Source: Brevibacterium sp. RIT 803
GTDB lineage: Bacteria > Actinomycetota > Actinomycetes > Actinomycetales > Brevibacteriaceae
NCBI RefSeq assembly: GCF_016892625.1
Contig: NZ_JAFEMW010000003.1
Span: forward strand, 434,001-498,000
Direction of reading: 5' to 3'
DNA length: 64,000 bases
Within the stretch, counting starts at the first letter, position 1; every line of letters starts with the position of its first letter. Below the pieces are notes generated by a model. It was given only the letters and a program-made list of their open reading frames with translations, ran no database searches and was not told the DNA's origin. Of this stretch, positions 1-64,000 are shown piece by piece. Both the position numbers and the translations under genes were made by a program.

Positions 1-334
1 CACCCATTGCACCCGAGGCGAAGGTGTCGACATAGGCGGGCCCGCCGGGGAGTCGCCCCAGTAGGGACGAGAGGATGCCGATAAGCTTGTCCATGACGCC
101 GGTCTTCTCCACGAAGTAGGTCATGAATACAAAGGCAACTGCCGCGTAAAGGACCTCGTTCTCGGAGGCCTCGACGAAGGCATTCACGGCATACTGCGGT
201 GCATCGGCTCCGGCGAAGAACAAAGTGACCACGAAACCGAGCAGCATCGCCTCGGCCATATTTCTCTTGACGACGACGTTCCAGATCACGATGACCGCGA
301 TGAACACCGCTAGGGCGATAAGGGCGAGAGGCAT
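1..334 (-). CDS. TRAP-type transporter large permease (DctM-like), 3' end outside window
   Basis: The first 111 residues read from the ATG at 334 and the gene runs off the window start. The N-terminus MPLALIALAVFIAVIVIWNV is a membrane segment, followed by a second segment near AMLLGFVVTLFF and a third near VLYAAVAFVFMTYF. The stretch GRLPGGPAYVDTFASGAMG resembles the region of TRAP large permeases just after the third helix, where the protein contacts the bound acid. TRAP permeases import organic acids with sodium, using an extracytoplasmic binding protein. The ribosome site AGGGGAGG lies 6 bases before the ATG. The gene follows the dehydrogenase-RraA fusion after 43 bases, so it probably imports that enzyme's substrate. 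Small permease and binding-protein genes would lie to the left. Confidence 0.7.
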   Translation of the reverse strand, partial: MPLALIALAVFIAVIVIWNVVVKRNMAEAMLLGFVVTLFFAGADAPQYAVNAFVEASENEVLYAAVAFVFMTYFVEKTGVMDKLIGILSSLLGRLPGGPAYVDTFASGAMG

Positions 335-377
335 CGTTGTCCTCCCCTTTCAGATCAGTGGTGTGGTGGGATTCCGA

Positions 378-1733
378 CTAGTTGTTGGAGAGGGATTGCT
401 CTGAACGCATCTCCGTTTGGCGCCGTCTCTCATCGTCGACGACAGCCAGACCGTCGGCGAGTATCTTCTCGGCAGCAATCGCGGGAACGACGAGCACTCC
501 ATCGGCATCAGCCACGACGTAGTCGCCATGGCGGCAGACGGCTCCGGCAACTGCGATGGTTTCCCGGAGTCGACCAGGGCCCGATTTGTACGGTCCGGCC
601 GGTGAGACTCCTGTCGCCCAAACGGGGAAGCCGATCTCTTCGATCTCTTTTACGTCACGGATGGCACCGTCGATGATCATTCCTGCGATCCCGCGGATGT
701 GGGCGCGTTCAGCGATGAGCTCTCCGATGAGTGCGCGTTCGCTGTAACCGCCTCCGGCGACGACGAGGACATCACCCGGGGCAGTCAGAGGAAGAGCCCG
801 GTGGATTGCCTGATTGTCACCTGGCCGGGTCTGCACGGTGAAAGCTCTGCCTGCCAGGGGCGGACTCTTCCACATCGGCTTCACCGACGAGTTGAGGAAG
901 CCAAGACGATCTCCAGCATCACCGAGCGCTGAGGTGGGAACGGCCGCCAGCTGATCAGCAAGGGGCCCCTCGGTGTCTGCGGCGAGGCTGAGGTGGACGG
1001 CGCGCGCAGCCACTGTCATGGGCCACGGGTGTTCAAGCCCCGAGAGGAGGTCGACGCTATCCCCGAGCTCGACTGAGCGTCGATAGGCATGAGTCCGTGT
1101 GCCGCTGAGGAGCCGGTCAAGAGTCTCGCCTCCCTGCACCAGTTCACCGGCGATCTGGGTGCGCATCCATTCGACTTCTCCGGTCTCTTCGCCGGCCCGC
1201 ATGGCTTCGGTGAGCAATGCACCGAGCCCCTTCATGAAGACGCTGCGCAGTAGCTTCCGCCGAGAAGCGTCGCCGACCTGCCCGCGGATCGATTCGGCCT
1301 CTGCCCCGATGGCTTTCAGCTTCTCAGCAGCTTCATCAGAGTGAGCGCCCGAAAGCAGAACATGAACCTGAGCACCAAATCGCTGCACCGATCCGATGAC
1401 TGCCCCGTCGACGAATTTCGCATCAGCACCCAATGCATTCTGGACTTCACGTTTCCGGTGTGGCGAGGCCGCATTCATATCGATGTAGACAGAGTCGCCT
1501 GCCAATGAAGCGGAAGCCTCGGCCGCCACCGACACAGACGGGCGAGACGTGGTCAGGCCCAGAACTAGGTCGGCTCCGCTGACTGCTTCGACCACACTGG
1601 CCGCCTTGACCACACCAGCAGCTGTCTCCAGGTCACGAGGGTCGAAGCCCGCCACCTCATGTCCTGCCTCAGCAAAGGCCCTCGAATACTTGAAACCAGC
1701 CTCGCCAAGCCCGAGAACTGCCACTCGCATCAT
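378..1733 (-). CDS. NAD(P)-binding dehydrogenase (6PGDH/DUF1932 type) fused to RraA/HMG-aldolase domain
   Basis: The 451-residue protein has two enzyme parts. Residues 1-150 form a Rossmann fold that opens with VLGLGEAGF, as in 3-hydroxyacid dehydrogenases. About residues 155-245 resemble the DUF1932 helical C-domain of 6-phosphogluconate-dehydrogenase-like proteins (RKLLRSVFMKGLGALLTEAM). Residues 260-440 are an RraA-like domain with the aldolase/decarboxylase signature IDGAIRDV, where Arg and Asp serve the oxoacid and the metal in 4-hydroxy-4-methyl-2-oxoglutarate aldolases. RraA-like enzymes normally stand alone. The fusion suggests oxidation of a hydroxyacid to an oxoacid that the second domain then cleaves or decarboxylates; this is inference. 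A GGAG precedes the double ATG. It is read with the TRAP permease and divergently from IclR. Confidence 0.8.
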   Translation of the reverse strand: MMRVAVLGLGEAGFKYSRAFAEAGHEVAGFDPRDLETAAGVVKAASVVEAVSGADLVLGLTTSRPSVSVAAEASASLAGDSVYIDMNAASPHRKREVQNALGADAKFVDGAVIGSVQRFGAQVHVLLSGAHSDEAAEKLKAIGAEAESIRGQVGDASRRKLLRSVFMKGLGALLTEAMRAGEETGEVEWMRTQIAGELVQGGETLDRLLSGTRTHAYRRSVELGDSVDLLSGLEHPWPMTVAARAVHLSLAADTEGPLADQLAAVPTSALGDAGDRLGFLNSSVKPMWKSPPLAGRAFTVQTRPGDNQAIHRALPLTAPGDVLVVAGGGYSERALIGELIAERAHIRGIAGMIIDGAIRDVKEIEEIGFPVWATGVSPAGPYKSGPGRLRETIAVAGAVCRHGDYVVADADGVLVVPAIAAEKILADGLAVVDDERRRQTEMRSEQSLSNN

Positions 1734-1750
1734 TGCGCTCCTATCATTGG

Positions 1751-1767
1751 GTGATAGTGTATATCAC
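1751..1767. promoter_or_regulatory. candidate operator for the divergent IclR regulator
   Basis: GTGATA and TATCAC form a perfect inverted repeat around a 5-base centre (GTGTA). It ends 18 bases upstream of the dehydrogenase-RraA start codon and lies in the divergent region shared with the IclR gene. IclR proteins bind short palindromes in such places. Binding is inferred from position and symmetry. Confidence 0.45.
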
Positions 1768-1872
1768 TGAATAAGTGTCTCGATCATTGTGCGCAAGGTC
1801 ATGCACTCTGTCAAGCCCGCCGTTTCCGAGCCGTGTAAGGCTTTGGCGCCACGAACTCTGCCAAACTGAGGG

Positions 1873-2658
1873 TTGGCCATAACCACTAGTCACATGGGGG
1901 CGAGAAACTTGGAGCCGAAGAGCAATCAGGGACGAACTCTAGATCGAGCCTTGGACGTGCTCGAATGCGTCACCGACACGCATGCTCCAGTCAGCCTGAC
2001 GCACATTTCGCGCACTACTGGACTGCACCTGGCAACGACACAACGCGTTGTTGCCCAGCTGGTAAAGCGTGACTATCTGAAGAATTCCACATCGGGATAC
2101 ACCTTGGGACCGCGCGTGCTGCCAATGTCGCACACCTTTGTGGTGCAAGACCGCTTAGCCCTGCTCGCCCCGAGTGTCCTTTCGGAGCTGACCTCGCATA
2201 CCTCACTGACTTCATCCGTCTTCGTGCGCACCGGGGACAGGCGGGTACTTGTTGCCCGCATTGAGGCACCAAACCCCCTCAGCTATCAGTTTCCCGTCGG
2301 ACAGCTACTCGGATTGTTCGTCGGCGGCGGGAAGGTGCTGTTGGCCCACGCCGAGGAAGCGGATCGACAACGACTTCTCGCAGACTATGAGCCCATTCAA
2401 TTCGAGAACGGTCGACTGCAGGATCTTGACGCCCTCCTCGCCGACCTCGAGGTTATCCGCGAAACCGGGGTCTTCATCTCGGAATCCGAACGCAGGCGTG
2501 GAAGCCTCAGCATCACCGCACCCATCTGGGCGCCAGACAATGAGCTGCTGGGCTCAATCAACCTCGTCGCCGACTCCTGGACGACCGGCAACTCAGGAAT
2601 CGTCGAACACAAATCGACTTTGATGCAGGCCAGTCAGAGGATCACTTCTCAAATGTGA
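1873..2658 (+). CDS. IclR family transcriptional regulator
   Basis: The 261-residue protein has an N-terminal winged helix-turn-helix (about residues 20-80, GRTLDRALDVLECV then HISRTTGLHLATTQRVVAQL) and a C-terminal GAF-like effector domain, the usual IclR layout and length. IclR proteins control uptake and degradation of small organic acids and aromatics. The TTG at 1873 gives the longest form, but a GAGGG directly abuts it. The ATG at 1894, 7 codons in, is an equally good start and would keep the whole DNA-binding domain. The gene is divergent from the dehydrogenase-RraA/TRAP operon, which is its likely target. Confidence 0.85.
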   Translation: MAITTSHMGARNLEPKSNQGRTLDRALDVLECVTDTHAPVSLTHISRTTGLHLATTQRVVAQLVKRDYLKNSTSGYTLGPRVLPMSHTFVVQDRLALLAPSVLSELTSHTSLTSSVFVRTGDRRVLVARIEAPNPLSYQFPVGQLLGLFVGGGKVLLAHAEEADRQRLLADYEPIQFENGRLQDLDALLADLEVIRETGVFISESERRRGSLSITAPIWAPDNELLGSINLVADSWTTGNSGIVEHKSTLMQASQRITSQM

Positions 2659-2828
2659 GAACGGCGGGTTCCGCCTCGGGCCAAGCATGAGGCAAAGACC
2701 GAGACCACCGCACCGATGAAGGAGATGGTAAGAGCAACGAAGAGCGGTGCGCCCATTTCGGTCTGAATTGCATCCCGCTGATTCCGAATCTTCGCCGCCA
2801 AAACGGACAACCGCTCTTCAAATTCCAC
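2649..2828 (-). CDS. small single-pass membrane protein, unknown function
   Basis: This 59-residue reading frame starts at GTG 2828, chosen because AGGAG lies 5 bases upstream. A charged helical stretch (EFEERLSVLAAKIRNQRDAI) is followed by one hydrophobic segment, about residues 27-48 (PLFVALTISFIGAVVSVFAS), and a basic tail RGGTRRSHI. The layout suggests a small membrane protein with a cytoplasmic coiled segment. No family was recognised. It converges on the IclR gene, overlapping its last bases. The compositional signal is reasonable, but so short a frame may not be expressed. Confidence 0.45.
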   Translation of the reverse strand: MEFEERLSVLAAKIRNQRDAIQTEMGAPLFVALTISFIGAVVSVFASCLARGGTRRSHI

Positions 2829-2914
2829 AATCACTCCTCATTGCGACGTCATCAGTAGTTGATGTGCGCTAAACCGCAGCCGGGCTCAGCCATTTCGGAG
2901 CGTGTGGTCGCCCC

Positions 2915-3522
2915 ATGCCCTACACCGTCGAACTCCGCTGGACACCTCCGAACCCAGCCGAGCTGAGCGAGAAGGACAGAGCCTCAGGCACGTACCGCGC
3001 ATATCTGCCCGATGAGCTTGCCATCACGCTCCCAGAACTCGGCGCCAAAGCACAGCATGCAGCCGAGGAGGCGGCGGTCGTCCTCGCTCGACTCGACGAA
3101 CGAATCAGCGCGTCGGGCAGCACCTACCTCAACCATCTGCTTATCCGGTCCGAAAGCATCTCCTCGTCGTGAATCGAGGGCAATCCGGTCATCCGCGCCG
3201 CAATCGCCCATGCTCAGTTCGAAACGATCCATCCCTTCGCCGTCGCGAAATCGGCAAGTCACCGATCCACCCAAGGGCCGGTTCGGTCATCCTCAAAATC
3301 CTCGACTGCTTAGCTCGAGAGCCGGTGATCACCATCGATTCGGCGGCGGTCGAGCACGGAGTCTCTCGCGCTGCTGCCCATCGGGCTCTCGTCGAGCTCG
3401 CCGTGGCAGGGATCCTCAGGAAAACCAAGAATCACAAAGGCAAGGTCGTCTGCTATTCGGCAGACCAGCACCTAGCGTATGTTGAGTTGTCGGAGGAGAA
3501 CCACCGGGGCCGAAAGGTCTGA
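2915..3522 (+). pseudogene. decayed Fic family (AMP-transferase-like) gene
   Basis: Frame 2915 encodes a Fic N-terminal segment ending LIRSESISSS. A TGA at 3170-3172 then stands where intact proteins carry an Arg codon, and the same frame continues IEGN, followed by AHAQFETIHPFA. The last stretch is the start of the Fic catalytic motif, HPFxxGNGRxxR. The rest of the motif is deleted and the frame shifts. The C-terminal winged helix of Fic proteins (ILDCLAREPVITIDSAAVEH) is readable in the frame ending at 3522. The gene thus has a nonsense codon, an internal deletion between IEGN and AHAQ, and loss of the GNGR loop, so no AMPylation activity is expected. Family assignment rests on the SSSxIEGN and HAQFETIHPFA motifs. 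Confidence 0.75.
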
Positions 3523-3579
3523 GCCTCGTTCGAGTGGACGGGTCTCTCTAAGCGGGCCAGTCGCGTCGCGCCCCACTAG

Positions 3580-4422
3580 TCACAAGTCAATGGTTCCAGA
3601 CAGGACAACCTCAGTACGACCTCCCACCCACAGTCGGCCATCGTCGTAACTGATGTGGACGCGACCGTCACGGCCCATCGCTGTGCCCTGAGCAGCAATA
3701 TAAGGAGCGGAGGCACGGTCGGTGGCGATCAGCCATTCCGCGGCCGCAGCGTTGAGACTTCCCGTGACCGGGTCCTCGCGCAACGGTTCATCGCCTTCGG
3801 TGAAGAAGGCGCGAACCTCGAATGCCGCCTCGGCACCTGACTCGTGGGCTCCGATCACACCGATATCCCACCGTCCCGGATGCGCGGATGCGTCGGGGCG
3901 CAAGTCGAGTACGGTCTGTGCGCTGTCGAGAAGAACCCCGACCCAGCCGGGGCCGTTATCGAGCCACTCGGAATCAATCACGTGGCGGCCGTCGATGCCG
4001 AGAATGTCGTTCAATGCAGACATCATCGTTGAGTCAACTGGACCAGACCGCAGGCGAGGCGGGGGCGTGAAGGCAAGCAGATCCTCCTCGACGCGAATTG
4101 GCACCAGCCCAGCCCCACATTCCTGAATGAGGACTCCAGGAGTCGATGGAACTCCGCCGGAGTCCAACCAGGCTCGGGCAGTGCCCAATGTCGGATGCCC
4201 GGCAAAGGGCAGTTCGGTACTCAGACTGAAGATGCGGACCCGGTAGTCAGCACCTGGCTCTGTCGGCGGCAGAACAAAAGTGCACTCGGACAGATTCGAC
4301 CAGATCGAAAACCGGCGCAGGCTCTCGTCATCGATTCCTGCGGCGTCGAGCACCACGGCGACCGGGTTACCCGTGCACGGCTGGGTACCGAAGACATCCA
4401 CTTGACGAAATCCACGAATCAT
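3580..4422 (-). CDS. PhzF family isomerase-like protein
   Basis: The protein has 280 residues from the ATG at 4422; an in-frame ATG at 4440 has its GGGAG directly abutting and is less likely. The PhzF hallmarks are present: the N-terminal FRQVDVFG then GNPVAVVLDA, the catalytic glutamate in NLSECTFVLPP, the loop ELPFAGHPTLGTA and the second-half motif REDPVTGSLNAAAAEWL. The two-fold diaminopimelate-epimerase fold makes the usual length about 260-300. PhzF itself isomerises dihydro-3-hydroxyanthranilate in phenazine synthesis, but most homologues, including this isolated gene without phz neighbours, have unknown substrates. A cytoplasmic isomerase or epimerase is the safe call. Confidence 0.85.
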   Translation of the reverse strand: MIRGFRQVDVFGTQPCTGNPVAVVLDAAGIDDESLRRFSIWSNLSECTFVLPPTEPGADYRVRIFSLSTELPFAGHPTLGTARAWLDSGGVPSTPGVLIQECGAGLVPIRVEEDLLAFTPPPRLRSGPVDSTMMSALNDILGIDGRHVIDSEWLDNGPGWVGVLLDSAQTVLDLRPDASAHPGRWDIGVIGAHESGAEAAFEVRAFFTEGDEPLREDPVTGSLNAAAAEWLIATDRASAPYIAAQGTAMGRDGRVHISYDDGRLWVGGRTEVVLSGTIDL

Positions 4423-4509
4423 AGGAGCAAGCCTACCCATCTCCCGGCAGGCAGACAGCCTTTAGTGATGGTCACCGAGCTCGTTGTTCTGGGCGGAGTC
4501 AATCCACCC

Positions 4510-5094
4510 TCACCCCTGTCGCTGGTCGAACTCGCCGAGGCGGTCGACGAGTCGAGCGATGATCCTGGCCCTGGTCTCATCGCTGCGTGCAGTGAGGATC
4601 GGCAGCATCGCTGAGTACCGCTCTGCACGAGTGAACCGATCGAACGCGGCGCGGGCGGTCGGCGCCCTGGAGAGAGCATCGCGAAGATCATCGGGAACGG
4701 TCACCTGCGCCTGCCCAAGGTACGCATTGGCCCAGCGTCCATCCGCCTTGGCAGCAGCAACCTCGGTGCCGCCACGCTCCCGCATTCGTCGGTCCTCGAT
4801 CAGGCGTTGGACGATCTCAACATTGCGCTTCGACCAGTTCGAGCGGGAGCGGCGGGGAGTGAAGCGCTGGACGAATGTCGTGTCGTCGAATTTTCGGCGT
4901 TGTCCGTCGATCCAACCGCTGCACAGGGCTTCTTCGAGAGCTTCCTGGTAGCTCAGAGATGTCGGCGTGGTGACGTTCTTCTTTGCCAGCAGCAACCACA
5001 CGCCGTCTGACGTGCGGTCATTGCGCGCCAGCCAGTCTCGCCACTCGGCAGTATCGGCGAGGATGAGCGGGTGGTGCTGGGGGTGCTCGGTCAT
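4510..5094 (-). CDS. YdeI/OmdA family protein
   Basis: The 194-residue soluble protein carries the features of the YdeI/OmpD-associated family: WRDWLARNDRTSDGVWLLLAKK near the N-terminus, then SYQEALEEALCSGWIDGQRR and FTPRRSRSNWSKRN, followed by a helical C-terminal part. Homologues are widespread in actinobacteria; proposed roles in stress or peptide resistance are weakly supported, so no biochemical function is assigned. An AGGA lies 8 bases before the ATG. The gene sits 17 bases beyond the alcohol dehydrogenase stop codon on the same strand, so it may be co-transcribed with it. Confidence 0.8.
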   Translation of the reverse strand: MTEHPQHHPLILADTAEWRDWLARNDRTSDGVWLLLAKKNVTTPTSLSYQEALEEALCSGWIDGQRRKFDDTTFVQRFTPRRSRSNWSKRNVEIVQRLIEDRRMRERGGTEVAAAKADGRWANAYLGQAQVTVPDDLRDALSRAPTARAAFDRFTRAERYSAMLPILTARSDETRARIIARLVDRLGEFDQRQG

Positions 5095-5111
5095 GGCTCC
5101 ATCCTGTCAGG

Positions 5112-6146
5112 TCAATCCAGGTCGGACAGGTCCAGGACGAATCGGTACCGCACGTCGTTTGCTGCGAGTCGTTCAAGCGCCGTGTCGACCTGTGAAGACG
5201 GCAGCACCTCGACGTCGGGGACGACCCCCTTGTCGGCACAGAACTGCAGCATTTCAGCGGTCGAAGGTCGACCTCCGCTGCCTGCGGAACTGAGCTTCTT
5301 TCGACCGATGAGCAGGTCGGTGACCTCTACGGTGAGCGCGCCCAGGTAGCCGAGGACACTGAGGGCCCCGTCCAGCCCGAGCAGCTTGAGATAGGGCGCG
5401 ATGTCGTGTGGTGCCGAAACGGTGTCGATGACGACGTCGAAGCTCTCCCGCGCCGCCGTCATCTGCGCAGAATCGGTGGAGACGATGAACCCATGCGCGC
5501 CGAGTCGGCGGGCGTCGTCGGCCTTGTCCGAGGTGCGGCTGATCACGGTCGCGGTGGCGCCGAGTGCGACTGCGAGCTTGACTGCGAGATGGCCGAGGCC
5601 GCCGAGCCCGACCACGGCAACACGTACACCCGGCCCGACATCCAACGCGCGCAGTGGCTCCCAGACGGTGATGCCCGCGCACATCAGCGGTGCCGCCGCG
5701 GCTGGATCCAGCCCCTCGGGAAGTCGGTAGGCGAAGTCTTCGCGGACAACGCACTCCCGCGAGAACCCGCCCAGGGTTGTCGATCCGTCGACACGATCCT
5801 TCCCGCCATAGGTCAGGGTGGGAAATTCGTGGCAGAAGTTCTCCTGTCCTGCCCTGCACATGGGGCACTGACCGCAGGAATCGACGATATTGCCCACCGC
5901 GACATTGTCGCCGACGGAGAAGGCTGCCACGTCGAGCCCAACCTCGGTGACGACGCCGGTGAACTCGTGCCCCGGAACGAGGCGCGAGTGACCATCATGG
6001 TCACGCAGTGCCTGCAGGTCGCTGTGGCAGAGCCCGCAGTAGTCAACCCTCACAGCGATGTCATCCCGGCGCAGTTCGCGCCGCTCCAGCAGGCCAGCAA
6101 TCAATTCCGAGGAGCCAGTCGCCTGCCATCCAGTGGTCGTTCGCAT
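5112..6146 (-). CDS. zinc-dependent alcohol dehydrogenase (MDR family)
   Basis: This 344-residue medium-chain dehydrogenase has the catalytic zinc ligands in DYCGLCHSDL and GHEFTGVV, the structural-zinc cysteines in SCGQCPMCRAGQENFC, and the coenzyme motif VVGLGGLGHLAVKLA. The pattern is closest to the cinnamyl-alcohol/YahK-like aldehyde-reductase branch, which uses NADP(H). I place the start at ATG 6146, because AGGGAGA lies 6 bases upstream; the longer frame from 6170 would begin inside the operator palindrome. It is divergent from a TetR gene, and the 6159-6182 palindrome sits just upstream, so repression relieved by an aldehyde or alcohol is likely. The natural substrate cannot be told from sequence. 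Confidence 0.88.
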   Translation of the reverse strand: MRTTTGWQATGSSELIAGLLERRELRRDDIAVRVDYCGLCHSDLQALRDHDGHSRLVPGHEFTGVVTEVGLDVAAFSVGDNVAVGNIVDSCGQCPMCRAGQENFCHEFPTLTYGGKDRVDGSTTLGGFSRECVVREDFAYRLPEGLDPAAAAPLMCAGITVWEPLRALDVGPGVRVAVVGLGGLGHLAVKLAVALGATATVISRTSDKADDARRLGAHGFIVSTDSAQMTAARESFDVVIDTVSAPHDIAPYLKLLGLDGALSVLGYLGALTVEVTDLLIGRKKLSSAGSGGRPSTAEMLQFCADKGVVPDVEVLPSSQVDTALERLAANDVRYRFVLDLSDLD

Positions 6147-6158
6147 CACAGATCTCCC

Positions 6159-6182
6159 TAAATAGACCATTTGGTCTATTTA
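6159..6182. promoter_or_regulatory. TetR operator 1 (perfect 24-base palindrome)
   Basis: Two exact 11-base arms, TAAATAGACCA and its complement, flank a TT centre. The site lies directly upstream of the ribosome site of the alcohol dehydrogenase. Its core AGACCA-N2-TGGTCT recurs with changes at 6204-6227, in front of the TetR gene, which is the standard arrangement for an autoregulating TetR repressor. Confidence 0.75.
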
Positions 6183-6203
6183 GCGTACTGCCACCCTCCT
6201 GAC

Positions 6204-6227
6204 GAAGCAAACCAACTGGTCTGTTTG
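6204..6227. promoter_or_regulatory. TetR operator 2 and -10 region of the tetR gene
   Basis: AAACCA-AC-TGGTCT repeats the core of operator 1. The right arm matches it best (9 of 11 bases against the operator-1 arm) and the left arm is imperfect. A -10-like GATACT at 6227-6232 overlaps its edge and ends 8 bases before the TetR ATG. Transcription would then begin at or next to the start codon, and repressor binding would block the -35 to -10 region. Confidence 0.6.
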
Positions 6228-6240
6228 ATACTGTGTTTGC

Positions 6241-6828
6241 ATGCCCGAACAACCCCAGACCCCCCGCGGGGCAGCGACCTACCAGCGCATCCTCGACGCC
6301 GCTACCGAGGAGTTCGCCCAGCACGGCATCGCCGGGGCCCGCGTCGACCGGATTGTTTCGGCCGCACGGACGAACAAGGCTCAGCTTTACTCCTACTTCG
6401 GCGACAAGGGCCAGCTCTTCGACGCCATCTTCCTCGACTCCCTCGACAGCATCACCAATACGGTGCCCATCGACGCCGAGGACCTCGCCGATTGGGCCGT
6501 GCGCCTCTACGACGAATACCTCCGTCGCCCCGACCTCATCCGACTGGCCACCTGGACGCGATTGGAGCGACGACCCACGGGTCACCTCACCGAAGCCCAC
6601 GATGACTATGATGACCACAAACTCTCGGCCATCGCCGCTGCTCAGAAGGCGGGGCAGGTCCGGGACGGTGACCCCTTCGACATCATGGCGATGGTCATCG
6701 CGATGTCCATGGCGTGGTCACCGGTGAGCAACGTCTACGCCGCCGACAGCAGTGAACCCGACGAGGTACACTCCTCCCGCCGGAGGTTGCTGCGCGAGTG
6801 CGTCTCCCAGGCCATGAGACCCCATTGA
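6241..6828 (+). CDS. TetR family transcriptional regulator
   Basis: The 195-residue protein has an N-terminal TetR DNA-binding domain at about residues 10-57 (TYQRILDAATEEFAQHG, then ARVDRIVSAARTNKAQLYSYFGDK) and a helical ligand-binding C-domain. No ribosome site precedes the ATG, and a -10-like GATACT ends 8 bases upstream, so the messenger is probably leaderless. It is divergent from the zinc alcohol dehydrogenase, and two matching palindromes occupy the shared promoter region. The likely job is repression of the dehydrogenase and of itself, relieved by an unidentified small molecule. Confidence 0.9.
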   Translation: MPEQPQTPRGAATYQRILDAATEEFAQHGIAGARVDRIVSAARTNKAQLYSYFGDKGQLFDAIFLDSLDSITNTVPIDAEDLADWAVRLYDEYLRRPDLIRLATWTRLERRPTGHLTEAHDDYDDHKLSAIAAAQKAGQVRDGDPFDIMAMVIAMSMAWSPVSNVYAADSSEPDEVHSSRRRLLRECVSQAMRPH

Positions 6829-6835
6829 CGCATGG

Positions 6836-7786
6836 TCAGACGCGGGCGGCAGTCCCTTTCGGAGCCTGCTGAGCAAGGATGCGCGTCCGATACCGATGAG
6901 GAGATTCGCCCACATTGCGCTTGAATGCGGAACTGAAGGAACTCTCCGAGGAGTACCCGAGCTTGAGTGCGAGCAGTTTCATCCTCGAGTCGGCTGACTG
7001 TAGTTCGCGCTTGGCCAAGAGCATCCGCCACCGCACGAGGTAGGTCAGCGGCGGCATGCCCGCGACCTCGCGGAAGCGAACCGCGAAGGCCGTGCGAGAC
7101 ATCGCTGAGGCTCGGGCGAGGTCGTTGAGCCCCCAAGCCACCTCGGGGCGTTCATGGATGAGGTCGAGAGCAGGCTTCAGCCGATCGTCTCCCAGCAGCC
7201 TCAGCCACCCCGACGGGACGACGGCGTGATCGGAAAACGCCCGCAATACGTCAAGGATGAGCAGTTGGCTGCACTCACGCACAGCGAAGTCCGCGCCGGG
7301 TCGCTTCGCGGAGATCTCCTCGAAGAGGCGATCGATAGTACCGCTCACGCGAGAGGACGATGGGGAGGAAGTGCGGATGTGGGCCACAGGCGGCAGCGCA
7401 TCAAACAGGAACTCATGGCCGGCGGAATCAAGGTCGATTCGTCCGCCGATGAAGATGTCCGAATTCTCAGGGTCAGGCACGTCGAGGCGAGCGATCTCTG
7501 CGTTCGCCGGCTGCGCCACCCGGGTCAGCGGACCGTCACCGGCGCCCCCGCGCAGGGACAACCATGACCGGGCATTGAGGATCGCCACCTCACCCTCGGC
7601 CAACGCGATCGGCTCCTCGATGCCATCGGTCATCAGCGTGGCCCGGCCGCGGACGATCGCGCAGAATCTCAGCTCTTCATGGACGGGCGACTCGGCAGAC
7701 CATCGTCCACTGGCGGCAGCACCGCCAGAGACGACGCCGCGCACCGAAATGAGGTCAAGCACTTCCGAGAGATGATCGCCGGCCAT
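6836..7786 (-). CDS. AraC family transcriptional regulator with cupin N-domain
   Basis: The protein has 316 residues from ATG 7786. The longer frame to 7900 encodes an unlikely hydrophobic extension that overlaps the divergent SDR promoter. The N-terminal half fits the Cupin_6 ligand domain (LSEVLDLISVRGVVSGG, then a beta-rich RFCAIVRGRATLM). Residues about 215-312 carry the two AraC helix-turn-helix units (LNDLARASAMSRTAFAVRF and LLALKLGYSSESSFSSAFKR). A -10-like TATAGT at 7798-7793 ends 6 bases before the ATG and no ribosome site is visible, which suggests a leaderless messenger. It is divergent from the SDR at 7861, a common regulator-target arrangement for Cupin_6 AraC proteins. Confidence 0.88.
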   Translation of the reverse strand: MAGDHLSEVLDLISVRGVVSGGAAASGRWSAESPVHEELRFCAIVRGRATLMTDGIEEPIALAEGEVAILNARSWLSLRGGAGDGPLTRVAQPANAEIARLDVPDPENSDIFIGGRIDLDSAGHEFLFDALPPVAHIRTSSPSSSRVSGTIDRLFEEISAKRPGADFAVRECSQLLILDVLRAFSDHAVVPSGWLRLLGDDRLKPALDLIHERPEVAWGLNDLARASAMSRTAFAVRFREVAGMPPLTYLVRWRMLLAKRELQSADSRMKLLALKLGYSSESSFSSAFKRNVGESPHRYRTRILAQQAPKGTAARV

Positions 7787-7860
7787 GCCTGAACTATAGA
7801 GCATGATTTGCGGACTCTGCATTATTCCAGGTACGAAAAGAACCAGGCAGAGTAGGAGAC

Positions 7861-8640
7861 ATGAATACAGAAACCACTGCCCCATCACCGACCACATCAC
7901 AGCCAGTCGCTCTCATCAGCGGCGCGAACAGAGGAATCGGGCTGCAGGTCGCCAAGGATCTTGCAGCCGCTGGCTTCACCGTCTTCCTCGGGTCCCGTAA
8001 CGAGACGAGCGGGCGTGAGGCCGCTGCTGAGATCGGCGCCGGCACCATCGCCCTCCAGCTCGACGTCACCGACCAAGACTCCGTCATTGCGGCCGCAGAG
8101 CGCATCGAGTCGGAGTTCGGGCGCCTCGATCTGCTGGTGAACAATGCTGGAGTGTCGTTCCTCGGAGATCGCAGCACACCGCTGCCTGAGAGAGCCCGCT
8201 CCGGACTGCTGACCAATGCGCCGCTTGAGTCAGTGCGGGACATGTACGAGATCAACGTCTTCGGAGTCATTGCGCTCACCCAGGCTCTCCTTCCTCTGCT
8301 GCGCTCCGCACCCGGATCACGCGTGGTCAACGTCGGCAGCGGCGGCGGATCATTGGCGGCGAATGCCGATCCCGAGAACCCGCATCGGCGGATGTTCGGC
8401 CTCTACTCCGTGACCAAGACCGCCCTGCACGCGGTCTCTCTGGCCTTCGCCACAGCGCTCGAACCCGAGGGCATTCCGGTCAACACCGTCGACCCGGGAA
8501 TGACGTCGACTGCACTCAATGATTTCCAGGGAACGAAGACTGTCGAACAGGGTGCGGCCCATATCGTCGCCGTGGCACTGCGCGGGACCGACGGACCGAC
8601 CGGAACGTTCACCAGCGACGAAGGCACGGTGCCGTGGTGA
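7861..8640 (+). CDS. short-chain dehydrogenase/reductase
   Basis: This classical SDR of 259 residues has the nucleotide motif SGANRGIGLQVA (TGxxxGxG type), NNAGVSF, and the active-site YSVTKTAL with Tyr and Lys four apart. The charged residue pattern after the second strand (GSRNET) favours NADP(H). A GGAG lies 5 bases before the ATG. The gene is divergent from the AraC regulator with only about 75 bases between, so it is the likely target. SDRs of this kind reduce ketones or aldehydes or oxidise alcohols; the substrate is not predictable. Confidence 0.88.
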   Translation: MNTETTAPSPTTSQPVALISGANRGIGLQVAKDLAAAGFTVFLGSRNETSGREAAAEIGAGTIALQLDVTDQDSVIAAAERIESEFGRLDLLVNNAGVSFLGDRSTPLPERARSGLLTNAPLESVRDMYEINVFGVIALTQALLPLLRSAPGSRVVNVGSGGGSLAANADPENPHRRMFGLYSVTKTALHAVSLAFATALEPEGIPVNTVDPGMTSTALNDFQGTKTVEQGAAHIVAVALRGTDGPTGTFTSDEGTVPW

Positions 8641-8661
8641 TCGGCAGCTGAACGCTTGCCA

Positions 8662-9324
8662 TCACTCCTGGTACAGGGCTGAAGCAGAGCCCGAGTGACT
8701 GGTGAGAACTGTCATCATATGTGATCGTGCACGTTCGATGCCCTGCAATGCGGTATTGCGGATGACGTCGGGATCACGGCCTTCGATGGCGTCGACCAAG
8801 CGGCCGTGATTGACCGCTTTGTAGGGTCGTCCCAGCTCCTTGCGCAGGTTGAGGCAGCGTTCGATCTCCTCATGGATCGAGCGCACGGTTTTCGCAAGCA
8901 CAGGAACACCGGACAGTTCGGCGATCCGGACGTGGAGCTGCCCGTTGCGCTCATTGAGCACGTGTTTCTCGACTGACGGGTCGATGCTCAGATCGCTCAA
9001 CTCCGCCAGATCTTCGAGTTCAGCCGACGAGGCGCGCTCCGAAGCAAGAACGGCCGCTTCCGGTTCGACCATCTTGCGCAGGGCGTAGAGATCCTGAATC
9101 TCGCTGAAGTCGATCGGCTTGATGAACGTGCCCCGTCGAGGCATGACCACGACTAGACCCTCACGACGCAGGCTGTTGATCGCTTCCCGAACCGGAGTGC
9201 GACTCATCTCGTATTCTTCGGCGATCGCCGAATCCGAGATCATGGTGCCAGGACGCAGCGTCGTTTTCACGATGTCTCTCTTCAACTGCGCGTAGGCCTG
9301 GTCGGCCATTGAAGTCTTTGTCAC
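8662..9324 (-). CDS. GntR family regulator, FCD subfamily
   Basis: The 220-residue protein has a GntR winged helix at residues 8-75 (AYAQLKRDIVKTTLRPG, then MSRTPVREAINSLRREGLV) and an all-helical FCD effector domain from about 80 to 210, with acidic and histidine residues (DLYALRKMVEPEAA, NGQLHVRIAELSG) of the kind that binds metal and a carboxylate ligand. The start is GTG 9324; ATG 9309, five codons in, is possible. It is divergent from the AbgT-family transporter and the opine-dehydrogenase-like gene, its probable targets. The shared region holds direct repeats at 9425-9449. Confidence 0.88.
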   Translation of the reverse strand: MTKTSMADQAYAQLKRDIVKTTLRPGTMISDSAIAEEYEMSRTPVREAINSLRREGLVVVMPRRGTFIKPIDFSEIQDLYALRKMVEPEAAVLASERASSAELEDLAELSDLSIDPSVEKHVLNERNGQLHVRIAELSGVPVLAKTVRSIHEEIERCLNLRKELGRPYKAVNHGRLVDAIEGRDPDVIRNTALQGIERARSHMMTVLTSHSGSASALYQE

Positions 9325-9417
9325 CGCCGAACAACCTTTCAGATCACTGTGCTGAGACTCGTCCTACCGAAGAACAAGTTGACTTCCGATCGGTGCCACT
9401 CTAGCATCCTTGTTATA

Positions 9418-9454
9418 TATCAGACGGATACTTTACGGATACACGATACTGATA
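9418..9454. promoter_or_regulatory. repeat-rich promoter region of the transporter/opine-dehydrogenase operon
   Basis: CGGATAC occurs at 9425-9431 and 9436-9442, exactly one helical turn apart, with a third copy shortened to CGATAC at 9444-9449. The block is framed by TATCAG (9418-9423) and its complement CTGATA (9449-9454). It lies 60-96 bases before the AbgT ATG and opposite the GntR gene, which makes it the best candidate operator for that regulator. Function is inferred. Confidence 0.4.
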
Positions 9455-9513
9455 TTGCGCCTGAGAGGGCCTCACACAATGAAGTGCACATCGCCTCACC
9501 TGAAAGGCATCGA

Positions 9514-11091
9514 ATGACAGCCACCACGGAAGACCACGCGGTTGCCAACCCAGACAATCGCTTCTATCGCATTCTGACTTCGATCGAGCGGGCAGGGAAC
9601 AAGCTTCCGCATCCGTTCTGGCTGTTCGTCATTCTCTGCCTGGCGCTCGGAACGACGAGTGCGATCCTGGCAGGACTCGGAGTGTCGGTGACTCTGCCCG
9701 TTGACGGAGAGACAGTCGCGGTCAACAACCTCTTCTCAATCGATGGAGCACTCTTCGCCATCGAGAACGCCCTGACGAACTACGCGACGTTCCCGCCATT
9801 GGCCATGATCGTCGTCGTGTTGCTCGGCGTCAGCGTCGCAGAGCGCAGCGGCTTGCTGACTGCTCTGCTGCGTGTGACGGTGGGCAGGCTTCCGAAAGCT
9901 TGGCTGACCTTCTCGATCGCCTTCGCCTCGATGATTGCGCACGTCATGTCGGATTCTGCGTACCTCGTGATGATCCCATTGGGTGCCCTGGCCTTCCGCG
10001 CTGCCGGACGGAGTCCGTTGCTCGGTCTCATGGTCGCCTATGCGGCCACAGCCGTCGGTTTCAATGCGAGTCCGCTCGTCACACCCTCGGACGCCATTCG
10101 CGCTTCACTGTCGATGGCGGCGTCCCACATTGTCGACAAGGACTATGTCGTCACACCGTTCGCCACCTACTTTTTCACGGCCGCGTCGTCAGTGGTGCTG
10201 TCGATCACCATCGCCGTCGTCGTCGACAAAGTGCTCAGCCGCCGTCCTGAGTTCTCACCCGAACGCCTCTCAAGTGACTTCCGAGTCTCGGACAAACTGT
10301 TCAATACGGAGTCCACCAACCATGAATCCGTCGAGCTGAGCGCTGAGGAGCGTCGGGGCCTCATCGTGTCCGCTGTCGTCTTCGTCGTCGCAGCCGTCGG
10401 GATCGCGTTGATACTCATGCCGGGCTCGCCGTTTCGCGGAGAAGGCGGAAGCATCATTCAGTCGCCCGTGCTCAAGAACATCGCCATCTTCATTTCGCTG
10501 GTCTTCGCCCTGCTCGGCATCGTGTACGGGCGGATCACACGATCGATCCCCCACCTCGGCGATGTTCCTCCGGCAATGGCCGAAGGCATCCGAACCTTGG
10601 CGCCAGTCCTCGTGCTCTTCTTCGTCGTCTCCCAGTTCCTCGCGTATTTCGAGTGGACGAACATTGGGTCGGTCATCAGCGTCAACGGTGCCGCGCTGTT
10701 CAAACAGCTCAACGCTCCGCATCTGGTTCTGCTGCTCATCATCGTTCTTGCCATCTGCGTTCTCAACATGCTGATCACCAGCGGCTCCGCGATGTGGTCG
10801 ATCCTCGCTCCCGTCGTAGTTCCGCTCGTCATGTACATCGGAATGCGGCCGGAATCGGCAATGGTCGCGTTCATGATCGGCGATTCGGTCACCAACTGCC
10901 TGACGCCGCTCAACGGCTACTTCGTCCTCGCTCTCGGCTATGTCCAGCACTTCCGTAAGGGGGCCGGAGTCGGGACCATGCTCTCCTTCACCCTGCCCCT
11001 GGCCTTGGCAGTGCTCATCGTCTGGTCCATCTTCTTCGTCATCTGGTATCTCGTCGGAATCCCCCTGGGGCCAGGGGTGCCGGTTCGATGA
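9514..11091 (+). CDS. abgT: AbgT family transporter
   Basis: The integral membrane protein has 525 residues from ATG 9514, where GAAAGG lies 8 bases upstream; the longer frame from 9349 would run through the promoter. It has about 12 hydrophobic segments and AbgT-family features: an N-terminal NKLPHPFWLF, the re-entrant stretch AHVMSDSAYLVMIPLGALAF, and the second-half GDSVTNCLTPLNGYFVLAL. AbgT proteins take up p-aminobenzoyl-glutamate or export antimetabolites in exchange for protons. Here the gene overlaps an opine-dehydrogenase-like frame and has no abgA/abgB partner, so uptake of an N-carboxyalkyl amino acid or similar conjugate is a reasonable inference. Confidence 0.88.
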   Translation: MTATTEDHAVANPDNRFYRILTSIERAGNKLPHPFWLFVILCLALGTTSAILAGLGVSVTLPVDGETVAVNNLFSIDGALFAIENALTNYATFPPLAMIVVVLLGVSVAERSGLLTALLRVTVGRLPKAWLTFSIAFASMIAHVMSDSAYLVMIPLGALAFRAAGRSPLLGLMVAYAATAVGFNASPLVTPSDAIRASLSMAASHIVDKDYVVTPFATYFFTAASSVVLSITIAVVVDKVLSRRPEFSPERLSSDFRVSDKLFNTESTNHESVELSAEERRGLIVSAVVFVVAAVGIALILMPGSPFRGEGGSIIQSPVLKNIAIFISLVFALLGIVYGRITRSIPHLGDVPPAMAEGIRTLAPVLVLFFVVSQFLAYFEWTNIGSVISVNGAALFKQLNAPHLVLLLIIVLAICVLNMLITSGSAMWSILAPVVVPLVMYIGMRPESAMVAFMIGDSVTNCLTPLNGYFVLALGYVQHFRKGAGVGTMLSFTLPLALAVLIVWSIFFVIWYLVGIPLGPGVPVR

Positions 11092-11141
11092 CGGATGCGT
11101 TCAATCGTGACAACAGAGACTCTCGAAAGGAAACAACACAA

Positions 11142-12221
11142 ATGGGAACAATCACCGTCATCGGTGCGGGCAACGTTGGCCAGACGATCGCCGGGCATAT
11201 GGCATTGCTGGGACATTCTGTGCGGATGTTCTCGCGCTGGGACAAAGAGTTTCAGCCGATCAGGGATCGAGGAGGAATCGAACTCTTCGGCGAAATCAAC
11301 GGGATCGGCATACCGGACCTGCTCACCACCGACATCGGCACAGCTACGGAGAACGCCGATGTGGTTGTGGTCGCCGCACCCGCGTTCGCACACCCGGGCC
11401 TCTCCGAGTCGCTCGCTTCCACCCTGGAACCCGATCAACTCGTCGTCTTCCAACCCACAGTTCTGGGCAGCGGTGTGGAGCTGTCCCGCCACTTCGCGCT
11501 GGCCGACCGGCAACCATGCCTGATCGCAGAGAGCGCGACCAGCTTATACACGTGCCGGCTCAAGGAGCCCGCCAAGGTCTACGTCGGCGCAGTGAAGGAC
11601 TCGATCGGCATTTCGAGCATTCCCAACAGCAGGACACAGGAGGTCATCGGTCGCCTCGTCCCCTTCTTCGGCGAACACTACAGCCCGGCAGCTGACAGTT
11701 TGGCGGTCGGCCTGAGCAATTCGAATCCGATCTATCACGTTCCGCCGGCAGTCCTGAACTTCAAGACTGTCGAAGACGCCGAACGTCTGCCACAGCACGA
11801 GCTCGTGACCCCGAGAATCGCCGAAGCCATCGATGCTCTCGATCAGGAACGACTTTCGCTGTCGACAGTGCTGCATACTCACACCACGGGATTCTGGCAG
11901 TTCCTGGACGATGCCTATGGAGTCAGCGAAGGCTCGTTCGTCGACAGAGTCGTACAGGGATACGGCCGACAGGCGTTTCCTGAACCGGACTCCCTGACAC
12001 ATCGGTACTTCACGGAAGATATCCCCTTCGGACTGGTCATCTGGAGTTCTATTGCCCGACAGATCGGTGTACCCATGCCGCTGACCGATGGCTTCATCAC
12101 CATCAGCAGCGTGCTCTGCGGGGTCGATTTCTCTGCAAACGGCCGCACTGCAGAGTCCCTCGGCCTCGCAGACGCCGAGGTGGACGACATACTCGATGTC
12201 TTCCGCAATGGAGTGCGCTGA
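11142..12221 (+). CDS. NAD(P)-dependent opine (octopine/nopaline-type) dehydrogenase family protein
   Basis: The protein has 359 residues from ATG 11142 (AAAGGA 10 bases upstream); an earlier in-frame start at 11088 would overlap the transporter by an ATGA junction. The N-terminal Rossmann fold begins VIGAGNVGQTIAGHMALLGH. The C-terminal helical domain carries the octopine-dehydrogenase features SNSNPIYHVPPAVLN (with the family His) and RYFTEDIPFGLVIW. Opine dehydrogenases reversibly join an oxoacid to an amino acid by reductive amination. Next to an AbgT-type transporter and a GntR regulator, oxidative cleavage of an imported secondary amine dicarboxylate is the simplest role; synthesis and export is the alternative. 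Confidence 0.8.
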   Translation: MGTITVIGAGNVGQTIAGHMALLGHSVRMFSRWDKEFQPIRDRGGIELFGEINGIGIPDLLTTDIGTATENADVVVVAAPAFAHPGLSESLASTLEPDQLVVFQPTVLGSGVELSRHFALADRQPCLIAESATSLYTCRLKEPAKVYVGAVKDSIGISSIPNSRTQEVIGRLVPFFGEHYSPAADSLAVGLSNSNPIYHVPPAVLNFKTVEDAERLPQHELVTPRIAEAIDALDQERLSLSTVLHTHTTGFWQFLDDAYGVSEGSFVDRVVQGYGRQAFPEPDSLTHRYFTEDIPFGLVIWSSIARQIGVPMPLTDGFITISSVLCGVDFSANGRTAESLGLADAEVDDILDVFRNGVR

Positions 12222-12238
12222 CCCTTTCGGGCCAAAAA

Positions 12239-12281
12239 CGTGGAAGGGCCGGGCAGACGTAGAGCCGTTCGGCCCTCCACG
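12239..12281. terminator. hairpin between convergent genes
   Basis: CGTGGAAGGGCCG (12239-12251) pairs with CGGCCCTCCACG (12270-12281) with a single bulged A and an 18-base loop. The hairpin lies between the opine-dehydrogenase stop and the end of the VOC gene on the opposite strand. There is no long T run, so it is called on stem strength and position. Confidence 0.6.
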
Positions 12282-12288
12282 CGAATGT

Positions 12289-13032
12289 CTAGTCGACTGC
12301 GGCGCTGCAGGCCAGAACGGCACCGGCGGGGTCAGCAATGACGACATTCCGGTGGCTCTCTGTGTCGAAGGGCTCGAGCACGACTGTGCCGCCCAGCGAC
12401 TCAACGAGCGCCGCGGTGGTGTCTGCGTCGCTGATGGCAACGTTGACAGCCCAGTGAGGTGGGGCATCACCGGCGTCGGAAAGCAGACCGATGGTGTGCC
12501 CGTCGAGACTCCACCGTGAGAAGGGTGCACCCGAGACCTCGTGGAGTTCCCAGCCGAAAAGCGCACCGTAGAAATCCTGCGACGCTCGAGCGTCGGGGCT
12601 GTGGAGCGAGGACATTGACCAGGAGTTGGTCTCGCCGACAGTCTCGGCCCGTTCGACGCCCTGGCCATCATTGACGCAGAAGGGGATGCCGCTTGGATCT
12701 GCGAGGATCGCGACTCGTCCACCCGTATTCTGTTCCAAAGACGGTAGAAGACAGCTTCCACCCGCGGTTTCAGCCTCGGCGATCGAGGCATCGACGTCGT
12801 CGACGAGGATATGGATCAACCACCCGGCTGGAACTGCCCGCGGTGCCTGAGCGATACCGGCGACGCTCTGCCCATCCAACCGAGCCACGAGCACATTGTC
12901 GTTCTCACCGGGGTCCTCGACGGCCCAGCCGAAGAGCTGAGTATAGAACTCGGCCGCCTCCGACACGTTCGGCTGGAGAGTCTCGATCCAGAACGGGGCA
13001 CCGATCCAGTGAGTGCTGTCGTTGGCCATCAT
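12289..13032 (-). CDS. VOC family protein with two glyoxalase-like domains
   Basis: This 247-residue protein contains two tandem VOC modules. Module one is about residues 10-120 (GAPFWIETLQPNVSEAAEFY, then GGRVAILADPSGIPFCV) and module two about 135-245 (SSLHSPDARASQDFYGALFG, then NVVIADPAGAVLACS). The layout matches the mycobacterial CFP30B-like family, of which no reaction is established. Some glyoxalase metal ligands are not obvious, so hydrolase or isomerase activity is not claimed. GAAAGG precedes the double ATG at 13032/13029. It is a single gene facing the opine-dehydrogenase operon. Confidence 0.8.
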   Translation of the reverse strand: MMANDSTHWIGAPFWIETLQPNVSEAAEFYTQLFGWAVEDPGENDNVLVARLDGQSVAGIAQAPRAVPAGWLIHILVDDVDASIAEAETAGGSCLLPSLEQNTGGRVAILADPSGIPFCVNDGQGVERAETVGETNSWSMSSLHSPDARASQDFYGALFGWELHEVSGAPFSRWSLDGHTIGLLSDAGDAPPHWAVNVAISDADTTAALVESLGGTVVLEPFDTESHRNVVIADPAGAVLACSAAVD

Positions 13033-13110
13033 TGCCTTTCAACCATCGCGGACTGCCGCAGGCTCTCAGCTCTGCTCATGATTCGACAATAGTTACTCTT
13101 CCCCGGCCAG

Positions 13111-13421
13111 TCACTCCCCAGAACCGTCAGAAGACTGGGCGGTATCGACGATCCACGGCACTCCGTACCGGTCGAGGCACATGCCGAACCCTTCGGACCA
13201 GAACGTCGGACCAAGCGGCATTTGGATCTCGCCGCCGTCAGCCAGCGCAGCGAAGACCGTGTCAGCAGTCGCCAGATCAGCGGCCGTGTAGGACAGTGCA
13301 ATACCCAACCTGGGGCCACCATCGCCCGTAGTGTCATCGGACCCATGAGCAGCGTGTCATAGAAGGTCAAAGCGGCGTGCATGACCGTGTCATGGCGCGG
13401 AGGCTTGTTCAACGCCCTCAT
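13111..13421 (-). pseudogene. frameshifted and 5'-truncated PhnB-like VOC gene
   Basis: Two frames on this strand make one protein when joined. The frame from 13421 reads HDTVMHAALTFYDTLLMG, and the frame ending at 13111 continues SDDTTGDGGPRLGIALSY and later GPTFWSEGFGMCLDRYGVPW, which is the PhnB/3-demethylubiquinone-methyltransferase-like VOC family. The shift falls near 13345-13350, just after LLMG. About the first 35 residues of the family are also absent, because a TGA lies just upstream of 13421 in this frame. A one-base sequencing error could explain the shift but not the missing N-terminus. Confidence 0.7.
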
Positions 13422-13484
13422 GAGAACACTGCGTCAGCATTCCCTGCAGAAATGGAGTCGATGTTGTCTCTTGGTGCGGTGCCT

Positions 13485-13811
13485 CTACTGGGAACTGAAG
13501 TAGAAGTCCGCGTGTGCCGCACAGCGCGGATTGAATGGCGCCGCGCAATCCGGGCAAGCGCTCACGCCCAGGTAGGCCTCGATCGTCAGCTCCGTCCAAC
13601 AGTGTCCACAGAGAATAGCCTTCTGATTCCACTGCTCTCGGGGCCACTGCTGGGCCGAGTGTTCAGCGCATTCGGAGTGGCAGAGATGGCACGGAAAGTA
13701 CCTGTCGCAGCAGGCAAAGCGAATGGCGATGATGTCGAGTTCAGTCGAATAATGCTCGCATCGAGTGTGCTCATCGACGGTCTTGCCGAAAACTCGGGGT
13801 AACGTCGTCAC
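13485..13811 (-). CDS. CHY zinc finger protein
   Basis: The 108-residue protein is built around a CHY zinc-finger domain. The ordered Cys/His set includes TRCEHYSTELDIIAIRFACC, YFPCHLCHSECAEH, ILCGHCWTELT and SACPDCAAPFNPRCAAH, enough to hold three zinc ions. Small bacterial CHY proteins have no settled function; in eukaryotes the domain occurs in ubiquitin ligases. Translation begins at GTG 13811 with AGGTGA 4 bases upstream. It stands alone between a broken VOC gene and a DUF2891 gene. Confidence 0.85.
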   Translation of the reverse strand: MTTLPRVFGKTVDEHTRCEHYSTELDIIAIRFACCDRYFPCHLCHSECAEHSAQQWPREQWNQKAILCGHCWTELTIEAYLGVSACPDCAAPFNPRCAAHADFYFSSQ

Positions 13812-13910
13812 GGCTCACCTGCCTCCTGTTGCTCTGCTCCCTGTATTCCCAGCCTAGTCGCCTGCGCTGTTCGGCGAAGTAAAATAGGGACCCCGAGCCG
13901 ATGAGGACCA

Positions 13911-14972
13911 ATGCCAACACCTGAAGATTTCGTCCGCCCCTTCGCCGAGGTGGCCCTGGCCAACATCACCCGCGAGTATCCGTTCGCCGCCCACCACGTC
14001 GCACGCGGATTGATCGACATCGTGCCAGCAAGCGAGAAGAACCCGGCCTTCGCGAACTCCTTCGACTGGCACTCCAGCGTGCACATGCACTACCTGTTGG
14101 CGTCACTTCTGGGCACCGAGTCTGCCCCTGGTGCGGAGTGGCGCGACGAAGCCATCGAGATCCTCGCCTCCCACCTCAGTGAGGATAATATGCGCGCCGA
14201 GGCGGATTTCCTCCGAGACAACCCGAGCTGGGAACGACCCTATGGTTGGGCATGGGCCATCGACCTCAACCGGGCTCTCAACGCCAGTGAGATCTCTGAA
14301 CTGCGAACGCTGGGAAAGAATACCCAGGTCCTCGCCGATACCGTCTTCGAGCTGGTCCTCGAATGGCTGCCGAAGGTCCCCGAGCCGGTACGCCACGGAG
14401 TCCACTCGAACACGGCATTCGCTCTGCGCCGCATCCTCATCAGTGCCCGCGCACAGGACCGAGTTGATGTCGTCGACGCCATCGCCACGGCTGCCCACCG
14501 CTTCTATGCCGAGGACCAGGCCTGGAACTTCCGTCAGGAGCGCAGCGGCCATGACTTCCTCTCCCCCGGACTGTGCGAGGCTGACCTCATGGCCGAAGTT
14601 CTCACGGAGGACGAGCTCAAAGCGTGGCTGCCGAGCTTCCTTTCCGATCTGGCATCTGAATCACCGGCGCTGACTCCGGTGGAGGTTCTCGACCTCACCG
14701 ACGGGCAGCAAAGCCACCTCTACGGTTTGGGACTGTCGGTGGCGGCATCGGTCATGAGGTTGGCGCCGATGCTGCAAAGCATCGGCAAAGAGGCTGATAA
14801 CGGCGAGCTTGTAGAACAGTCGAAGGGAATGTTGGCTCGGGTCGATGCGCTGATGTCACCTGGACTGGACGCGTCGGTGTCCGATGAGTACATGTCCTCG
14901 CACTGGGTGGCGACCTTTGCGTGGGAGGCACTGGGGCTTCACGTCGCCACCGACAATGTGTTGTCAACATAG
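13911..14972 (+). CDS. DUF2891 domain protein
   Basis: The 353-residue soluble protein spans the whole DUF2891 family, recognised by NSFDWHSSVHMHYLLASLLG, ERPYGWAWAIDLNRAL, VRHGVHSNTAFALRR, SGHDFLSPGLCEADLM and SHWVATFAWEALGL. The conserved His, Asp and Trp residues within a helical, probably alpha-toroid-like fold look like an active site facing a carbohydrate or similar ligand, but no activity is known to me. AGGA lies 3 bases before the ATG. It is read on its own and converges on the MIO-less lyase gene. Confidence 0.82.
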   Translation: MPTPEDFVRPFAEVALANITREYPFAAHHVARGLIDIVPASEKNPAFANSFDWHSSVHMHYLLASLLGTESAPGAEWRDEAIEILASHLSEDNMRAEADFLRDNPSWERPYGWAWAIDLNRALNASEISELRTLGKNTQVLADTVFELVLEWLPKVPEPVRHGVHSNTAFALRRILISARAQDRVDVVDAIATAAHRFYAEDQAWNFRQERSGHDFLSPGLCEADLMAEVLTEDELKAWLPSFLSDLASESPALTPVEVLDLTDGQQSHLYGLGLSVAASVMRLAPMLQSIGKEADNGELVEQSKGMLARVDALMSPGLDASVSDEYMSSHWVATFAWEALGLHVATDNVLST

Positions 14973-15033
14973 TCGCCCCCTTCACACCCGCCTCGTCGTG
15001 ACGCCCGCCGTCATGCTTCTCAAGTCATCCGGG

Positions 15034-16593
15034 TCAAACTGTGCGCAATTTACTCCCGCCTGATTCCACAGCCGCAGTGAGTTCTTCGCCGACGATCAGA
15101 GAATGGATCGCCTCGATATCTTTGTGGACCGGGCGGTCTCTCTCGAGCTTCGGAACCATCGCTCGAATTGTGTCGTAAGCAGCGCCCACACCCCGTCCGA
15201 TGGGTTCAGAGGAGATGAACTCCACTGCCTGGCATGCACACAAAAACTCGATCGCAAGTACGTGCGATACGTTCTCAATGACTTCGAGGCTCTTGAGCGC
15301 AGAAGAGGTACCCATGCTCACGTGGTCCTCCTGACCCGCTGCTGAAGGAATGGAATCGACCGAGGCAGGCTGCGCCAATCGCTTGTTGTCTGAGACCACC
15401 GCAGCGGCAGTGTACTGAGGAATCATGTACCCCGAGTCGGTGCCGGGGTTCGGCGACAAGAATGGAGGAAGTCCGCTATGGTCAGCGGAAGTCAGCCGGA
15501 ATGTCCGCCGTTCCGAGATGCTGGAGAGTTCTGTGAGAGCTATCGCGAGCATGTCCAGAGCCATCGCCACAGACTCACCATGACAATTCGACGACGACAA
15601 TGACATCTCGTCCTCGGCGAAAATCAGCGGGTTATCGGTCGCGGAGTTCATTTCGTCTTCGATCACGGATTTGACGAATCGAATCATATCTTTGGCGGCA
15701 CCGTGTACTTGCGGAATTGACCTCAGGCTCAGAGCGTCCTGCACCTTGCGCTGGGATTCCGCTTCCTCCAAGCTGCTTCCCTGAAATAATGTTCGGAGGT
15801 TTTCGGCCGTCGCCCCGACGCCCTCGTGCTTCTTCACAGCGCCAATGCGGGCGTCGAATGCGGAGAGGTTCCCGCGAAGTCCCTCAACTGAAACGGCGCT
15901 TGCGATGTCTGCAGTCTTCAGCAGCGACAAGGCATCGTGCACGGCAAGGCCTCCGAGTGCGACCATGTCGCACGTGCCGTTGAGCAGGCTCAGTCCCTCT
16001 TTTGCCTGCAGGACGACCGGCCTCAGTCCCCGGCGTTTGAGCGCTTCTGCACCAGAGACCTCCGAGCCATCCACGCATGCTTCGCCTTCACCGATGAGAA
16101 CCAACGCGATATGGGCTTGATACGCCAGGTACCCGAGCGACCCCTTGCGAGGCACTCGCGGGATCACGTCTTCATTCACCATGCCAAGAAGCAAATCCAC
16201 GACTTCTTCCCTGATCCCGGAGTACCCGAGCGAAAGGTTTCGGACCATCATTGCCATCACCGCGCGCGTTTCGACCGCAGAGAGAGGGTCTCCTACTCCG
16301 CTGGCGTGGCTGCGGACAAGGCTGAGCTGCAGTTGGGCTGATTCCTCCGGGCTGATTCGGATCTTGCTGTTATCGCCGACGCCGGTCGTAATTCCATAGA
16401 CAATTGCGTCCTGGCTCAGCAGATCGTCGACGACTCGCCGGGACTCCCGAATCCCGCGACGCGCATCATCCGAAAGCCGCACCAAACGTCGATCTCGGGC
16501 GATGCGATGCAGGTCATCGACGTTGAACCCAGAGGGACTGATGGTCACATATTCTTGCGTGTTGATCTCATGCTCCTTCGCTCGAAACGACAT
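15034..16593 (-). CDS. aromatic amino acid lyase family protein lacking the MIO tripeptide; candidate ergothionase-type betaine lyase
   Basis: This 519-residue homologue of histidine ammonia-lyase keeps most of the fold's active site. It has Tyr66 in VYGITTGVG (the catalytic tyrosine of HutH) and Glu422 in AGQEDHVSMG (the residue near the imidazole in HutH). The segment that should read GSxGASGDLAPLAH is instead GSLGYLAYQAH (residues 151-161): Ala-Ser-Gly, which forms the MIO electrophile, is cleanly deleted in frame. MIO is needed to expel ammonia but not a quaternary amine. Ergothionase, which eliminates trimethylamine from ergothioneine, is to my knowledge an MIO-less member of this family. 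The gene follows a betaine-type transporter after 40 bases. The start is ATG 16593; the frame extends to 16680. Ergothioneine, hercynine or a similar betaine is the inferred substrate. Confidence 0.75.
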   Translation of the reverse strand: MSFRAKEHEINTQEYVTISPSGFNVDDLHRIARDRRLVRLSDDARRGIRESRRVVDDLLSQDAIVYGITTGVGDNSKIRISPEESAQLQLSLVRSHASGVGDPLSAVETRAVMAMMVRNLSLGYSGIREEVVDLLLGMVNEDVIPRVPRKGSLGYLAYQAHIALVLIGEGEACVDGSEVSGAEALKRRGLRPVVLQAKEGLSLLNGTCDMVALGGLAVHDALSLLKTADIASAVSVEGLRGNLSAFDARIGAVKKHEGVGATAENLRTLFQGSSLEEAESQRKVQDALSLRSIPQVHGAAKDMIRFVKSVIEDEMNSATDNPLIFAEDEMSLSSSNCHGESVAMALDMLAIALTELSSISERRTFRLTSADHSGLPPFLSPNPGTDSGYMIPQYTAAAVVSDNKRLAQPASVDSIPSAAGQEDHVSMGTSSALKSLEVIENVSHVLAIEFLCACQAVEFISSEPIGRGVGAAYDTIRAMVPKLERDRPVHKDIEAIHSLIVGEELTAAVESGGSKLRTV

Positions 16594-16633
16594 GCTTGAT
16601 GCTTTCGGTCTGACGGCAGAAACGGGAACAGGC

Positions 16634-18214
16634 TCAGTTCTCGAGTTGCGCAGCTTTAGCCGGGTCAGCCCTCGGTTCACCCATTATTTTCGTGTCCGAC
16701 CGAAGGTTTTTGACGGCAGAGAACGAGATGAGAATGATCAGGAACAAAACGGGGAATCCTGCAAGGGTTGCGGTCTGTTTGACTGCGTCGATGCCCGAAA
16801 TCTCTCCACCGGTTCCGGCCGTCACGGTGAGTATGGCGAGAACTCCGATCAGTCCGCCCCAGAAGATCTTGACCATGGCCGGCGGCTCCGGATTTTTGAG
16901 GTCGTTTCCGGTCGTTGTCAGAGACGACATCGTGGTGGTCAGTGAATCAGCCAGAGTGGTGAAGGAGATGAAGATTGCGATCAGCATCAGGATGCCGAAG
17001 AGCAGCGATAGTGGGAGTTCATCCAGGAAAGCGAACAGGGACAGTGGCACACCGCCTTCGCCGTTGATGATGTCCCAGAGTTTGCCGTCGCCCTTCCAGT
17101 CGAAGTACATCGCCGCTCCACCGAATACCCAGAACCAGAATGCTCCGAATGCCGCCGGCAACAGCATATTGACCGTGACGAACTCACGGATCGTACGCCC
17201 ATAAGAGACGCGAGCGATGAACATACCGATCAAAGGAGCATTTGCTCCCCACAGCGCCCATTCGAAAATCGGCCAATCGCGGGGCCACGATTCGCCATCC
17301 ATCGGGCTGAACCATAGATGCATCTCCGCGAAATCGGAAAGGTACTTTCCAGTTCCTTGAGTACCAATGGTCATGATGTAGGCCGTTGGGCCAACCACGA
17401 GCACGAAGACCAAAAGCAAGAGGAAGAGCCTGGTGTTCTGCTCCGCCAGGAACTTGATTCCCTTCTGCAGGCCCGTGTAGCTCGACAGAATGTAGGTGAT
17501 GGTGATGAGAATGGCAATGACAGCCCACAGGGTGGGCCCGTTGACGATGTCCGTATAGTGCGACACGCCGCTGCCGATCTGCAGGACCCCTTCACCGAGG
17601 ATCGCGGACATTGCACCCGCAATGGCGAACATGCAGACATTGTCAACGATCGTTCCAATGCCCCCGAGCGCCCGCTTTCCGAAAATCGGATACAGCGCGG
17701 AGCTGACGGCATAGGGCATCCCCTTGTTGTAATGTGCGTATCCGATTGCTATTCCGCAGATGACATACAAGGCATATGGCGCGATCGTCCACTGCATCGT
17801 CACAGCCGCGATAGAGAACGTCGCTGCCTGTTCAGATCCTGGTTCCAGCCCAAGCGCCGCCGGAGGGTTCATAAAATGGGTCAGTGGCTCGGCGGTTCCC
17901 CAGAACAGAATGCCGGTACCGATCCCGCTGGTCAGCGAGATCGCAAACCATTGCCATTTCGTCATGGTCGGTTTGGCTGAGTCACCACCGATTTTGATCT
18001 TTCCGAATTTCGAGCAGCCCAGATACAGGCAGACGAAGATCAAAACGAAAACGGTCAAGCTGAACAGCCAGCCGAAGTTGCTGAAAGCGAACCCCACCAC
18101 GGACGACTGTATGTTGTAGAACCACTGAGGGGCTGCGATACCCAGGACTGCTGTGGCGACCAGCAGGACAGCCATTGGGGCGAATACTCCCCACCGCATC
18201 TTCTTATTGTTCAT
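16634..18214 (-). CDS. BCCT family (betaine/carnitine/choline) transporter
   Basis: The protein has 526 residues with about 12 membrane segments. The BCCT signature GIGTGILFWGTAEPLTHF (from residue 97) contains the glycine-rich stretch of the substrate path. The second hallmark appears as FEWALWGANAPLIGMFIARV, followed by SYGRTIREF. The usual Trp-rich aromatic box of that helix (WAWWxxWxPF) is altered, which suggests a ligand other than glycine betaine. BCCT carriers move trimethylammonium compounds by ion symport or antiport. The start is ATG 18214 with GGAG 6 bases upstream; ATG 18217, ATG 18238 and TTG 18241 are alternatives. It is the first gene of an operon with the MIO-less lyase, which supports import of a betaine. 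Confidence 0.9.
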   Translation of the reverse strand: MNNKKMRWGVFAPMAVLLVATAVLGIAAPQWFYNIQSSVVGFAFSNFGWLFSLTVFVLIFVCLYLGCSKFGKIKIGGDSAKPTMTKWQWFAISLTSGIGTGILFWGTAEPLTHFMNPPAALGLEPGSEQAATFSIAAVTMQWTIAPYALYVICGIAIGYAHYNKGMPYAVSSALYPIFGKRALGGIGTIVDNVCMFAIAGAMSAILGEGVLQIGSGVSHYTDIVNGPTLWAVIAILITITYILSSYTGLQKGIKFLAEQNTRLFLLLLVFVLVVGPTAYIMTIGTQGTGKYLSDFAEMHLWFSPMDGESWPRDWPIFEWALWGANAPLIGMFIARVSYGRTIREFVTVNMLLPAAFGAFWFWVFGGAAMYFDWKGDGKLWDIINGEGGVPLSLFAFLDELPLSLLFGILMLIAIFISFTTLADSLTTTMSSLTTTGNDLKNPEPPAMVKIFWGGLIGVLAILTVTAGTGGEISGIDAVKQTATLAGFPVLFLIILISFSAVKNLRSDTKIMGEPRADPAKAAQLEN

Positions 18215-18241
18215 CATTGACTCCGGTGGATTGTCCATCAA

Positions 18242-18428
18242 TTACGACCAACCAACAGCACCGGGAAAACACCAGCTCTATACCGTCCTTGGTGACTCAG
18301 ATGCTGATGCAAACATTGGCGTTAGAAAGGCCTCCGGCCATGCTGGCAGGTCGTTATCTGGCTCACAATGCGTTTCAAAAGAATTGTGTCCGACATATCG
18401 GACAATATTCTCAGATGTCCGACGGTAC
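18242..18428. promoter_or_regulatory. promoter region of the BCCT/lyase operon with an 18-base palindrome
   Basis: TGTCCGA (18387-18393) and TCGGACA (18398-18404) form a perfect inverted repeat around CATA. A further half-site TGTCCGA lies at 18416-18422. The region is upstream of the BCCT gene on the minus strand. No regulator gene adjoins it, so the protein that binds would act from elsewhere. Confidence 0.5.
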
Positions 18429-19985
18429 TCACCACCACCGCTGGCCACTTACCCGATCTAGTCTGTAGTCGGGCCATGGAAGTTCGGTAGGCGGAACGAA
18501 GTCGGCTGGCAACAACGCCGGCATCGGATCAGCGACAGCACGCGACTCGAACTCGCTCGTCGCCTCGGCGAGGACGTCAGGCTTGGCGAGCAGGTCGAGA
18601 AAGGTTCCCGAAACTGTCTTTCCAGCGGTGAGGATCGTCGGTGCGATCGTTTCGCGCATTCCACCCAGCGCATTCATCACCCATGCGGGATACGGGCCGG
18701 CACCGGGCGCCGGGGCCAGGGCCGGGCGCGAGACGTAGAACCGCACGAGGGGTGCATAGTGGCTCATCTCCACGTAGTCGTCGCTTGTCCAGTTTCGCTG
18801 CCATGCCGGCATCTGCTCGCGCAGCAGCCGTTCGGCTTCCTGCGGTTCGATGAGGTGTTCTGTTTCTGCGAGGAACGGCGTCTCGTTCACCTCGATACCT
18901 AGCTCCTGCTGCACCTCTTGGGCGAGCGCCACCGCCTCGGAACCGTAGGTCGGCGGCCCCACCTCGGCGAGGTTGTCGTAGAGCGCCTGCGCGAGGACGC
19001 GGTTTGTCCGTCCTGGTCGACTTCTGGCCACCCAGCGGTCTTCAACGTCGCAGTGGCCCATCATCGCTGCTGCCTGAGCATTGCGATCTAGGATGGCCAG
19101 GATGTGCTCGGCCATTTCGAGGTCTGGTGTGCGCCAGGAGAACTGAATTCGTGCGACTCTCTGGGGCAAATTATCTGCTGTTGCTTGACCGTCAGTGAGG
19201 ATCGCGTCGGAGAAGCTCCAGCCGCCAGCCGCCGGCAGCATTGCGTCAAGCATCGACCTCGAAGAGGTCAGCATCTGCATCAGCGACAGATTCGCGCCCG
19301 GTGCACGAGCCGCCGAATGCGATGCGGGTATGGGCGAATGTGCGTCAGAGCTCGACAGCTGCCAGGTTTCTGGAGCATCGCAGACGAATGAATAGACCTT
19401 GCTGTAATAGGCCCCGCACTGGGTGTCCCAGCGGGCTGTATTGCACAGTGGCAGCATGTAGAAGGGATGGAAAGACACGATTGCGTCTGCATCGTCGTAA
19501 TACCCGCGCAGTCCGTGGACGACCTTCGATCCATGCATCTTCTCCGCCGGTTCTCCCGTGTAGAGAAGTGTCCCGGTGATCCCGTGGGTGGTCATCGCGT
19601 GTTTGGTCGCAAGGAGCCCGGCTAAAGTAGAGATACCCAGCACCGAATGCGGATCCGTGTGCCCGGGCGCAAAGCGCGAGAGCCCCTCGCGCGGCTCCTC
19701 CCGAGTGGTTGCAGCCTGCGAGTTGCCGGGGACTGCGTCGTATTCGGCGTAAGTGAGCAGCGTAGGTCCTGAACCGTTGGACCAGCGCGCGCTGAAGGCC
19801 GTAGGCATGCCGCCCGAACCGTCTTCGACCTCGAAGCCTTCCTCCCGCAGCCGTTGCACGTACCAGGCTTGAGAGTCGTACTCCCGCCAGGCCGGTTCCG
19901 CCAGCTCCCAGATATGGGTATGCCAATCGAGAAGTTGCTCGAGATTCTCGTCGATCCATTCCTGGGCCGTTGCCTTCGCGTTCAT
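18429..19985 (-). CDS. M20 family amidohydrolase (AbgB-like)
   Basis: This 518-residue metallo-amidohydrolase resembles AbgB, the B subunit of p-aminobenzoyl-glutamate hydrolase. It has the N-terminal helix ENLEQLLDWHTHIWELAEPA, the metal-site run TYAEYDAVPGNSQ followed by PGHTDPHSVLG, and the later GEPAEKMHGSKVV and ETEHLIEP. M20 enzymes of this class split N-acyl or peptide bonds to free an amino acid. No AbgA partner is present. The ATG at 19985 overlaps the stop of the YtcJ-type gene (ATGA), so the two are translated from one message with the MHS transporter at 21718. Confidence 0.85.
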   Translation of the reverse strand: MNAKATAQEWIDENLEQLLDWHTHIWELAEPAWREYDSQAWYVQRLREEGFEVEDGSGGMPTAFSARWSNGSGPTLLTYAEYDAVPGNSQAATTREEPREGLSRFAPGHTDPHSVLGISTLAGLLATKHAMTTHGITGTLLYTGEPAEKMHGSKVVHGLRGYYDDADAIVSFHPFYMLPLCNTARWDTQCGAYYSKVYSFVCDAPETWQLSSSDAHSPIPASHSAARAPGANLSLMQMLTSSRSMLDAMLPAAGGWSFSDAILTDGQATADNLPQRVARIQFSWRTPDLEMAEHILAILDRNAQAAAMMGHCDVEDRWVARSRPGRTNRVLAQALYDNLAEVGPPTYGSEAVALAQEVQQELGIEVNETPFLAETEHLIEPQEAERLLREQMPAWQRNWTSDDYVEMSHYAPLVRFYVSRPALAPAPGAGPYPAWVMNALGGMRETIAPTILTAGKTVSGTFLDLLAKPDVLAEATSEFESRAVADPMPALLPADFVPPTELPWPDYRLDRVSGQRWW

Positions 19986-21685
19986 GCACTCGCATCTTCC
20001 TGTGCTGATCCCGAAATATCACTCGTGCACAGCCTGGGCACCCCGTCGACCCAGGTCTCGAGTACAGGAATGGCAGCGATCTCTTCAACCGGCACGGTCA
20101 GGGGATCAGCTCCGAGGACAGTGAAATCCGCCCGCTTACCGACGCTCAGGGATCCGAATTCGTTCTCTCGGCCTAGGGTGATCGCGCCTTCCAGAGTGTG
20201 TGCCCGCAGTGCCTCCTCGGCTGAGATCCGCAGTTCGTCTGGTCCCAGCTTGTGTCCGCGTCTGGTTACCCGGGTCACTGCGGTCTGGATCGCTTCGAGT
20301 GGGCGGGGCTCGGCGACCGGAGCGTCCGAGGACAGGGTAATGGGCACACCGGCGTCACGAAACTCTCCGAGCGGATTGAATCGTTCCCCGGGTGTGCCGA
20401 TTGCCTGCTCGACTCCTTCTCCCCAGTTGTAATAGTGCTGGGTCTGGTTGACCGGTCTGATTCCCAATTCGGCCATGCGTTTCACTTCGACAGGATCAGG
20501 GAGTCCACAGTGTTCGATTCGGTGGCGAGCATCGGGGTCGGGGCGCAATTGCAGTGCAGCCTCGATGGCGTCGACGACCATTTTGATGGCAATCGGCGAC
20601 TGCGCGTGGGTTGCAGTCTGCAGGCCCGCGGCATGTGCCCGATGCACAAGTCCGGTGTACTCCTCCGGCGAGTGATAGAGCTGTCCGGTCCGGCACGGGT
20701 CACCGACATACCCGTCCGGGAAGTAAGCGGTCCACCCCCCTAAGGTGCCATCAGCGTAGAGCTTGATACCAGCGGCGGAGAGGAAGGCATTGCCGAAAGG
20801 ACCTGTGAGGCCGAGATCGAGTACGGCGTCAAGTAGGTGGGAGAGGAAGTACATCGACACCCGCATCTGAAGCCCGCCCCGTTCAGCCATAGCAAGGTAG
20901 GCGGCAAACTCCCGCTTCGAAACCTGCGCATCCCCGATCGTGGTCACGCCGCCTGTGAGGAACTCGCGTTGAACGATGTCGAGTTGCTTCTGATGTTCGG
21001 CTGCTTCGTCGCCGAGGTGGAAGTTCGGCCCGTGACGTCCGATCTTGACCCCGCCCAGCCCGGTGAGGACATTGCATGCCGCGTCCGAGAGCTCTCCCGT
21101 CAGATCACCGTCAGGGTTACGGAAGAACTCGCCGCCCTCAGGGTTTGGAGTGTCACGGGTGACGCCGAATTTCTCGAAGGTGAACGTGTTGACGACTCCC
21201 CCATGGCCAGAAGCGTTCATGATGTACACCTCGCGGTCGCGAGCGACTTCGTCGAGTTCGTGTCGAGTCGGGTGCCGACGTTCGATGAGGTTGCGCTGTT
21301 CGTAGCCGTATCCACGGACGGGCACATCGGCGGGAAGCTTCGCTGATTCCCGGCGCAAAACCTCGACGATCTCGGGGATCGACGTTGCCGCATTCGGGGA
21401 GACATCAATCCAGGTGTGCAGCTGACCGTACATGAGCGGATGGGCATGTGGGTCAACGAACCCTGGGACGATTGTGGCGTCGGGAAGATCGACACGGACA
21501 GGATCAAGGCCACGTTTGGTGGCGGCCGCCTCGGCGTCGGTCACCGTTCCCACTTCGAGAATCTTCCCTCCGGCGATGAGCATCGCAGAGGCGCCGCGAG
21601 CGGTGTCGTCAACAGTGTGAATCACGTTCGCAGTGATCAGCGTGGCGGCGGAATCGCAGTCGTCAAAGGTGACCAATTGTCGCAC
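19982..21685 (-). CDS. YtcJ-type amidohydrolase
   Basis: The 567-residue amidohydrolase-superfamily enzyme has the N-terminal metal motif GFVDPHAHPL, the YtcJ-typical MNASGHGGVVNT, the carboxylated-lysine region GIKLYADGTLGG, ATHAQS, RIEHCGL and the last ligand in LSSDAPVAEP, where the superfamily aspartate sits. YtcJ-like enzymes hydrolyse C-N bonds of amides or cyclic ureas; the substrate is unknown. Translation starts at GTG 21685 with GGAG 7 bases upstream. It lies between the MHS transporter and the M20 hydrolase in one operon, so sequential hydrolysis of an imported amide is likely. Confidence 0.85.
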   Translation of the reverse strand: MRQLVTFDDCDSAATLITANVIHTVDDTARGASAMLIAGGKILEVGTVTDAEAAATKRGLDPVRVDLPDATIVPGFVDPHAHPLMYGQLHTWIDVSPNAATSIPEIVEVLRRESAKLPADVPVRGYGYEQRNLIERRHPTRHELDEVARDREVYIMNASGHGGVVNTFTFEKFGVTRDTPNPEGGEFFRNPDGDLTGELSDAACNVLTGLGGVKIGRHGPNFHLGDEAAEHQKQLDIVQREFLTGGVTTIGDAQVSKREFAAYLAMAERGGLQMRVSMYFLSHLLDAVLDLGLTGPFGNAFLSAAGIKLYADGTLGGWTAYFPDGYVGDPCRTGQLYHSPEEYTGLVHRAHAAGLQTATHAQSPIAIKMVVDAIEAALQLRPDPDARHRIEHCGLPDPVEVKRMAELGIRPVNQTQHYYNWGEGVEQAIGTPGERFNPLGEFRDAGVPITLSSDAPVAEPRPLEAIQTAVTRVTRRGHKLGPDELRISAEEALRAHTLEGAITLGRENEFGSLSVGKRADFTVLGADPLTVPVEEIAAIPVLETWVDGVPRLCTSDISGSAQEDASA

Positions 21686-21717
21686 GGGCGTCTCCTGGGA
21701 TAGTGGTGTCGAGTAGG

Positions 21718-23019
21718 TCAGGTGTTGGCAGTTTCAGGTTCGTCGCTGTGCTGCGGTGCCAGTGCGGTGGCGATCCAGGCAACCGCGGAGAGGAAGCCGA
21801 AGAGACCGATGACGGACCAGATGGAACCGGTCGCTGCCATGAGGGAGGTCGCAACAATGGGTGAGAGCCCGCCCCACACCGCCGCGCCGACTCCGTAGGC
21901 CAAGGACATGGAGGTGTAACGAGCCTGGGGGCGATACATCTGTGTCAGGAGGGCGGACAGTGGCGCCCAGGTCGCGCTCATCGTCACTCGTATCGCACAG
22001 ACGAAGATGTAGATCAGGGTCACTGTGTGATTCTCGATGGCGAGGATGAGCGGGATGGAACAGAGGAACGACAGACCGACGCCGAGGTACATGAGGCGTT
22101 TTCCTCCCCACTTGTCACCGAGCAAGGCCAGGGGAAGCGTCACGAGAGCTTCGAGAAAGGAAGCGAGCGTCATTGCCCCGAGGATGATGGAGGCGGCGAG
22201 CCCGATCTCTTCACTGGTGGCATAGCTCTGAACGTAGGAAGTGGCGAGGTAGTAGCCGCCCGAAGCGATGGCGACCATGCCGAATCCCAGAAGCACGGGA
22301 TACCAGTTGAAGCGCAGAGTGTGGATGATCGGTGTCGTCTCGCTGGCGCCGCTTTGTTTGAAAACGGGGGTCTCTTCGATGCGCAGCCGAACCCAGATGC
22401 CCACAGCAATGAGGACGATGCTGATGAGGAACGGCACGCGCCATCCCCAGCTGAAGAGAACATCGTCACCCATGAGGGAGAGCACCCAGAAAGCGCCAGA
22501 GGAGAGAAGCGCGCCGAGGGGGTTGCCCAGTTGGGTGAAACCGCCGTAAAAGGTCTTGAACTTCGGTGGAGCGCTCTCGACGGCCATCAGGCTCGCGCCG
22601 CCCCACTCGCCACCGACTGCCAATCCTTGGATGATGCGGAGGATGATAAGGAGCACCGCTGCGGTCATGCCCCACGTGTCGTAGCCGGGCAGACAGCCGA
22701 CGAGGACGGTCGCCACACCCATCATCAGCAAGGTAATGGTCAATGCCGGCTTGCGGCCGAGCCGGTCGCCGATGTGCCCGAAGATGATGCCGCCCAGAGG
22801 TCGGACGAAGAACGCCACCGCGTAGGTGCCAAACGATGCGAGGGTGCCCAGAGTTCGGTCGACCTCCGGGAAGAAGATTTGAGGGAAGACAATGGCGGCG
22901 GCTGTGGCGTAGACATAGAAGTCGTACCACTCAATAGTCGTACCGACGGCTGCAGCAAATCCGGATTTGAGCGCGCGACGATGCGTGCGCTCGGGGACGC
23001 TTGGTGCGGTTGAGGTCAT
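21718..23019 (-). CDS. MFS transporter, metabolite:H+ symporter (MHS) family
   Basis: The 433-residue protein has 12 predicted membrane segments. MHS signatures are SGFAAAVGTTIEWYDFYVYA at the start, the loop GHIGDRLGRKPALTIT between helices 2 and 3, and RIIQGLAVGGEWGGASLM. MHS carriers import organic acids, betaines and related metabolites with protons. I place the start at ATG 23019, with AAAGGAG 7 bases upstream; the frame to 23121 has no such site. It is the first gene of an operon with two amidohydrolases, opposite an Lrp regulator. Confidence 0.9.
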   Translation of the reverse strand: MTSTAPSVPERTHRRALKSGFAAAVGTTIEWYDFYVYATAAAIVFPQIFFPEVDRTLGTLASFGTYAVAFFVRPLGGIIFGHIGDRLGRKPALTITLLMMGVATVLVGCLPGYDTWGMTAAVLLIILRIIQGLAVGGEWGGASLMAVESAPPKFKTFYGGFTQLGNPLGALLSSGAFWVLSLMGDDVLFSWGWRVPFLISIVLIAVGIWVRLRIEETPVFKQSGASETTPIIHTLRFNWYPVLLGFGMVAIASGGYYLATSYVQSYATSEEIGLAASIILGAMTLASFLEALVTLPLALLGDKWGGKRLMYLGVGLSFLCSIPLILAIENHTVTLIYIFVCAIRVTMSATWAPLSALLTQMYRPQARYTSMSLAYGVGAAVWGGLSPIVATSLMAATGSIWSVIGLFGFLSAVAWIATALAPQHSDEPETANT

Positions 23020-23227
23020 GGTGAGCTCCTTTGCTCGGATCGCCACGATGACATAGCTGTGCGGCGAGTGGTGTGGCCTTGGAGTGATGGTAGGTCTGTT
23101 CGGGCACAGTGTCACCGGCAATGGTTAACCAGGGATGGGCCTGCGCCCGCTGATTTGCGAGATCCGGAGGCAGAGAGCGCGATAATGGAGAGCAACTACT
23201 CACCTCCACTGCACGATTGGAGCAATC

Positions 23228-24130
23228 ATGGGGCATACGGAGGATTCTCAACTCGATGCTGCGATCATCCGTGCGCTTCAACGGGATGGACGCACGAGCG
23301 TGCTTGACCTCGGTCGTGCCCATGGAGTCTCACGACATGTCATCTCCGAACGACTGCGCGTACTCACAGAACGCGAAGGATTGCGCGTGGTCGCAGCGCT
23401 CGACCCCGGAGTTGCCGGCCATCATGTGCTGACACATTCCATGGTCCGCGTCGATGGCCCAGTATCCCCGGTCGCCGAGGCGGTGGGACGATTAGCGAAT
23501 GCTGTGTTCGTGTCCATAGCAAGCGGAGAACGCCCGTTGGTATTCGAGTCTCGACACGGTTCGAGCCGGGAGCTTTTAGACACACTCGATGCGGTCAGAA
23601 CGATCTCCGGCGTCCGTGAGATTCGAGTGACGACCTACGTCGAAGTACTGCGCGGCTTCTTCGTTCCCCAAAGACGCGAAGACATCGCGTTGGATGAACT
23701 CGACTTCGAACTCATCGCTGCGCTGCAAGTCGATGGCCGGATAAGCTATCGCACTCTCGCCGAGGTTGTTCACCGCTCACCGTCAGCTGTGCGGTCCAGG
23801 GTTCAACGGCTCACTTCTGCTGGAGTCATCCGTATCGCTGCGATCAAATCCGGTGGGCTCTCTACCAGCCGCTTTGCCACAGGGCTGGGCATCACCCTGG
23901 CAGGCAGCTTTGAGCCAGTGCGGCAATTCATTCTGGAATCCGACTCGATCGAGTTCGCCGCACGATCTCATGGCGCCCATGATTTCATTGCCACCGCGGT
24001 CGGCTCGTCTTCCACCGAGGTTCTTGCAACAGTCGAGGCTCTACGAGCGCTCGACGATGTTGCCGCCGTCGAGACCTGGGCACATTTCGATCTCGTCAAG
24101 GAGGACTATGCCCGAGCGATGGGGCGGTGA
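23228..24130 (+). CDS. Lrp/AsnC family regulator with two tandem modules
   Basis: At 300 residues this is about twice the usual Lrp length and contains two complete modules. Helix-turn-helix one is at about residues 8-50 (LDAAIIRALQRDGR, then HGVSRHVISERLRVLTEREG) with a RAM domain to about 135. Helix-turn-helix two is at about 153-200 (LDFELIAALQVDGRISYRTL, then SPSAVRSRVQRLTSAGVI) with a second RAM domain to the end. Such double AsnC proteins occur in actinobacteria. GGAG lies 5 bases before the ATG. It is divergent from the MHS/YtcJ/M20 operon, whose substrate or product (probably an amino acid) is the likely ligand. Confidence 0.88.
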   Translation: MGHTEDSQLDAAIIRALQRDGRTSVLDLGRAHGVSRHVISERLRVLTEREGLRVVAALDPGVAGHHVLTHSMVRVDGPVSPVAEAVGRLANAVFVSIASGERPLVFESRHGSSRELLDTLDAVRTISGVREIRVTTYVEVLRGFFVPQRREDIALDELDFELIAALQVDGRISYRTLAEVVHRSPSAVRSRVQRLTSAGVIRIAAIKSGGLSTSRFATGLGITLAGSFEPVRQFILESDSIEFAARSHGAHDFIATAVGSSSTEVLATVEALRALDDVAAVETWAHFDLVKEDYARAMGR

Positions 24131-24251
24131 ACGTAGAATCTTGTACAAATCTTCAAGCCAGGCCTCATGCAATTGCCGGCACTGCGACTGCGCACCAATC
24201 AATCCATACCCAACGGCTAGTTGGACGGAAGTCTGCCTATAGTGTGGGGTC

Positions 24252-24674
24252 ATGGGCAAAACTCTGCGCGTAGTAGCGGCAATTTTCCATAGTGAGGGAC
24301 GTGTCTTGGCATGCCGCCGCAATCCAGAGAAGGTAGCAGGCGGTAAGTGGGAGTTTCCAGGCGGCAAGGTCGAGAACGGAGAAGCTCCCGAAGAGGCATT
24401 GCTTCGCGAGTTGGCAGAAGAACTCAATGTCGGGACCGCCGCTGTCGGGAGCCTCGTTTCCCGAGCCACGACCACCACCGGTGAAGCCGCTATTGATCTT
24501 GCTTGCTATTGGGTGAAAGCCGAGTCAGTTCCTCAGTCAAGCACGGACCATGACGAGCTTCGCTGGACCGCAATAAGCGAACTCAGTGAACTTGATTGGG
24601 CTGCACCTGACTTACCCGCAGTGCGTGAACTGCAACAATCAACTGTCCTCTCGGGAAGGCAAGAAGAGTGCTAA
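24252..24674 (+). CDS. Nudix hydrolase, MutT-like (8-oxo-dGTP diphosphatase type)
   Basis: The 140-residue Nudix enzyme carries the full box GGKVENGEAPEEALLRELAE followed by EL (G-x5-E-x7-REU-x-EE-type), at about residues 37-59. The N-terminal stretch VVAAIFHSEGRVLACRRNPE followed by GGKWEFPGGK is typical of MutT, where it binds the oxidised purine. It would hydrolyse damaged or non-canonical nucleoside triphosphates in the cytoplasm. The stop overlaps the start of the HNH-nuclease gene (GTGCTAA), which implies coupled expression. MutT-like genes appended to nuclease or helicase genes are known in defence-type loci. Confidence 0.88.
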   Translation: MGKTLRVVAAIFHSEGRVLACRRNPEKVAGGKWEFPGGKVENGEAPEEALLRELAEELNVGTAAVGSLVSRATTTTGEAAIDLACYWVKAESVPQSSTDHDELRWTAISELSELDWAAPDLPAVRELQQSTVLSGRQEEC

Positions 24675-25606
24675 CTGTGGTTGAACCAGCCGGTCTACGC
24701 GAAGCAGCAATCTCATGGCTACAAATGAGGACGGACGATGGCCGCGATCCCCTTACTCGAGACGAGATCCAAGATTTCGAGTTTGGTGGTGAGCAATTCA
24801 AACTGCAATCAACACAACAAGGGATTCGGAAGCCCGCGGGGTTTTCAGCGGCCCTTTCAATTCAAACCGTATTCCGAAGGCCGGGCCAAGAACGCCCTTA
24901 TGAGGACCTCATCGGAGACGATGGTCTATTGAGATACATGTGGCGAGGCGATGATCCGACGTTTCCTGAAAATGTTGGCCTTCGGAACGCAATGGAACAA
25001 AAGCTTCCCCTCATTTGGTTCTGGGGCGTTGCAATGCAACCAGCTCGATTTCAGGTGATCGCTCCTGTGTATGTTGTCGGTGAAGAGCCACACGAGCAAC
25101 GATTTCTTCTCACTGCACCCGAACCGGCCGCCGACATCTCTGAGATAGATTTCTCGACTCACGAGTATGTGGCAAAAAGGTACCTCACGCAAATGGCCAA
25201 AGTCAGGGTCCACCAACCTGTCTTTAGAGCAATGGTTCTGACTGCATACGAAAATCAGTGCGCAGTCTGCAATCTGGCCCACCCGTCGTTACTCGACGCT
25301 GCTCATATAGTCGCAGATAGAGAGGAAATAGGAATCGCTTCAGTCGTGAATGGGCTAGCCATGTGCAAGATCCATCATGCGGCATTTGACAGGCACTTCC
25401 TTGGAGTCCGGCCGGACTATACCGTTGAAATACGCCATGATCTTCTCGAAGAGGTCGACGGACCAATGCTCCGTCACGGCCTTCAAGAACTTCACGGACA
25501 AAAGCTGATGACGATTCCAAGAGCTCGTCAAGATCGGCCGCAAACTGACCTACTCAAACTGAAATACGATGAGTTTCGTACTGCCACGAAGCAAGATGTA
25601 TTCTGA
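24668..25606 (+). CDS. HNH endonuclease, putative restriction-type nuclease
   Basis: The 312-residue protein has an unassigned N-terminal region (1-180; MWRGDDPTFPENVGLRNAME and LPLIWFWGVAMQPARFQVI suggest a DNA- or base-binding beta domain) and a C-terminal HNH domain. The latter reads CAVCNLAHPSLLDAAHIVAD, then VVNGLAMCKIHHAAFDRHFL, giving two CxxC-type metal sites and the His-Asn-His core, as in HNH_2 nucleases found in restriction systems. Translation starts at GTG 24668, inside the end of the Nudix gene. The DNA is visibly AT-richer than its neighbours and uses rarer codons, which suggests transfer. Restriction of foreign DNA is plausible but unproven. Confidence 0.78.
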   Translation: MLTVVEPAGLREAAISWLQMRTDDGRDPLTRDEIQDFEFGGEQFKLQSTQQGIRKPAGFSAALSIQTVFRRPGQERPYEDLIGDDGLLRYMWRGDDPTFPENVGLRNAMEQKLPLIWFWGVAMQPARFQVIAPVYVVGEEPHEQRFLLTAPEPAADISEIDFSTHEYVAKRYLTQMAKVRVHQPVFRAMVLTAYENQCAVCNLAHPSLLDAAHIVADREEIGIASVVNGLAMCKIHHAAFDRHFLGVRPDYTVEIRHDLLEEVDGPMLRHGLQELHGQKLMTIPRARQDRPQTDLLKLKYDEFRTATKQDVF

Positions 25607-26196
25607 CCTCGAAATAGCGAACAGTGTCGGCTCCGCGACAATATCTTCACCCAGCGTTGGTATCGAAACAACAAGCGAGACTGGCAAGCCGCCAAGCAGA
25701 GGCAGCATCCGGGATTCCAGCATTTGTTCCGAGAACAGTAGGCTCTCCAATCATCAGCGCGGATCGGAACTCACTGACTCCTTGAACGTCTAACCACCCA
25801 CACCGTAGAGTCGACTTTTCAGTACACCACGTGCCTTCCGAGTCGCCAGCGCCGCTGCCGTGACGCCTTTTCCCTCGGACGTGGTGCCCTGCATGAAGGC
25901 ATCCTTCTTGGGATCGCATGCGGATGGCAATTGCAAATCGAGAACAGGGCCGAGCCCGGATCGCATCACTTGGGAGAAGACTGCTGAGAACAAGCGCGAA
26001 CCGCCATCAGCGCGGCGACCATGTCAGTCGCTCTTCTGAGCACACGCTACGTCAGAGGCCTCCAAACTCTGCATAGATCCCATCGCCTTGAAGCGCGATT
26101 CGTCACCTAGCAAGCCTTGACTTAGTGTTTCGCTGAGCGATACACTCATGCCGCACATAGGTCCATCTTGACTTTTATGGGACAAAGGAGTCTGGT
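25607..26196. other. 590-base stretch without a recognised gene
   Basis: Several short frames (for example minus strand 25790-25993 and 26024-26218) have no family features I recognise and no convincing ribosome site. The base composition is mixed, AT-richer at the HNH end. It may be remains of the element that brought the Nudix/HNH pair. The last 30 bases hold the ribosome site of the alpha/beta hydrolase. Confidence 0.5.
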
Positions 26197-27003
26197 TTGC
26201 CAACATCGATTCAGTCACACCACGAAGTCAGTCGAGATAGCTTGACTCGGATCAGTTACACCGCCAGGGGCCCGCGACACGGAGGCGCAATCGTCTTCGT
26301 CCATGGATGGGGTTGCTGTCGACATGATTTCGACGATCTAATTCACTACCTCCCCGACAATCATCGAGTCCTTGCAATCGATCTTGCCGAGCACGGAGAC
26401 TCCCGCTCCACGCGAACATCGTGGTCGATGGACGAGTTCGGTCGCGATATTGTCTCCGTACTGGAAGCGGAAGGCATCCGAGACAGCGTCATCGTCGGAC
26501 ACTCACTGGGCGGAGCTGCCGCAGTCGAAGCGGCAGCCCTTTCGCCGGATTCTGTCTCACGCGTGGTCGCTCTCGATGCACTGCACTACATGTTCCTTTT
26601 TCCGCCACTTTCTAACCAGCAGGAAGAGACGGCACTAGCACCATTTCGTAATGACTTCTCTTCAGCAGTACGAGGCATGGTTGAGGCAGGCTCTCCTGCG
26701 GGCACAGAAGAGGAACTGATCGAGGCCTACGTCGAGCAGATGTCGTCAGTGAGACAACCTGCGGGCTTGAAGTCGATGGAAGGACTTGTCCACTGGGACA
26801 TGAACAGTGCACTCGCTCGAGCCAACCAACCAATCACTGTTTTTGCAGTTCACAGCCTCCTGTCGCCTCAAGCAGTCGAAAAGTACGGCGATAGGATCAC
26901 GTTCGTCCCCATCGAGCTGGGTTCGCACCATTTCGCACGGGAGGCGCCTGAAGAAACGGCGCAGGTCCTCATGTCCGAAATCACCGGACGAGACAACACC
27001 TGA
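26197..27003 (+). CDS. alpha/beta hydrolase
   Basis: The 268-residue alpha/beta hydrolase has the oxyanion motif FVHGWGCCRHDF, the nucleophile elbow VGHSLGGAAAVEA (Ser about residue 103) and a late His in LGSHHFAREAPEE. The acidic member is probably in the stretch before residue 235. It would hydrolyse an ester, lactone or amide in the cytoplasm. It starts with TTG 26197, supported by AAAGGAG 7 bases upstream. It converges on the IclR gene at 27055, behind which lies the CapA/M19/M20/MHS operon; a link to that pathway is possible but not shown. Confidence 0.82.
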   Translation: MPTSIQSHHEVSRDSLTRISYTARGPRHGGAIVFVHGWGCCRHDFDDLIHYLPDNHRVLAIDLAEHGDSRSTRTSWSMDEFGRDIVSVLEAEGIRDSVIVGHSLGGAAAVEAAALSPDSVSRVVALDALHYMFLFPPLSNQQEETALAPFRNDFSSAVRGMVEAGSPAGTEEELIEAYVEQMSSVRQPAGLKSMEGLVHWDMNSALARANQPITVFAVHSLLSPQAVEKYGDRITFVPIELGSHHFAREAPEETAQVLMSEITGRDNT

Positions 27004-27054
27004 CGATTCCGCCAGCGGCCACTACAACTTAGCCGCCCGAAACACGTCGTCTAC

Positions 27055-27861
27055 TCATCTTTGTGCCAACAGTTCGCCGATCTCCGCAGCAGTCTTCACC
27101 ACCAACTGGGCAAGCTCCTCCTCTTTCGAATGGTCGTAGCGCATCTCCGGAACTGACAGCGCAATACCTGCTATAGGCACACCGTCGACGCTGACAATCG
27201 GGGCACCGATCGTCGCGACATGGGGTCGATACCACGATGACATATTCAGCGAGTAGCCCCGGCTACTCGTCGCCTCTATTTCTTTCCGCAGTTCGTCGGG
27301 GCTAGGAACCGGCCCTCCGCCTACACTGTCGACCCGATGGTCGATCACAGCATCGACATCTCGCATAGATAAGCGAGAAAGAATGGCGACGCCCGCCGAT
27401 GTCGCCTGCAAGGGGATGCGCGTACCGATTTCGAGATAGACCCGCACCGTATGCGTGCTGTCGATTCGAGCGATCATCACGCAATCATCACCGTCTCGCA
27501 GAGCCAGAAAGACGGTCTCCCTTGTCTGCGCCGCAAGACGCCGAATTGCCGGTGTGGCGATCTCATTTAGATCTTGCTCCCCGGCGCCACGTAAACCCAG
27601 AACAAGAGCCTTCGCGGTTACTCCCCAGCGAACCCGCTCTGGATCAACAATTCTCAGCCAACCTGCCTTTTGCAGTGTCACGAGGCATCTTTGAACCGAA
27701 CTCTTCGGAATTCCCGTTTCGCGTGCCAACGCCGAAACACCTATCGGCTGCCGTGTAGCCACCTCTTCATAGATCCGGAGAGTGGTGAGCACGCTATTCA
27801 TGGAACGCACACTGCTTTCTGACAGATCAGCTGCTTCTTGATGAGCTTTCGGAGTTTGCAT
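27055..27861 (-). CDS. IclR family transcriptional regulator
   Basis: The protein has 268 residues from ATG 27861; the frame extends to 27909 but would then begin inside the operator palindrome. The winged helix-turn-helix is at about residues 22-80 (VLTTLRIYEEVATRQPIGVS, then ETGIPKSSVQRCLVTLQKAG), followed by the GAF-like effector domain (AAQTRETVFLALRDGDDCVM, LQATSAGVAILSR). It is divergent from the CapA-like gene, with a perfect palindrome between the two starts. It probably controls the CapA/M19/M20/MHS operon and itself. Confidence 0.88.
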   Translation of the reverse strand: MQTPKAHQEAADLSESSVRSMNSVLTTLRIYEEVATRQPIGVSALARETGIPKSSVQRCLVTLQKAGWLRIVDPERVRWGVTAKALVLGLRGAGEQDLNEIATPAIRRLAAQTRETVFLALRDGDDCVMIARIDSTHTVRVYLEIGTRIPLQATSAGVAILSRLSMRDVDAVIDHRVDSVGGGPVPSPDELRKEIEATSSRGYSLNMSSWYRPHVATIGAPIVSVDGVPIAGIALSVPEMRYDHSKEEELAQLVVKTAAEIGELLAQR

Positions 27862-27891
27862 ACCGGCGATTCTATCAGCGACAACGGCTAT

Positions 27892-27910
27892 TGTGCCGCA
27901 ATGCGGCACA
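27892..27910. promoter_or_regulatory. IclR operator, perfect 19-base palindrome
   Basis: TGTGCCGCA and TGCGGCACA flank a single A. The repeat lies 31 bases before the IclR start codon and 72 before the CapA ATG. A GCCGC-centred odd-length palindrome is typical of IclR operators, so binding by the adjacent IclR protein is likely. Confidence 0.7.
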
Positions 27911-27982
27911 GGCGGACTAGACGAGGAATATGGTCTGGGCTACAGTGTGGAACGACCGTACCGTATATGGAAACGAGCGCAC

Positions 27983-29128
27983 ATGGAAGTGACAGTTGTC
28001 GGAGACGTCGTCGTCTCCGGGTTCCCACGTAAAACCCCATCCGAAGATTCCAGCCCAGGGAGCTCAGCCTTCGACCTCCTTCACGGCAACAGTCTCACGA
28101 TCGGCAATCTGGAGGCACCGCTAACAGACGGCGTCGAACAAGCTCACAAACTCGTGACGATGAGGACACCGACTTCGGGAGCGCAGGAGCTCGCTGACTT
28201 CGGATTCGACGCAGTGTCGTTGGCGACGAACCATGCCCTCGACTACGGCAACGAGGGTATGCGCGATACCGCCCGCGCGCTCGACCAGTCCGGTGTTGCA
28301 CACGCGGGCTTCGGAGAAAACCTCGCCGGAGCAAACCGACCGAAGACCTTAAACGTTGCAAAAGAGTCGGTGGCATTCTTTAGCTTTTGTGCGGCTCTGC
28401 CACTTGGATTCAACGCTACCGAACGCAGTGCAGGCATCGCATCGATTCGTATCCGTCAGCACTTCGAATATGACAGCGGCTTCCTCGATGAGACACCGGG
28501 AACCCCTCCCTACGTCCATTCGGTCGCGCATGAGCCGGATGTCCAAACAGCAGAACGCCTCATCGCTGAGGCAAAGGAATCACACGATCGAGTGATTGTC
28601 GCAATGCACTGGGGTGTGCCGTTCTGCTACCTCCCAGAAGCTCAAGGGCCCCTTGCCGAATATCAGCGGCCCTTGGCCCATCGAATGGTCGATGCAGGAG
28701 CTGACCTCATCATCGGCCACCATCCTCATTGCCTCCACCCAGCCGAGTTCTACGGATCCGGACTTGTTCTCTACTCGACAGGGAATTTCGTCTTCGATTG
28801 GTGCGATGGCTGGAGGCCCGATTCGATGGTTCCCAAGGAGGACGCCCATCTCGCCGCACCCTACAAAGCCGTTCTGATGAGCGGCCCGTGGTATGAAAGC
28901 GCTGTCTTTCGCGTCGAATTCAACGCTTCCGGTGGACCGCGATTGCGACTCGTCCCGATCGAACTCGACAGCGACAGCCAGCCAGTGCATCCACACCCGA
29001 ACGTCGCCGAGCGCATCATCACAAATTTTGTGGAGAACTCCCGCAAATTGGATCCGTCGATCTCCATCGACTCCGACGGATGGATCCACGCTGACGCTCA
29101 GTCAACCCCGCAATCACGAAGGCGCTGA
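27983..29128 (+). CDS. CapA-like (poly-gamma-glutamate synthesis type) metallophosphatase
   Basis: The protein has 381 residues from ATG 27983; the longer frame from 27893 starts inside the IclR operator. The CapA-type calcineurin-like fold is shown by VGDVVVSGFPR at the start, the metal motif IGNLEAPLTDG, the SLATNHALDYGNEGM helix, VAMHWGVPFCY and IIGHHPHCLHPAEFYGSGLV, followed by STGNFVFD. No signal peptide or membrane anchor is visible, unlike capsule-type CapA. Bacterial homologues act in poly-gamma-glutamate production by an unclear mechanism. Here it heads an operon with an M19 dipeptidase, an M20 hydrolase and an importer, so a catabolic role is more likely. Confidence 0.83.
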   Translation: MEVTVVGDVVVSGFPRKTPSEDSSPGSSAFDLLHGNSLTIGNLEAPLTDGVEQAHKLVTMRTPTSGAQELADFGFDAVSLATNHALDYGNEGMRDTARALDQSGVAHAGFGENLAGANRPKTLNVAKESVAFFSFCAALPLGFNATERSAGIASIRIRQHFEYDSGFLDETPGTPPYVHSVAHEPDVQTAERLIAEAKESHDRVIVAMHWGVPFCYLPEAQGPLAEYQRPLAHRMVDAGADLIIGHHPHCLHPAEFYGSGLVLYSTGNFVFDWCDGWRPDSMVPKEDAHLAAPYKAVLMSGPWYESAVFRVEFNASGGPRLRLVPIELDSDSQPVHPHPNVAERIITNFVENSRKLDPSISIDSDGWIHADAQSTPQSRRR

Positions 29129-29253
29129 AGACCAGGCGACGCCACTGCGAACACGCCGGCGACTCCCGTCCACCACAACGTGCACCGACAACACTCTGTT
29201 TTCTTATTCACTACTGACCGCTGCACCACTTCCTTCCACTGAAAGTCTCAATC

Positions 29254-30462
29254 ATGAATGCTCTCTCACCTGAAGTACCCGCCTACGAGTCCTTTCCTTA
29301 TCTCACGCCGGGGATAGACTTCCCTGCTATTGACCTAGAACCGCACGCCAAGAGACGAAGTGACTACTCTTCGGGCCTTTCCCCTGAGAAATCGGAACGG
29401 GTCGATCGGCTCATGAACGACAACCCTCTGATCAGCTTCCACGATCACCCTCAGCGGCTTCCTGCGGACTTCGCCGATACGCCAGCATTTCTACTCTCCC
29501 CACACGAACAGACGGCATTCGCGGAGTTGCGGGCGTCCCGCTTGACTGCGGTATTCGATAATTGGTTCGGCGTGATCGGCAGTACACGGCGATCAGGATG
29601 GAAATGGGATGACTTAATCAGGACCCTTGGCCTCCGGCTAGCTGACCTTTCGCGTCAGGAAGGTGCAGTCGTCGCCCACAATGTGCACGACATACTCGAT
29701 GCCCATCGCGAGCAGATTCTGGCCTTCGTCTTCGGGACTGAATCGTCCTCCATGATTGAGAACGACATCGACCGAATCGATGTCCTTTACGGATTCGGCA
29801 TCCGCCAGATGGGGCTCGTCTATTCAGAAACGAATACTCTCGGCAGCGGTCAAAAGGAAGATGACGACGGCGGGCTGACAGAATTCGGCAGTCGAGCTGT
29901 TCGCCGAATGAACGACCTCGGCATACTCATCGATGTATCTCATGCAGGTGACCGAACCTCGTATGACGCAATCCGTGCTTCGAAAGCACCTGTCGGAATC
30001 ACTCATGCGGGCGCACGTTCCGTTTGGCCCACAGCCCGAATGAAGCCCGACGACGTGCTGTCGGCTTGCGCCGAACGCGGAGGCGTCCTCGGTATCGAAT
30101 CGGCCCCGCATACGACACTGTCCTACGACCACCGAAAGCAGTCACTCGAATCGATGATGGACCACTTCGTTTATGCCGTCGACCTCATGGGGATCGAGCA
30201 TGTGGCATTCGGGCCGGATACCTTCTACGGCGATCATGTGCGCTTCCAAGACTCAATTCGAGAAATCATCGGTTCATCTCGAGTCTTCGACCCCGGCAAC
30301 CTTCAATATGAGAACGTACCCCATGTCAACGGTGCCGAGAATCCGACCGAGACCTTCAGAAATATTGCGGGCTGGCTCGTTTGTCACGACTACAGCGACA
30401 GCGAGATTCAGGCCGTTCTTGGCGGCAATATCCTGCGTCTCCTCAAGGAAGTATGGCGATGA
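29254..30462 (+). CDS. M19 family membrane-dipeptidase-like metallopeptidase
   Basis: The 402-residue protein resembles renal dipeptidase. The first zinc motif reads HDHPQ (residues 63-67, where the family usually has DxHND). DVSHAGDRTSYDAI and GITHAGARSVWP match the further metal-binding loops (DLSH and SHSN types), and GIEHVAFGPDTFYGD stands for the GSDFDG loop. M19 enzymes cleave dipeptides, including those with a C-terminal D-residue. No signal sequence is present, so it is cytoplasmic. It lies 125 bases after the CapA-like gene and overlaps the M20 gene by ATGA. Confidence 0.85.
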   Translation: MNALSPEVPAYESFPYLTPGIDFPAIDLEPHAKRRSDYSSGLSPEKSERVDRLMNDNPLISFHDHPQRLPADFADTPAFLLSPHEQTAFAELRASRLTAVFDNWFGVIGSTRRSGWKWDDLIRTLGLRLADLSRQEGAVVAHNVHDILDAHREQILAFVFGTESSSMIENDIDRIDVLYGFGIRQMGLVYSETNTLGSGQKEDDDGGLTEFGSRAVRRMNDLGILIDVSHAGDRTSYDAIRASKAPVGITHAGARSVWPTARMKPDDVLSACAERGGVLGIESAPHTTLSYDHRKQSLESMMDHFVYAVDLMGIEHVAFGPDTFYGDHVRFQDSIREIIGSSRVFDPGNLQYENVPHVNGAENPTETFRNIAGWLVCHDYSDSEIQAVLGGNILRLLKEVWR

Positions 30463-31628
30463 ACGGAGTCAAGAACAAAGTCGCCGAGGCTTTCGAGCGC
30501 AATCTCCCGATCGCTCTGAAAGTCTCGCATACGATCAACAACAACCCCGAGCTCGCGTTCGAAGAGCATTCCACGTCCAAACTGCTCATCGAAACGCTTC
30601 AGGACCATGGCTTCACGATCGATCACGGAGTCTGCGATCTGCCTACTGCGTTCACAGCAACTTTCGGAAGCGGTCCGCTCGTTATCGGCATCTGTGCAGA
30701 AATGGATGCTCTGCCTGGCATCGGACACGGGTGCGGTCACAACGTCATTGCGGCATCTGCCATCGGCTGCGCTCTCGCGCTCGCTCCATTCGCCGACGAA
30801 CTGGGGATCACGCTCCGAATCTTGGGCACGCCTGCGGAAGAGTCCGGTACCGGAAAGGAGCTTATGGTCAATCGTGGAGCGTTTGACGACATCCACGCCG
30901 CCCTCATGATCCACCCTTCGCTCAAGGACGTTGCCGCGCCATACTTCCGAGCGTCGCGATCGTGGAAAATCACCTTCACTGGCCGCGGTGGACACGCCTC
31001 TCGTCCTTGGAGCGCACTCAACGCCTCCGACGCGACAGTCATCGCGCTGACATCGATCGGGCTACTGCGCCAGCAACTGAAGGATGGAATCCTCGTCCAT
31101 CACGTGGTCAAGGAATCTGGTGGAGCGGTCAATGTAATTCCCGACCAGTCGGTGGTCGAGTGCATGATCCGCTGCAATACGATCGACGAGGTCGACGAAG
31201 TGTGGCCAAGAGTGAACGCCTGCTTCGACGCGGGTGCTCTCGCCTCAGGAACGTCAGTCCGCGTCGAGGCCCTTCCCTCCATCTACCGCGAATTCGACCA
31301 CAACGACGACCTTGTTGCAATCTTCAAACGCAACGCAATTTCGGTCGGCCGCACGTTCCCCGACTATGCGGACGCACTGTTCGGTTCGACGGACATGGGC
31401 AACGTGTCGCAGGTGGTACCAGCGATCCATCCCATGCTCTCGTTCGACCTGCCAGCGGAACAAGGAAATCACACTGCGGCGTTCGCGGCAGCGGCTGGCG
31501 GCCCAGAGGGCGATCGATTCGTTCAAGAGGGAGGAGCCGCGATGGCTCTGACCGTTGTGGACATTGCTTCTTCCCATGTCACCAGGGACCGGCTCATGGC
31601 CAATCGGCCGAAATCCCGACCCGTCTAA
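30459..31628 (+). CDS. M20 family (M20D) amidohydrolase
   Basis: The protein has 389 residues from ATG 30459, which overlaps the M19 stop; the in-frame ATG at 30453 is possible. It has M20D features: HTINNNPELAFEEHST, the metal-binding GICAEMDALPGIGHGCGHN with its Cys, GTPAEESGTGKELMV, FTGRGGHASRPW in the dimerisation domain and AIHPMLSFDLPA. Relatives include AbgA, indole-3-acetyl-amino-acid hydrolases and N-acyl-amino-acid hydrolases. It probably releases an amino acid from an N-acyl conjugate or dipeptide delivered by the MHS transporter encoded next. Confidence 0.88.
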   Translation: MNGVKNKVAEAFERNLPIALKVSHTINNNPELAFEEHSTSKLLIETLQDHGFTIDHGVCDLPTAFTATFGSGPLVIGICAEMDALPGIGHGCGHNVIAASAIGCALALAPFADELGITLRILGTPAEESGTGKELMVNRGAFDDIHAALMIHPSLKDVAAPYFRASRSWKITFTGRGGHASRPWSALNASDATVIALTSIGLLRQQLKDGILVHHVVKESGGAVNVIPDQSVVECMIRCNTIDEVDEVWPRVNACFDAGALASGTSVRVEALPSIYREFDHNDDLVAIFKRNAISVGRTFPDYADALFGSTDMGNVSQVVPAIHPMLSFDLPAEQGNHTAAFAAAAGGPEGDRFVQEGGAAMALTVVDIASSHVTRDRLMANRPKSRPV

Positions 31629-31663
31629 AATACGAAATTCTCACGATAAGATAAGAGAGCATC

Positions 31664-32968
31664 ATGACTCACACCACGACCGGCAACGACGCCGGAACAA
31701 AACTCAGCACCAACGGCCGAAAAGCCATCGTCGCCGGAAGCATTGGAAACGCTGTCGAATTCCTCGACTGGGCGGTCTACACAACCTTTTCATCGATTTT
31801 TGCCCACCACTTCTTTCCTCCAGGAAACGAGGCAGCGGCACTGCTTTCAACTCTTGCAATCTTTGCTGTCGGTTTCGTTGTTCGTCCGATCGGCGCCGCA
31901 GTCATGGGTGCGTACGCAGATAGGTTCGGGCGAAAAAAGGGCCTCGTTCTGACCATTGGGCTAATGGCAGCGGCAACCTTCGTCATAGGAGTAGCTCCTG
32001 ATTACGCGACTGTAGGAATAGCTGCACCGGTGATCCTAGTGACGGCTCGAATCATCCAAGGATTCGCTGCGGGAGGTGAGTTCGGATCTGCCTCGGCGTT
32101 CCTCGTCGAATCAGCGGCCCCGCAGCGGCGCGCATTCGGTGGATCGTGGCAACAAGTGTCCGTGGGAATTGGCCTGCTCACCGCTGCCGCGATGGGTGCG
32201 ATTCTGACCAATACACTCTCCACCGAGGCCCTGGACTCATGGGGTTGGCGTCTGGCCTTCATCGTTTGCGCTGCTCTGGGCCTCGTAGGGCTGTGGCTTC
32301 GGCGCTCAGTCGAAGAAACCACTGCCTTCACGCAGTATGCGAAACTAGAGCAACCGGGAAAGAGGGGAAACGCTGTTCTGGACATGCTCCGCGAATATCC
32401 CGGTGCGAGCCTCAGAGTATTCGGGCTGAACATCGGCGGGGTCATCCTCTACAACATGTGGGCTACTTTTATGCCGACCTTTGTTGCGATATCCACCGAT
32501 ATCCCGCTGAGTCAGGCGCTTGTAGCCAATGTAATAGGAATCATCGTCTTCATCGCGCTACTTCCCTTCGCAGGTCTCCTATCTGATCTCGTAGGACGAA
32601 AGCCAACTCTTTCTCTCTTCGCGGGAGGCTTTCTCGTCTTCGCCTGGCCAGCCTTCACGTTGCTCCAAGGCGGCTTCGTGATGCTGCTGGTCGTTCAGAT
32701 CACCGGGCTCATCCTGCTCCTCGGATATTCCAGCAACGTGGCTGCGGTGATGGCCGAACAGTTTCCGGCAGAAGTGCGAGCAACTGGGATCGGATTGCCT
32801 TATGCACTTTCTGTTGCGCTGTTTGGTGGAACTGTGCCATACATCGTCACTTGGTTGAACGACAACAGTTTGAACGATTGGATATGGATTTACTGCTCGG
32901 CGGGAGCCTTGGTCTCCCTGGTGGTGTTTCTGACGATGCCAGAGACAAGGGGAAAGACACTCAAGTGA
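31664..32968 (+). CDS. MFS transporter, MHS family
   Basis: The 434-residue protein has 12 membrane segments and the MHS signatures IGNAVEFLDWAVYTTF, MGAYADRFGRKKGLVLTIG and ARIIQGFAAGGEFGSASAFL. The long central loop carries SVEETTAF, as usual for the family. It should import a small organic or N-acyl acid with protons. It is the last gene of the CapA/M19/M20 operon, 35 bases after the M20 stop. A strong hairpin follows at 33047. Confidence 0.9.
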   Translation: MTHTTTGNDAGTKLSTNGRKAIVAGSIGNAVEFLDWAVYTTFSSIFAHHFFPPGNEAAALLSTLAIFAVGFVVRPIGAAVMGAYADRFGRKKGLVLTIGLMAAATFVIGVAPDYATVGIAAPVILVTARIIQGFAAGGEFGSASAFLVESAAPQRRAFGGSWQQVSVGIGLLTAAAMGAILTNTLSTEALDSWGWRLAFIVCAALGLVGLWLRRSVEETTAFTQYAKLEQPGKRGNAVLDMLREYPGASLRVFGLNIGGVILYNMWATFMPTFVAISTDIPLSQALVANVIGIIVFIALLPFAGLLSDLVGRKPTLSLFAGGFLVFAWPAFTLLQGGFVMLLVVQITGLILLLGYSSNVAAVMAEQFPAEVRATGIGLPYALSVALFGGTVPYIVTWLNDNSLNDWIWIYCSAGALVSLVVFLTMPETRGKTLK

Positions 32969-33046
32969 AGTGGTCGCCGCCGAACTTTTTCGCTGCCCGG
33001 CGTAATACAGGAGATCCAATGCTGGCGCAAGATAACCATACTTAAA

Positions 33047-33086
33047 GTTGGCCCCTGCTTCTTGAAGAAGAGAAGCAGGGGCCAAC
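33047..33086. terminator. strong bidirectional hairpin terminator
   Basis: A perfect 15-base stem (GTTGGCCCCTGCTTC, 33047-33061, with its complement at 33072-33086) encloses a 10-base loop. It lies between the convergent MHS transporter and CaiB/BaiF genes and would end both messages. Confidence 0.85.
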
Positions 33087-33102
33087 GCCAGCTCGAAGAC
33101 TG

Positions 33103-34305
33103 TCAGCTGATGGGTCCGTCGTCTTTCAGGCACGTAATTTCGGCAGTGCTGAAACCGAGTTCTGACTCGAGTACTTCCTCCGTATCCCCACCCAACTGTG
33201 GAGCAGGAACAGCATCAGCCGCAGGCGACCCCGAGAACGACAACGGCACCCGCGGCGCAATAACAGTCCCAACCCCCGGCTGCTCGATCTCCCCGAACAG
33301 CGGGTTCTCCAACGAGCACCACGGATCGTTGTTCACGAGTTCCTCAAAGGTCTGGAACCCCCCCTGCAGGACGCCTGCCTCGCTCAACGCTTCTGCCGCC
33401 TCAGCGGCAGTGTGCGCGGCGAACCACGGACGCACCACTGCATCGATCGCCTCGCGCGCCTCGAAGCGACCGCCCTCAGTCGAAAGATCGACGTCGAGCA
33501 GCGGCCCGATCATCTCGAGCTTCTCGCTCAAGCCAGTCGCCTTCCCAAGTCCGCGCCAGTGCTTGTTCGAGATGACGGCAACCATGATCTCGCGTTCATC
33601 CGAGGTCTTGAACGACTGCCCATACGCACCATAGAGGCCATTGCCCAGCGGTCCACGAGTCTTGCCGGTCGACTGCACCTCGGCGATGTAGCCGAGGTTG
33701 CCCACGGTTGCGAGCATCGCATCGGACAAAGCGAGGTTAATCTCCTGCCCCTTGCCCGAAGTCCGGCGATCGAGCTCAGCGGCAGTAATGCCATTGGCAA
33801 TGTACAGGCCGGCGATGACGTCCCACGCCGGGATGGCATTGTTGACGGGACGCTCGTCATCGCCGGTGATGATTGGGAACCCGCTGGCCGCATTGATCGT
33901 GTAGTCCACGGCCGGCTTCCCATCATGGGACCCGTTGAGCCGCAGCATGACCAGATCTTCACGGTGCTGGACGAGGTTATCGTAGCTCAACCACCCACGG
34001 GCGGGCAGATTCGTCACCAGGGTGCCCGCCTCGGCGATGAGGTCGGTGGCGATCTTCTGTCCTTCTTCGGACTTGAGATCGAGGGTGACCGAACGTTTGC
34101 CTTTGTTCAGACTCGCCCAGTAGATGCTCGTGCCGTCATCGCTGATCGGCCACCGGTTGGCGTCGATGTTGCCGCCGATCGGGTCGATGCGGATGACGTC
34201 GGCACCCAACTGTGCCAGGGTCATCGCACCCAAAGGTGCTGCGACGAAGGCAGAGATCTCGACGACTTTCAGTCCGGTCAGTGGTGCCGGTCGTGTCTCA
34301 GACAT
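33103..34305 (-). CDS. CaiB/BaiF (class III) CoA-transferase, Mct-like
   Basis: The 400-residue protein has the class III fold features: LKVVEISAFVAAPLGAMTLA at the start, LGADVIRIDPIGG, NKGKRSVTLDLKSEEG and the catalytic aspartate in LALSDAMLATVGN. The fold is an interlocked dimer that moves CoA between carboxylic acids through aspartyl-CoA. The combination with a mesaconyl-C4-CoA-hydratase-like neighbour recalls mesaconyl-CoA C1-C4 transferase of the 3-hydroxypropionate bicycle. GAGGAG lies 7 bases before the ATG. It is the last gene of the six-gene acyl-CoA operon. The substrate pair is inferred from context. Confidence 0.85.
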   Translation of the reverse strand: MSETRPAPLTGLKVVEISAFVAAPLGAMTLAQLGADVIRIDPIGGNIDANRWPISDDGTSIYWASLNKGKRSVTLDLKSEEGQKIATDLIAEAGTLVTNLPARGWLSYDNLVQHREDLVMLRLNGSHDGKPAVDYTINAASGFPIITGDDERPVNNAIPAWDVIAGLYIANGITAAELDRRTSGKGQEINLALSDAMLATVGNLGYIAEVQSTGKTRGPLGNGLYGAYGQSFKTSDEREIMVAVISNKHWRGLGKATGLSEKLEMIGPLLDVDLSTEGGRFEAREAIDAVVRPWFAAHTAAEAAEALSEAGVLQGGFQTFEELVNNDPWCSLENPLFGEIEQPGVGTVIAPRVPLSFSGSPAADAVPAPQLGGDTEEVLESELGFSTAEITCLKDDGPIS

Positions 34306-34314
34306 GAGAGCTCC

Positions 34315-35184
34315 TCAGCTTTCCGTGGTCGTCACTGTTGCCGCGATCGCGGTCTGACCATCGGGTCCGATGGCTTCGAGTTCATGAGTATTTGCTCCGG
34401 TGCTGCGACCGACGAGGTGGATCTGCTCGTTCGCGAACAGGGGTGACTTCGCGCGGAAGTCGTACGTGGCGACGGTCGCCTCGGGGTGGTTCCTCGTGAA
34501 TGCGTCGAGCAGAAGCGTGGCGGTCAGCGGGCCGTGGGTGACGAGTCCCGGATACCCTTCGACGCCCGTGACATACGGGTGGTCGTAGTGGATGCGGTGG
34601 GAGTTGAATGTCAGAGCTGAGTAGCGAAAGAGGGTGACCTCGTTGGGTCGCACCGAGCGCACCCAGTCCCACCCTTCGGGTGCCGGGGAGTCTTCCCGGG
34701 CAGGTGCTGCGGAGGATCCTTCGGGCGCCGAGGTGGCTTCCCGGTAGACGATCGTGTGCCGATCCGTCGTCGCGAGGTTTCCATCGGCGGAGACCTCGTG
34801 GCGCAGCACGACGAAGCAGAGGGAACCGCTGCCGCCGGTCTTCTCCGTAATCGATTCGATGGTCGTCGTCCGCGACAGCTTCTGCCCGGCGAGAATCGGT
34901 GAATGGAACTGCAGCTTACTGCCGGCCCACATGCGCCGAGGCAGTCCGACCGGCGGCATGAATCCGCCGAGCTTCACGTGACCGTCTGTTCCCAGCTCGC
35001 TCATCGGAACGTCGTCTTCGGCGAAGTGCAACCAGTGTCCCACCGGGAACAGTTTCTGTGGGCCCGAGCCTCCGGAAACGTCCTGTTCAAGCAGTGTGGC
35101 CAGTCGGGCCGCGCTGGTCGGAGAGGCAATGTCTTCTTCGGTGCTGGATCGGCCGACCCAGTCCTGCAGGTTGATCTCAGTCAT
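34315..35184 (-). CDS. MaoC-like hydratase with FAS1-type N-domain (mesaconyl-C4-CoA hydratase-like)
   Basis: The 289-residue double hot-dog protein has an N-terminal FAS1-like dehydratase domain of about residues 5-150 (PVGHWLHFAEDDVPMSELGT and FMPPVGLPRRMWAGSKLQF) and a C-terminal MaoC domain. The latter has the catalytic region FNSHRIHYDHPYVTGVEGYP, then GLVTHGPLTATLLLDAF. This arrangement is that of mesaconyl-C4-CoA hydratase (Meh) and itaconyl-CoA hydratases, which add water to make citramalyl-CoA. It starts 1 base after the acyl-CoA dehydrogenase stop. A citramalyl-CoA lyase, the expected next enzyme, is not in the window. Confidence 0.82.
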   Translation of the reverse strand: MTEINLQDWVGRSSTEEDIASPTSAARLATLLEQDVSGGSGPQKLFPVGHWLHFAEDDVPMSELGTDGHVKLGGFMPPVGLPRRMWAGSKLQFHSPILAGQKLSRTTTIESITEKTGGSGSLCFVVLRHEVSADGNLATTDRHTIVYREATSAPEGSSAAPAREDSPAPEGWDWVRSVRPNEVTLFRYSALTFNSHRIHYDHPYVTGVEGYPGLVTHGPLTATLLLDAFTRNHPEATVATYDFRAKSPLFANEQIHLVGRSTGANTHELEAIGPDGQTAIAATVTTTES

Positions 35185-35185
35185 G

Positions 35186-36364
35186 TCAACGTCCTAACAG
35201 TTCATCGGAGATGATGCGCATCTGAATCTCAGACGAGCCCTCGAAGATCTTCGTCAACCGGGCATCACGCCAATGACGCTCCACGGCAAAGTCCTTCGTG
35301 TACCCGGCACCACCATGGATCTGCACAGCCTCCGAAGTGACCTTCTCCGCCATCTCCGCAGCCAGATACTTCACCATCGCAGCCTCCTTGTCACAGCGTG
35401 CACCAGAATCGATCTGCGTACACACGTGATACATGAGTGCCCGGGATGCCTCGATCTGGGCGGCCATGTCAGCGACCTTGAACCGCAGATGCTGGAAATC
35501 AGCCAAGGGATGGCCGAACTGGACCCGCTGCTTGAGATACGCGATCGAGTCCTCCAGTGCCGCCTGCGCCAAACCAATCGAGCGAGCCGCCGTGTGAGCA
35601 CGCCCCACTTCAAGACCCGACACCGCTTGATAGAAGCCACGATCTTCCTCACCCAACAAAGCCTCTGCCGGCAGGTGGAAGTCATCGAAGGCCAGATCCC
35701 AGGTCTTCCATCCGAAGTACCCGATCTTCTTCACCGCAGTCCCCGACATCCCTTCAGGGAACTCACCCCGATTCTTCTCGACCAAGAATGCCGAGATCCC
35801 GCGGTGGCGCTTGTTATCGTCTGTCGAGGTGCGAGCGAAGAGAATCACATAGTCAGCCTGATCGGCGAACGTGCACCACATCTTCGTGCCATTGATGACC
35901 CAGCCACCGTCCTCGGCACGAGTGGCCTTGCAGCGAATGTTCGCGACATCCGATCCGGCTTCTGCCTCGGACAGGGCGAAGGCACCCAAGTACTCACCTG
36001 TGGCGACCTTCGGCAGCAGCCGGGCTTCCTGTTCGGGTGAGAAGCCACCGCCCATCCCGTTGCCCCGAGCCAATAGTCCACCCACGCTCATCCAGGCTCT
36101 GGAGAGTTCTTCGGCGACGAGGCAGTACTCGAAGACACCCAACCCCAGGCCCCCGTATTCTTCGGGGATGAGGATACCGAAGAACCCCATATCGGCCATC
36201 TGCTTGATGAACCAGTCAGGGAACTGTCCCTCGATCGGGTCAAGCTCATTGGCCAGCGGCAGGACGACGTCGTGGGCGAACTCGCGGGCGAGCGCCTGGA
36301 TCTCGAGGCGCTCCTCGGTCATGAAGTGCGGGGTGTTCGGGCGTGGCCTGGGCTTGTGCGTCAT
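35186..36364 (-). CDS. acyl-CoA dehydrogenase
   Basis: This 392-residue FAD enzyme has the usual N, middle and C domains. ALSEAEAGSDVANIRCKATR and INGTKMWCTFADQADYVILF bind FAD and substrate. The tail motif QIHGGAGYTKDFAVERHWRD, then TKIFEGSSEIQ, contains the catalytic glutamate of short- and branched-chain types. It removes hydrogen alpha-beta to the CoA thioester and passes electrons to ETF. GGGAG precedes the ATG. It lies 14 bases after the second dehydrogenase. Methylsuccinyl-CoA or a similar C5-dicarboxyl-CoA is a possible substrate given the neighbours. Confidence 0.88.
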   Translation of the reverse strand: MTHKPRPRPNTPHFMTEERLEIQALAREFAHDVVLPLANELDPIEGQFPDWFIKQMADMGFFGILIPEEYGGLGLGVFEYCLVAEELSRAWMSVGGLLARGNGMGGGFSPEQEARLLPKVATGEYLGAFALSEAEAGSDVANIRCKATRAEDGGWVINGTKMWCTFADQADYVILFARTSTDDNKRHRGISAFLVEKNRGEFPEGMSGTAVKKIGYFGWKTWDLAFDDFHLPAEALLGEEDRGFYQAVSGLEVGRAHTAARSIGLAQAALEDSIAYLKQRVQFGHPLADFQHLRFKVADMAAQIEASRALMYHVCTQIDSGARCDKEAAMVKYLAAEMAEKVTSEAVQIHGGAGYTKDFAVERHWRDARLTKIFEGSSEIQMRIISDELLGR

Positions 36365-36378
36365 GGTGAGTCTCCCTC

Positions 36379-37527
36379 TCAGGCCTTGTTGCGGCCGATG
36401 AGCTGCTTGGCGATGACGTTCAGCTGGATTTCGTTGGTGCCTTCACCGACAATCATCAGCGGTGCATCACGGTAGTAGCGTTCGACGTCGTATTCGGTGG
36501 AATATCCGTAACCGCCATGGACACGGATGGCGTCAAGGGCCACCTCGGCGGCCATCTCTGAGGCGTAGTACTTGGCCATGCCGGCCTCCATGTCCACGCG
36601 CTCACCCGAGTCATAGGTGCGAGCCGCGTGGAGGACGAGCTGCCGGGCGGCCTCGAGCTTCGTCGCCATCTTCGCCAGCTGATTGCCCACCGCCTGGTGA
36701 CGCCAAATCGGCTTGCCCATGGATTCGCGCTCCTGCGCGTATTTCACCGCGTCATTGAGCGCAGCCTGGGCCACGCCGAGCGAGCGAGAGGCCACCTGGA
36801 TGCGGCCGATCTCCAGGCCCTTCATCATCTGCTTGAATCCGACTCCCTCTGCCCCGCCGAGCAGCTGGGACTGCGGCTGACGCAGGTTCTCGAACACGAG
36901 TTCGCAGGTCTCGACACCCTTGTAACCGAGCTTCGAGAGGTTCTTCGACACCGTGAAACCTTCGCCCTTCTCGACGAGGAGAATCGAAATGCCCTTATAC
37001 CTGGGCTCGGCACTCGGGTCGGTCTTGCACAGCAGTGCGATGAGATCGGACTTGCGGGCATTGGTGATCCAGGTCTTCGACCCATTGATGACGTAGTCCT
37101 CGCCGTCCTTGGCCGCCGAGGTGCGCATAGCCTGCAGGTCGGAGCCACCGCCGGGTTCGGTCAGGGCCATGGTCGCGCGCAGCTCACCGGTGGCCATGCG
37201 CGGCAGGTACTTGTCCTTCTGCTCGGTCGTGCCGTATTCGGCGATGAGCTTGGCCACGACGGTGTGCCCGCCCATGGCACCGGCTAAGGACATCCACCCG
37301 CGGGCCAGTTCCTGCGTGATGAGCGCATACGCCTCGGTCGAGACCTTGCCGTCGCCCCAGGGCTCGTCGATCGCGAGTCCGTAGATGCCCATGTCCTTCA
37401 TGGTCTGAATCCACTTCTCCGGATATTCGTCGGCGTGCTCGACCCGGTTGACGTGGGGTTTGACGTCGTGGTCGATGAACTCGGCGACCGTATCGATCAT
37501 CATCTGCTCTTCGCTGCTGACTGCCAT
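36379..37527 (-). CDS. acyl-CoA dehydrogenase
   Basis: The 382-residue protein is a second acyl-CoA dehydrogenase with MALTEPGGGSDLQAMRTSA, INGSKTWITNARKSDLIALL and the C-terminal RVHGGYGYSTEYDVERYYRD, then MIVGEGTNEIQ with the catalytic glutamate. Its sequence differs clearly from the neighbouring dehydrogenase, so the two act on different acyl-CoAs or form a heteromeric enzyme. AAAGGA lies 7 bases before the ATG. A 93-base gap separates it from the fumarase gene upstream. Electrons would go to ETF. Confidence 0.88.
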   Translation of the reverse strand: MAVSSEEQMMIDTVAEFIDHDVKPHVNRVEHADEYPEKWIQTMKDMGIYGLAIDEPWGDGKVSTEAYALITQELARGWMSLAGAMGGHTVVAKLIAEYGTTEQKDKYLPRMATGELRATMALTEPGGGSDLQAMRTSAAKDGEDYVINGSKTWITNARKSDLIALLCKTDPSAEPRYKGISILLVEKGEGFTVSKNLSKLGYKGVETCELVFENLRQPQSQLLGGAEGVGFKQMMKGLEIGRIQVASRSLGVAQAALNDAVKYAQERESMGKPIWRHQAVGNQLAKMATKLEAARQLVLHAARTYDSGERVDMEAGMAKYYASEMAAEVALDAIRVHGGYGYSTEYDVERYYRDAPLMIVGEGTNEIQLNVIAKQLIGRNKA

Positions 37528-37620
37528 CTCGAATTCCTTTTCCTCTGCTGCTGAAGTTGTGATTATCTGCCTCGCCGAGGTGGCCCGACGTGACCGTGTT
37601 CGTGGTGGTCCGTGGCCGGT

Positions 37621-39336
37621 TCAGTCCAGCCGGGCGCCGTCCTTGGCTGTTCTCGTCCGCCCGAATCCGATCGTCGTATCCGGTCCAGTGCTGTCGAAGA
37701 AGTCGTTGCCCTTATCGTCGGTGATGATGAAGGCTGGGAAGTCCTCAACTGTGATCCGCCAGACTGCTTCCATACCGAGGTCTTCCATGTCGAGGACCTC
37801 GACTTCGGTGATGCAGTCCTGGGCCAGACGTGCCGCGGGCCCGCCGATGGAGCCGAGGTAGAACCCGCCGAACTCCGCACAGGAGTCTTTGACCTGCGCC
37901 GAGCGGTTGCCCTTGGCGAGCATGATCATCGACCCGCCGGCTTCCTGGAACTGGCGCACATAGGTGTCCATCCGTGAAGCGGTGGTCGGTCCAAACGATC
38001 CCGAGGGCATTCCTTCGGGAGTCTTGGCCGGTCCCGCGTAGTAGATGGGGTGGTCCTTGAAGTAGTCGGGTAATTCGCCACCCTCGTTGAGTCGCTGACG
38101 TAGGTTCGCGTGGACGATGTCGCGGGCCACGATCACTGTGCCGGACAGTGAGAGCCTGTCCCCTACGGCCAGTCGGCTCAGCTGTGACTGGAGTTCTGGC
38201 ATGGGACGGTCAAGGTCTACCTCGGTGACATTGCCGGATTCGATCTCCTCGACCCGGCCCATCGAGGGCAGGAACCTGGCGGGGTCGTGCTCAAGCTCTT
38301 CGATGAAGACACCCTCGGCGTTGATGCGGGCGATGATCTGCCGGTCGGCCGAGCAGCTCACGGCGATCGCGATCGGCAGGGAGCCGTTGTGGCGAGGCAG
38401 TCGGACCACGCGCACATCGTGGCAGAAGTATTTGCCGCCGAACTGGGCGCCGAAGCCGAGTTTCTGGGTCAGTTGGAACACGGTGTCTTCGAAGTCCGTG
38501 TCGCGGAATCCGTGGCCCAGTCTCGCGTCCCCGGCCGTCGGCAGGTCATCGAGGTAGTGGGCGCTGGCTAGTTTCGCGGTCTTGAGTGTGAACTCCGCCG
38601 AGGGGCCGCCGATGACCACAGCCAGGTGGTAGGGCGGGCAGGCTGCTGTGCCGAGGGTCGAGATCTTCTCTGCCAGGAAGTCGAGCATCGATGACTCGTT
38701 GAGCACGGCCTTCGTCTCCTGGTAGAGGAAGGATTTGTTCGCACTTCCCCCGCCTTTGGCCATGAACAGCAGCTCGTAGTCATCGTCCGGGCTGAGGCCC
38801 ACTTCGATCTGTGCGGGCAGGTTGGTGCCCGTGTTCTTCTCTTCGAAGAGGCTGACCGGAGCCAACTGTGAGTAGCGAAGGTTGAGTTCCTCGTACGCCT
38901 TGTGGATGCCGGCCGAGAGGTGCCTCGCATCGTCGCCGTCGGTGAGCACATTGGGGCCGCGTTTGGCGGAGATGATCGCGGTACCGGTGTCCTGGCACAT
39001 CGGCAGGATCTCTCCGGCTGAGACTGAAGCGTTCTGCAGCAGGTCGAGGGCGACGAAGACGTCGTTGGCGCTAGCCTCCGGATCGTCGATGATGGCGCGC
39101 AGGCTGGCCAGGTGGTCGGTGCGCAGGTAGTGCGAGACCTCTTTGAAGGCCACCTCGGCGAGGTTGGCCAACGTCGACGGCGCGACCTGCAGGAAGGATC
39201 TGGTCTGGTCGGCCACCTCGGCGTGGATCTGCTTCACACCGTCGATGTCGAGGCGGCGCATGGCCGGCCCCGCACCGCTGGTGGGCAGCAGAGACGTATA
39301 CGCGAAGGCCGGTGTTGAGTCAGGTTGTTCGGCCAT
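37621..39336 (-). CDS. class I (Fe-S) fumarate hydratase family enzyme; possible mesaconase
   Basis: This 571-residue single-chain class I fumarase has the three expected cluster cysteines: Cys114 in [10 protein letters not shown], Cys233 in [11 protein letters not shown] and Cys328 in [10 protein letters not shown]. The C-terminal beta-subunit domain has [20 protein letters not shown]. It adds water across fumarate to give malate, using an oxygen-sensitive 4Fe-4S cluster. Some members of this class act on mesaconate, giving citramalate. Its place inside an acyl-CoA operon with a mesaconyl-CoA-hydratase-like gene makes mesaconase activity worth considering over a house-keeping role. The gap to the CoA-transferase upstream is 5 bases. 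Confidence 0.88.
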
Positions 39337-39341
39337 GGTGA

Positions 39342-40529
39342 TCAGACTGCTCCTTCGCGATGGAGTTCGGCAACCTTCTCAGGACTGATTCCCAGATCGC
39401 CGAGGATGGTGTCTGTATGGTCTCCGACATCGGGAATCGGATCCATCCGAGGTTCAACCCCGGACATGCCGACCGGAGGCAGCAGCATCGGGATCGGCCC
39501 GACCGGGGAACCGACGTCCTGCCAGCGATCGCGTTCGACCAGCTGGGGGTGATCGGCGATCTCGGTCATGTCCCGCTGCCGCGAATGTGCGACCTTGGCG
39601 GTTTCGAGGAGCTCGTCGCATTGCCCGCCGGTGAAGTCGGCGAAGACTGCTTCGATGATGGTTTGCAGCTCATCGCGGTGGGCGTAGCGGTGGGCTGCCC
39701 GGTCAAAGCGTTCGTCGGTGACCATGTCCTCTCGACCAAGGACCTGGGTGGCGAAGCTCTTCCATTCGCGTTCGTTCTGGATCGCCAGCATGATCTGGGT
39801 GCCGTCGCCGCAGGTGAAGGCGCCATAGGGGGCGATGGCAGCGTGCGAGGTTCCGGCCCGAGTGGGGCGGGTGCCGCTGCCGTGGGTGAAGTAGAGGGGG
39901 TAGCCCATCCATTCGACGAGGGAGTCGAATAGGCTGATCTGCAAGGTGGCGCCCTCACCGGTGCGCTCACGGTTGAACAGCGCGGTGAGGATGCCGGAAT
40001 ATGTGTACATGCCGGCGGAGATGTCCGCCGTTGAGATTCCCGTCTTCGCGGGATGATCCTCGGTCCCCGTTACGGAGACCAAACCTGCCTCGGCCTGCAC
40101 AAGTGCATCGTATGCCTTGGCATCCTTGTACGGTCCGTCTGGTCCGTATCCGGAGATCGAGGCGTAGATGAGTCGATCGTTCATGCCGCGCAGCTCTTCG
40201 GCGCCGAAGCCCAGTCGCTCGGCGGCACCGGGGGCGAAGTTCTGGATGAACACGTCGGCCTCGGCGACGAGGTCTTTGAGGATCTTCTTACCCTCCGGGT
40301 GTTTGAGGTCGAGGCTCAGGCTCTCCTTGTTGCGGTTGAGCCACACGAAGTGGCTCGCCATTCCGTTGACCGTGGTGTCGTAGCCGCGAGCGAAGTCCCC
40401 GGTTCCGGGTCGTTCGATCTTGATCACACGAGCACCGAGATCGGCGAGTTGCCGAGACGCGAAGGGCGCGGCCACAGCCTGCTCGCAACTGATGACGGTG
40501 ACTCCGGATAAGGGAAGTTCAGCGTGCAA
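39342..40529 (-). CDS. CaiB/BaiF (class III) CoA-transferase
   Basis: The protein has 395 residues from TTG 40529, chosen because GTGGAGG lies 4 bases upstream; the frame runs on to 40595 without a better site. It has [71 protein letters not shown] and the catalytic aspartate in [11 protein letters not shown]. This is the succinyl-CoA-dependent branch that activates dicarboxylic acids or carnitine-like acids. As first gene of the operon it probably makes the CoA ester on which the dehydrogenases and hydratase act. The promoter with operator sites lies at 40530-40699. Confidence 0.85.
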
Positions 40530-40566
40530 GGGGCCTCCACAGCGAGTTTTCACGAGTTGACGTTCA

Positions 40567-40599
40567 AATAATACATCTTCTGACTGAGAATGCATTATT
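40567..40599. promoter_or_regulatory. GntR operator pair, matching a site in front of the TRAP operon
   Basis: AATAATACAT (40567-40576) and ATGCATTATT (40590-40599) form a 10-base inverted repeat with one mismatch. The right-hand site GAGAATGCATTATT (40586-40599) matches 12 of 14 bases of the perfect palindrome at 60479-60492. It lies between the divergent CoA-transferase and GntR genes, so GntR is the likely binder. Confidence 0.6.
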
Positions 40600-40699
40600 A
40601 ACGATAGAATCTATTGATCGGGATAGACTCATCAAGTCAGACGTGACGATCGTAAGCACGTGTAGTGAGAGCGACGAGCAGAACGAAGGAAAACGGCAG

Positions 40700-41380
40700 A
40701 TGGATCAACAGTCGGCTTCAACGAAGCGTGACATGATCGTCCTCGGCCTGCGCAGGAAGATCCTCGGCCGCGAACTTGAACGCGGCGAACGCCTGCGCCA
40801 GGACCAAGTGGCCGAATGGTTCAGCGCCTCGATCACCCCGGTCCGTGAAGCCCTGCGGATCCTCGAGTCCGAAGGCCTTGTGTCCTCCGAGGCTCACCGC
40901 GGTGTCCGTGTCGCCGGCGTCGACATCGACCGGCTCAAGTCTCTGTTCATCACCCGCAAACTCACCGAGACCTTCGCTATCGCTCGCGCGACGACAAGGA
41001 TTTCCCGTCATGAGCTGCGCCAGGCAGAGAAGCTCCTCGAGGCACTGGACTCCGCCAGCGAAGAGGGCGATGCCATGGGCCGCAATACCCGCAACGAGGA
41101 GTTCCACTTCTTCTTCTACGACCGATGCGGATTGCCTGCCCTGCGAGATGACATCGCGACCAGGTGGCGGGCCTTCCCCTGGGATCTCACCCTCGACAGC
41201 TCGGACCGGCTCAACCAGGTCCACAGCGAGCACCAGGCCATCGTCGATGCCGTGAAACGAATCGATCCCGACGCAGCGGCGACCCACCTCGGCGATCACA
41301 TCACCAACGGGTTCCTCCGTCTGGCCGAGTCAACCACGGGCGAACCGATCGCCGACCCCTTCGATTTCGACGCGGACTGA
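40700..41380 (+). CDS. GntR family regulator, FCD subfamily
   Basis: The protein has 226 residues from ATG 40700 (AAGGA 9 bases upstream); the frame from 40643 adds an unlikely leader. The winged helix is at residues 10-75 (VLGLRRKILGRELERGERLR, then ASITPVREALRILESEGLV). The FCD domain follows, with the metal-binding type residues RNEEFHFFFYDRCGLPALRD and HSEHQAIVDAVKR, then HLGDHI. It is divergent from the acyl-CoA operon. Its probable operator also occurs before the TRAP operon at 60.5 kb, so it may control both. Confidence 0.88.
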   Translation: MDQQSASTKRDMIVLGLRRKILGRELERGERLRQDQVAEWFSASITPVREALRILESEGLVSSEAHRGVRVAGVDIDRLKSLFITRKLTETFAIARATTRISRHELRQAEKLLEALDSASEEGDAMGRNTRNEEFHFFFYDRCGLPALRDDIATRWRAFPWDLTLDSSDRLNQVHSEHQAIVDAVKRIDPDAAATHLGDHITNGFLRLAESTTGEPIADPFDFDAD

Positions 41381-41453
41381 GCACAGATCCGGTGAGGAGA
41401 GCCAAGTCTGCTGTGAACCGAGACAGATCAGGTCCCTCCCGCTTTGAGCTCCT

Positions 41454-43175
41454 TCATGGTCCTGCGTGCGTCTCCGCATCTCCCGAAGCCAGTTGCGGAT
41501 CTATCCGCAACAGGAGCTGGGCGGCGAAACGCGCATCCGGATCCTCGAGATCCAAATCGGCGATCTCTGCCAGGCGCCGCAGTCGATATCGCAGAGTATT
41601 CGCATGGACGTGGAGAAGATCGGCTGCTTTGCTGACATCGCCCATGCAGGCCAACCAGGTGTCGAGAGTCAGCACAAAGTCGGTGTGATTGCTCAAGTCG
41701 TAGTCATGCAGTCTGTGCACTGGTCCGGTCAATTGATCATGACGCAGTGACACCTGGTCGCGCAGGTCCAGCAACAGCGAATCGACATAGACTCGTGAAA
41801 GCACAGCCACCGAAACACTGCGATCTCCACGATCAAGGCAGACGCGCAGAGCTCGACGCGCGCCCTCTCTCGCGCTGAGCAGGTCCCGCGAGTCCGTGAC
41901 GATCGGTCCGATCCCGCCGCAGACCCTGACACGAGTTCCCACCCGGGCAACTAGGTCGTTGACCAACCTCTGCGTCTGAGCCTCCCCGGCGTCTACGTCG
42001 TTGACCGGAAGTATCCCGAAGATTGTGCCGCCCAGGCGCGCCGCACTTGCCTGCGGGCGCACCGCGGCTAGGTAGACGTTGATGGCGTCGGCGATTCTCT
42101 GAGTCTCGATGGCTTCGTCCAATTGCGAACTCTCGTCCGGGTCGACTCCGAGCGCGAAGACCGCGATCGGAGACGATTCGACGCCCAGCTTTCGGATCGC
42201 GTACTCGGCACCGTCCCCGCCCTCGAGCGCGGTGGCGAGGAGGTCGGCCCTCAGCCGGCGATCCAGTCCGTCACCTGCTCGAAGCCTGAGCATGTGCAAG
42301 GCTGCGATCTTGGCCATGTCCTTCAGTATCTGCGCCCGCTCCTCGTCGATCTCGTCGGGCAGGGCTGCCCAAACTGAGCCGAGAATCTCTCCCCCGGCAC
42401 GGACTGCGATCGCCACACGGTTCTTGATCTCGACCCCGTCGACATCGAGTCTGATTGATACCGGATCAGTCGAGGAATATAACCTGGTGAAGAACCCGGC
42501 AGACTGCAGCCTGCGCGTGTATTCGACGGGTACCTGCCGGTCGAGGATCGTTTCGATACGTGGGCCATCCGCGGCGTCCTGACCCGAGGAGAAGGCGAGA
42601 ACCCGGGAATTGCGATCCTCGATCGTAATCGGGGCACCCAGCAGCGAGCCGATCGCATTCGCTACTGCGAAGAGGTCTCCGCCGGGGAGCCCATCAATAG
42701 TTTCAGTGTCATCGACCCCGCGCGGATCGACGAGCAAAGAATTGATGAGATTGCTTAGCTGCGTCCACGAAGCTCCGGACACCAGGGTGAACACGCAGAT
42801 CCCGTGTCCATAAGCGGCCCGGGAGAGGGGCTCCAACACTTCCCCCGGTCCTCGCACGATGAGTACACGCGCGCCCGCTGCCGCCATGCTTCCCAGACAT
42901 CGCCGGATATCGGCGGAATCAGCAAGACCGATGCCCAAGACGATCGACCCGGCGGGAATGATCTGATCATCGTGGGGGTCGAAGGCAACCACGCCGGTCA
43001 CCGCTTGATGAGGCTCAGCGATTGTGGTGAGCGGATTGAGCAGAGTGGAACCGAGGTCATCGAGGATTCGTTCGAGGGTCAGTTGTGAGGACAGCCGCGG
43101 CAGAGGGGAACGCAGAGATGAGGATCCGGGCGACGTTTGGGTGAGACGCACATGTGTGGGGAGATCAGGCACCAT
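41454..43175 (-). CDS. PucR/CdaR family transcriptional regulator
   Basis: The 573-residue protein has an N-terminal effector region, a central GAF/GGDEF-like part (KLGVESSPIAVFALGVDPDE, RVRVCGGIGPIVTDSRDLLS) and the C-terminal PucR helix-turn-helix at about residues 500-560, FVLTLDTWLACMGDVSKAAD then HVHANTLRYRLRRLAEIADL. PucR proteins activate purine, amino-acid and peptide catabolism. AGGA lies 8 bases before the ATG. It is divergent from the peptide ABC importer genes, and an 8-base inverted repeat at 43187-43213 lies just upstream. It is the likely controller of the D-peptide cluster. Confidence 0.88.
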   Translation of the reverse strand: MVPDLPTHVRLTQTSPGSSSLRSPLPRLSSQLTLERILDDLGSTLLNPLTTIAEPHQAVTGVVAFDPHDDQIIPAGSIVLGIGLADSADIRRCLGSMAAAGARVLIVRGPGEVLEPLSRAAYGHGICVFTLVSGASWTQLSNLINSLLVDPRGVDDTETIDGLPGGDLFAVANAIGSLLGAPITIEDRNSRVLAFSSGQDAADGPRIETILDRQVPVEYTRRLQSAGFFTRLYSSTDPVSIRLDVDGVEIKNRVAIAVRAGGEILGSVWAALPDEIDEERAQILKDMAKIAALHMLRLRAGDGLDRRLRADLLATALEGGDGAEYAIRKLGVESSPIAVFALGVDPDESSQLDEAIETQRIADAINVYLAAVRPQASAARLGGTIFGILPVNDVDAGEAQTQRLVNDLVARVGTRVRVCGGIGPIVTDSRDLLSAREGARRALRVCLDRGDRSVSVAVLSRVYVDSLLLDLRDQVSLRHDQLTGPVHRLHDYDLSNHTDFVLTLDTWLACMGDVSKAADLLHVHANTLRYRLRRLAEIADLDLEDPDARFAAQLLLRIDPQLASGDAETHAGP

Positions 43176-43186
43176 CGATTCATCCT

Positions 43187-43213
43187 AGCGGCAGACGCCG
43201 GCTCGCTGCCGCT
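43187..43213. promoter_or_regulatory. candidate PucR operator
   Basis: AGCGGCAG (43187-43194) and CTGCCGCT (43206-43213) are exact inverted repeats 11 bases apart. They lie 12 bases before the PucR start codon and in the region shared with the ABC-permease gene. Confidence 0.45.
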
Positions 43214-43332
43214 CGTTGGTCACTTGGACAAGTCGCCCATCGGATCGCTGGGGGATTGGACGAAGTGGTGCCGGTCATCACATTGGAATACTCGAGACTG
43301 GAGGTACTCACCAACTCAACGAGGAGGTTGGA

Positions 43333-44370
43333 GTGACAGGACAATCACCCTTGACCGTGCAAACAGCCCCCGGCCAAGCACCACCGGGCCACGCCGCACC
43401 CACACAGGCATCGGCTCTCGTCGGGCATCCGATGACGATGTACCTGCTGCGGAGATTCGGATACATCCTCATATCCCTGTTCGTCCTGGTCACGATCTCT
43501 TTCCTGCTCGTACAACTGATACCCGGTGACCCGGCCCGAGCCTCGGCGGGGGAAGCCGCTCCCCCCGAAGCAGTGGAGGCCAGAAGGGTCGAGCTCGGCC
43601 TCAACAAACCTCTGATTATCCAATACCTGGCGTTCTGGAGAGGTCTCTTCTCCGGGGACCTCGGAGACTCGATCAGCCTGCGCATTCCAGTCATCGATGT
43701 CATCACCGGGAGGGCACCGGCAACACTGGAGCTCGCCTTCATCGCCGTGGCGATAGCGCTGGTCGTGGCAGTGTGTCTCGGGCTCATGTTCGGTGCCCTC
43801 ACTCGTTCCGGCAAACGGCACGGCACCGAGATCGGATTCACCTCCGTCACCGCGGTCGTCGCCGTGATTCCAGAGTTCCTGGCCGGTATCATTCTCGTCT
43901 ATCTCTTCGCTGTGAGCTTCGATCTTCTGCCTGTGGCCGGGCGGACCGGTCCCGCTTCCTATGTACTGCCGGTCATCGCACTGGCGATCGGGCCTACAGC
44001 GGCGCTGACCAGGATCGTTCGAGCTGAGAGCCTGACAGTTCTGCGACAGGACTACATCCGCACCGCGCGCTCGAAGCGAATGTCATCGATCCGTCTGTAC
44101 GGCAAACATGTGCTGCCCAATTTGCTGACCTCGACCCTGACGATCTCCGGTCTGCTCCTGGGTGGAATGATCGCCGGGACTGTGTTGGTCGAAAGCATCT
44201 TCGCCTGGCCGGGGCTCGGTGGAGTCATCGTCGATTCCATACAGGGCAAGGACTATCCGCTCATCCAGGCGATCGTCATCTTCTACGGTCTCGTCGTTCT
44301 GCTCATCAACCTAGTCGTCGATATCGCTCTGATTCTGCTTGATCCCCGAACCACATTGGATGCAGCATGA
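43333..44370 (+). CDS. peptide ABC transporter permease (DppB/OppB type)
   Basis: The protein has 345 residues from GTG 43333, where AGGAGG lies 6 bases upstream; about 30 polar, proline-rich residues precede the first helix at MYLLRRFGYILISLFVLVTI. It has the DppB family features SFLLVQLIPGDPARASAG, a six-helix permease body and the EAA-loop region RTARSKRMSSIRLYGKHVLP. It forms half of the membrane channel for di- and oligopeptides. Its stop overlaps the next start by ATGA. The unusually long N-terminal extension may reflect a later start at ATG 43432. Confidence 0.88.
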   Translation: MTGQSPLTVQTAPGQAPPGHAAPTQASALVGHPMTMYLLRRFGYILISLFVLVTISFLLVQLIPGDPARASAGEAAPPEAVEARRVELGLNKPLIIQYLAFWRGLFSGDLGDSISLRIPVIDVITGRAPATLELAFIAVAIALVVAVCLGLMFGALTRSGKRHGTEIGFTSVTAVVAVIPEFLAGIILVYLFAVSFDLLPVAGRTGPASYVLPVIALAIGPTAALTRIVRAESLTVLRQDYIRTARSKRMSSIRLYGKHVLPNLLTSTLTISGLLLGGMIAGTVLVESIFAWPGLGGVIVDSIQGKDYPLIQAIVIFYGLVVLLINLVVDIALILLDPRTTLDAA

Positions 44371-46265
44371 CTACTTCCCGCAGACTTATCGCTTCCCTGC
44401 GCACACCATTGGGAATGCTCGCCCTCCTGGCGTGCGCGGCGCTCTTGTTCCTCGTCGTCCTGGGACCTGTGATCTGGGGGACCTCAGCCGCCGCCACCGA
44501 CACCTCCAAAATCGCCACCGGCGCGAGTCCGGAGCATCCGTTCGGCACCGACGGCAGCGGCCGCGATATCCTCCTGCGCACGCTCGTCGCCGCCCGCCTT
44601 TCCGTGACGATGGCGCTGGCAGCCACAGCAGTCGGCGTCAGCGTCGGAATCGTCGTCGGACTGCTGCCATTCATCCTCGGCGGCCGATTCGGTCAGTGGA
44701 TTGTCGCGGGCATCAATATTGGTGTGGCCTTCCCCGGGCTTCTGCTGGCCATCTCCTTTTCGGTGATTCTTGGTCAAAGCGGGCTCGCCGCTACCCTGGC
44801 GATCGCCATTGCCATGGTCCCCTCATATGGTCGGCTCACCCACAACCTTGGAGCCTCGGTGTGGGGCCGTGATTTCATCTCTGCGGCCCATGTTCTCGGT
44901 GTGCCGGTCTGGAAGACGGTGCTGCGTCATGTCCTGCCCAATGTCCGAGACCCGCTCATAGTCAATGCCGCGGTCACCTCGGGCAATGCACTGGTCTCGT
45001 TCGCCGGTCTGTCGTTTCTGGGCCTCGGCATACAGGTGCCTCACTACGACTGGGGGCGGATGCTCAGCGAGGGCATGAGCCGGATCTTCGTGAACCCCGC
45101 GGCAGCTCTGGTTCCGGGAATAGCAATCATTCTTGCGGGACTCACCTTCGTGCTCCTCGGCGAGGTGCTGGGCGCCGCGCTGGGCACCGGAACCCGCGGT
45201 TCGGTCATCGCCAAGTTCCGCCGACGTCAGAAGGCCCGGGAGGCAGTTCTCGAATCTCCCGCCTCCTCCACCCTCTCTCTGTCAGAGGACGCGGTGTACT
45301 CCGTGCGCAATCTGCGAGTCAGCGCATCTGGGCATCATGGAGAACCGAACGACCTCGTCAAAGGTGTGTCCTTTGACATCGGCCGGGGCGAGATCGTTGG
45401 CATCGTCGGCGAATCCGGTTCCGGCAAGAGCCTGACGCTCATGTCGCTGGCAGGGCTCATCGAGTCCCCACTGTATGTGAGTGCCGATTCCGCTCACTTC
45501 GACGGACAGGACCTCACAATCAGGGCCGATGGACACCCCGCACGTTTGGACCGCCATTTCGGTGAGAAGCTGGCCATGGTTTTCCAGGACCCCATGGCGT
45601 CACTCAATCCTGCCCTCCATGTCGGTGGTCAGGTCGCCGAAACTGGTCTCCTGCACTTGGGGCTGAGCCGCGCCCAGGCCCGTGATCGCGCGATCGAGCG
45701 CCTGGAAGATGTCCGCATCCCCGACGCCCGCCGTCGTTACGGGCAGTATCCGCACGAGTTCTCCGGCGGAATGCGTCAGCGCGCAATGATCGCTGCCGGA
45801 CTCATGGGTTCTCCTTCCCTCATCCTTGCCGATGAGCCAACCACTGCTCTCGATGTCACGGTTCAAGCGGAGATTCTCACCCTCCTGCGTCAGATCAATG
45901 CAGATGTGGGGACATCGATCGTCTTTGTCTCCCACGACATCGCCGTCGTCACGTCGCTGTGTACACGTGTTCTCGTGATGTACCGGGGCCATCTGGTGGA
46001 GAACATTTCCGCAGAAGCTCTGCGTGCAGGTCACGCAGAGCACCCTTACACCCGGGCTCTGCTGGCAACGGTTCCCACCATGTCGACACCCCGTGATGTG
46101 CCGCTGCCGTCGATCCCCGATGGCACGGACTTCCTCGCCGAGGCGGATCAGCAGGAACCGTCCGATGCGGAATGTGCCCCCGGCCCGGAGGTCTCGTCGA
46201 CAACCAATTCAGTGTCGGGGACCCCCGCGGCATCTGCACCCATCTTCGAGGAGGAGTCACGATGA
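44367..46265 (+). CDS. peptide ABC transporter permease-ATPase fusion (DppC-DppD)
   Basis: The 632-residue protein joins two subunits that are usually separate. Residues 1-285 are a DppC-type permease (HPFGTDGSGRDILLRTLVAA, SAAHVLGVPVWKTVLRHVLP, FAGLSFLGLGIQVPHYDWG). After a linker, residues 305-590 are a DppD-type ATPase with Walker A GESGSGKS, Q-loop VFQDPMASLNPA, signature FSGGMRQRAMIAAG and Walker B LILADEPTTALD. A short proline-rich tail follows. It would pair with DppB and DppF to import peptides delivered by the binding protein at 52244. The joined frame is continuous with no stop, so it is a real fusion. Confidence 0.9.
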   Translation: MTTSRRLIASLRTPLGMLALLACAALLFLVVLGPVIWGTSAAATDTSKIATGASPEHPFGTDGSGRDILLRTLVAARLSVTMALAATAVGVSVGIVVGLLPFILGGRFGQWIVAGINIGVAFPGLLLAISFSVILGQSGLAATLAIAIAMVPSYGRLTHNLGASVWGRDFISAAHVLGVPVWKTVLRHVLPNVRDPLIVNAAVTSGNALVSFAGLSFLGLGIQVPHYDWGRMLSEGMSRIFVNPAAALVPGIAIILAGLTFVLLGEVLGAALGTGTRGSVIAKFRRRQKAREAVLESPASSTLSLSEDAVYSVRNLRVSASGHHGEPNDLVKGVSFDIGRGEIVGIVGESGSGKSLTLMSLAGLIESPLYVSADSAHFDGQDLTIRADGHPARLDRHFGEKLAMVFQDPMASLNPALHVGGQVAETGLLHLGLSRAQARDRAIERLEDVRIPDARRRYGQYPHEFSGGMRQRAMIAAGLMGSPSLILADEPTTALDVTVQAEILTLLRQINADVGTSIVFVSHDIAVVTSLCTRVLVMYRGHLVENISAEALRAGHAEHPYTRALLATVPTMSTPRDVPLPSIPDGTDFLAEADQQEPSDAECAPGPEVSSTTNSVSGTPAASAPIFEEESR

Positions 46266-47041
46266 CCCGAGCACTGAGTTTCGATTCCGTGAGTATCAGT
46301 TACGGTCGCGGGGTAAACACATTCACAGCCGTCGATTCGGTCAGTCTGCGCCTAGTTCCCGGGGAGATCCTCGGGCTCGTCGGGGAATCAGGATCTGGCA
46401 AATCAACCCTGGCCAGAGCCGCTGTCGGCCTGACTGAACCAGCGGCAGGACACATCCGCCTCGGAGACACTGTGATCTCAAACGCCACGGGAACGGCGGT
46501 GAAGGAACGCAGACGCATTCAGATGGTCTTCCAGGATCCCCAATCCTGCTTCGATCCTCGCCGGACGATTGGCGAGTCCCTCGACGAGGCAATCGTCGCG
46601 GCTCATCGCAGAGAGAACGAACCTCGCCCCTCAACACGGTCGCGTGCCGCCCGTGTGAGCGAACTTCTCGACTCCGTGTCACTACCGGCCGACCGCGCCG
46701 CCAGTATGCCGGCTGAGCTCTCGGGTGGTCAGCGGCAGCGGGTGGCAGTGGCTCGGTCCATCGCAGCCAAACCCGAAGTCATCCTGGCTGACGAGATCAC
46801 CTCGGCTCTCGACGTTTCGGTCCAGGGAACGGTACTCAATCTGCTGCGAGAACTGCAACAGGAGCTCGGGTTCTCACTGCTTTTCATCAGCCACAACTTG
46901 GCGGTCGTTCGGGCAATCTGCGAACGAGTCGCGGTGATGAGAGGGGGACGACTGGTGGAAGTGGGCGAAACCCTCGACATCATGGAGTCTCCGAAGCAGG
47001 AATATACGCGCGAACTCATCGCCGCCGTCCCCTCATTGTGA
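46262..47041 (+). CDS. peptide ABC transporter ATP-binding protein (DppF/OppF type)
   Basis: The 259-residue ATPase has Walker A GESGSGKST, Q-loop VFQDPQSCFDPRRTIGE, signature ELSGGQRQRVAVARS and Walker B VILADEITSALD, where the usual Pro after Asp-Glu is Ile. The ATG at 46262 overlaps the stop of the fusion gene and has GGAGGAG upstream. It is the second ATPase of the peptide importer. The C-terminal cluster-binding loop common in DppF is short or missing. Confidence 0.9.
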   Translation: MTRALSFDSVSISYGRGVNTFTAVDSVSLRLVPGEILGLVGESGSGKSTLARAAVGLTEPAAGHIRLGDTVISNATGTAVKERRRIQMVFQDPQSCFDPRRTIGESLDEAIVAAHRRENEPRPSTRSRAARVSELLDSVSLPADRAASMPAELSGGQRQRVAVARSIAAKPEVILADEITSALDVSVQGTVLNLLRELQQELGFSLLFISHNLAVVRAICERVAVMRGGRLVEVGETLDIMESPKQEYTRELIAAVPSL

Positions 47042-47091
47042 GCGACGTCCTCCCCTCCTCCTAAGCAGCATCGGGAGACAGCACCGCGCCC

Positions 47092-47122
47092 GGTGCCCCA
47101 GGACATTAGGGCCAGGGGCACC
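47092..47122. terminator. hairpin between convergent operons
   Basis: GGTGCCCC (47092-47099) pairs with GGGGCACC (47115-47122) across a 15-base loop. It lies between the DppF stop and the end of the S9 peptidase gene. There is no strong T run. Confidence 0.5.
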
Positions 47123-47142
47123 CAGCGTCCGCGACGGACAGG

Positions 47143-49080
47143 TCAGGCAGAAGGAGTGTGCGTCCTCACCCATTCGATGACTCGCTGGTTGTAGTCTCGG
47201 CGGTGCGTCACAGGTCCGTTGAGAATGAACACATGCGAGCTCTGCGGGTAGACGACGAGCCTGGTCTCAACTCCATTCCCACGGATCCTCGAATACCACA
47301 GCTCCGCTTGGTCGACGGGGCAGCGCTGATCCTCCTGACCGTGGAGAATGAGTGTGGGCATAGCGACCTGGTCCACGTGATGGATGGGCGAGAGATGGTC
47401 GAAGGCCTGCGACCCGAACTCAACCTCGCACAGGTGCGGTCCCATATCGCTGGTGGCTGCGAACATGTCCAGATCGCAGATGAGCCCTCCAGGAACGGCC
47501 GCAGTGAAGCGTTCAGGATGCTTCGATGTCAGCCAACAGGTCATGTAACCGCCGTAGCTGTATCCGGTGACGGCAACCCGATCCGAGTCGACGAGGCCCT
47601 CTTCGATCAAGGAGTCGAGCGGTTCGAGGAAGTCCTTCTCATCGGCCTCGCCCCATGCGCCTCGGGTAGCTTTGAGGAACCGGGAACCGTAGCCATCGGA
47701 GGCCCTTGGATTGAGAGTGAGGATGTTCCAGCCCTCCGCTGCCAGCACCTGATGGTAGATATGTGCGATGTCTGCGACTCCGGTCCAGGCATTGTGCGGG
47801 CCACCATGAATGTCGAGCAGCGTGGGCGCTGGGCCTTCCGTCGACTCGGCACGCAACAGCCATCCGTGGACTTCGAAGCCATCGGAGATGGAGAATCTCA
47901 AACTCCTCGGCCGGATGAAAGCGGCGTCGGGAATGTCCTCGTCCCAGAAATGCGTCAGCTCGCGCACCTCACCCGATTCGACGTCGAGCGCCATGATCTC
48001 ACCCGGTCGATCAGCATCAGACACTCGCATCACGGCAATGGTGCCAACCACATCGAGGCCGCTGATCACCGCGGTCGCAGAAATTGGGTGGTGGAGAACC
48101 TCCGCTCCCCCGCCAGCGCCCCGCGGTGCGTCGAGGTCGATCGACACCAGTATGCTGCGTCCCTCTTCCCGCACGCAGAAATAGAGACGAGCGTCCTCAC
48201 CGAAGACTGGAGCACCCCCGGGGTATCCGGACCCTCCGCCCATCACCCCGAGATCAAGGTCATCGGTGAGCACTGTGATCCTTGAAGTGTCCAGATCAAG
48301 TCGGGTCAGCCTGGGCAATTCGATACCCGGAACCATCTGACCGATCGCAATCACGGCGGTGCTCTCGGGTGTCCACACCAGTGGCCCACTCAGGCCGTTC
48401 GCGGCCCAGGGGAATCGCAGGCTTCTGGTCACAGCATCGGTGTCGACGAGGCCGATCTCCTGCGCCGGCACTCGAGCTGAGGCGGTGGCGCGGGTGCGCA
48501 CGAATGCCAGCATGCGTCCATCCGGTGACCACTTCGGGTCAGTGCTGTTGCCATCGGTGAGGATGTCCGTGCTGTCTCCACCGCCGACTGGAATGAGCCG
48601 GATTCGGCTGCGTGCCGTTCCGATCCATCCCAGACCATCGATCTTATGAGCAGGTTCGCCATCAACCACCAGCGCAGCCCGAGGCTCCGTTGGTTCCTCG
48701 TCGACAAGGCAGGACAGCGCTATCGTGGTCCCGTCCGGAGAGAACACAGGGGTGCCGAGCGCCGCTAGTCCAGTGGTGTGAATGGTGACCTCACCGCCGC
48801 TTACCGGGACCAGGCAGAGATCCGAGCTGCCGGCGTTCGCTCTGAGGAATGCGACCATCGTCCCATCCGGAGACAGTGCGGGCGCGGTGTCATTGTGCCC
48901 GGATGTCAACGACCGGGCAGGTCCCACGCTGGTCAGGGGCAAGACGCGCAGTTCCGATACGCTTGGCCCTTCCACCGGGTGCCGTGCTGCGACGATGAGC
49001 ACGCCATCGCCTCCGAGCAGGATTCGCGCGGACTGCGGATCGGTGATCCGGTTGAGAGTATCGAGGTCGGGGGCTTTCAT
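47143..49080 (-). CDS. S9 family (acylaminoacyl-peptidase/prolyl oligopeptidase type) serine peptidase
   Basis: The 645-residue protein has an N-terminal beta-propeller (residues 1-380, with TolB-like SPDGTMVAFLR, SPDGTTIALSC and SPDGRMLAFVR repeats) and a C-terminal alpha/beta hydrolase domain. The triad is Ser508 in GYSYGGYM, Asp584 in GQEDQRCP and His616 in PQSSHVF. There is no signal peptide, so it cleaves short peptides or removes acylated N-terminal residues in the cytoplasm. Its start overlaps the stop of the racemase-like gene. It fits as the peptidase that opens peptides brought in by the ABC importer. Confidence 0.9.
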   Translation of the reverse strand: MKAPDLDTLNRITDPQSARILLGGDGVLIVAARHPVEGPSVSELRVLPLTSVGPARSLTSGHNDTAPALSPDGTMVAFLRANAGSSDLCLVPVSGGEVTIHTTGLAALGTPVFSPDGTTIALSCLVDEEPTEPRAALVVDGEPAHKIDGLGWIGTARSRIRLIPVGGGDSTDILTDGNSTDPKWSPDGRMLAFVRTRATASARVPAQEIGLVDTDAVTRSLRFPWAANGLSGPLVWTPESTAVIAIGQMVPGIELPRLTRLDLDTSRITVLTDDLDLGVMGGGSGYPGGAPVFGEDARLYFCVREEGRSILVSIDLDAPRGAGGGAEVLHHPISATAVISGLDVVGTIAVMRVSDADRPGEIMALDVESGEVRELTHFWDEDIPDAAFIRPRSLRFSISDGFEVHGWLLRAESTEGPAPTLLDIHGGPHNAWTGVADIAHIYHQVLAAEGWNILTLNPRASDGYGSRFLKATRGAWGEADEKDFLEPLDSLIEEGLVDSDRVAVTGYSYGGYMTCWLTSKHPERFTAAVPGGLICDLDMFAATSDMGPHLCEVEFGSQAFDHLSPIHHVDQVAMPTLILHGQEDQRCPVDQAELWYSRIRGNGVETRLVVYPQSSHVFILNGPVTHRRDYNQRVIEWVRTHTPSA

Positions 49081-50204
49081 GGCAGAGGCACCTCCTGCAG
49101 ACGCGTCCGGTATCTCTCGACCTTCGCCCTATCGACCTCTATACCCATGCCCGGCCCGAGGGGCACATCGACGATACCGTCGTGCATTCTGATCGTAGTG
49201 GTCGTGATGTCTTCGGCGAAGAAGCGGTCCGAGCCGGAGATATCACCCGGCAGAGTGAACCCGTCGAGGGCGGCGAGCGCAGCATTCGCGGCGCGTCCCA
49301 GTCCGGTCTCCAGCATGCCACCGCACCACACTGCGATGCCGTTGGCCACGGCGAGATCGTGGATCTTGCGGGCGGCGAGATATCCGCCTACACGGCCGGG
49401 TTTGATGTTGATGATATCGACAGCACCGAAGGCGATGGCATCCGCTGCAGCTTCCGGGGAGTCAATGGATTCATCGAGGCAGATGGGTGTGCGAAGAGTT
49501 GATCTCAGCAAGGAGTGCTGCCTCAGATCTGCTTCACCCAAGGGCTGCTCGATGAGGAGGAGTCCGTAATCATCGAGTTTGGCCAATGTGGTGGCATCGG
49601 CCAGTGTGTATGCGGCATTAGCATCAACCTGGAAAAGGAGATCATCGCCGAACTCCTTTCGCACAGCCGCCACCGGAGCGATATCGGCGCCCGGCTGAAT
49701 CTTCAGTTTAATCCGTGCATAGCCTTCGTCGACGTATCTGCCGATCACCCGCACGGTTTCAACGGTGGACTCCTGGATGCCGACAGAGACGCCGGACGGA
49801 ACCGTAGTCCGCACAGCTCCGAGATAATCGTGGAACGATCGATCCTGCGATCTCAAAGCGGCGTCGAGGATCGCCATCTCCATCGAGGCCTTCGCCATGG
49901 GCTGACCGATGACATGGGACAACAGGCTCGACACTCGTTCTGGGTTGAGGTCTTCTCTCTCGGCGAGCACCGGTGCCAGCCAACGCATGACCACCTCGGC
50001 GGCGCCGTCAAGGTGCTCTGCGGAATAGAAGGGTCGGTCCAGGGCCACGTTCTCGCCCCACCCTGTGACGGAGCGTCCATCCTCGGTCTCGACCTGCGCT
50101 TCGATGAGGAAGCAACGTTTATGGGTTTGGGTCATAAAGGAGGTGGTGAACGGTGAGACCAAGGGCAGCTCAAGGTCGTGGATACGCAGAGTTCTCAGTT
50201 TCAT
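49077..50204 (-). CDS. enolase-superfamily N-succinylamino acid racemase/OSBS-like enzyme
   Basis: The 375-residue enolase-superfamily enzyme has the full NSAR/OSBS active site: Lys166 and Lys168 in IKLKIQPG, metal ligands Asp194 (QVDANAAY), Glu219 (LIEQPL) and Asp244 (CLDESI), and Lys268 in INIKPGRVGG, with GGMLETGLGRAANAALA. This family makes o-succinylbenzoate in menaquinone synthesis or racemises N-succinylamino acids. With a GNAT gene next to it and peptide hydrolases around, but no men genes, the racemase role fits, as in the Geobacillus pathway that turns D- into L-amino acids. Exclusive OSBS activity cannot be ruled out. Confidence 0.82.
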   Translation of the reverse strand: MKLRTLRIHDLELPLVSPFTTSFMTQTHKRCFLIEAQVETEDGRSVTGWGENVALDRPFYSAEHLDGAAEVVMRWLAPVLAEREDLNPERVSSLLSHVIGQPMAKASMEMAILDAALRSQDRSFHDYLGAVRTTVPSGVSVGIQESTVETVRVIGRYVDEGYARIKLKIQPGADIAPVAAVRKEFGDDLLFQVDANAAYTLADATTLAKLDDYGLLLIEQPLGEADLRQHSLLRSTLRTPICLDESIDSPEAAADAIAFGAVDIINIKPGRVGGYLAARKIHDLAVANGIAVWCGGMLETGLGRAANAALAALDGFTLPGDISGSDRFFAEDITTTTIRMHDGIVDVPLGPGMGIEVDRAKVERYRTRLQEVPLP

Positions 50205-50240
50205 AAGGGTCCTCTCTCAATATTGGTGAGCGGTTGATGG

Positions 50241-51089
50241 TCACGGGCGGCGCAGCACATACTGACCGTGGTGGGGACTGTGGCGGGAGAATCCGACGAC
50301 TCGCCAGTTGTTGCCGAGCAGATCGGTGAAGGCGTCCCGGGTGACCAGGCGCCACGCATGTGCCCGAACCGGGTCTTCCTGCCGCAGTGCCTCGATGTCC
50401 CACGGAACGGCGATACTCACGGCGTGGACTCCGACTGTGGGCGGAACGTAGAGAGACGGTGTCCCTCCCCTGTCCCTGATCGCCGAGGTGATGCCTGCGT
50501 CAGTCTCAAACATCGGCGCGGTGGGATCGCAGGTGAGGTCCCAGAGGATGAGCATTCGGTCCGAGAGTTCTCCGGCGTTGATCGAGTCCGTCATCTGGCC
50601 GTAGAAATTCTGGAGGTATTCGACTGGGATCGCTCCGAGGCGTCCGATATTGAAGTAGGCGTTGCGACACACCAAAGGGTCATAGGTCCAGGTCATCTCC
50701 ACGATTCCCTTCTCCAGACACCACGCTCGCTGCCGCAGCTTGATCGCATGCCCGAACCCACGTCCTGCAGAGCCTGGGAGAAAGCCGACGATGTGGGAGT
50801 GGAACGGAGATCTGGCCGGACCGCAGAAACCCACGGCGGCTCCGACCGCCTCGGCACCGAGGCGGGCCAGGAACACCGGGTTGCCGGCATGCGACATGGC
50901 GGTAAGCGCCGAATGGTCGATGATCGGTGCTCCCGGTGTCTTCCAAATCCGGGAAAAGATCTCCACGACCGTTCGCAGATCCTGAGGATCGCGGACCTCC
51001 TGGATATCGAGGCCAAGCTCCGCGCATCGCGCATCTGCCATGAATTCGGCCTCGAGCACGACGGACCGTGGAGGAGCCAGACGATTCAT
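50241..51089 (-). CDS. GNAT family acyltransferase, probable N-succinyltransferase for amino acids
   Basis: The protein has 282 residues from ATG 51089 with GAAAGGA 7 bases upstream; the frame to 51368 would cover the divergent promoter. The GNAT fold shows in VFLARLGAEAVGAAVGFCGP, then SHIVGFLPGSAGRGFGHAIK and LRQRAWCLEKGIVEMTWTYD, the acyl-CoA-binding region, with RNAYFNIGRLGAIPVEY. This subgroup is found beside N-succinylamino acid racemases and is thought to attach succinyl groups to D-amino acids. It lies 36 bases before the racemase-like gene and is the first gene of that operon. The acyl donor is inferred. Confidence 0.78.
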   Translation of the reverse strand: MNRLAPPRSVVLEAEFMADARCAELGLDIQEVRDPQDLRTVVEIFSRIWKTPGAPIIDHSALTAMSHAGNPVFLARLGAEAVGAAVGFCGPARSPFHSHIVGFLPGSAGRGFGHAIKLRQRAWCLEKGIVEMTWTYDPLVCRNAYFNIGRLGAIPVEYLQNFYGQMTDSINAGELSDRMLILWDLTCDPTAPMFETDAGITSAIRDRGGTPSLYVPPTVGVHAVSIAVPWDIEALRQEDPVRAHAWRLVTRDAFTDLLGNNWRVVGFSRHSPHHGQYVLRRP

Positions 51090-51318
51090 ACTGTGTCCTT
51101 TCACCGTAGGAAACTTTGCTCCCAGCATTTCGTGTGCACGTGGCCGCGCACATCGGCGGATCGGAGCAGGGTTCGTGTCTGCGATTGTCGGGAACGACAA
51201 AACCGCCTCGTCGCCTACTCCAGACGCCGAGGGCCCTGTCGACTTGGACGAAACAGGTATCGCATCTTTGTCCTGAACTCCGAAGCCGACCCCCGGTGCC
51301 TTTGAGGAAGATGAGGAT
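51090..51318. promoter_or_regulatory. divergent promoter region between the GNAT and beta-lactamase-like operons
   Basis: This 229-base region separates two oppositely read operons of the D-peptide cluster. It contains TTGTCG (51185-51190) and CGACAA (51195-51200), a perfect 6-base inverted repeat around GGAA. No clear -35/-10 pair was chosen. Confidence 0.4.
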
Positions 51319-52233
51319 ATGATCCTCGACACAGTGATCGGACGACTCGAAGATGAGCTGGGCATCACTTCTTTTGTCCATGCCCGCGACCTTGATCAGG
51401 TCCACGGCTCGCATGAAGGCTCCGGAGTCGGAGCCAGAGAAGCAGAGCCCGTAGTCACCGCCAGCGTGTTCAAGCTCCCGGTGCTCGTAGAAGCCTGCAT
51501 CCGAATGAGCACTGGCAGCATCCCGGGCGATTATCGGATCAGCCTGAATCCGGACGATTTTCCTGTGCAGGGTGGGACCGGACTGGCGGTCTTCACCGAT
51601 TCGGTGTCCGTGTCCTTCCGAGACCTCTGCCTGTCGATGATGACCGTCTCGGACAATCGCGCCACCGATGTCGTCATGAACATCCTCGGCCGCACCTCCA
51701 TCAATGCACGGATGCGAGAGCTTGGACTGACGTCCACCGTGCTCGAAGGAGACTGCCAATATCTCTTCGACACAGCGGCTGCCGATCTGGCATCCCTGGA
51801 GCCTCCGGTGGCCTACGATGCAGAAGGTGCCAGCGAGGCATGGTCGGAGACTCGAACCCTAGATCCGGATCGAACGAACCGTTCAACTCCAGCCGAGACG
51901 ACGGCGCTGCTCGCCGCGCTGTGGAACGAGGTGGGCATACCCGCTGCCGCCTGCACGGAGGCCAGGCGGATCCTGGGGCTGCAGGTGTGGCCACATCGTC
52001 TGCGACGGGGATTCGGCGACGAGGTGTCCGTGAGCGGAAAGACCGGAACCCTGCCTTTCATCCGCAATGAGTCCGGGGTCGTCGAGTTCCCGGAAGGCGA
52101 CAGATATGCCGTGGCTGTCTTCCTACGCACCCCTTCGTCCCTGTCGATCAATCCCAGATTCGATGACGCCATCGCCGACCTCGCTGCTGCTGCAGTTACT
52201 GATCTTCGCTCGGTTCGAAAACTCACTCAATGA
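51319..52233 (+). CDS. class A beta-lactamase-like serine hydrolase without signal peptide
   Basis: The 304-residue protein has the class A penicillin-recognising motifs in order: Ser49-Val-Phe-Lys52 (SxxK), Ser111-Asp112-Asn113 (SDN) and Lys241-Thr242-Gly243 (KTG). The usual omega-loop glutamate motif (ExxLN) is not evident, and the N-terminus (MILDTVIGRLEDELG) is not a signal peptide, so it should stay in the cytoplasm. A classic resistance enzyme acts outside the membrane, so this is more likely a peptidase or amidase for D-configured substrates. It is the first gene of the operon with the peptide-binding protein, 10 bases before it. Confidence 0.83.
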   Translation: MILDTVIGRLEDELGITSFVHARDLDQVHGSHEGSGVGAREAEPVVTASVFKLPVLVEACIRMSTGSIPGDYRISLNPDDFPVQGGTGLAVFTDSVSVSFRDLCLSMMTVSDNRATDVVMNILGRTSINARMRELGLTSTVLEGDCQYLFDTAAADLASLEPPVAYDAEGASEAWSETRTLDPDRTNRSTPAETTALLAALWNEVGIPAAACTEARRILGLQVWPHRLRRGFGDEVSVSGKTGTLPFIRNESGVVEFPEGDRYAVAVFLRTPSSLSINPRFDDAIADLAAAAVTDLRSVRKLTQ

Positions 52234-52243
52234 AGAGGACATC

Positions 52244-53845
52244 ATGAAGAAACGCTTGCTCGCCGCCGTTGCCGGACTCTGCGCACTCACCCTCACCGCC
52301 TGCGGTGGAGGTGGTGGAAGCGGAGCCTCAAACGGTGAAGGAGACCCCGTCATCGACGGCACTCTCAAGGTTGCCGTCAATGAGGATCCTGGCAATCTGT
52401 TCCGACACGTCAATACCTCGGCGACTCTCAGCTATGTCTATCCCTGGGCCTACGAATCCCCCGTCTACTTCGACGATGATGGCGAGCCCCAGGGGTGGCT
52501 GGCGGAGAGGTGGGAAGAGACTCCGACGTCGCTGAGCTTCACCATTCGCGAGGGAATCACTTGCGAGGACGGGTCACAATTGACGGCCGAGACCGTGGCG
52601 AACAATTACCGGTGGATCCTCGATCCCAAGAACTCATCCAGCTTCAAGGGCCTCGTCGTCCCGGCCGATGCGACTGTAAAAGAGGACGAGGACGCACGGA
52701 CCGTGACCGTCACGACGAAATCTCCCAATTCCTTCCTGCTGCCCCAGATGGGAATCCAACCGATCTACTGTCAAAGTGCCTTGGATGATCCGAAGAGTGT
52801 GGAGACCGCCACGAACGGCACCGGCATGTACTCGCTCAAGCAGGCAGTTCCCGGAGATCACTACACCTTCGAACGTCGAGATGATTACAACTGGGGTCCC
52901 GAAGGTTCTCCGACAGGAAAGACACCCGGCGTGCCCAAAGAAGTCGAGATCAGCATCGTCGACAATCCGAGTACTCGCGCCAACCAGCTCATGTCCGGCG
53001 AACTGAATATCGCCGCGGTGCAGGGTCCCGATGAGGAACGTGTGGCCTCCACCCTCCAACCGTTCTACCAAGACGACCTCATCACGGGCGGATTCGCCTA
53101 CAGTCAAGCCAAGAGTGCGCCGACAGCCGATGAGAACGTGCGCATCGCCCTCACCGAGGCTCTCGACCTCGACGCGCTCATGCAGGTCCAAACGGCAGGC
53201 CAGGGCAAACGCGCCGAACGACTGGCAGTGCTCAAACCGACGATCTGCACCTATGATGCGGCAACCACTAATCTGCCGAAGTCCGATATCGCCGATGCTG
53301 AATCACGACTCGATGCGGCCGGCTGGAAGAAGGGGTCAGACGGCAAGCGCAGCAAGGACGGGAAGCCGCTGACTCTCGATTTCGGATGGTACACGCGTTG
53401 GCCCGAAACCTCGTCGACAGCCGAACTCATGGCCGAGCAATGGTCGAAGATCGGCGTCGGAGTGAAGCACCACGGTACGGATGCAGGCGCCTTCCTCGAG
53501 AAGATCAATTCGCCCGGCGCCGCCGAGGATTTTGATGTGATCTGGTTGGCCTCGAACTACTCGGTGCCCAATGTGCTCGCGACCTTCGTCTCCGGTCAAA
53601 CACCGCCCAAAGGATCCAACTACGCCAGCATCTCCAACCCACAATTCGACAAAGAAGTGAAGGAAGCATCGAAACTCAGTGGCAAGGAGGCCTGCGGCAG
53701 CTGGGAGAAGGCAGAGGCCTCGATGTACCAGTCTGCGGATTATGTTCCCTTTGCCGTGCGACCGGATATCACCTTCGGCCAAGGCGTGAAGAACTCACTG
53801 GGCCAAGGCTGGACTAACGTCAACGGCATCACCTTGGTCGAATGA
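52244..53845 (+). CDS. peptide ABC transporter substrate-binding lipoprotein
   Basis: The protein has 533 residues from ATG 52244. The N-terminus MKKRLLAAVAGLCALTLTAC is a lipoprotein signal ending in the lipobox LTAC with Cys20, followed by a Gly-rich linker, so it is anchored to the outer face of the membrane. The family 5 peptide-binding fold shows in SFTIREGITCEDGSQLTAET, NGTGMYSLKQAVPGDHYTFE and ALDLDALMQVQTAGQGK. It captures peptides for the DppB/DppCD/DppF importer encoded 5-9 kb away in the same cluster. The binding-protein gene sits with the hydrolases rather than with the permeases. Confidence 0.92.
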   Translation: MKKRLLAAVAGLCALTLTACGGGGGSGASNGEGDPVIDGTLKVAVNEDPGNLFRHVNTSATLSYVYPWAYESPVYFDDDGEPQGWLAERWEETPTSLSFTIREGITCEDGSQLTAETVANNYRWILDPKNSSSFKGLVVPADATVKEDEDARTVTVTTKSPNSFLLPQMGIQPIYCQSALDDPKSVETATNGTGMYSLKQAVPGDHYTFERRDDYNWGPEGSPTGKTPGVPKEVEISIVDNPSTRANQLMSGELNIAAVQGPDEERVASTLQPFYQDDLITGGFAYSQAKSAPTADENVRIALTEALDLDALMQVQTAGQGKRAERLAVLKPTICTYDAATTNLPKSDIADAESRLDAAGWKKGSDGKRSKDGKPLTLDFGWYTRWPETSSTAELMAEQWSKIGVGVKHHGTDAGAFLEKINSPGAAEDFDVIWLASNYSVPNVLATFVSGQTPPKGSNYASISNPQFDKEVKEASKLSGKEACGSWEKAEASMYQSADYVPFAVRPDITFGQGVKNSLGQGWTNVNGITLVE

Positions 53846-53895
53846 GACGACGCTCGACACAACAGCAATATGATGGCAATGCAAAGGAGCACCAC

Positions 53896-55371
53896 ATGAC
53901 AGCCCGACTCGATCCACAGATCTTCGATCCCACCCGGTGGGAGGGAATCCTCGCCGATGTCGCTCGCAGGCACCAGGTGCCGGGGATCGTGGCAGGCGTT
54001 CTGCACGTCGATCCCACCAGCGATACGGAGCAGCGGTTCGTCGCAGCCGCCGGGGTCTCGAACCTGCGGACGGGCGTAGAGACCGATCGGTCCACGCTGT
54101 GTCAGATCGGATCGATCACCAAACTGCTGACGTCGACGATGATCATGCAGCTCGTGGACGAGGGGAAGCTGACCCTCTCCACCTCGGTCTCTGAGATCCT
54201 CCCCGACCTGAGATTGGCCGACCTAGATCCCGCCGAACTCACCGTTGCTCATCTGCTCACGCACACCTCGGGCATCGACGGCGACCTCTTCACCGACACT
54301 GGCCGCGGAGACGACTGCGTGGAGAAATACATCGCCACACTGTCCGAGGCGAAGTCCCTGTTCAGCCCGGGCGACGGATTCTCCTACTGCAATTCCGGCT
54401 TTGTCATCGCCGGCCGCATCATCGAGGTCATCGACGAGGTCACGTGGGATCAAGCCTTGGACATCAGGATCTGTCAGCGGTTGGGCATTGAGCATATGTT
54501 CACCCTGGCCGAAGACATTATCTCCCACCGACATCAGCATGGACATGTCGTGGTGCCGGGCACCCGAGCTTGGGCTCCTGCACCGGTCTCACAGATCACT
54601 CGATCCATGGGTCCCGCCGGACTTGTCACTTGCAGCGCAGACGATCTGCTCAGTTTCGGTGCCGCAATCCTGCGTTCGGGACAGACGAGTACTGGGGTGC
54701 CGATCCTCAGCGAAGCCTCCGCTTCGCTCATGGCCGAGCCCCAGCACACTCTCATCGATCAAGCCGCCAGCACCGCACCTCAGTGGGGGCTGGGGTGGAT
54801 GCTTGATGAGTGGGAGGGTCAGAAGCTCCAGTGGCATGGCGGTACGACCATCGGCAACAACGCCTGGTTCCAGGTCCTGCCGGAGGCCGGTCTCGTGTTC
54901 GTCGTCTTCTGCAACGGCGGAGTCGCACCGCACGCCGCGCCCGAAGTCTACGGAGCTTTCGCCCGCACCTTCGCAGGGATCGATGCTCCGCCGGCCCACC
55001 ACCCCCGATCGATCCCGGACACATTCACGATTCCCGAGGTCCACCTCGGCGAATATGCCGATGCCAGCACGACTCTCACAGTTATGAAAACCGAAGACGG
55101 TATCTACCAGGCACGAATCGGCAGCTCACTCGGCGAAGGTAATGACAACCCACCGCAGACGATGAATCTGTATCCTTCCGAGTCCGACACATTTGTTCTG
55201 GGTCGGCCCGATGGCCTCAGTGCATGGTCACCCTTGGCCTTTGCCGACGTCGGTGGCCGAGAGGTCGCCTATGTAGGCATCCGCTGCCTGCCACGTGCCG
55301 AAATCGCTATGCCAGTAAACGGAACATCAGCGAAGTCAGCCGCACAACAAGTCACGGAGGCCGGCGTATGA
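53896..55371 (+). CDS. class C beta-lactamase-like serine hydrolase (DD-peptidase/D-aminopeptidase fold), cytoplasmic
   Basis: The protein has 491 residues from ATG 53896 (AAAGGAG 8 bases upstream). The class C/esterase motifs are Ser73-Ile-Thr-Lys76, Tyr164-Cys-Asn166 and His314-Gly-Gly316. The family includes D-aminopeptidases, DD-carboxypeptidases and esterases. A C-terminal domain (residues 370-490) resembles the extra beta domain of D-aminopeptidase-like proteins. No signal peptide is seen, which again argues for intracellular action on imported D-peptides. The stop overlaps the next start by ATGA. Confidence 0.85.
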   Translation: MTARLDPQIFDPTRWEGILADVARRHQVPGIVAGVLHVDPTSDTEQRFVAAAGVSNLRTGVETDRSTLCQIGSITKLLTSTMIMQLVDEGKLTLSTSVSEILPDLRLADLDPAELTVAHLLTHTSGIDGDLFTDTGRGDDCVEKYIATLSEAKSLFSPGDGFSYCNSGFVIAGRIIEVIDEVTWDQALDIRICQRLGIEHMFTLAEDIISHRHQHGHVVVPGTRAWAPAPVSQITRSMGPAGLVTCSADDLLSFGAAILRSGQTSTGVPILSEASASLMAEPQHTLIDQAASTAPQWGLGWMLDEWEGQKLQWHGGTTIGNNAWFQVLPEAGLVFVVFCNGGVAPHAAPEVYGAFARTFAGIDAPPAHHPRSIPDTFTIPEVHLGEYADASTTLTVMKTEDGIYQARIGSSLGEGNDNPPQTMNLYPSESDTFVLGRPDGLSAWSPLAFADVGGREVAYVGIRCLPRAEIAMPVNGTSAKSAAQQVTEAGV

Positions 55372-56843
55372 CACCGACAATCATCTTCACCGGCGGACGG
55401 TACATCGACCCCGCCAGCAAGGTCGATGAGATCACCGATGTGCTCATCAAGGACGGTCGCATCGCCGAGCTGGGGTCTGGTCTGCATCATGTTGATGCCG
55501 AGGTCGTCGATGCCACCGGTCTCATCATCGGCCCGGGCTTCATCGATCTCCACTCCCACGTGAATTCCATTGCCGGGCAGCGCCTGCAGGCCATGGACGG
55601 TGTGACGACTGCACTCGAGCTCGAGGCCGGTTTGCTCCCCGTGGAACGCGCCTATACTCAAGCCGCGAAGGAGGGGCGCCCGCTGCACTATGGGTTCTCC
55701 GCATCGTGGGGTATGGCGCGAGCTGCCGTGCTGTCCAATCTGCACTTCGACGCGGATCTAGTCAGCGGCCTGTCCATGCTCGCTGATCCTCATTGGCAAG
55801 CCGACTCAAGTCCCGCTCAACTCACTCAGTGGCTGGGACTTCTGGAGACGGAACTGGAGGCCGGGGCTCTGGGCATCGGGATTCTGCAGGGGTACGCTCC
55901 CCGCACCGATCCACGCGAGTATCTCGCAGTGAACGAACTGGCGGCCAGGGCCGGGACACCGACGTTCACCCACGTGCGGGAGATCACCGAATCGGACCCG
56001 ACGACTCCATTCGACGGTACCGAGGAGGCTGCCAGAGCTGCAATGGAGTTCGGCGGTCAGGTGCACCACTGCCACGTCAACAGCACCTCACGCCGACACA
56101 TCGATCGAGTACTGTCCACCATCGACCGTGCACAGGAAGGCGGGGCGAAGTTCAGCGTCGAGGCCTATCCATACGGGGCCGGCAGCACCGGGATCGGAGC
56201 GGCCTTTCTGGCGCCGGAGAGGCTGCCAGCCTGGGAGCTGACGCCCAGCAACATCATTCTGGTCACCACGGGAGAGCGAATCCGCGATGAAGCTCATCTC
56301 CGTCATGTTCGAGAGGCGGATCCGGGAGCCGCATGCATCGTCGAATACCTCGATGAAGACAACGATGCAGATCGGGGCCTGCTGGCGAAGTCACTGGCGT
56401 TTCCCGATAGCATCGTCGCTTCCGATGCAATGCATGTGACTTGGCCCGATGGTTCCACGGACACCCGTCAGTGGCCGTTGCCTCCCGGCGGCCGGACCCA
56501 TCCGCGCACGGCGGGCACGTATGCTCGGTCGTTGCGAATGATGGTCATCGATCATGAGGCGTGGACGTGGATTGAAGCCTTTAGACGCTGCAGCCTACTT
56601 CCGGCTCAGGTGCTCGAAGGGATCGTTCCCGCGATGCGCAGGAAGGGTCGAATCGGAATTGGGGATGATGCCGATGTCGTCGTCATTGACCCGGCAACGC
56701 TGCGTGATCAGGCCACGTATATCGACAGCACCCGCCCGTCGAAGGGCATCACTCATCTGCTGGTCGACGGCCAGTTCCTGGTCCGTGATTCCCAGCTCGT
56801 GCTCGATTCATACTCAGGACAAGGATTGCGCGCCAAAATTTGA
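55368..56843 (+). CDS. amidohydrolase, D-glutamate deacylase/N-acyl-D-amino acid deacylase-like
   Basis: The protein has 491 residues from ATG 55368. It has the amidohydrolase metal motif GFIDLHSHV (His62, His64), QAMDGVTTALELEAGLLPVE, THVREI, HHCHVNSTS and the late Asp in VASDAMHVTWPDG. This is the subgroup usually named D-glutamate deacylase, related to D-aminoacylases that release D-amino acids from N-acyl forms. It is the last gene of the operon with the binding protein and the two beta-lactamase-fold hydrolases. It may act on N-succinyl- or N-acetyl-D-amino acids or D-isoglutamyl peptides. Confidence 0.85.
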   Translation: MTPTIIFTGGRYIDPASKVDEITDVLIKDGRIAELGSGLHHVDAEVVDATGLIIGPGFIDLHSHVNSIAGQRLQAMDGVTTALELEAGLLPVERAYTQAAKEGRPLHYGFSASWGMARAAVLSNLHFDADLVSGLSMLADPHWQADSSPAQLTQWLGLLETELEAGALGIGILQGYAPRTDPREYLAVNELAARAGTPTFTHVREITESDPTTPFDGTEEAARAAMEFGGQVHHCHVNSTSRRHIDRVLSTIDRAQEGGAKFSVEAYPYGAGSTGIGAAFLAPERLPAWELTPSNIILVTTGERIRDEAHLRHVREADPGAACIVEYLDEDNDADRGLLAKSLAFPDSIVASDAMHVTWPDGSTDTRQWPLPPGGRTHPRTAGTYARSLRMMVIDHEAWTWIEAFRRCSLLPAQVLEGIVPAMRRKGRIGIGDDADVVVIDPATLRDQATYIDSTRPSKGITHLLVDGQFLVRDSQLVLDSYSGQGLRAKI

Positions 56844-57172
56844 TGATCATCTTCGCCCTGCCCAGCTGGCGAGATCACCGAAACCACGGATTATATCTAG
56901 AATCACAACCACCGAGCGATCCAACCTAGGCTGACGACAAGCGGATTCCACTGACTGGCCGCGTCAACGACGAATGAGCCGAGCTTCTACCCGCTCGACG
57001 CCGACGCGGCTGGAGCAGCCGATAACGGCGAGCGTACCTCCGGTTCATGAGCGTGCCGAATTTCTCAAATAATTCAAACCGGGGGCGTTAGGATCGTGGC
57101 ACCAATACTGTGATCGACCGCGTTGAAGCCCGGTTGACCGCACCCATCCCACAACCAACCGCAATTCCTGGC
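56844..57172. other. 329-base intergenic region, nothing recognised
   Basis: The region lies between the convergent amidohydrolase and DUF308 genes. Short frames on both strands show no family features, no strong hairpin with a T run was found, and no RNA gene was recognised. Confidence 0.5.
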
Positions 57173-57775
57173 TCATGCGCTCTGTCCCTTCAGTTTCACG
57201 CTCAGACGGATGGCGGAGACGAGGAAGAAGATCGCGCCGAGGCTTGCGTATCCGGCCGCGCCTGAGATCATGCCGCTGCCCTGAAGCCCCTGGAAGAGGA
57301 ATCCGGCACCAGCGAACACCGAGATGCCGCCTGAAAGCATCTGTGCGACCTGGCCGCCGTTGCGGCGGTTGCGGATCGCGGCAATCAGCTGCGGGACTCC
57401 GACGACGATCGCCCACACGCCCCAGACCGCAAGAACCGCGGGGAGAGCAATCGAGGACGAGATGCCGAGGGCGATCGCAATTGCGACGCTGATGACGACG
57501 TTGAGCCATTCGACTGTCTTCGAGCGCTGCTGATCCGGGTCTGCGCGCAGCTGCCACAGCACCGCACCGGCGTCGAAGACGGGGTAGATGACGAGGAGGC
57601 CCGTCAACAGCAGGGTCGGGTCGGCGGCTTTGGCTGCGGTGGCGAACATGATCCCCACCCAGACAGCGGCGAAGGCGAAGCGGACGAAATACAGCTTGCG
57701 CAGCGAACGGCTATAGGCCGCCGAGGTGCCAGATTGCACGTCCGTGGACTGTGCTGCGGTGGATTGCGTGGTCAT
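57173..57775 (-). CDS. DUF308 (HdeD-like) family membrane protein
   Basis: The protein has 200 residues from ATG 57775 (AGGAG 7 bases upstream). A polar N-terminus of about 30 residues precedes six hydrophobic segments in three hairpins, including FVRFAFAAVWVGIMFATAA, LLLTGLLVIYPVFDAGAVLW, VVISVAIAIALGI and AVLAVWGVWAIVVGVPQLIA. This is the three-repeat pattern of DUF308 proteins. Relatives in enteric bacteria are linked to acid stress; no activity is known for actinobacterial members. It lies 31 bases after the Ohr gene on the same strand and may share its promoter and stress response. Confidence 0.8.
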   Translation of the reverse strand: MTTQSTAAQSTDVQSGTSAAYSRSLRKLYFVRFAFAAVWVGIMFATAAKAADPTLLLTGLLVIYPVFDAGAVLWQLRADPDQQRSKTVEWLNVVISVAIAIALGISSSIALPAVLAVWGVWAIVVGVPQLIAAIRNRRNGGQVAQMLSGGISVFAGAGFLFQGLQGSGMISGAAGYASLGAIFFLVSAIRLSVKLKGQSA

Positions 57776-57806
57776 TGTTCTGCTCCTGGTGAAGTCGTGT
57801 GGTCGC

Positions 57807-58226
57807 TCAGGCGACGGTGGTGGTGAGGGTGACGGGAATATTGCCGCGGGTCGCGTTCGAGTAGGGACACACCTGGTGCGCAGCCGCCACGAGCGCCTCA
57901 GCAGCGTCCTGGGCGATACCGCCTCCAATGTGCACACGCATCGTGGCGCTGAGGACCAAGCTGCCGTCGTCGGTCTTCGTCAGCGACACATCCGCGGTGA
58001 CAGTCGAGTCGGTCACGGGCGTCTTCTGCTGCGCGGCGACCATCTTCAGGGCTGAGTGGAAGCACGATGACCATCCGGCAGCGAACAGCTGCTCGGGGTT
58101 TGTCGCGCCACCGGGGCCGCCCATCGAAGTGGGAGTGGCCAGGGTGACGTCAAGCAGGCCGTCTTCGGTGACCGCGCGGCCCTCGCCGGTCGAGGTGGCG
58201 GAGGTGGTGTAGAGCGTGGCGGACAT
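57807..58226 (-). CDS. ohr: organic hydroperoxide resistance protein, Ohr/OsmC family
   Basis: The 139-residue Ohr protein has both reactive cysteines, in AGWSSCFHSAL and HQVCPYSNATRGN, and the N-terminal LYTTSATSTGEGR and GGATNPEQLFAAG stretches. It reduces organic peroxides in the cytoplasm as a dimer using lipoyl-type thiols. AAGGAG lies 8 bases before the ATG. It is divergent from a TetR gene rather than the usual MarR-type OhrR, and the short region between them holds inverted repeats. Confidence 0.93.
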   Translation of the reverse strand: MSATLYTTSATSTGEGRAVTEDGLLDVTLATPTSMGGPGGATNPEQLFAAGWSSCFHSALKMVAAQQKTPVTDSTVTADVSLTKTDDGSLVLSATMRVHIGGGIAQDAAEALVAAAHQVCPYSNATRGNIPVTLTTTVA

Positions 58227-58258
58227 GCGGTGTCTCCTTCTGGATGATGATGCGAACT

Positions 58259-58284
58259 AAGTAGAGTTACTAGTTCGTCTACTT
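58259..58284. promoter_or_regulatory. candidate TetR operator in the ohr/tetR intergenic region
   Basis: AAGTAGA (58259-58265) and TCTACTT (58278-58284) are exact inverted repeats 12 bases apart. A further GTAGACTACTT run follows at about 58292-58302. They lie between the divergent ohr and TetR starts. Confidence 0.5.
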
Positions 58285-58345
58285 CAATAATGTAGACTAC
58301 TTCGTATACCGACGCAAGCAGCACAGACGAATTCGGAGAAAATCG

Positions 58346-58939
58346 ATGCCACAGAAGGCCTCAGAAAGCACTCGCAGCAGATCGGGTTCCACCACGCGTG
58401 AACGCATTCTTCGGGCCGCGAATGAGATGTTCTACGCGCACGGGATCCGCGGCACGAGCGCGGATCGCATCATTGCGCAGGTGGGCATCACGAAAGTCAC
58501 CTTCTACCGTCACTTCCCCACGAAAAGCGACCTCGTCGTCGCCTATCTGCAGCAGCAGGCCGCCGGAGAGCGCGCATGGTTCTCCTCGATGCGCCAAGTC
58601 GAGGATCCGGAAGGCTCGCTGCATGCGATCGCAGAGGGTGTCGGCACGGCGAGCTGCAGCCCGGGGTTTCGCGGCTGCGCGTTCATCAACGCCGCCGCAG
58701 AGTTCGCAGACCCGCAGGATCCGGTACGTGCAGTCGTCGATGAGCATCGGCAGTGGATGCTTGACGAGTTCGCCTCAATCGCAGCCGAGGCCGGGGCCTC
58801 AGATGCCAGCCTCACGGCCCAGCAGCTCATGATCCTGCGCGACGGCGCAATGGTCAACGGCTACCTCGGCGAATCTGCGTCCGTCACAGCGGCACTCTCC
58901 GCTGCATTCGCCTCGGTGATCGCCGCAGCGAACCTCTGA
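58346..58939 (+). CDS. TetR family transcriptional regulator
   Basis: The 197-residue protein has a TetR DNA-binding domain at about residues 17-65 (TRERILRAANEMFYAHGIRG, then IIAQVGITKVTFYRHFPTKS) and a ligand domain with two nearby cysteines in SCSPGFRGCAFINAAAEF. The GCAFINA stretch is common in this TetR subgroup, so a redox role for the cysteines is only a possibility. It is divergent from ohr with inverted repeats between, and probably represses ohr and itself. Confidence 0.88.
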   Translation: MPQKASESTRSRSGSTTRERILRAANEMFYAHGIRGTSADRIIAQVGITKVTFYRHFPTKSDLVVAYLQQQAAGERAWFSSMRQVEDPEGSLHAIAEGVGTASCSPGFRGCAFINAAAEFADPQDPVRAVVDEHRQWMLDEFASIAAEAGASDASLTAQQLMILRDGAMVNGYLGESASVTAALSAAFASVIAAANL

Positions 58940-58984
58940 ACCGAGCCCAGAAGGGCATCCACGATCGCTGTTGAGGCGAACTTG

Positions 58985-59731
58985 CTACGCACGGTACCCG
59001 CCGTCGATATTCAGCACCGTGCCCGTGACGTAGGACGCTTCCGGGCTGGCGAGGAAGACGACACCCGCAGCAATCTCCTCTGGCCTGGCGTATCTGCCGA
59101 TCGCCGTCGTGGAGAGGAACATGGGTGCGACAGCACTGTCGGCAGGGTTCATCTCTGTGTCGGTAAAGCCGACTTGAACCACATTCACCGTGACTCCTCG
59201 GTGCGCGAGGTCGCGCGCGGCGCCGCGACTGTAACCCTCGAGAGCAGCCTTCGACGCTGCATAGTCAGCCATCCCGGGGAAGCCTGTGCGCGTGGCAACT
59301 CCACTGCTGATGCTCACGATCCTCCCGCCCTCAGGCAGGATCGGGAACGCTGCTCTGATCGCTGCGACTGGGCCGGTGTAGTTCACCGCGAACTGGTGGT
59401 CGATACCGGACTCGTCAATATCCTCGCTGTCGATCGGGGCTGCGGCGGTGACTCCCGCATTATTGACCAGTATGTCGAGGCGACCGAAATGCTCCTTCAC
59501 GCTGTCGATGAGACCTGCCGCCTGCACCGCATCCGCCTGGTCGGCGCGAAAGGCTGCCGCGCGCACTCCTTTCGCGTCCAGATCAGCGACCACTGCCTTG
59601 GCCCGATCCGCCGAGGCTGAGTAGCTGATCGCCACATCAGCTCCTTCATCGGCCAGCGCCCGGGCCGATGCTGCCCCGATCCCTCGAGATCCACCCGTGA
59701 CGATCGCTACCTTGCCATTCAGCTTTCCCAT
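58985..59731 (-). CDS. short-chain dehydrogenase/reductase
   Basis: The SDR has 248 residues from ATG 59731, with AGGAAG just upstream; the longer frame to 59785 would run through the operator. It has VTGGSRGIGAASARALADEG, NNAGVTA and the catalytic DYAASKAALEGYSRG, and ends SYVTGTVLNIDGGYRA as in beta-ketoacyl reductase-like SDRs. The ISYSAS after strand two suggests NADP(H). It is divergent from a TetR gene with a palindrome between, so it is probably induced by its substrate. Confidence 0.88.
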   Translation of the reverse strand: MGKLNGKVAIVTGGSRGIGAASARALADEGADVAISYSASADRAKAVVADLDAKGVRAAAFRADQADAVQAAGLIDSVKEHFGRLDILVNNAGVTAAAPIDSEDIDESGIDHQFAVNYTGPVAAIRAAFPILPEGGRIVSISSGVATRTGFPGMADYAASKAALEGYSRGAARDLAHRGVTVNVVQVGFTDTEMNPADSAVAPMFLSTTAIGRYARPEEIAAGVVFLASPEASYVTGTVLNIDGGYRA

Positions 59732-59770
59732 GATCTTCCTGCCTCCATCCCGATCTGCAATGTCATTATT

Positions 59771-59782
59771 GACCGTGCGGTC
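59771..59782. promoter_or_regulatory. candidate TetR operator upstream of the SDR gene
   Basis: GACCG-TG-CGGTC is a perfect 12-base palindrome between the divergent SDR and TetR genes, 39 bases before the SDR ATG. A related GGACCATT half-site lies near 59800. Confidence 0.5.
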
Positions 59783-59832
59783 CACAATAGTGAGTTCTGG
59801 ACCATTGAGTCAAGAACACGTACCCTGGGGTC

Positions 59833-60432
59833 ATGGCACGTCCACGAGCATTCGACGAGACACAGATACTGAATGCGGCCCAGGAGCAGTTCTGGGACGC
59901 AGGCTACGCCGCGACATCGATGGAGGACCTGATGCAGGTCAGCGGGCTGGGCAAGGGCAGCATCTACGCGGCATTCGGCGACAAGCGCCAGCTCTTCCTC
60001 CGAGCACTGCGCAACTACATCGAAGGCAACCACGAGCAACTTCGGAGAGTCCTCAGCGATACCCCTCGCGCGATCGACGCTCTGCGGATGCTGCTCGACG
60101 CACCGGTCGACGAGGGGGCCGACTCTGGTGTTCGGCGGGGCTGCCTGCTAGCCAACAGCACCTGCGAGCTGGGCAATGCCGACCCGGAGGTTCTCGCCCT
60201 CGCTCATGCGACCTACGAAACATCGACCGAACTTATCGCCGATTGCATTTCCCGCGCCCAGGATGAAGGCGGTCTGCCGGCCCAATCGGATGCGATTGGG
60301 CTGGCACGCGCCATTCTCACCGCTCAACAAGGGATCGTGTACATGAGTAGGACGGGAATGACCACGGCCGCACTCAAGGCCACATCCCGGTCACTCGCAG
60401 ATCACCTTCTCCCCGCCCACTCCGGCGCCTAG
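59833..60432 (+). CDS. TetR family transcriptional regulator
   Basis: The 199-residue protein has its DNA-binding domain at about residues 8-55 (ETQILNAAQEQFWDAGYAAT, then LMQVSGLGKGSIYAAFGDKR) and a ligand domain with GCLLANSTCELGNADPEV, typical of a common actinobacterial TetR subgroup. No ribosome site is present, and TACCCT at 59821-59826 ends 6 bases before the ATG, so the message is probably leaderless. It is divergent from the SDR gene and likely represses it. Confidence 0.88.
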   Translation: MARPRAFDETQILNAAQEQFWDAGYAATSMEDLMQVSGLGKGSIYAAFGDKRQLFLRALRNYIEGNHEQLRRVLSDTPRAIDALRMLLDAPVDEGADSGVRRGCLLANSTCELGNADPEVLALAHATYETSTELIADCISRAQDEGGLPAQSDAIGLARAILTAQQGIVYMSRTGMTTAALKATSRSLADHLLPAHSGA

Positions 60433-60665
60433 ACCGTCAGGTACCGCGCATCACCGGCAAAAATCCCGCATCTCAAGAAATAATGCATTATTTTGAAGAT
60501 AATATTGGAAATCGTCAGATTCTCGTCTAAGCTCAAGATCGTTTGGTTCCGAGAGTGGCTGCCTGGTCACGTGCACGTTGTCGTGCACAGTGCAGCGGAC
60601 TGCGACGTCTGCACGTGTCACATCGGAGGCTGACACGACACTGGTCTCAATAACTGGAGCTGACG
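60433..60665. promoter_or_regulatory. promoter region of the TRAP operon with a perfect 14-base palindrome
   Basis: AATAATGCATTATT at 60479-60492 is perfectly self-complementary. It matches 12 of 14 bases of a site between the GntR gene and the acyl-CoA operon at 40586-40599. The rest of the 233-base region is AT-rich near the palindrome (GATAATATTGG at 60498-60508) and otherwise unremarkable. Confidence 0.6.
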
Positions 60666-61709
60666 ATGACGTCGATACGACGACCGAGGTGGAAACCACT
60701 GGTTGCCTGCCTGTCGATCTGCCTGCTCGCTCTGAGCGGCTGCAATCCCGCGCGCAGCGGCAAGCAGGAGAAGTTCGAACTGCGCTTTGCCCATGTGACG
60801 TCGACGGGTACGCCGAAGGGACTGGCCGCCGACTACTTCGCGAAGCAGATCGAGGAGAAATCCGACGGTCGTATCCAGGTCGAGGTGTTCCCGAACTCGG
60901 AGCTCTACGGCGACAAGGATGAGATGCAGGCACTGCAGTCCAACGCCGTGCAGATGCTCGCCCCGGCGAGCGCGAAGTTCACGACGATCGCACCGAGCCT
61001 GCAGGTCCTCGACCTGCCATTCATCTTCGACGAACCCGATGAGATCCCGGACATCGTCAGCCCTGAGACCGAGATCGGCAAGGCGATCTACGCCAACCCC
61101 GACCTCGAGGCCAACGGGCTCAAGGTCCTCGGCCTGTGGGACTCCGGAATGAAGCAGATCCACTCGAACAACCCAACGCTCTCGCCCAAGGACATGAAGG
61201 GCAAGAAGTACCGCATCCAGCCTTCCGACGTTCTGCGCACCCAGTTCGAGACCTGGGGCGGAATCCCCTCTCCCTTGGCCTTCGCGGAGGTCTACAACGG
61301 TCTTCAGCAGGGTCTCATCGACGGCGGTGAGAACACCTACTCGAACATTGAGTCACAGAAGATGCATACGGTCCAGAAGTACGTGACCGAACTCGACCAC
61401 GGGTACATCGGCTACATCCTCACTGTGAACAAACGGTGGTACGACGAACTGCCGGCTGACCTGCAGGAAGTCGTCGACGAATCCGCTGACGAGGCCTCCG
61501 CATTCAATAGGCAGGAGTCGCAGAAGGTCAACGCAGAGTCGAAGCGACTCATCGAGGAATCCGGTGGCACGACAATCGTCGTGCCCACGAAGAAGGAGCG
61601 CCAGTCGTTCAAGGACATGGTTGTGCCCTCCGAGTACGAGAGGTACCGGGATGTCATCGGCCCCGAGGTCGTCGACGAGCTCCTGCAGCGTGACAAGGAA
61701 CGGGAGTGA
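60666..61709 (+). CDS. TRAP transporter substrate-binding lipoprotein (DctP family)
   Basis: This 347-residue binding protein has a basic N-terminus, a hydrophobic stretch and a lipobox ALSGC (Cys26), so it is anchored outside the membrane. DctP features are LRFAHVTSTGTPKGLAADYF, FPNSELYGDKDEMQALQ and MKGKKYRIQPSDVLRTQFET, then the signature loop FAEVYNGLQQGLIDGGEN. The conserved Arg in KKYRIQPSD usually holds the carboxylate of the ligand, so an organic acid is the expected substrate. It is the first gene of a complete TRAP operon. Confidence 0.92.
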   Translation: MTSIRRPRWKPLVACLSICLLALSGCNPARSGKQEKFELRFAHVTSTGTPKGLAADYFAKQIEEKSDGRIQVEVFPNSELYGDKDEMQALQSNAVQMLAPASAKFTTIAPSLQVLDLPFIFDEPDEIPDIVSPETEIGKAIYANPDLEANGLKVLGLWDSGMKQIHSNNPTLSPKDMKGKKYRIQPSDVLRTQFETWGGIPSPLAFAEVYNGLQQGLIDGGENTYSNIESQKMHTVQKYVTELDHGYIGYILTVNKRWYDELPADLQEVVDESADEASAFNRQESQKVNAESKRLIEESGGTTIVVPTKKERQSFKDMVVPSEYERYRDVIGPEVVDELLQRDKERE

Positions 61710-61711
61710 CG

Positions 61712-62344
61712 ATGAGAACCTTCGACAAGTATCTGAGCCGGGTGGAGAACTTCCTGGCAGGCGGCAGTCTCATCGGCGCTACAGCACTTGCGGTCTTCGC
61801 GGTGCTTCTGCGCAACATCACCGGTGATGTCCTGTTCTGGTCCGAAGAGGCCATCATCTACCTCATCATCTGTTCGACTTTCTTCGGCGCAGTCGTGACT
61901 CTGCGACACAACGAACACGTGGCCGTGGACATCATGCCGACGCTCCTCAAGGGCAAGAAGAAGAAGTTCTTCGTTGTCCTCGGTGGTCTCATGACTCTCG
62001 TCTACGCGGGGTTCATCGCCTACCTGTCCTGGGCACTCATCAGTGAGCCCTTCTCACGGACGACGATCACCCCGGCGCTCAAACTGCCCCTGTGGGTCGT
62101 CGAACTCTCGCTTGCTGTGGGGATGACGCTGTTCTTCATCCGTGCGGCCGAGATGCTCATCCGTGCCGTCAAGGCCCCAGCCGAAGAACTCGACAAGGAC
62201 GTGTTCGCTGAGGAAGCCGCGGCGGTCGGCATCGACGTCAACGACATCGCCATCGATGACTCACCGACCACTCCCGGCCACAATCACAAGGCCGGGGAGA
62301 CCAACCTCGGCGATGACGACGACACGAAGGAAGGGGATCGCTGA
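61712..62344 (+). CDS. TRAP transporter small permease (DctQ family)
   Basis: The protein has 210 residues with four membrane segments (about residues 18-38, 45-67, 88-110 and 125-147). The DctQ pattern includes VLLRNITGDVLFWSEEAIIY and LRHNEHVAVDIM. A long acidic, histidine-containing tail (residues 155-210) is unusual for the family. The start is ATG 61712 with GGGAG 5 bases upstream; GTG 61706 is the alternative. The stop shares its last base with the next start (TGATG). Confidence 0.88.
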   Translation: MRTFDKYLSRVENFLAGGSLIGATALAVFAVLLRNITGDVLFWSEEAIIYLIICSTFFGAVVTLRHNEHVAVDIMPTLLKGKKKKFFVVLGGLMTLVYAGFIAYLSWALISEPFSRTTITPALKLPLWVVELSLAVGMTLFFIRAAEMLIRAVKAPAEELDKDVFAEEAAAVGIDVNDIAIDDSPTTPGHNHKAGETNLGDDDDTKEGDR

Positions 62345-63630
62345 TGCTCGAAGCAACATTCGTTCTCATTGCAGTCCTCATTCTGCTGCTCGTCACCTCG
62401 GCGCCCATTGCGGTGGCACTGGGCCTGACCAGCCTCGTCTACTTCTACTACTTCACGCTCATCCCGATGACCCAGGTCACGGAACGGCTGTTCAATGCGC
62501 TCAACTCGTTCCCGCTCATGGCGATCCCCTTCTTCATCCTCGCAGCCAACATCATGTCCCGCGGCGGAATCTCGCGGAGGCTGACCGACTTCGGTGCCGC
62601 GATGGTCGGGCACCTGCGCGGCGGAATGGCGATCACCACGGTGCTCGCGTGTATGTTCTTCGCTGCGGTCTCAGGTTCGTCACCGGCCACGGTCGTCGCC
62701 GTCGGTGCGCTGATGATTCCGGCCATGATCAAGAATGGCTATCCGAAGGAGTTCTCCACGGGGCTCGTGGCCACCTCGGGGTCCTTGGGCATCCTCATTC
62801 CCCCGTCGATTCCGCTCATCGTCTTCGGCATCGCCACCGAGCAGAACATCGGCGACCTGTTCCTCGCCGGTATCCTGCCGGGCATCCTTGCCGGTGTCAT
62901 GCTGCTGGGTATGGCCGTGTTCGTGGCATGGAAGAAGGGCTACGGACACGCGGGAGCCGGCTTCAAATTGTCGAATGCCGACAAACTCAAGGCCTTCCGC
63001 GACGCCATCCTCGCACTGGCGCTGCCGTTCCTCGTCCTCGGCGGCATCTACTCCGGCTGGTTCACCCCCACCGAGGCGGCGGCCGTGGCAGTCGCCTACT
63101 CCCTGGTGGTGTCGTTGGTCATCTACCGCGAGATCAAGATCTCGCAGCTGTGGGAAGTCACGCTCTCGTCGGTGAAGACCTCGGCGATGGTCATGTTCAT
63201 CATCGCCAACGGCATCCTGTTCACCTTCGTCCTGGCCAGCGAACGGATCCCGGGGTCGATATCGGCTACGATCACCGACTGGGACCTGCAGCCCTGGCAG
63301 TTCCTCATCCTCGTCAACATCCTGCTGCTATTCGTGGGCTGTGTGATGGAGACATCCTCAGCGATCCTCATCCTCGCGCCGATCCTGCTGCCGATCGCCA
63401 TGGAACTGGGCATCGACCCGATCCACTTCGGCATCATCGTCGTGATGAACCTGGAGATCGGCATGATCACGCCACCGCTGGGGCTCAATCTCTTCGTCGC
63501 CTCCGGCATGTCGGGCATGAGCGTGATGAGCGTGGCGAAGGCCGCGATTCCGAGTGCGCTGGTGCTGCTGGGTGCGCTCATCCTGGTGACCTTCGTACCG
63601 TTCTTCGCGACGGCGTTCGTGGGGTCGTAG
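62344..63630 (+). CDS. TRAP transporter large permease (DctM family)
   Basis: This 428-residue permease has about 12-13 membrane segments. DctM features are LNSFPLMAIPFFILAANIM, MFFAAVSGSSPATVVAVGAL, SGSLGILIPPSIPLIVFGIA, GWFTPTEAAAVAVAYSL and MITPPLGLNLFVASGM. It imports the acid presented by DctP using the sodium gradient. It completes the operon, and a strong terminator follows at 63693. The shared operator with the GntR/acyl-CoA region suggests a dicarboxylate substrate used by that pathway. Confidence 0.93.
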   Translation: MLEATFVLIAVLILLLVTSAPIAVALGLTSLVYFYYFTLIPMTQVTERLFNALNSFPLMAIPFFILAANIMSRGGISRRLTDFGAAMVGHLRGGMAITTVLACMFFAAVSGSSPATVVAVGALMIPAMIKNGYPKEFSTGLVATSGSLGILIPPSIPLIVFGIATEQNIGDLFLAGILPGILAGVMLLGMAVFVAWKKGYGHAGAGFKLSNADKLKAFRDAILALALPFLVLGGIYSGWFTPTEAAAVAVAYSLVVSLVIYREIKISQLWEVTLSSVKTSAMVMFIIANGILFTFVLASERIPGSISATITDWDLQPWQFLILVNILLLFVGCVMETSSAILILAPILLPIAMELGIDPIHFGIIVVMNLEIGMITPPLGLNLFVASGMSGMSVMSVAKAAIPSALVLLGALILVTFVPFFATAFVGS

Positions 63631-63692
63631 GCGGAGAGACCTACTGAACTGGAGCGGACGGACAGTTCGTAACTCGGGTGAGTTCTTGAAAT

Positions 63693-63729
63693 GGCGGTGC
63701 ATGCGGCAACTAGCATGCACCGCCTTTTT
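63693..63729 (+). terminator. intrinsic terminator of the TRAP operon
   Basis: GGCGGTGCATGC (63693-63704) pairs perfectly with GCATGCACCGCC (63713-63724) across an 8-base loop, and five T follow directly (63725-63729). It lies 62 bases after the DctM stop. Confidence 0.92.
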
Positions 63730-63785
63730 GGATGACGCACTGCGTGCGTATGGGTGCGCCGCGCGTGCCTTACAGTTCGCTGGCT

Positions 63786-64000
63786 ATGCCGATAGATTTC
63801 CACGATCCCGCGACGCGGACCACTTACGCTCAAAGGCTTGCTGACAACAGCTGGTCGGACACGATGACTGGCCTCGTCGACCCCCGCGGCACTCGAGTTG
63901 CAGACATCGGCTGTGGCGGTGGCATCTACTCAACAGCCTGGCTCAACCTTGGTGCGGCATCGGTAGTCGGTGTGCTGAAGAACAAGAAGGCCTGTCCTTC
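63786..64000 (+). CDS. SAM-dependent methyltransferase, 3' end outside window
   Basis: The first 71 residues are visible from ATG 63786. Class I methyltransferase motif I appears as RVADIGCGGGIYSTAWLNLG, then ASVVGV. The acidic residue that normally follows GV and holds the SAM ribose is absent; the frame continues LKNKKACPS to the edge. This may mark a disruption or an unusual member. It is read alone after the TRAP terminator. Confidence 0.55.
   Translation, partial: MPIDFHDPATRTTYAQRLADNSWSDTMTGLVDPRGTRVADIGCGGGIYSTAWLNLGAASVVGVLKNKKACP

Follow-up and report, generated by a model that had tools for sequence, protein, structure and literature searches.

A homologue of histidine ammonia-lyase (HAL; HutH) that lacks the Ala-Ser-Gly triad from which MIO is formed raises the question of which substrate it acts upon, and of why it is encoded together with a transporter of the BCCT family. 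Both genes are located in a 64,000-nucleotide stretch of the genome of Brevibacterium sp. RIT 803, referred to below as the window.

A HutH-like lyase without the MIO triad

The features of the lyase gene are the following:

15034..16593, minus strand: MIO-less lyase of the HutH/PAL fold, 519 amino acids from the ATG (PF00221, 563 bits)
16396..16398, minus strand: Tyr66, equivalent of the catalytic base Tyr53 of Pseudomonas putida HutH, invariant column
16306..16308, minus strand: His96, corresponding to HutH His83 in the substrate pocket, invariant column
16129..16143, minus strand: former MIO loop G151-S-L-G-Y155, with Leu156 directly after, from the alignment with ~120 homologues
15730..15732, minus strand: Leu288 at the position of HutH Tyr280, a leucine found in the window clade where the compared MIO enzymes have Tyr
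15583..15585, minus strand: Cys337 in place of HutH Phe329, otherwise seen only in the Priestia plasmid relative
15328..15330, minus strand: Glu422, the imidazole-facing glutamate (HutH Glu414), invariant column

The open reading frame (15034-16680, minus strand) opens at a GTG at position 16680 and would encode 548 amino acids, whereas the residue numbers of the initial annotation (Tyr66 and Glu422) fit the ATG at 16593. Since the upstream extension contains an in-frame TGA in two Brevibacterium orthologues, the real start is this ATG or a later codon.

In the alignment with ~120 homologues, the loop reads GSLGY---LAYQAH in the window lyase, as opposed to GS(L/V)G(A/C)SGDLAPLAH in MIO enzymes. 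The Ala-Ser-Gly triad is thus absent, as initially noted, and the net loss amounts to exactly three residues with the frame preserved. The flanks, which had been described as intact, were slightly overstated in this respect: the following Asp is replaced by Tyr, and LAPLAH has become LAYQAH. Tyr66 and Glu422, previously pointed out as retained from HutH, are indeed invariant in an alignment of 55 sequences, as is His96, and Gln285 and Arg291 are also kept. The protein consequently shares with HutH (TIGR01225) the fold, the catalytic tyrosine and the glutamate that faces the imidazole, but differs from it by the missing triad and by Leu and Cys in place of Tyr280 and Phe329. It nevertheless scores 583 bits with the NCBIfam hutH equivalog model, above the cut-off of 539, although the name HutH is unreliable for a protein without MIO.

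Conservation, phylogeny and predicted structure

Orthologues of the lyase were detected in four other Brevibacterium genomes (among 36 relatives in the genus), with sequence identities of 96, 95, 86 and 84%. All four carry the same MIO-less loop, and comparison with them gave dN/dS values of 0.09 to 0.12. A sequence error at position 16130, which the initial annotation had considered as a possible source of the loop, was ruled out by its identity in the four orthologues, and a degenerate gene was ruled out by a dN/dS of about 0.1. The MIO-less lyase is therefore a real, conserved protein under purifying selection. An equivalent GSxGY---L loop is present in dozens of other bacteria; MIO-less lyases are common, and a HutH homologue without MIO is in itself not new.

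In a tree computed after removal of the loop columns, from a set of sequences that did not include the ergothionases 6S7J and that of Burkholderia sp. HME13, the window lyase fell outside the MIO enzymes, and the placement among MIO-containing lyases that had been raised against the initial reading was not observed. It grouped with a protein encoded on Priestia plasmids (support 98 and 97, starred), and both joined a large MIO-less clade of Bacillales, clostridia, Mycobacterium and others (82 and 96, weaker or starred depending on the set). The MIO-less group of Burkholderia and Rhizobium was placed elsewhere, and a single origin of the MIO-less lyases was not rejected (AU p 0.375). The Priestia protein is the nearest relative outside the genus, at 51% identity, and has the same loop and the same Leu288 and Cys337. 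When Actinomycetota were scanned with it, the other 29 matches in which the loop was read all had the MIO triad. The window clade may differ in substrate from the Bacillota clade, given Gln versus Glu after the loop and Cys337. A different loss of the triad (GSVGEA-DLAPLAD) was noted in a very divergent lyase (L063, 526-2118), which shares a Bacillus locus with a lyase of the GSVGY type.

The AlphaFold2 model of the lyase, for which the plasmid rows were left out of the input, reached a pLDDT of 91.2. It matched HAL and tyrosine aminomutase structures with Z scores of 46 to 48 and the ergothionase of T. denticola (6S7J) with a Z score of 45.9 and an rmsd of 2.1. The predicted fold cannot separate HAL from ergothionase function.

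A divergent BCCT transporter is the constant partner

The gene next to the lyase has the following features:

16634..18214, minus strand: BCCT transporter, 526 amino acids from the ATG used (PF02028, 458.7 bits)
17225..17275, minus strand: helix-8 motif WPIFEWALWGANAPLIG, with a Glu codon at 17261-17263 and with Leu and Asn each in place of a Trp

Its open reading frame (16634-18241, minus strand) opens at position 18241, and PF02028 spans residues 19-515. The transporter followed by the lyase forms a two-gene pair in all five Brevibacterium genomes, while the outer neighbors vary; the family assignment and the two-gene pairing agree with the initial annotation. Among the eight BCCT proteins of the host genome, it obtained the lowest score.

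The protein has the same PF02028 domain and the same length as the BCCT carriers BetP and 8zw8, a trimethylamine transporter. The transporter was aligned with BetP, the seven paralogues of the host genome and a BCCT protein from Calditrichales, with a BetP residue numbering that is in part background knowledge. Four aromatic positions are retained (the equivalents of BetP Trp189, Tyr197, Trp371 and Trp374), and four are changed (Trp194 to Tyr, Tyr370 to Glu, Trp373 to Leu and Trp377 to Asn). The aromatic box is therefore altered, as had been proposed. As judged from the sequence, a pocket with an acidic residue would be appropriate for the transport of a substrate that combines an imidazole with a trimethylammonium group.

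The Calditrichales transporter also adjoins a MIO-less lyase, and this pair unites the same parts independently. This transporter is the nearest match of the window transporter; no paralogue in the same genome comes as close, and the best match is reciprocal there. Both proteins have in common the motifs PYA(L/M)Y and W(E/D)WA(L/I)WxAxAPL as well as the altered substrate box, including the acidic helix-8 residue. The Calditrichales locus (L055) also contains a gene for an MTTB-family methyltransferase without in-frame stop (9580-10986, minus strand), which adjoins the transporter and the lyase.

Gene neighborhoods of MIO-less relatives

The genes hutU and hutI were found within 8 kb of 16 of the 48 MIO-less loci. 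All 16 hydratases fit the urocanate hydratase model, and none came near the cut-off for thiourocanate hydratase (best E value 6e-216, at most ~718 bits, versus 930). The hydratase next to a MIO-less lyase in Paenibacillus scored 930 bits with a solved urocanase, compared to at most 588 with the urocanase-family chains 7ned, 8q9v and 8q9u. No thiourocanate hydratase above the cut-off was detected among 396 Actinomycetota genomes.

Besides the MIO-less lyase, the cluster on the Priestia plasmids contains hutU, hutI and a hutG-like gene, together with genes for two MFS carriers and a regulator of its own; its hutU (991 bits, cut-off 375) and hutI (505 bits, cut-off 298) are canonical. In P. aryabhattai LAD, this cluster is located on p-LAD2, and a separate operon with hutP, a MIO-containing hutH, hutU, hutI and a hutG-like gene of the agmatinase family is located on p-LAD1. 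The presence of both clusters in one strain indicates that the MIO-less set serves a substrate other than histidine whose degradation still ends in urocanate.

MIO-less lyases of Burkholderia and Rhizobium have amine ABC transporters nearby and a gene annotated as hutC ("histidine utilization repressor") either adjoining or 3.4 kb away. The order in Burkholderia pyrrocinia is amine ABC transporter, MIO-less lyase and hutC; the same arrangement was observed in Rhizobium etli, where it lies beside a canonical hut operon. Genes resembling N-methyl amino acid oxidases occur near 18 of the 48 loci. In two Agrobacterium/Rhizobium loci (L116, 7950-12490; L119, 7914-12487), the MIO-less lyase is accompanied by a CaiB-type CoA transferase and an enoyl-CoA hydratase, and in L116 also by a 3-hydroxyacyl-CoA dehydrogenase; the acrylate product of a betaine is perhaps degraded there as a CoA ester. 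In Rhizobium daejeonense (L162, 5974-11728), the lyase adjoins cytochrome c, 2Fe-2S and molybdopterin oxidoreductase genes.

Gene content of the host

The initial annotation had noted that no urocanase-like gene lies close to the pair. In accordance, none was found in the neighborhood within the window, and the single urocanase of the host genome, which is canonical and clusters with HutH and HutF, lies 116 kb away from the pair. No hut genes were found beside the pair in Brevibacterium. The host also encodes a true HutH with Cys-Ser-Gly; this triad, rather than Ala-Ser-Gly, was seen in the true HutH proteins of Brevibacterium and relatives (L002, L007 and other Micrococcales-type loci). The models for thiourocanate hydratase and ErtD (NF058530, NF058538) returned nothing above the cut-off in the host genome. 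The host could thus finish the degradation of urocanate but has no recognizable route for thiourocanate. Furthermore, EgtD was absent from all five Brevibacterium genomes with the pair, so that hercynine would not be made by EgtD in these strains and its import makes sense.

Proposed function and alternative readings

We propose that the pair is a hercynine scavenging module, with a probability of roughly 55%. The divergent transporter would import hercynine (N-alpha-trimethyl-L-histidine), Tyr66 of the lyase would act as a base on its beta-carbon, and neutral trimethylamine would be expelled without MIO. The latter would be dispensable for this step because the nitrogen of hercynine is already quaternary. 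Urocanate, the other product, would join the chromosomal hut pathway from HutU onward. Substrate, product, transport and leaving-group chemistry are predictions from the gene and genome comparisons described above. Of the import and beta-elimination of ergothioneine or hercynine suggested initially, the combination of a MIO-less lyase with a BCCT protein stands and the chemistry has a precedent in ergothionase, and the substrate is probably narrowed to hercynine by neighborhoods and genome content.

That a trimethylammonium group can leave without MIO, as had been argued, is sound in principle: ergothionase is a trimethylamine lyase that is reported as lacking MIO in a passage of PMC13405746 citing Maurer et al. 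2019, and the principle of MIO-less elimination is therefore not new. This enzyme (6S7J from T. denticola; Burkholderia sp. HME13) has, like the window lyase, a HAL/PAL fold without MIO, and the substrate presumed for both is an imidazole amino acid betaine with a trimethylammonium group. The window lyase could accordingly be an ergothionase that converts imported ergothioneine to trimethylamine and thiourocanate, and its model superposes well on 6S7J. We consider this unlikely. Its identity to 6S7J is only 27-28%, compared to 38-41% to solved HALs, and 59 residues in 6S7J versus 57 in the window lyase between the same anchors hint, indirectly, at a different loop change. Moreover, genes for thiourocanate processing would be expected with an ergothionase, whereas none exceeded the cut-off in the host and the relatives adjoin canonical urocanases. 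As elimination from hercynine yields urocanate and that from ergothioneine yields thiourocanate, canonical hut neighbors fit hercynine better. Relatives' neighborhoods and host gene content thus favor hercynine over ergothioneine, although the adjacency of hutU and hutI could be inherited from a HutH ancestor and not be a sign of the present product. The lack of hut genes beside the Brevibacterium pair and a possible change of substrate in the window clade likewise weigh against the hercynine reading.

Next in order, and likewise improbable, is a beta-eliminating enzyme that acts on a histidine with a different N-substitution or on a betaine without an imidazole, such as dimethylhistidine, tryptophan or tyrosine betaine, or a histidine opine. 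The Agrobacterium/Rhizobium-type loci, in which genes for a CoA transferase, a 3-hydroxyacyl-CoA dehydrogenase and an enoyl-CoA hydratase occur, imply that the same scaffold is probably used for further substrates that yield acrylates, and the N-methyl amino acid oxidases point in the same direction. However, the window lyase keeps His96 and Glu422 on the imidazole side of HAL, and the nearest relative adjoins hutU, hutI and a hutG-like gene.

A MIO-independent histidine ammonia-lyase would agree with the hutH equivalog score and the hut neighbors of relatives, but we regard it as very improbable: to our knowledge, histidine deamination needs MIO in every characterized HAL, a normal MIO-containing HutH is retained by the host and by P. 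aryabhattai LAD, and a BCCT protein is an unlikely histidine carrier. Least probable of all is that the protein has lost catalysis and serves in binding or regulation as a paralogue of HutH, since the missing prosthetic group and the replaced Tyr280 are set against the low dN/dS, the invariant catalytic tyrosine, the strict pairing with the transporter and the wide occurrence of the same loop.

Beyond the host, the hercynine reading may extend to an unrecognized, widespread family of hercynine trimethylammonia-lyases (Brevibacterium, Bacillales and Mycobacterium, with a Burkholderia/Rhizobium branch), all annotated as histidine ammonia-lyase, that would feed the hut pathway via urocanate and in part use a BCCT importer with an acidic box; we hold this broader proposal tentatively, at a little short of even odds. 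No paper on a hercynine lyase was found in the open literature, subscription journals lying outside the scope of the search.

Hercynine is the precursor of ergothioneine, which is of interest in nutrition and in mycobacterial redox biology. Dedicated bacterial breakdown of hercynine, if true, would provide trimethylamine from a further source and open a new way into histidine catabolism. The hutH equivalog model passes several MIO-less proteins, and the resulting annotation therefore overstates histidine deamination; this can be corrected by a simple check of the loop sequence. The transition from a MIO enzyme to a cofactor-free enzyme also becomes testable.

Other genes of the window

A gene at 18429-19985 (minus strand) encodes a protein of 518 amino acids without a Pfam match at an E value of 0.001, which by eye resembles M20/AbgB-type hydrolases; in three of the five genomes it lies beside the pair, accompanied by genes for an amidohydrolase and an MFS protein. 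At 9349-12221 (plus strand), a gene for an AbgT-family transporter is directly followed by an octopine-dehydrogenase-like gene.
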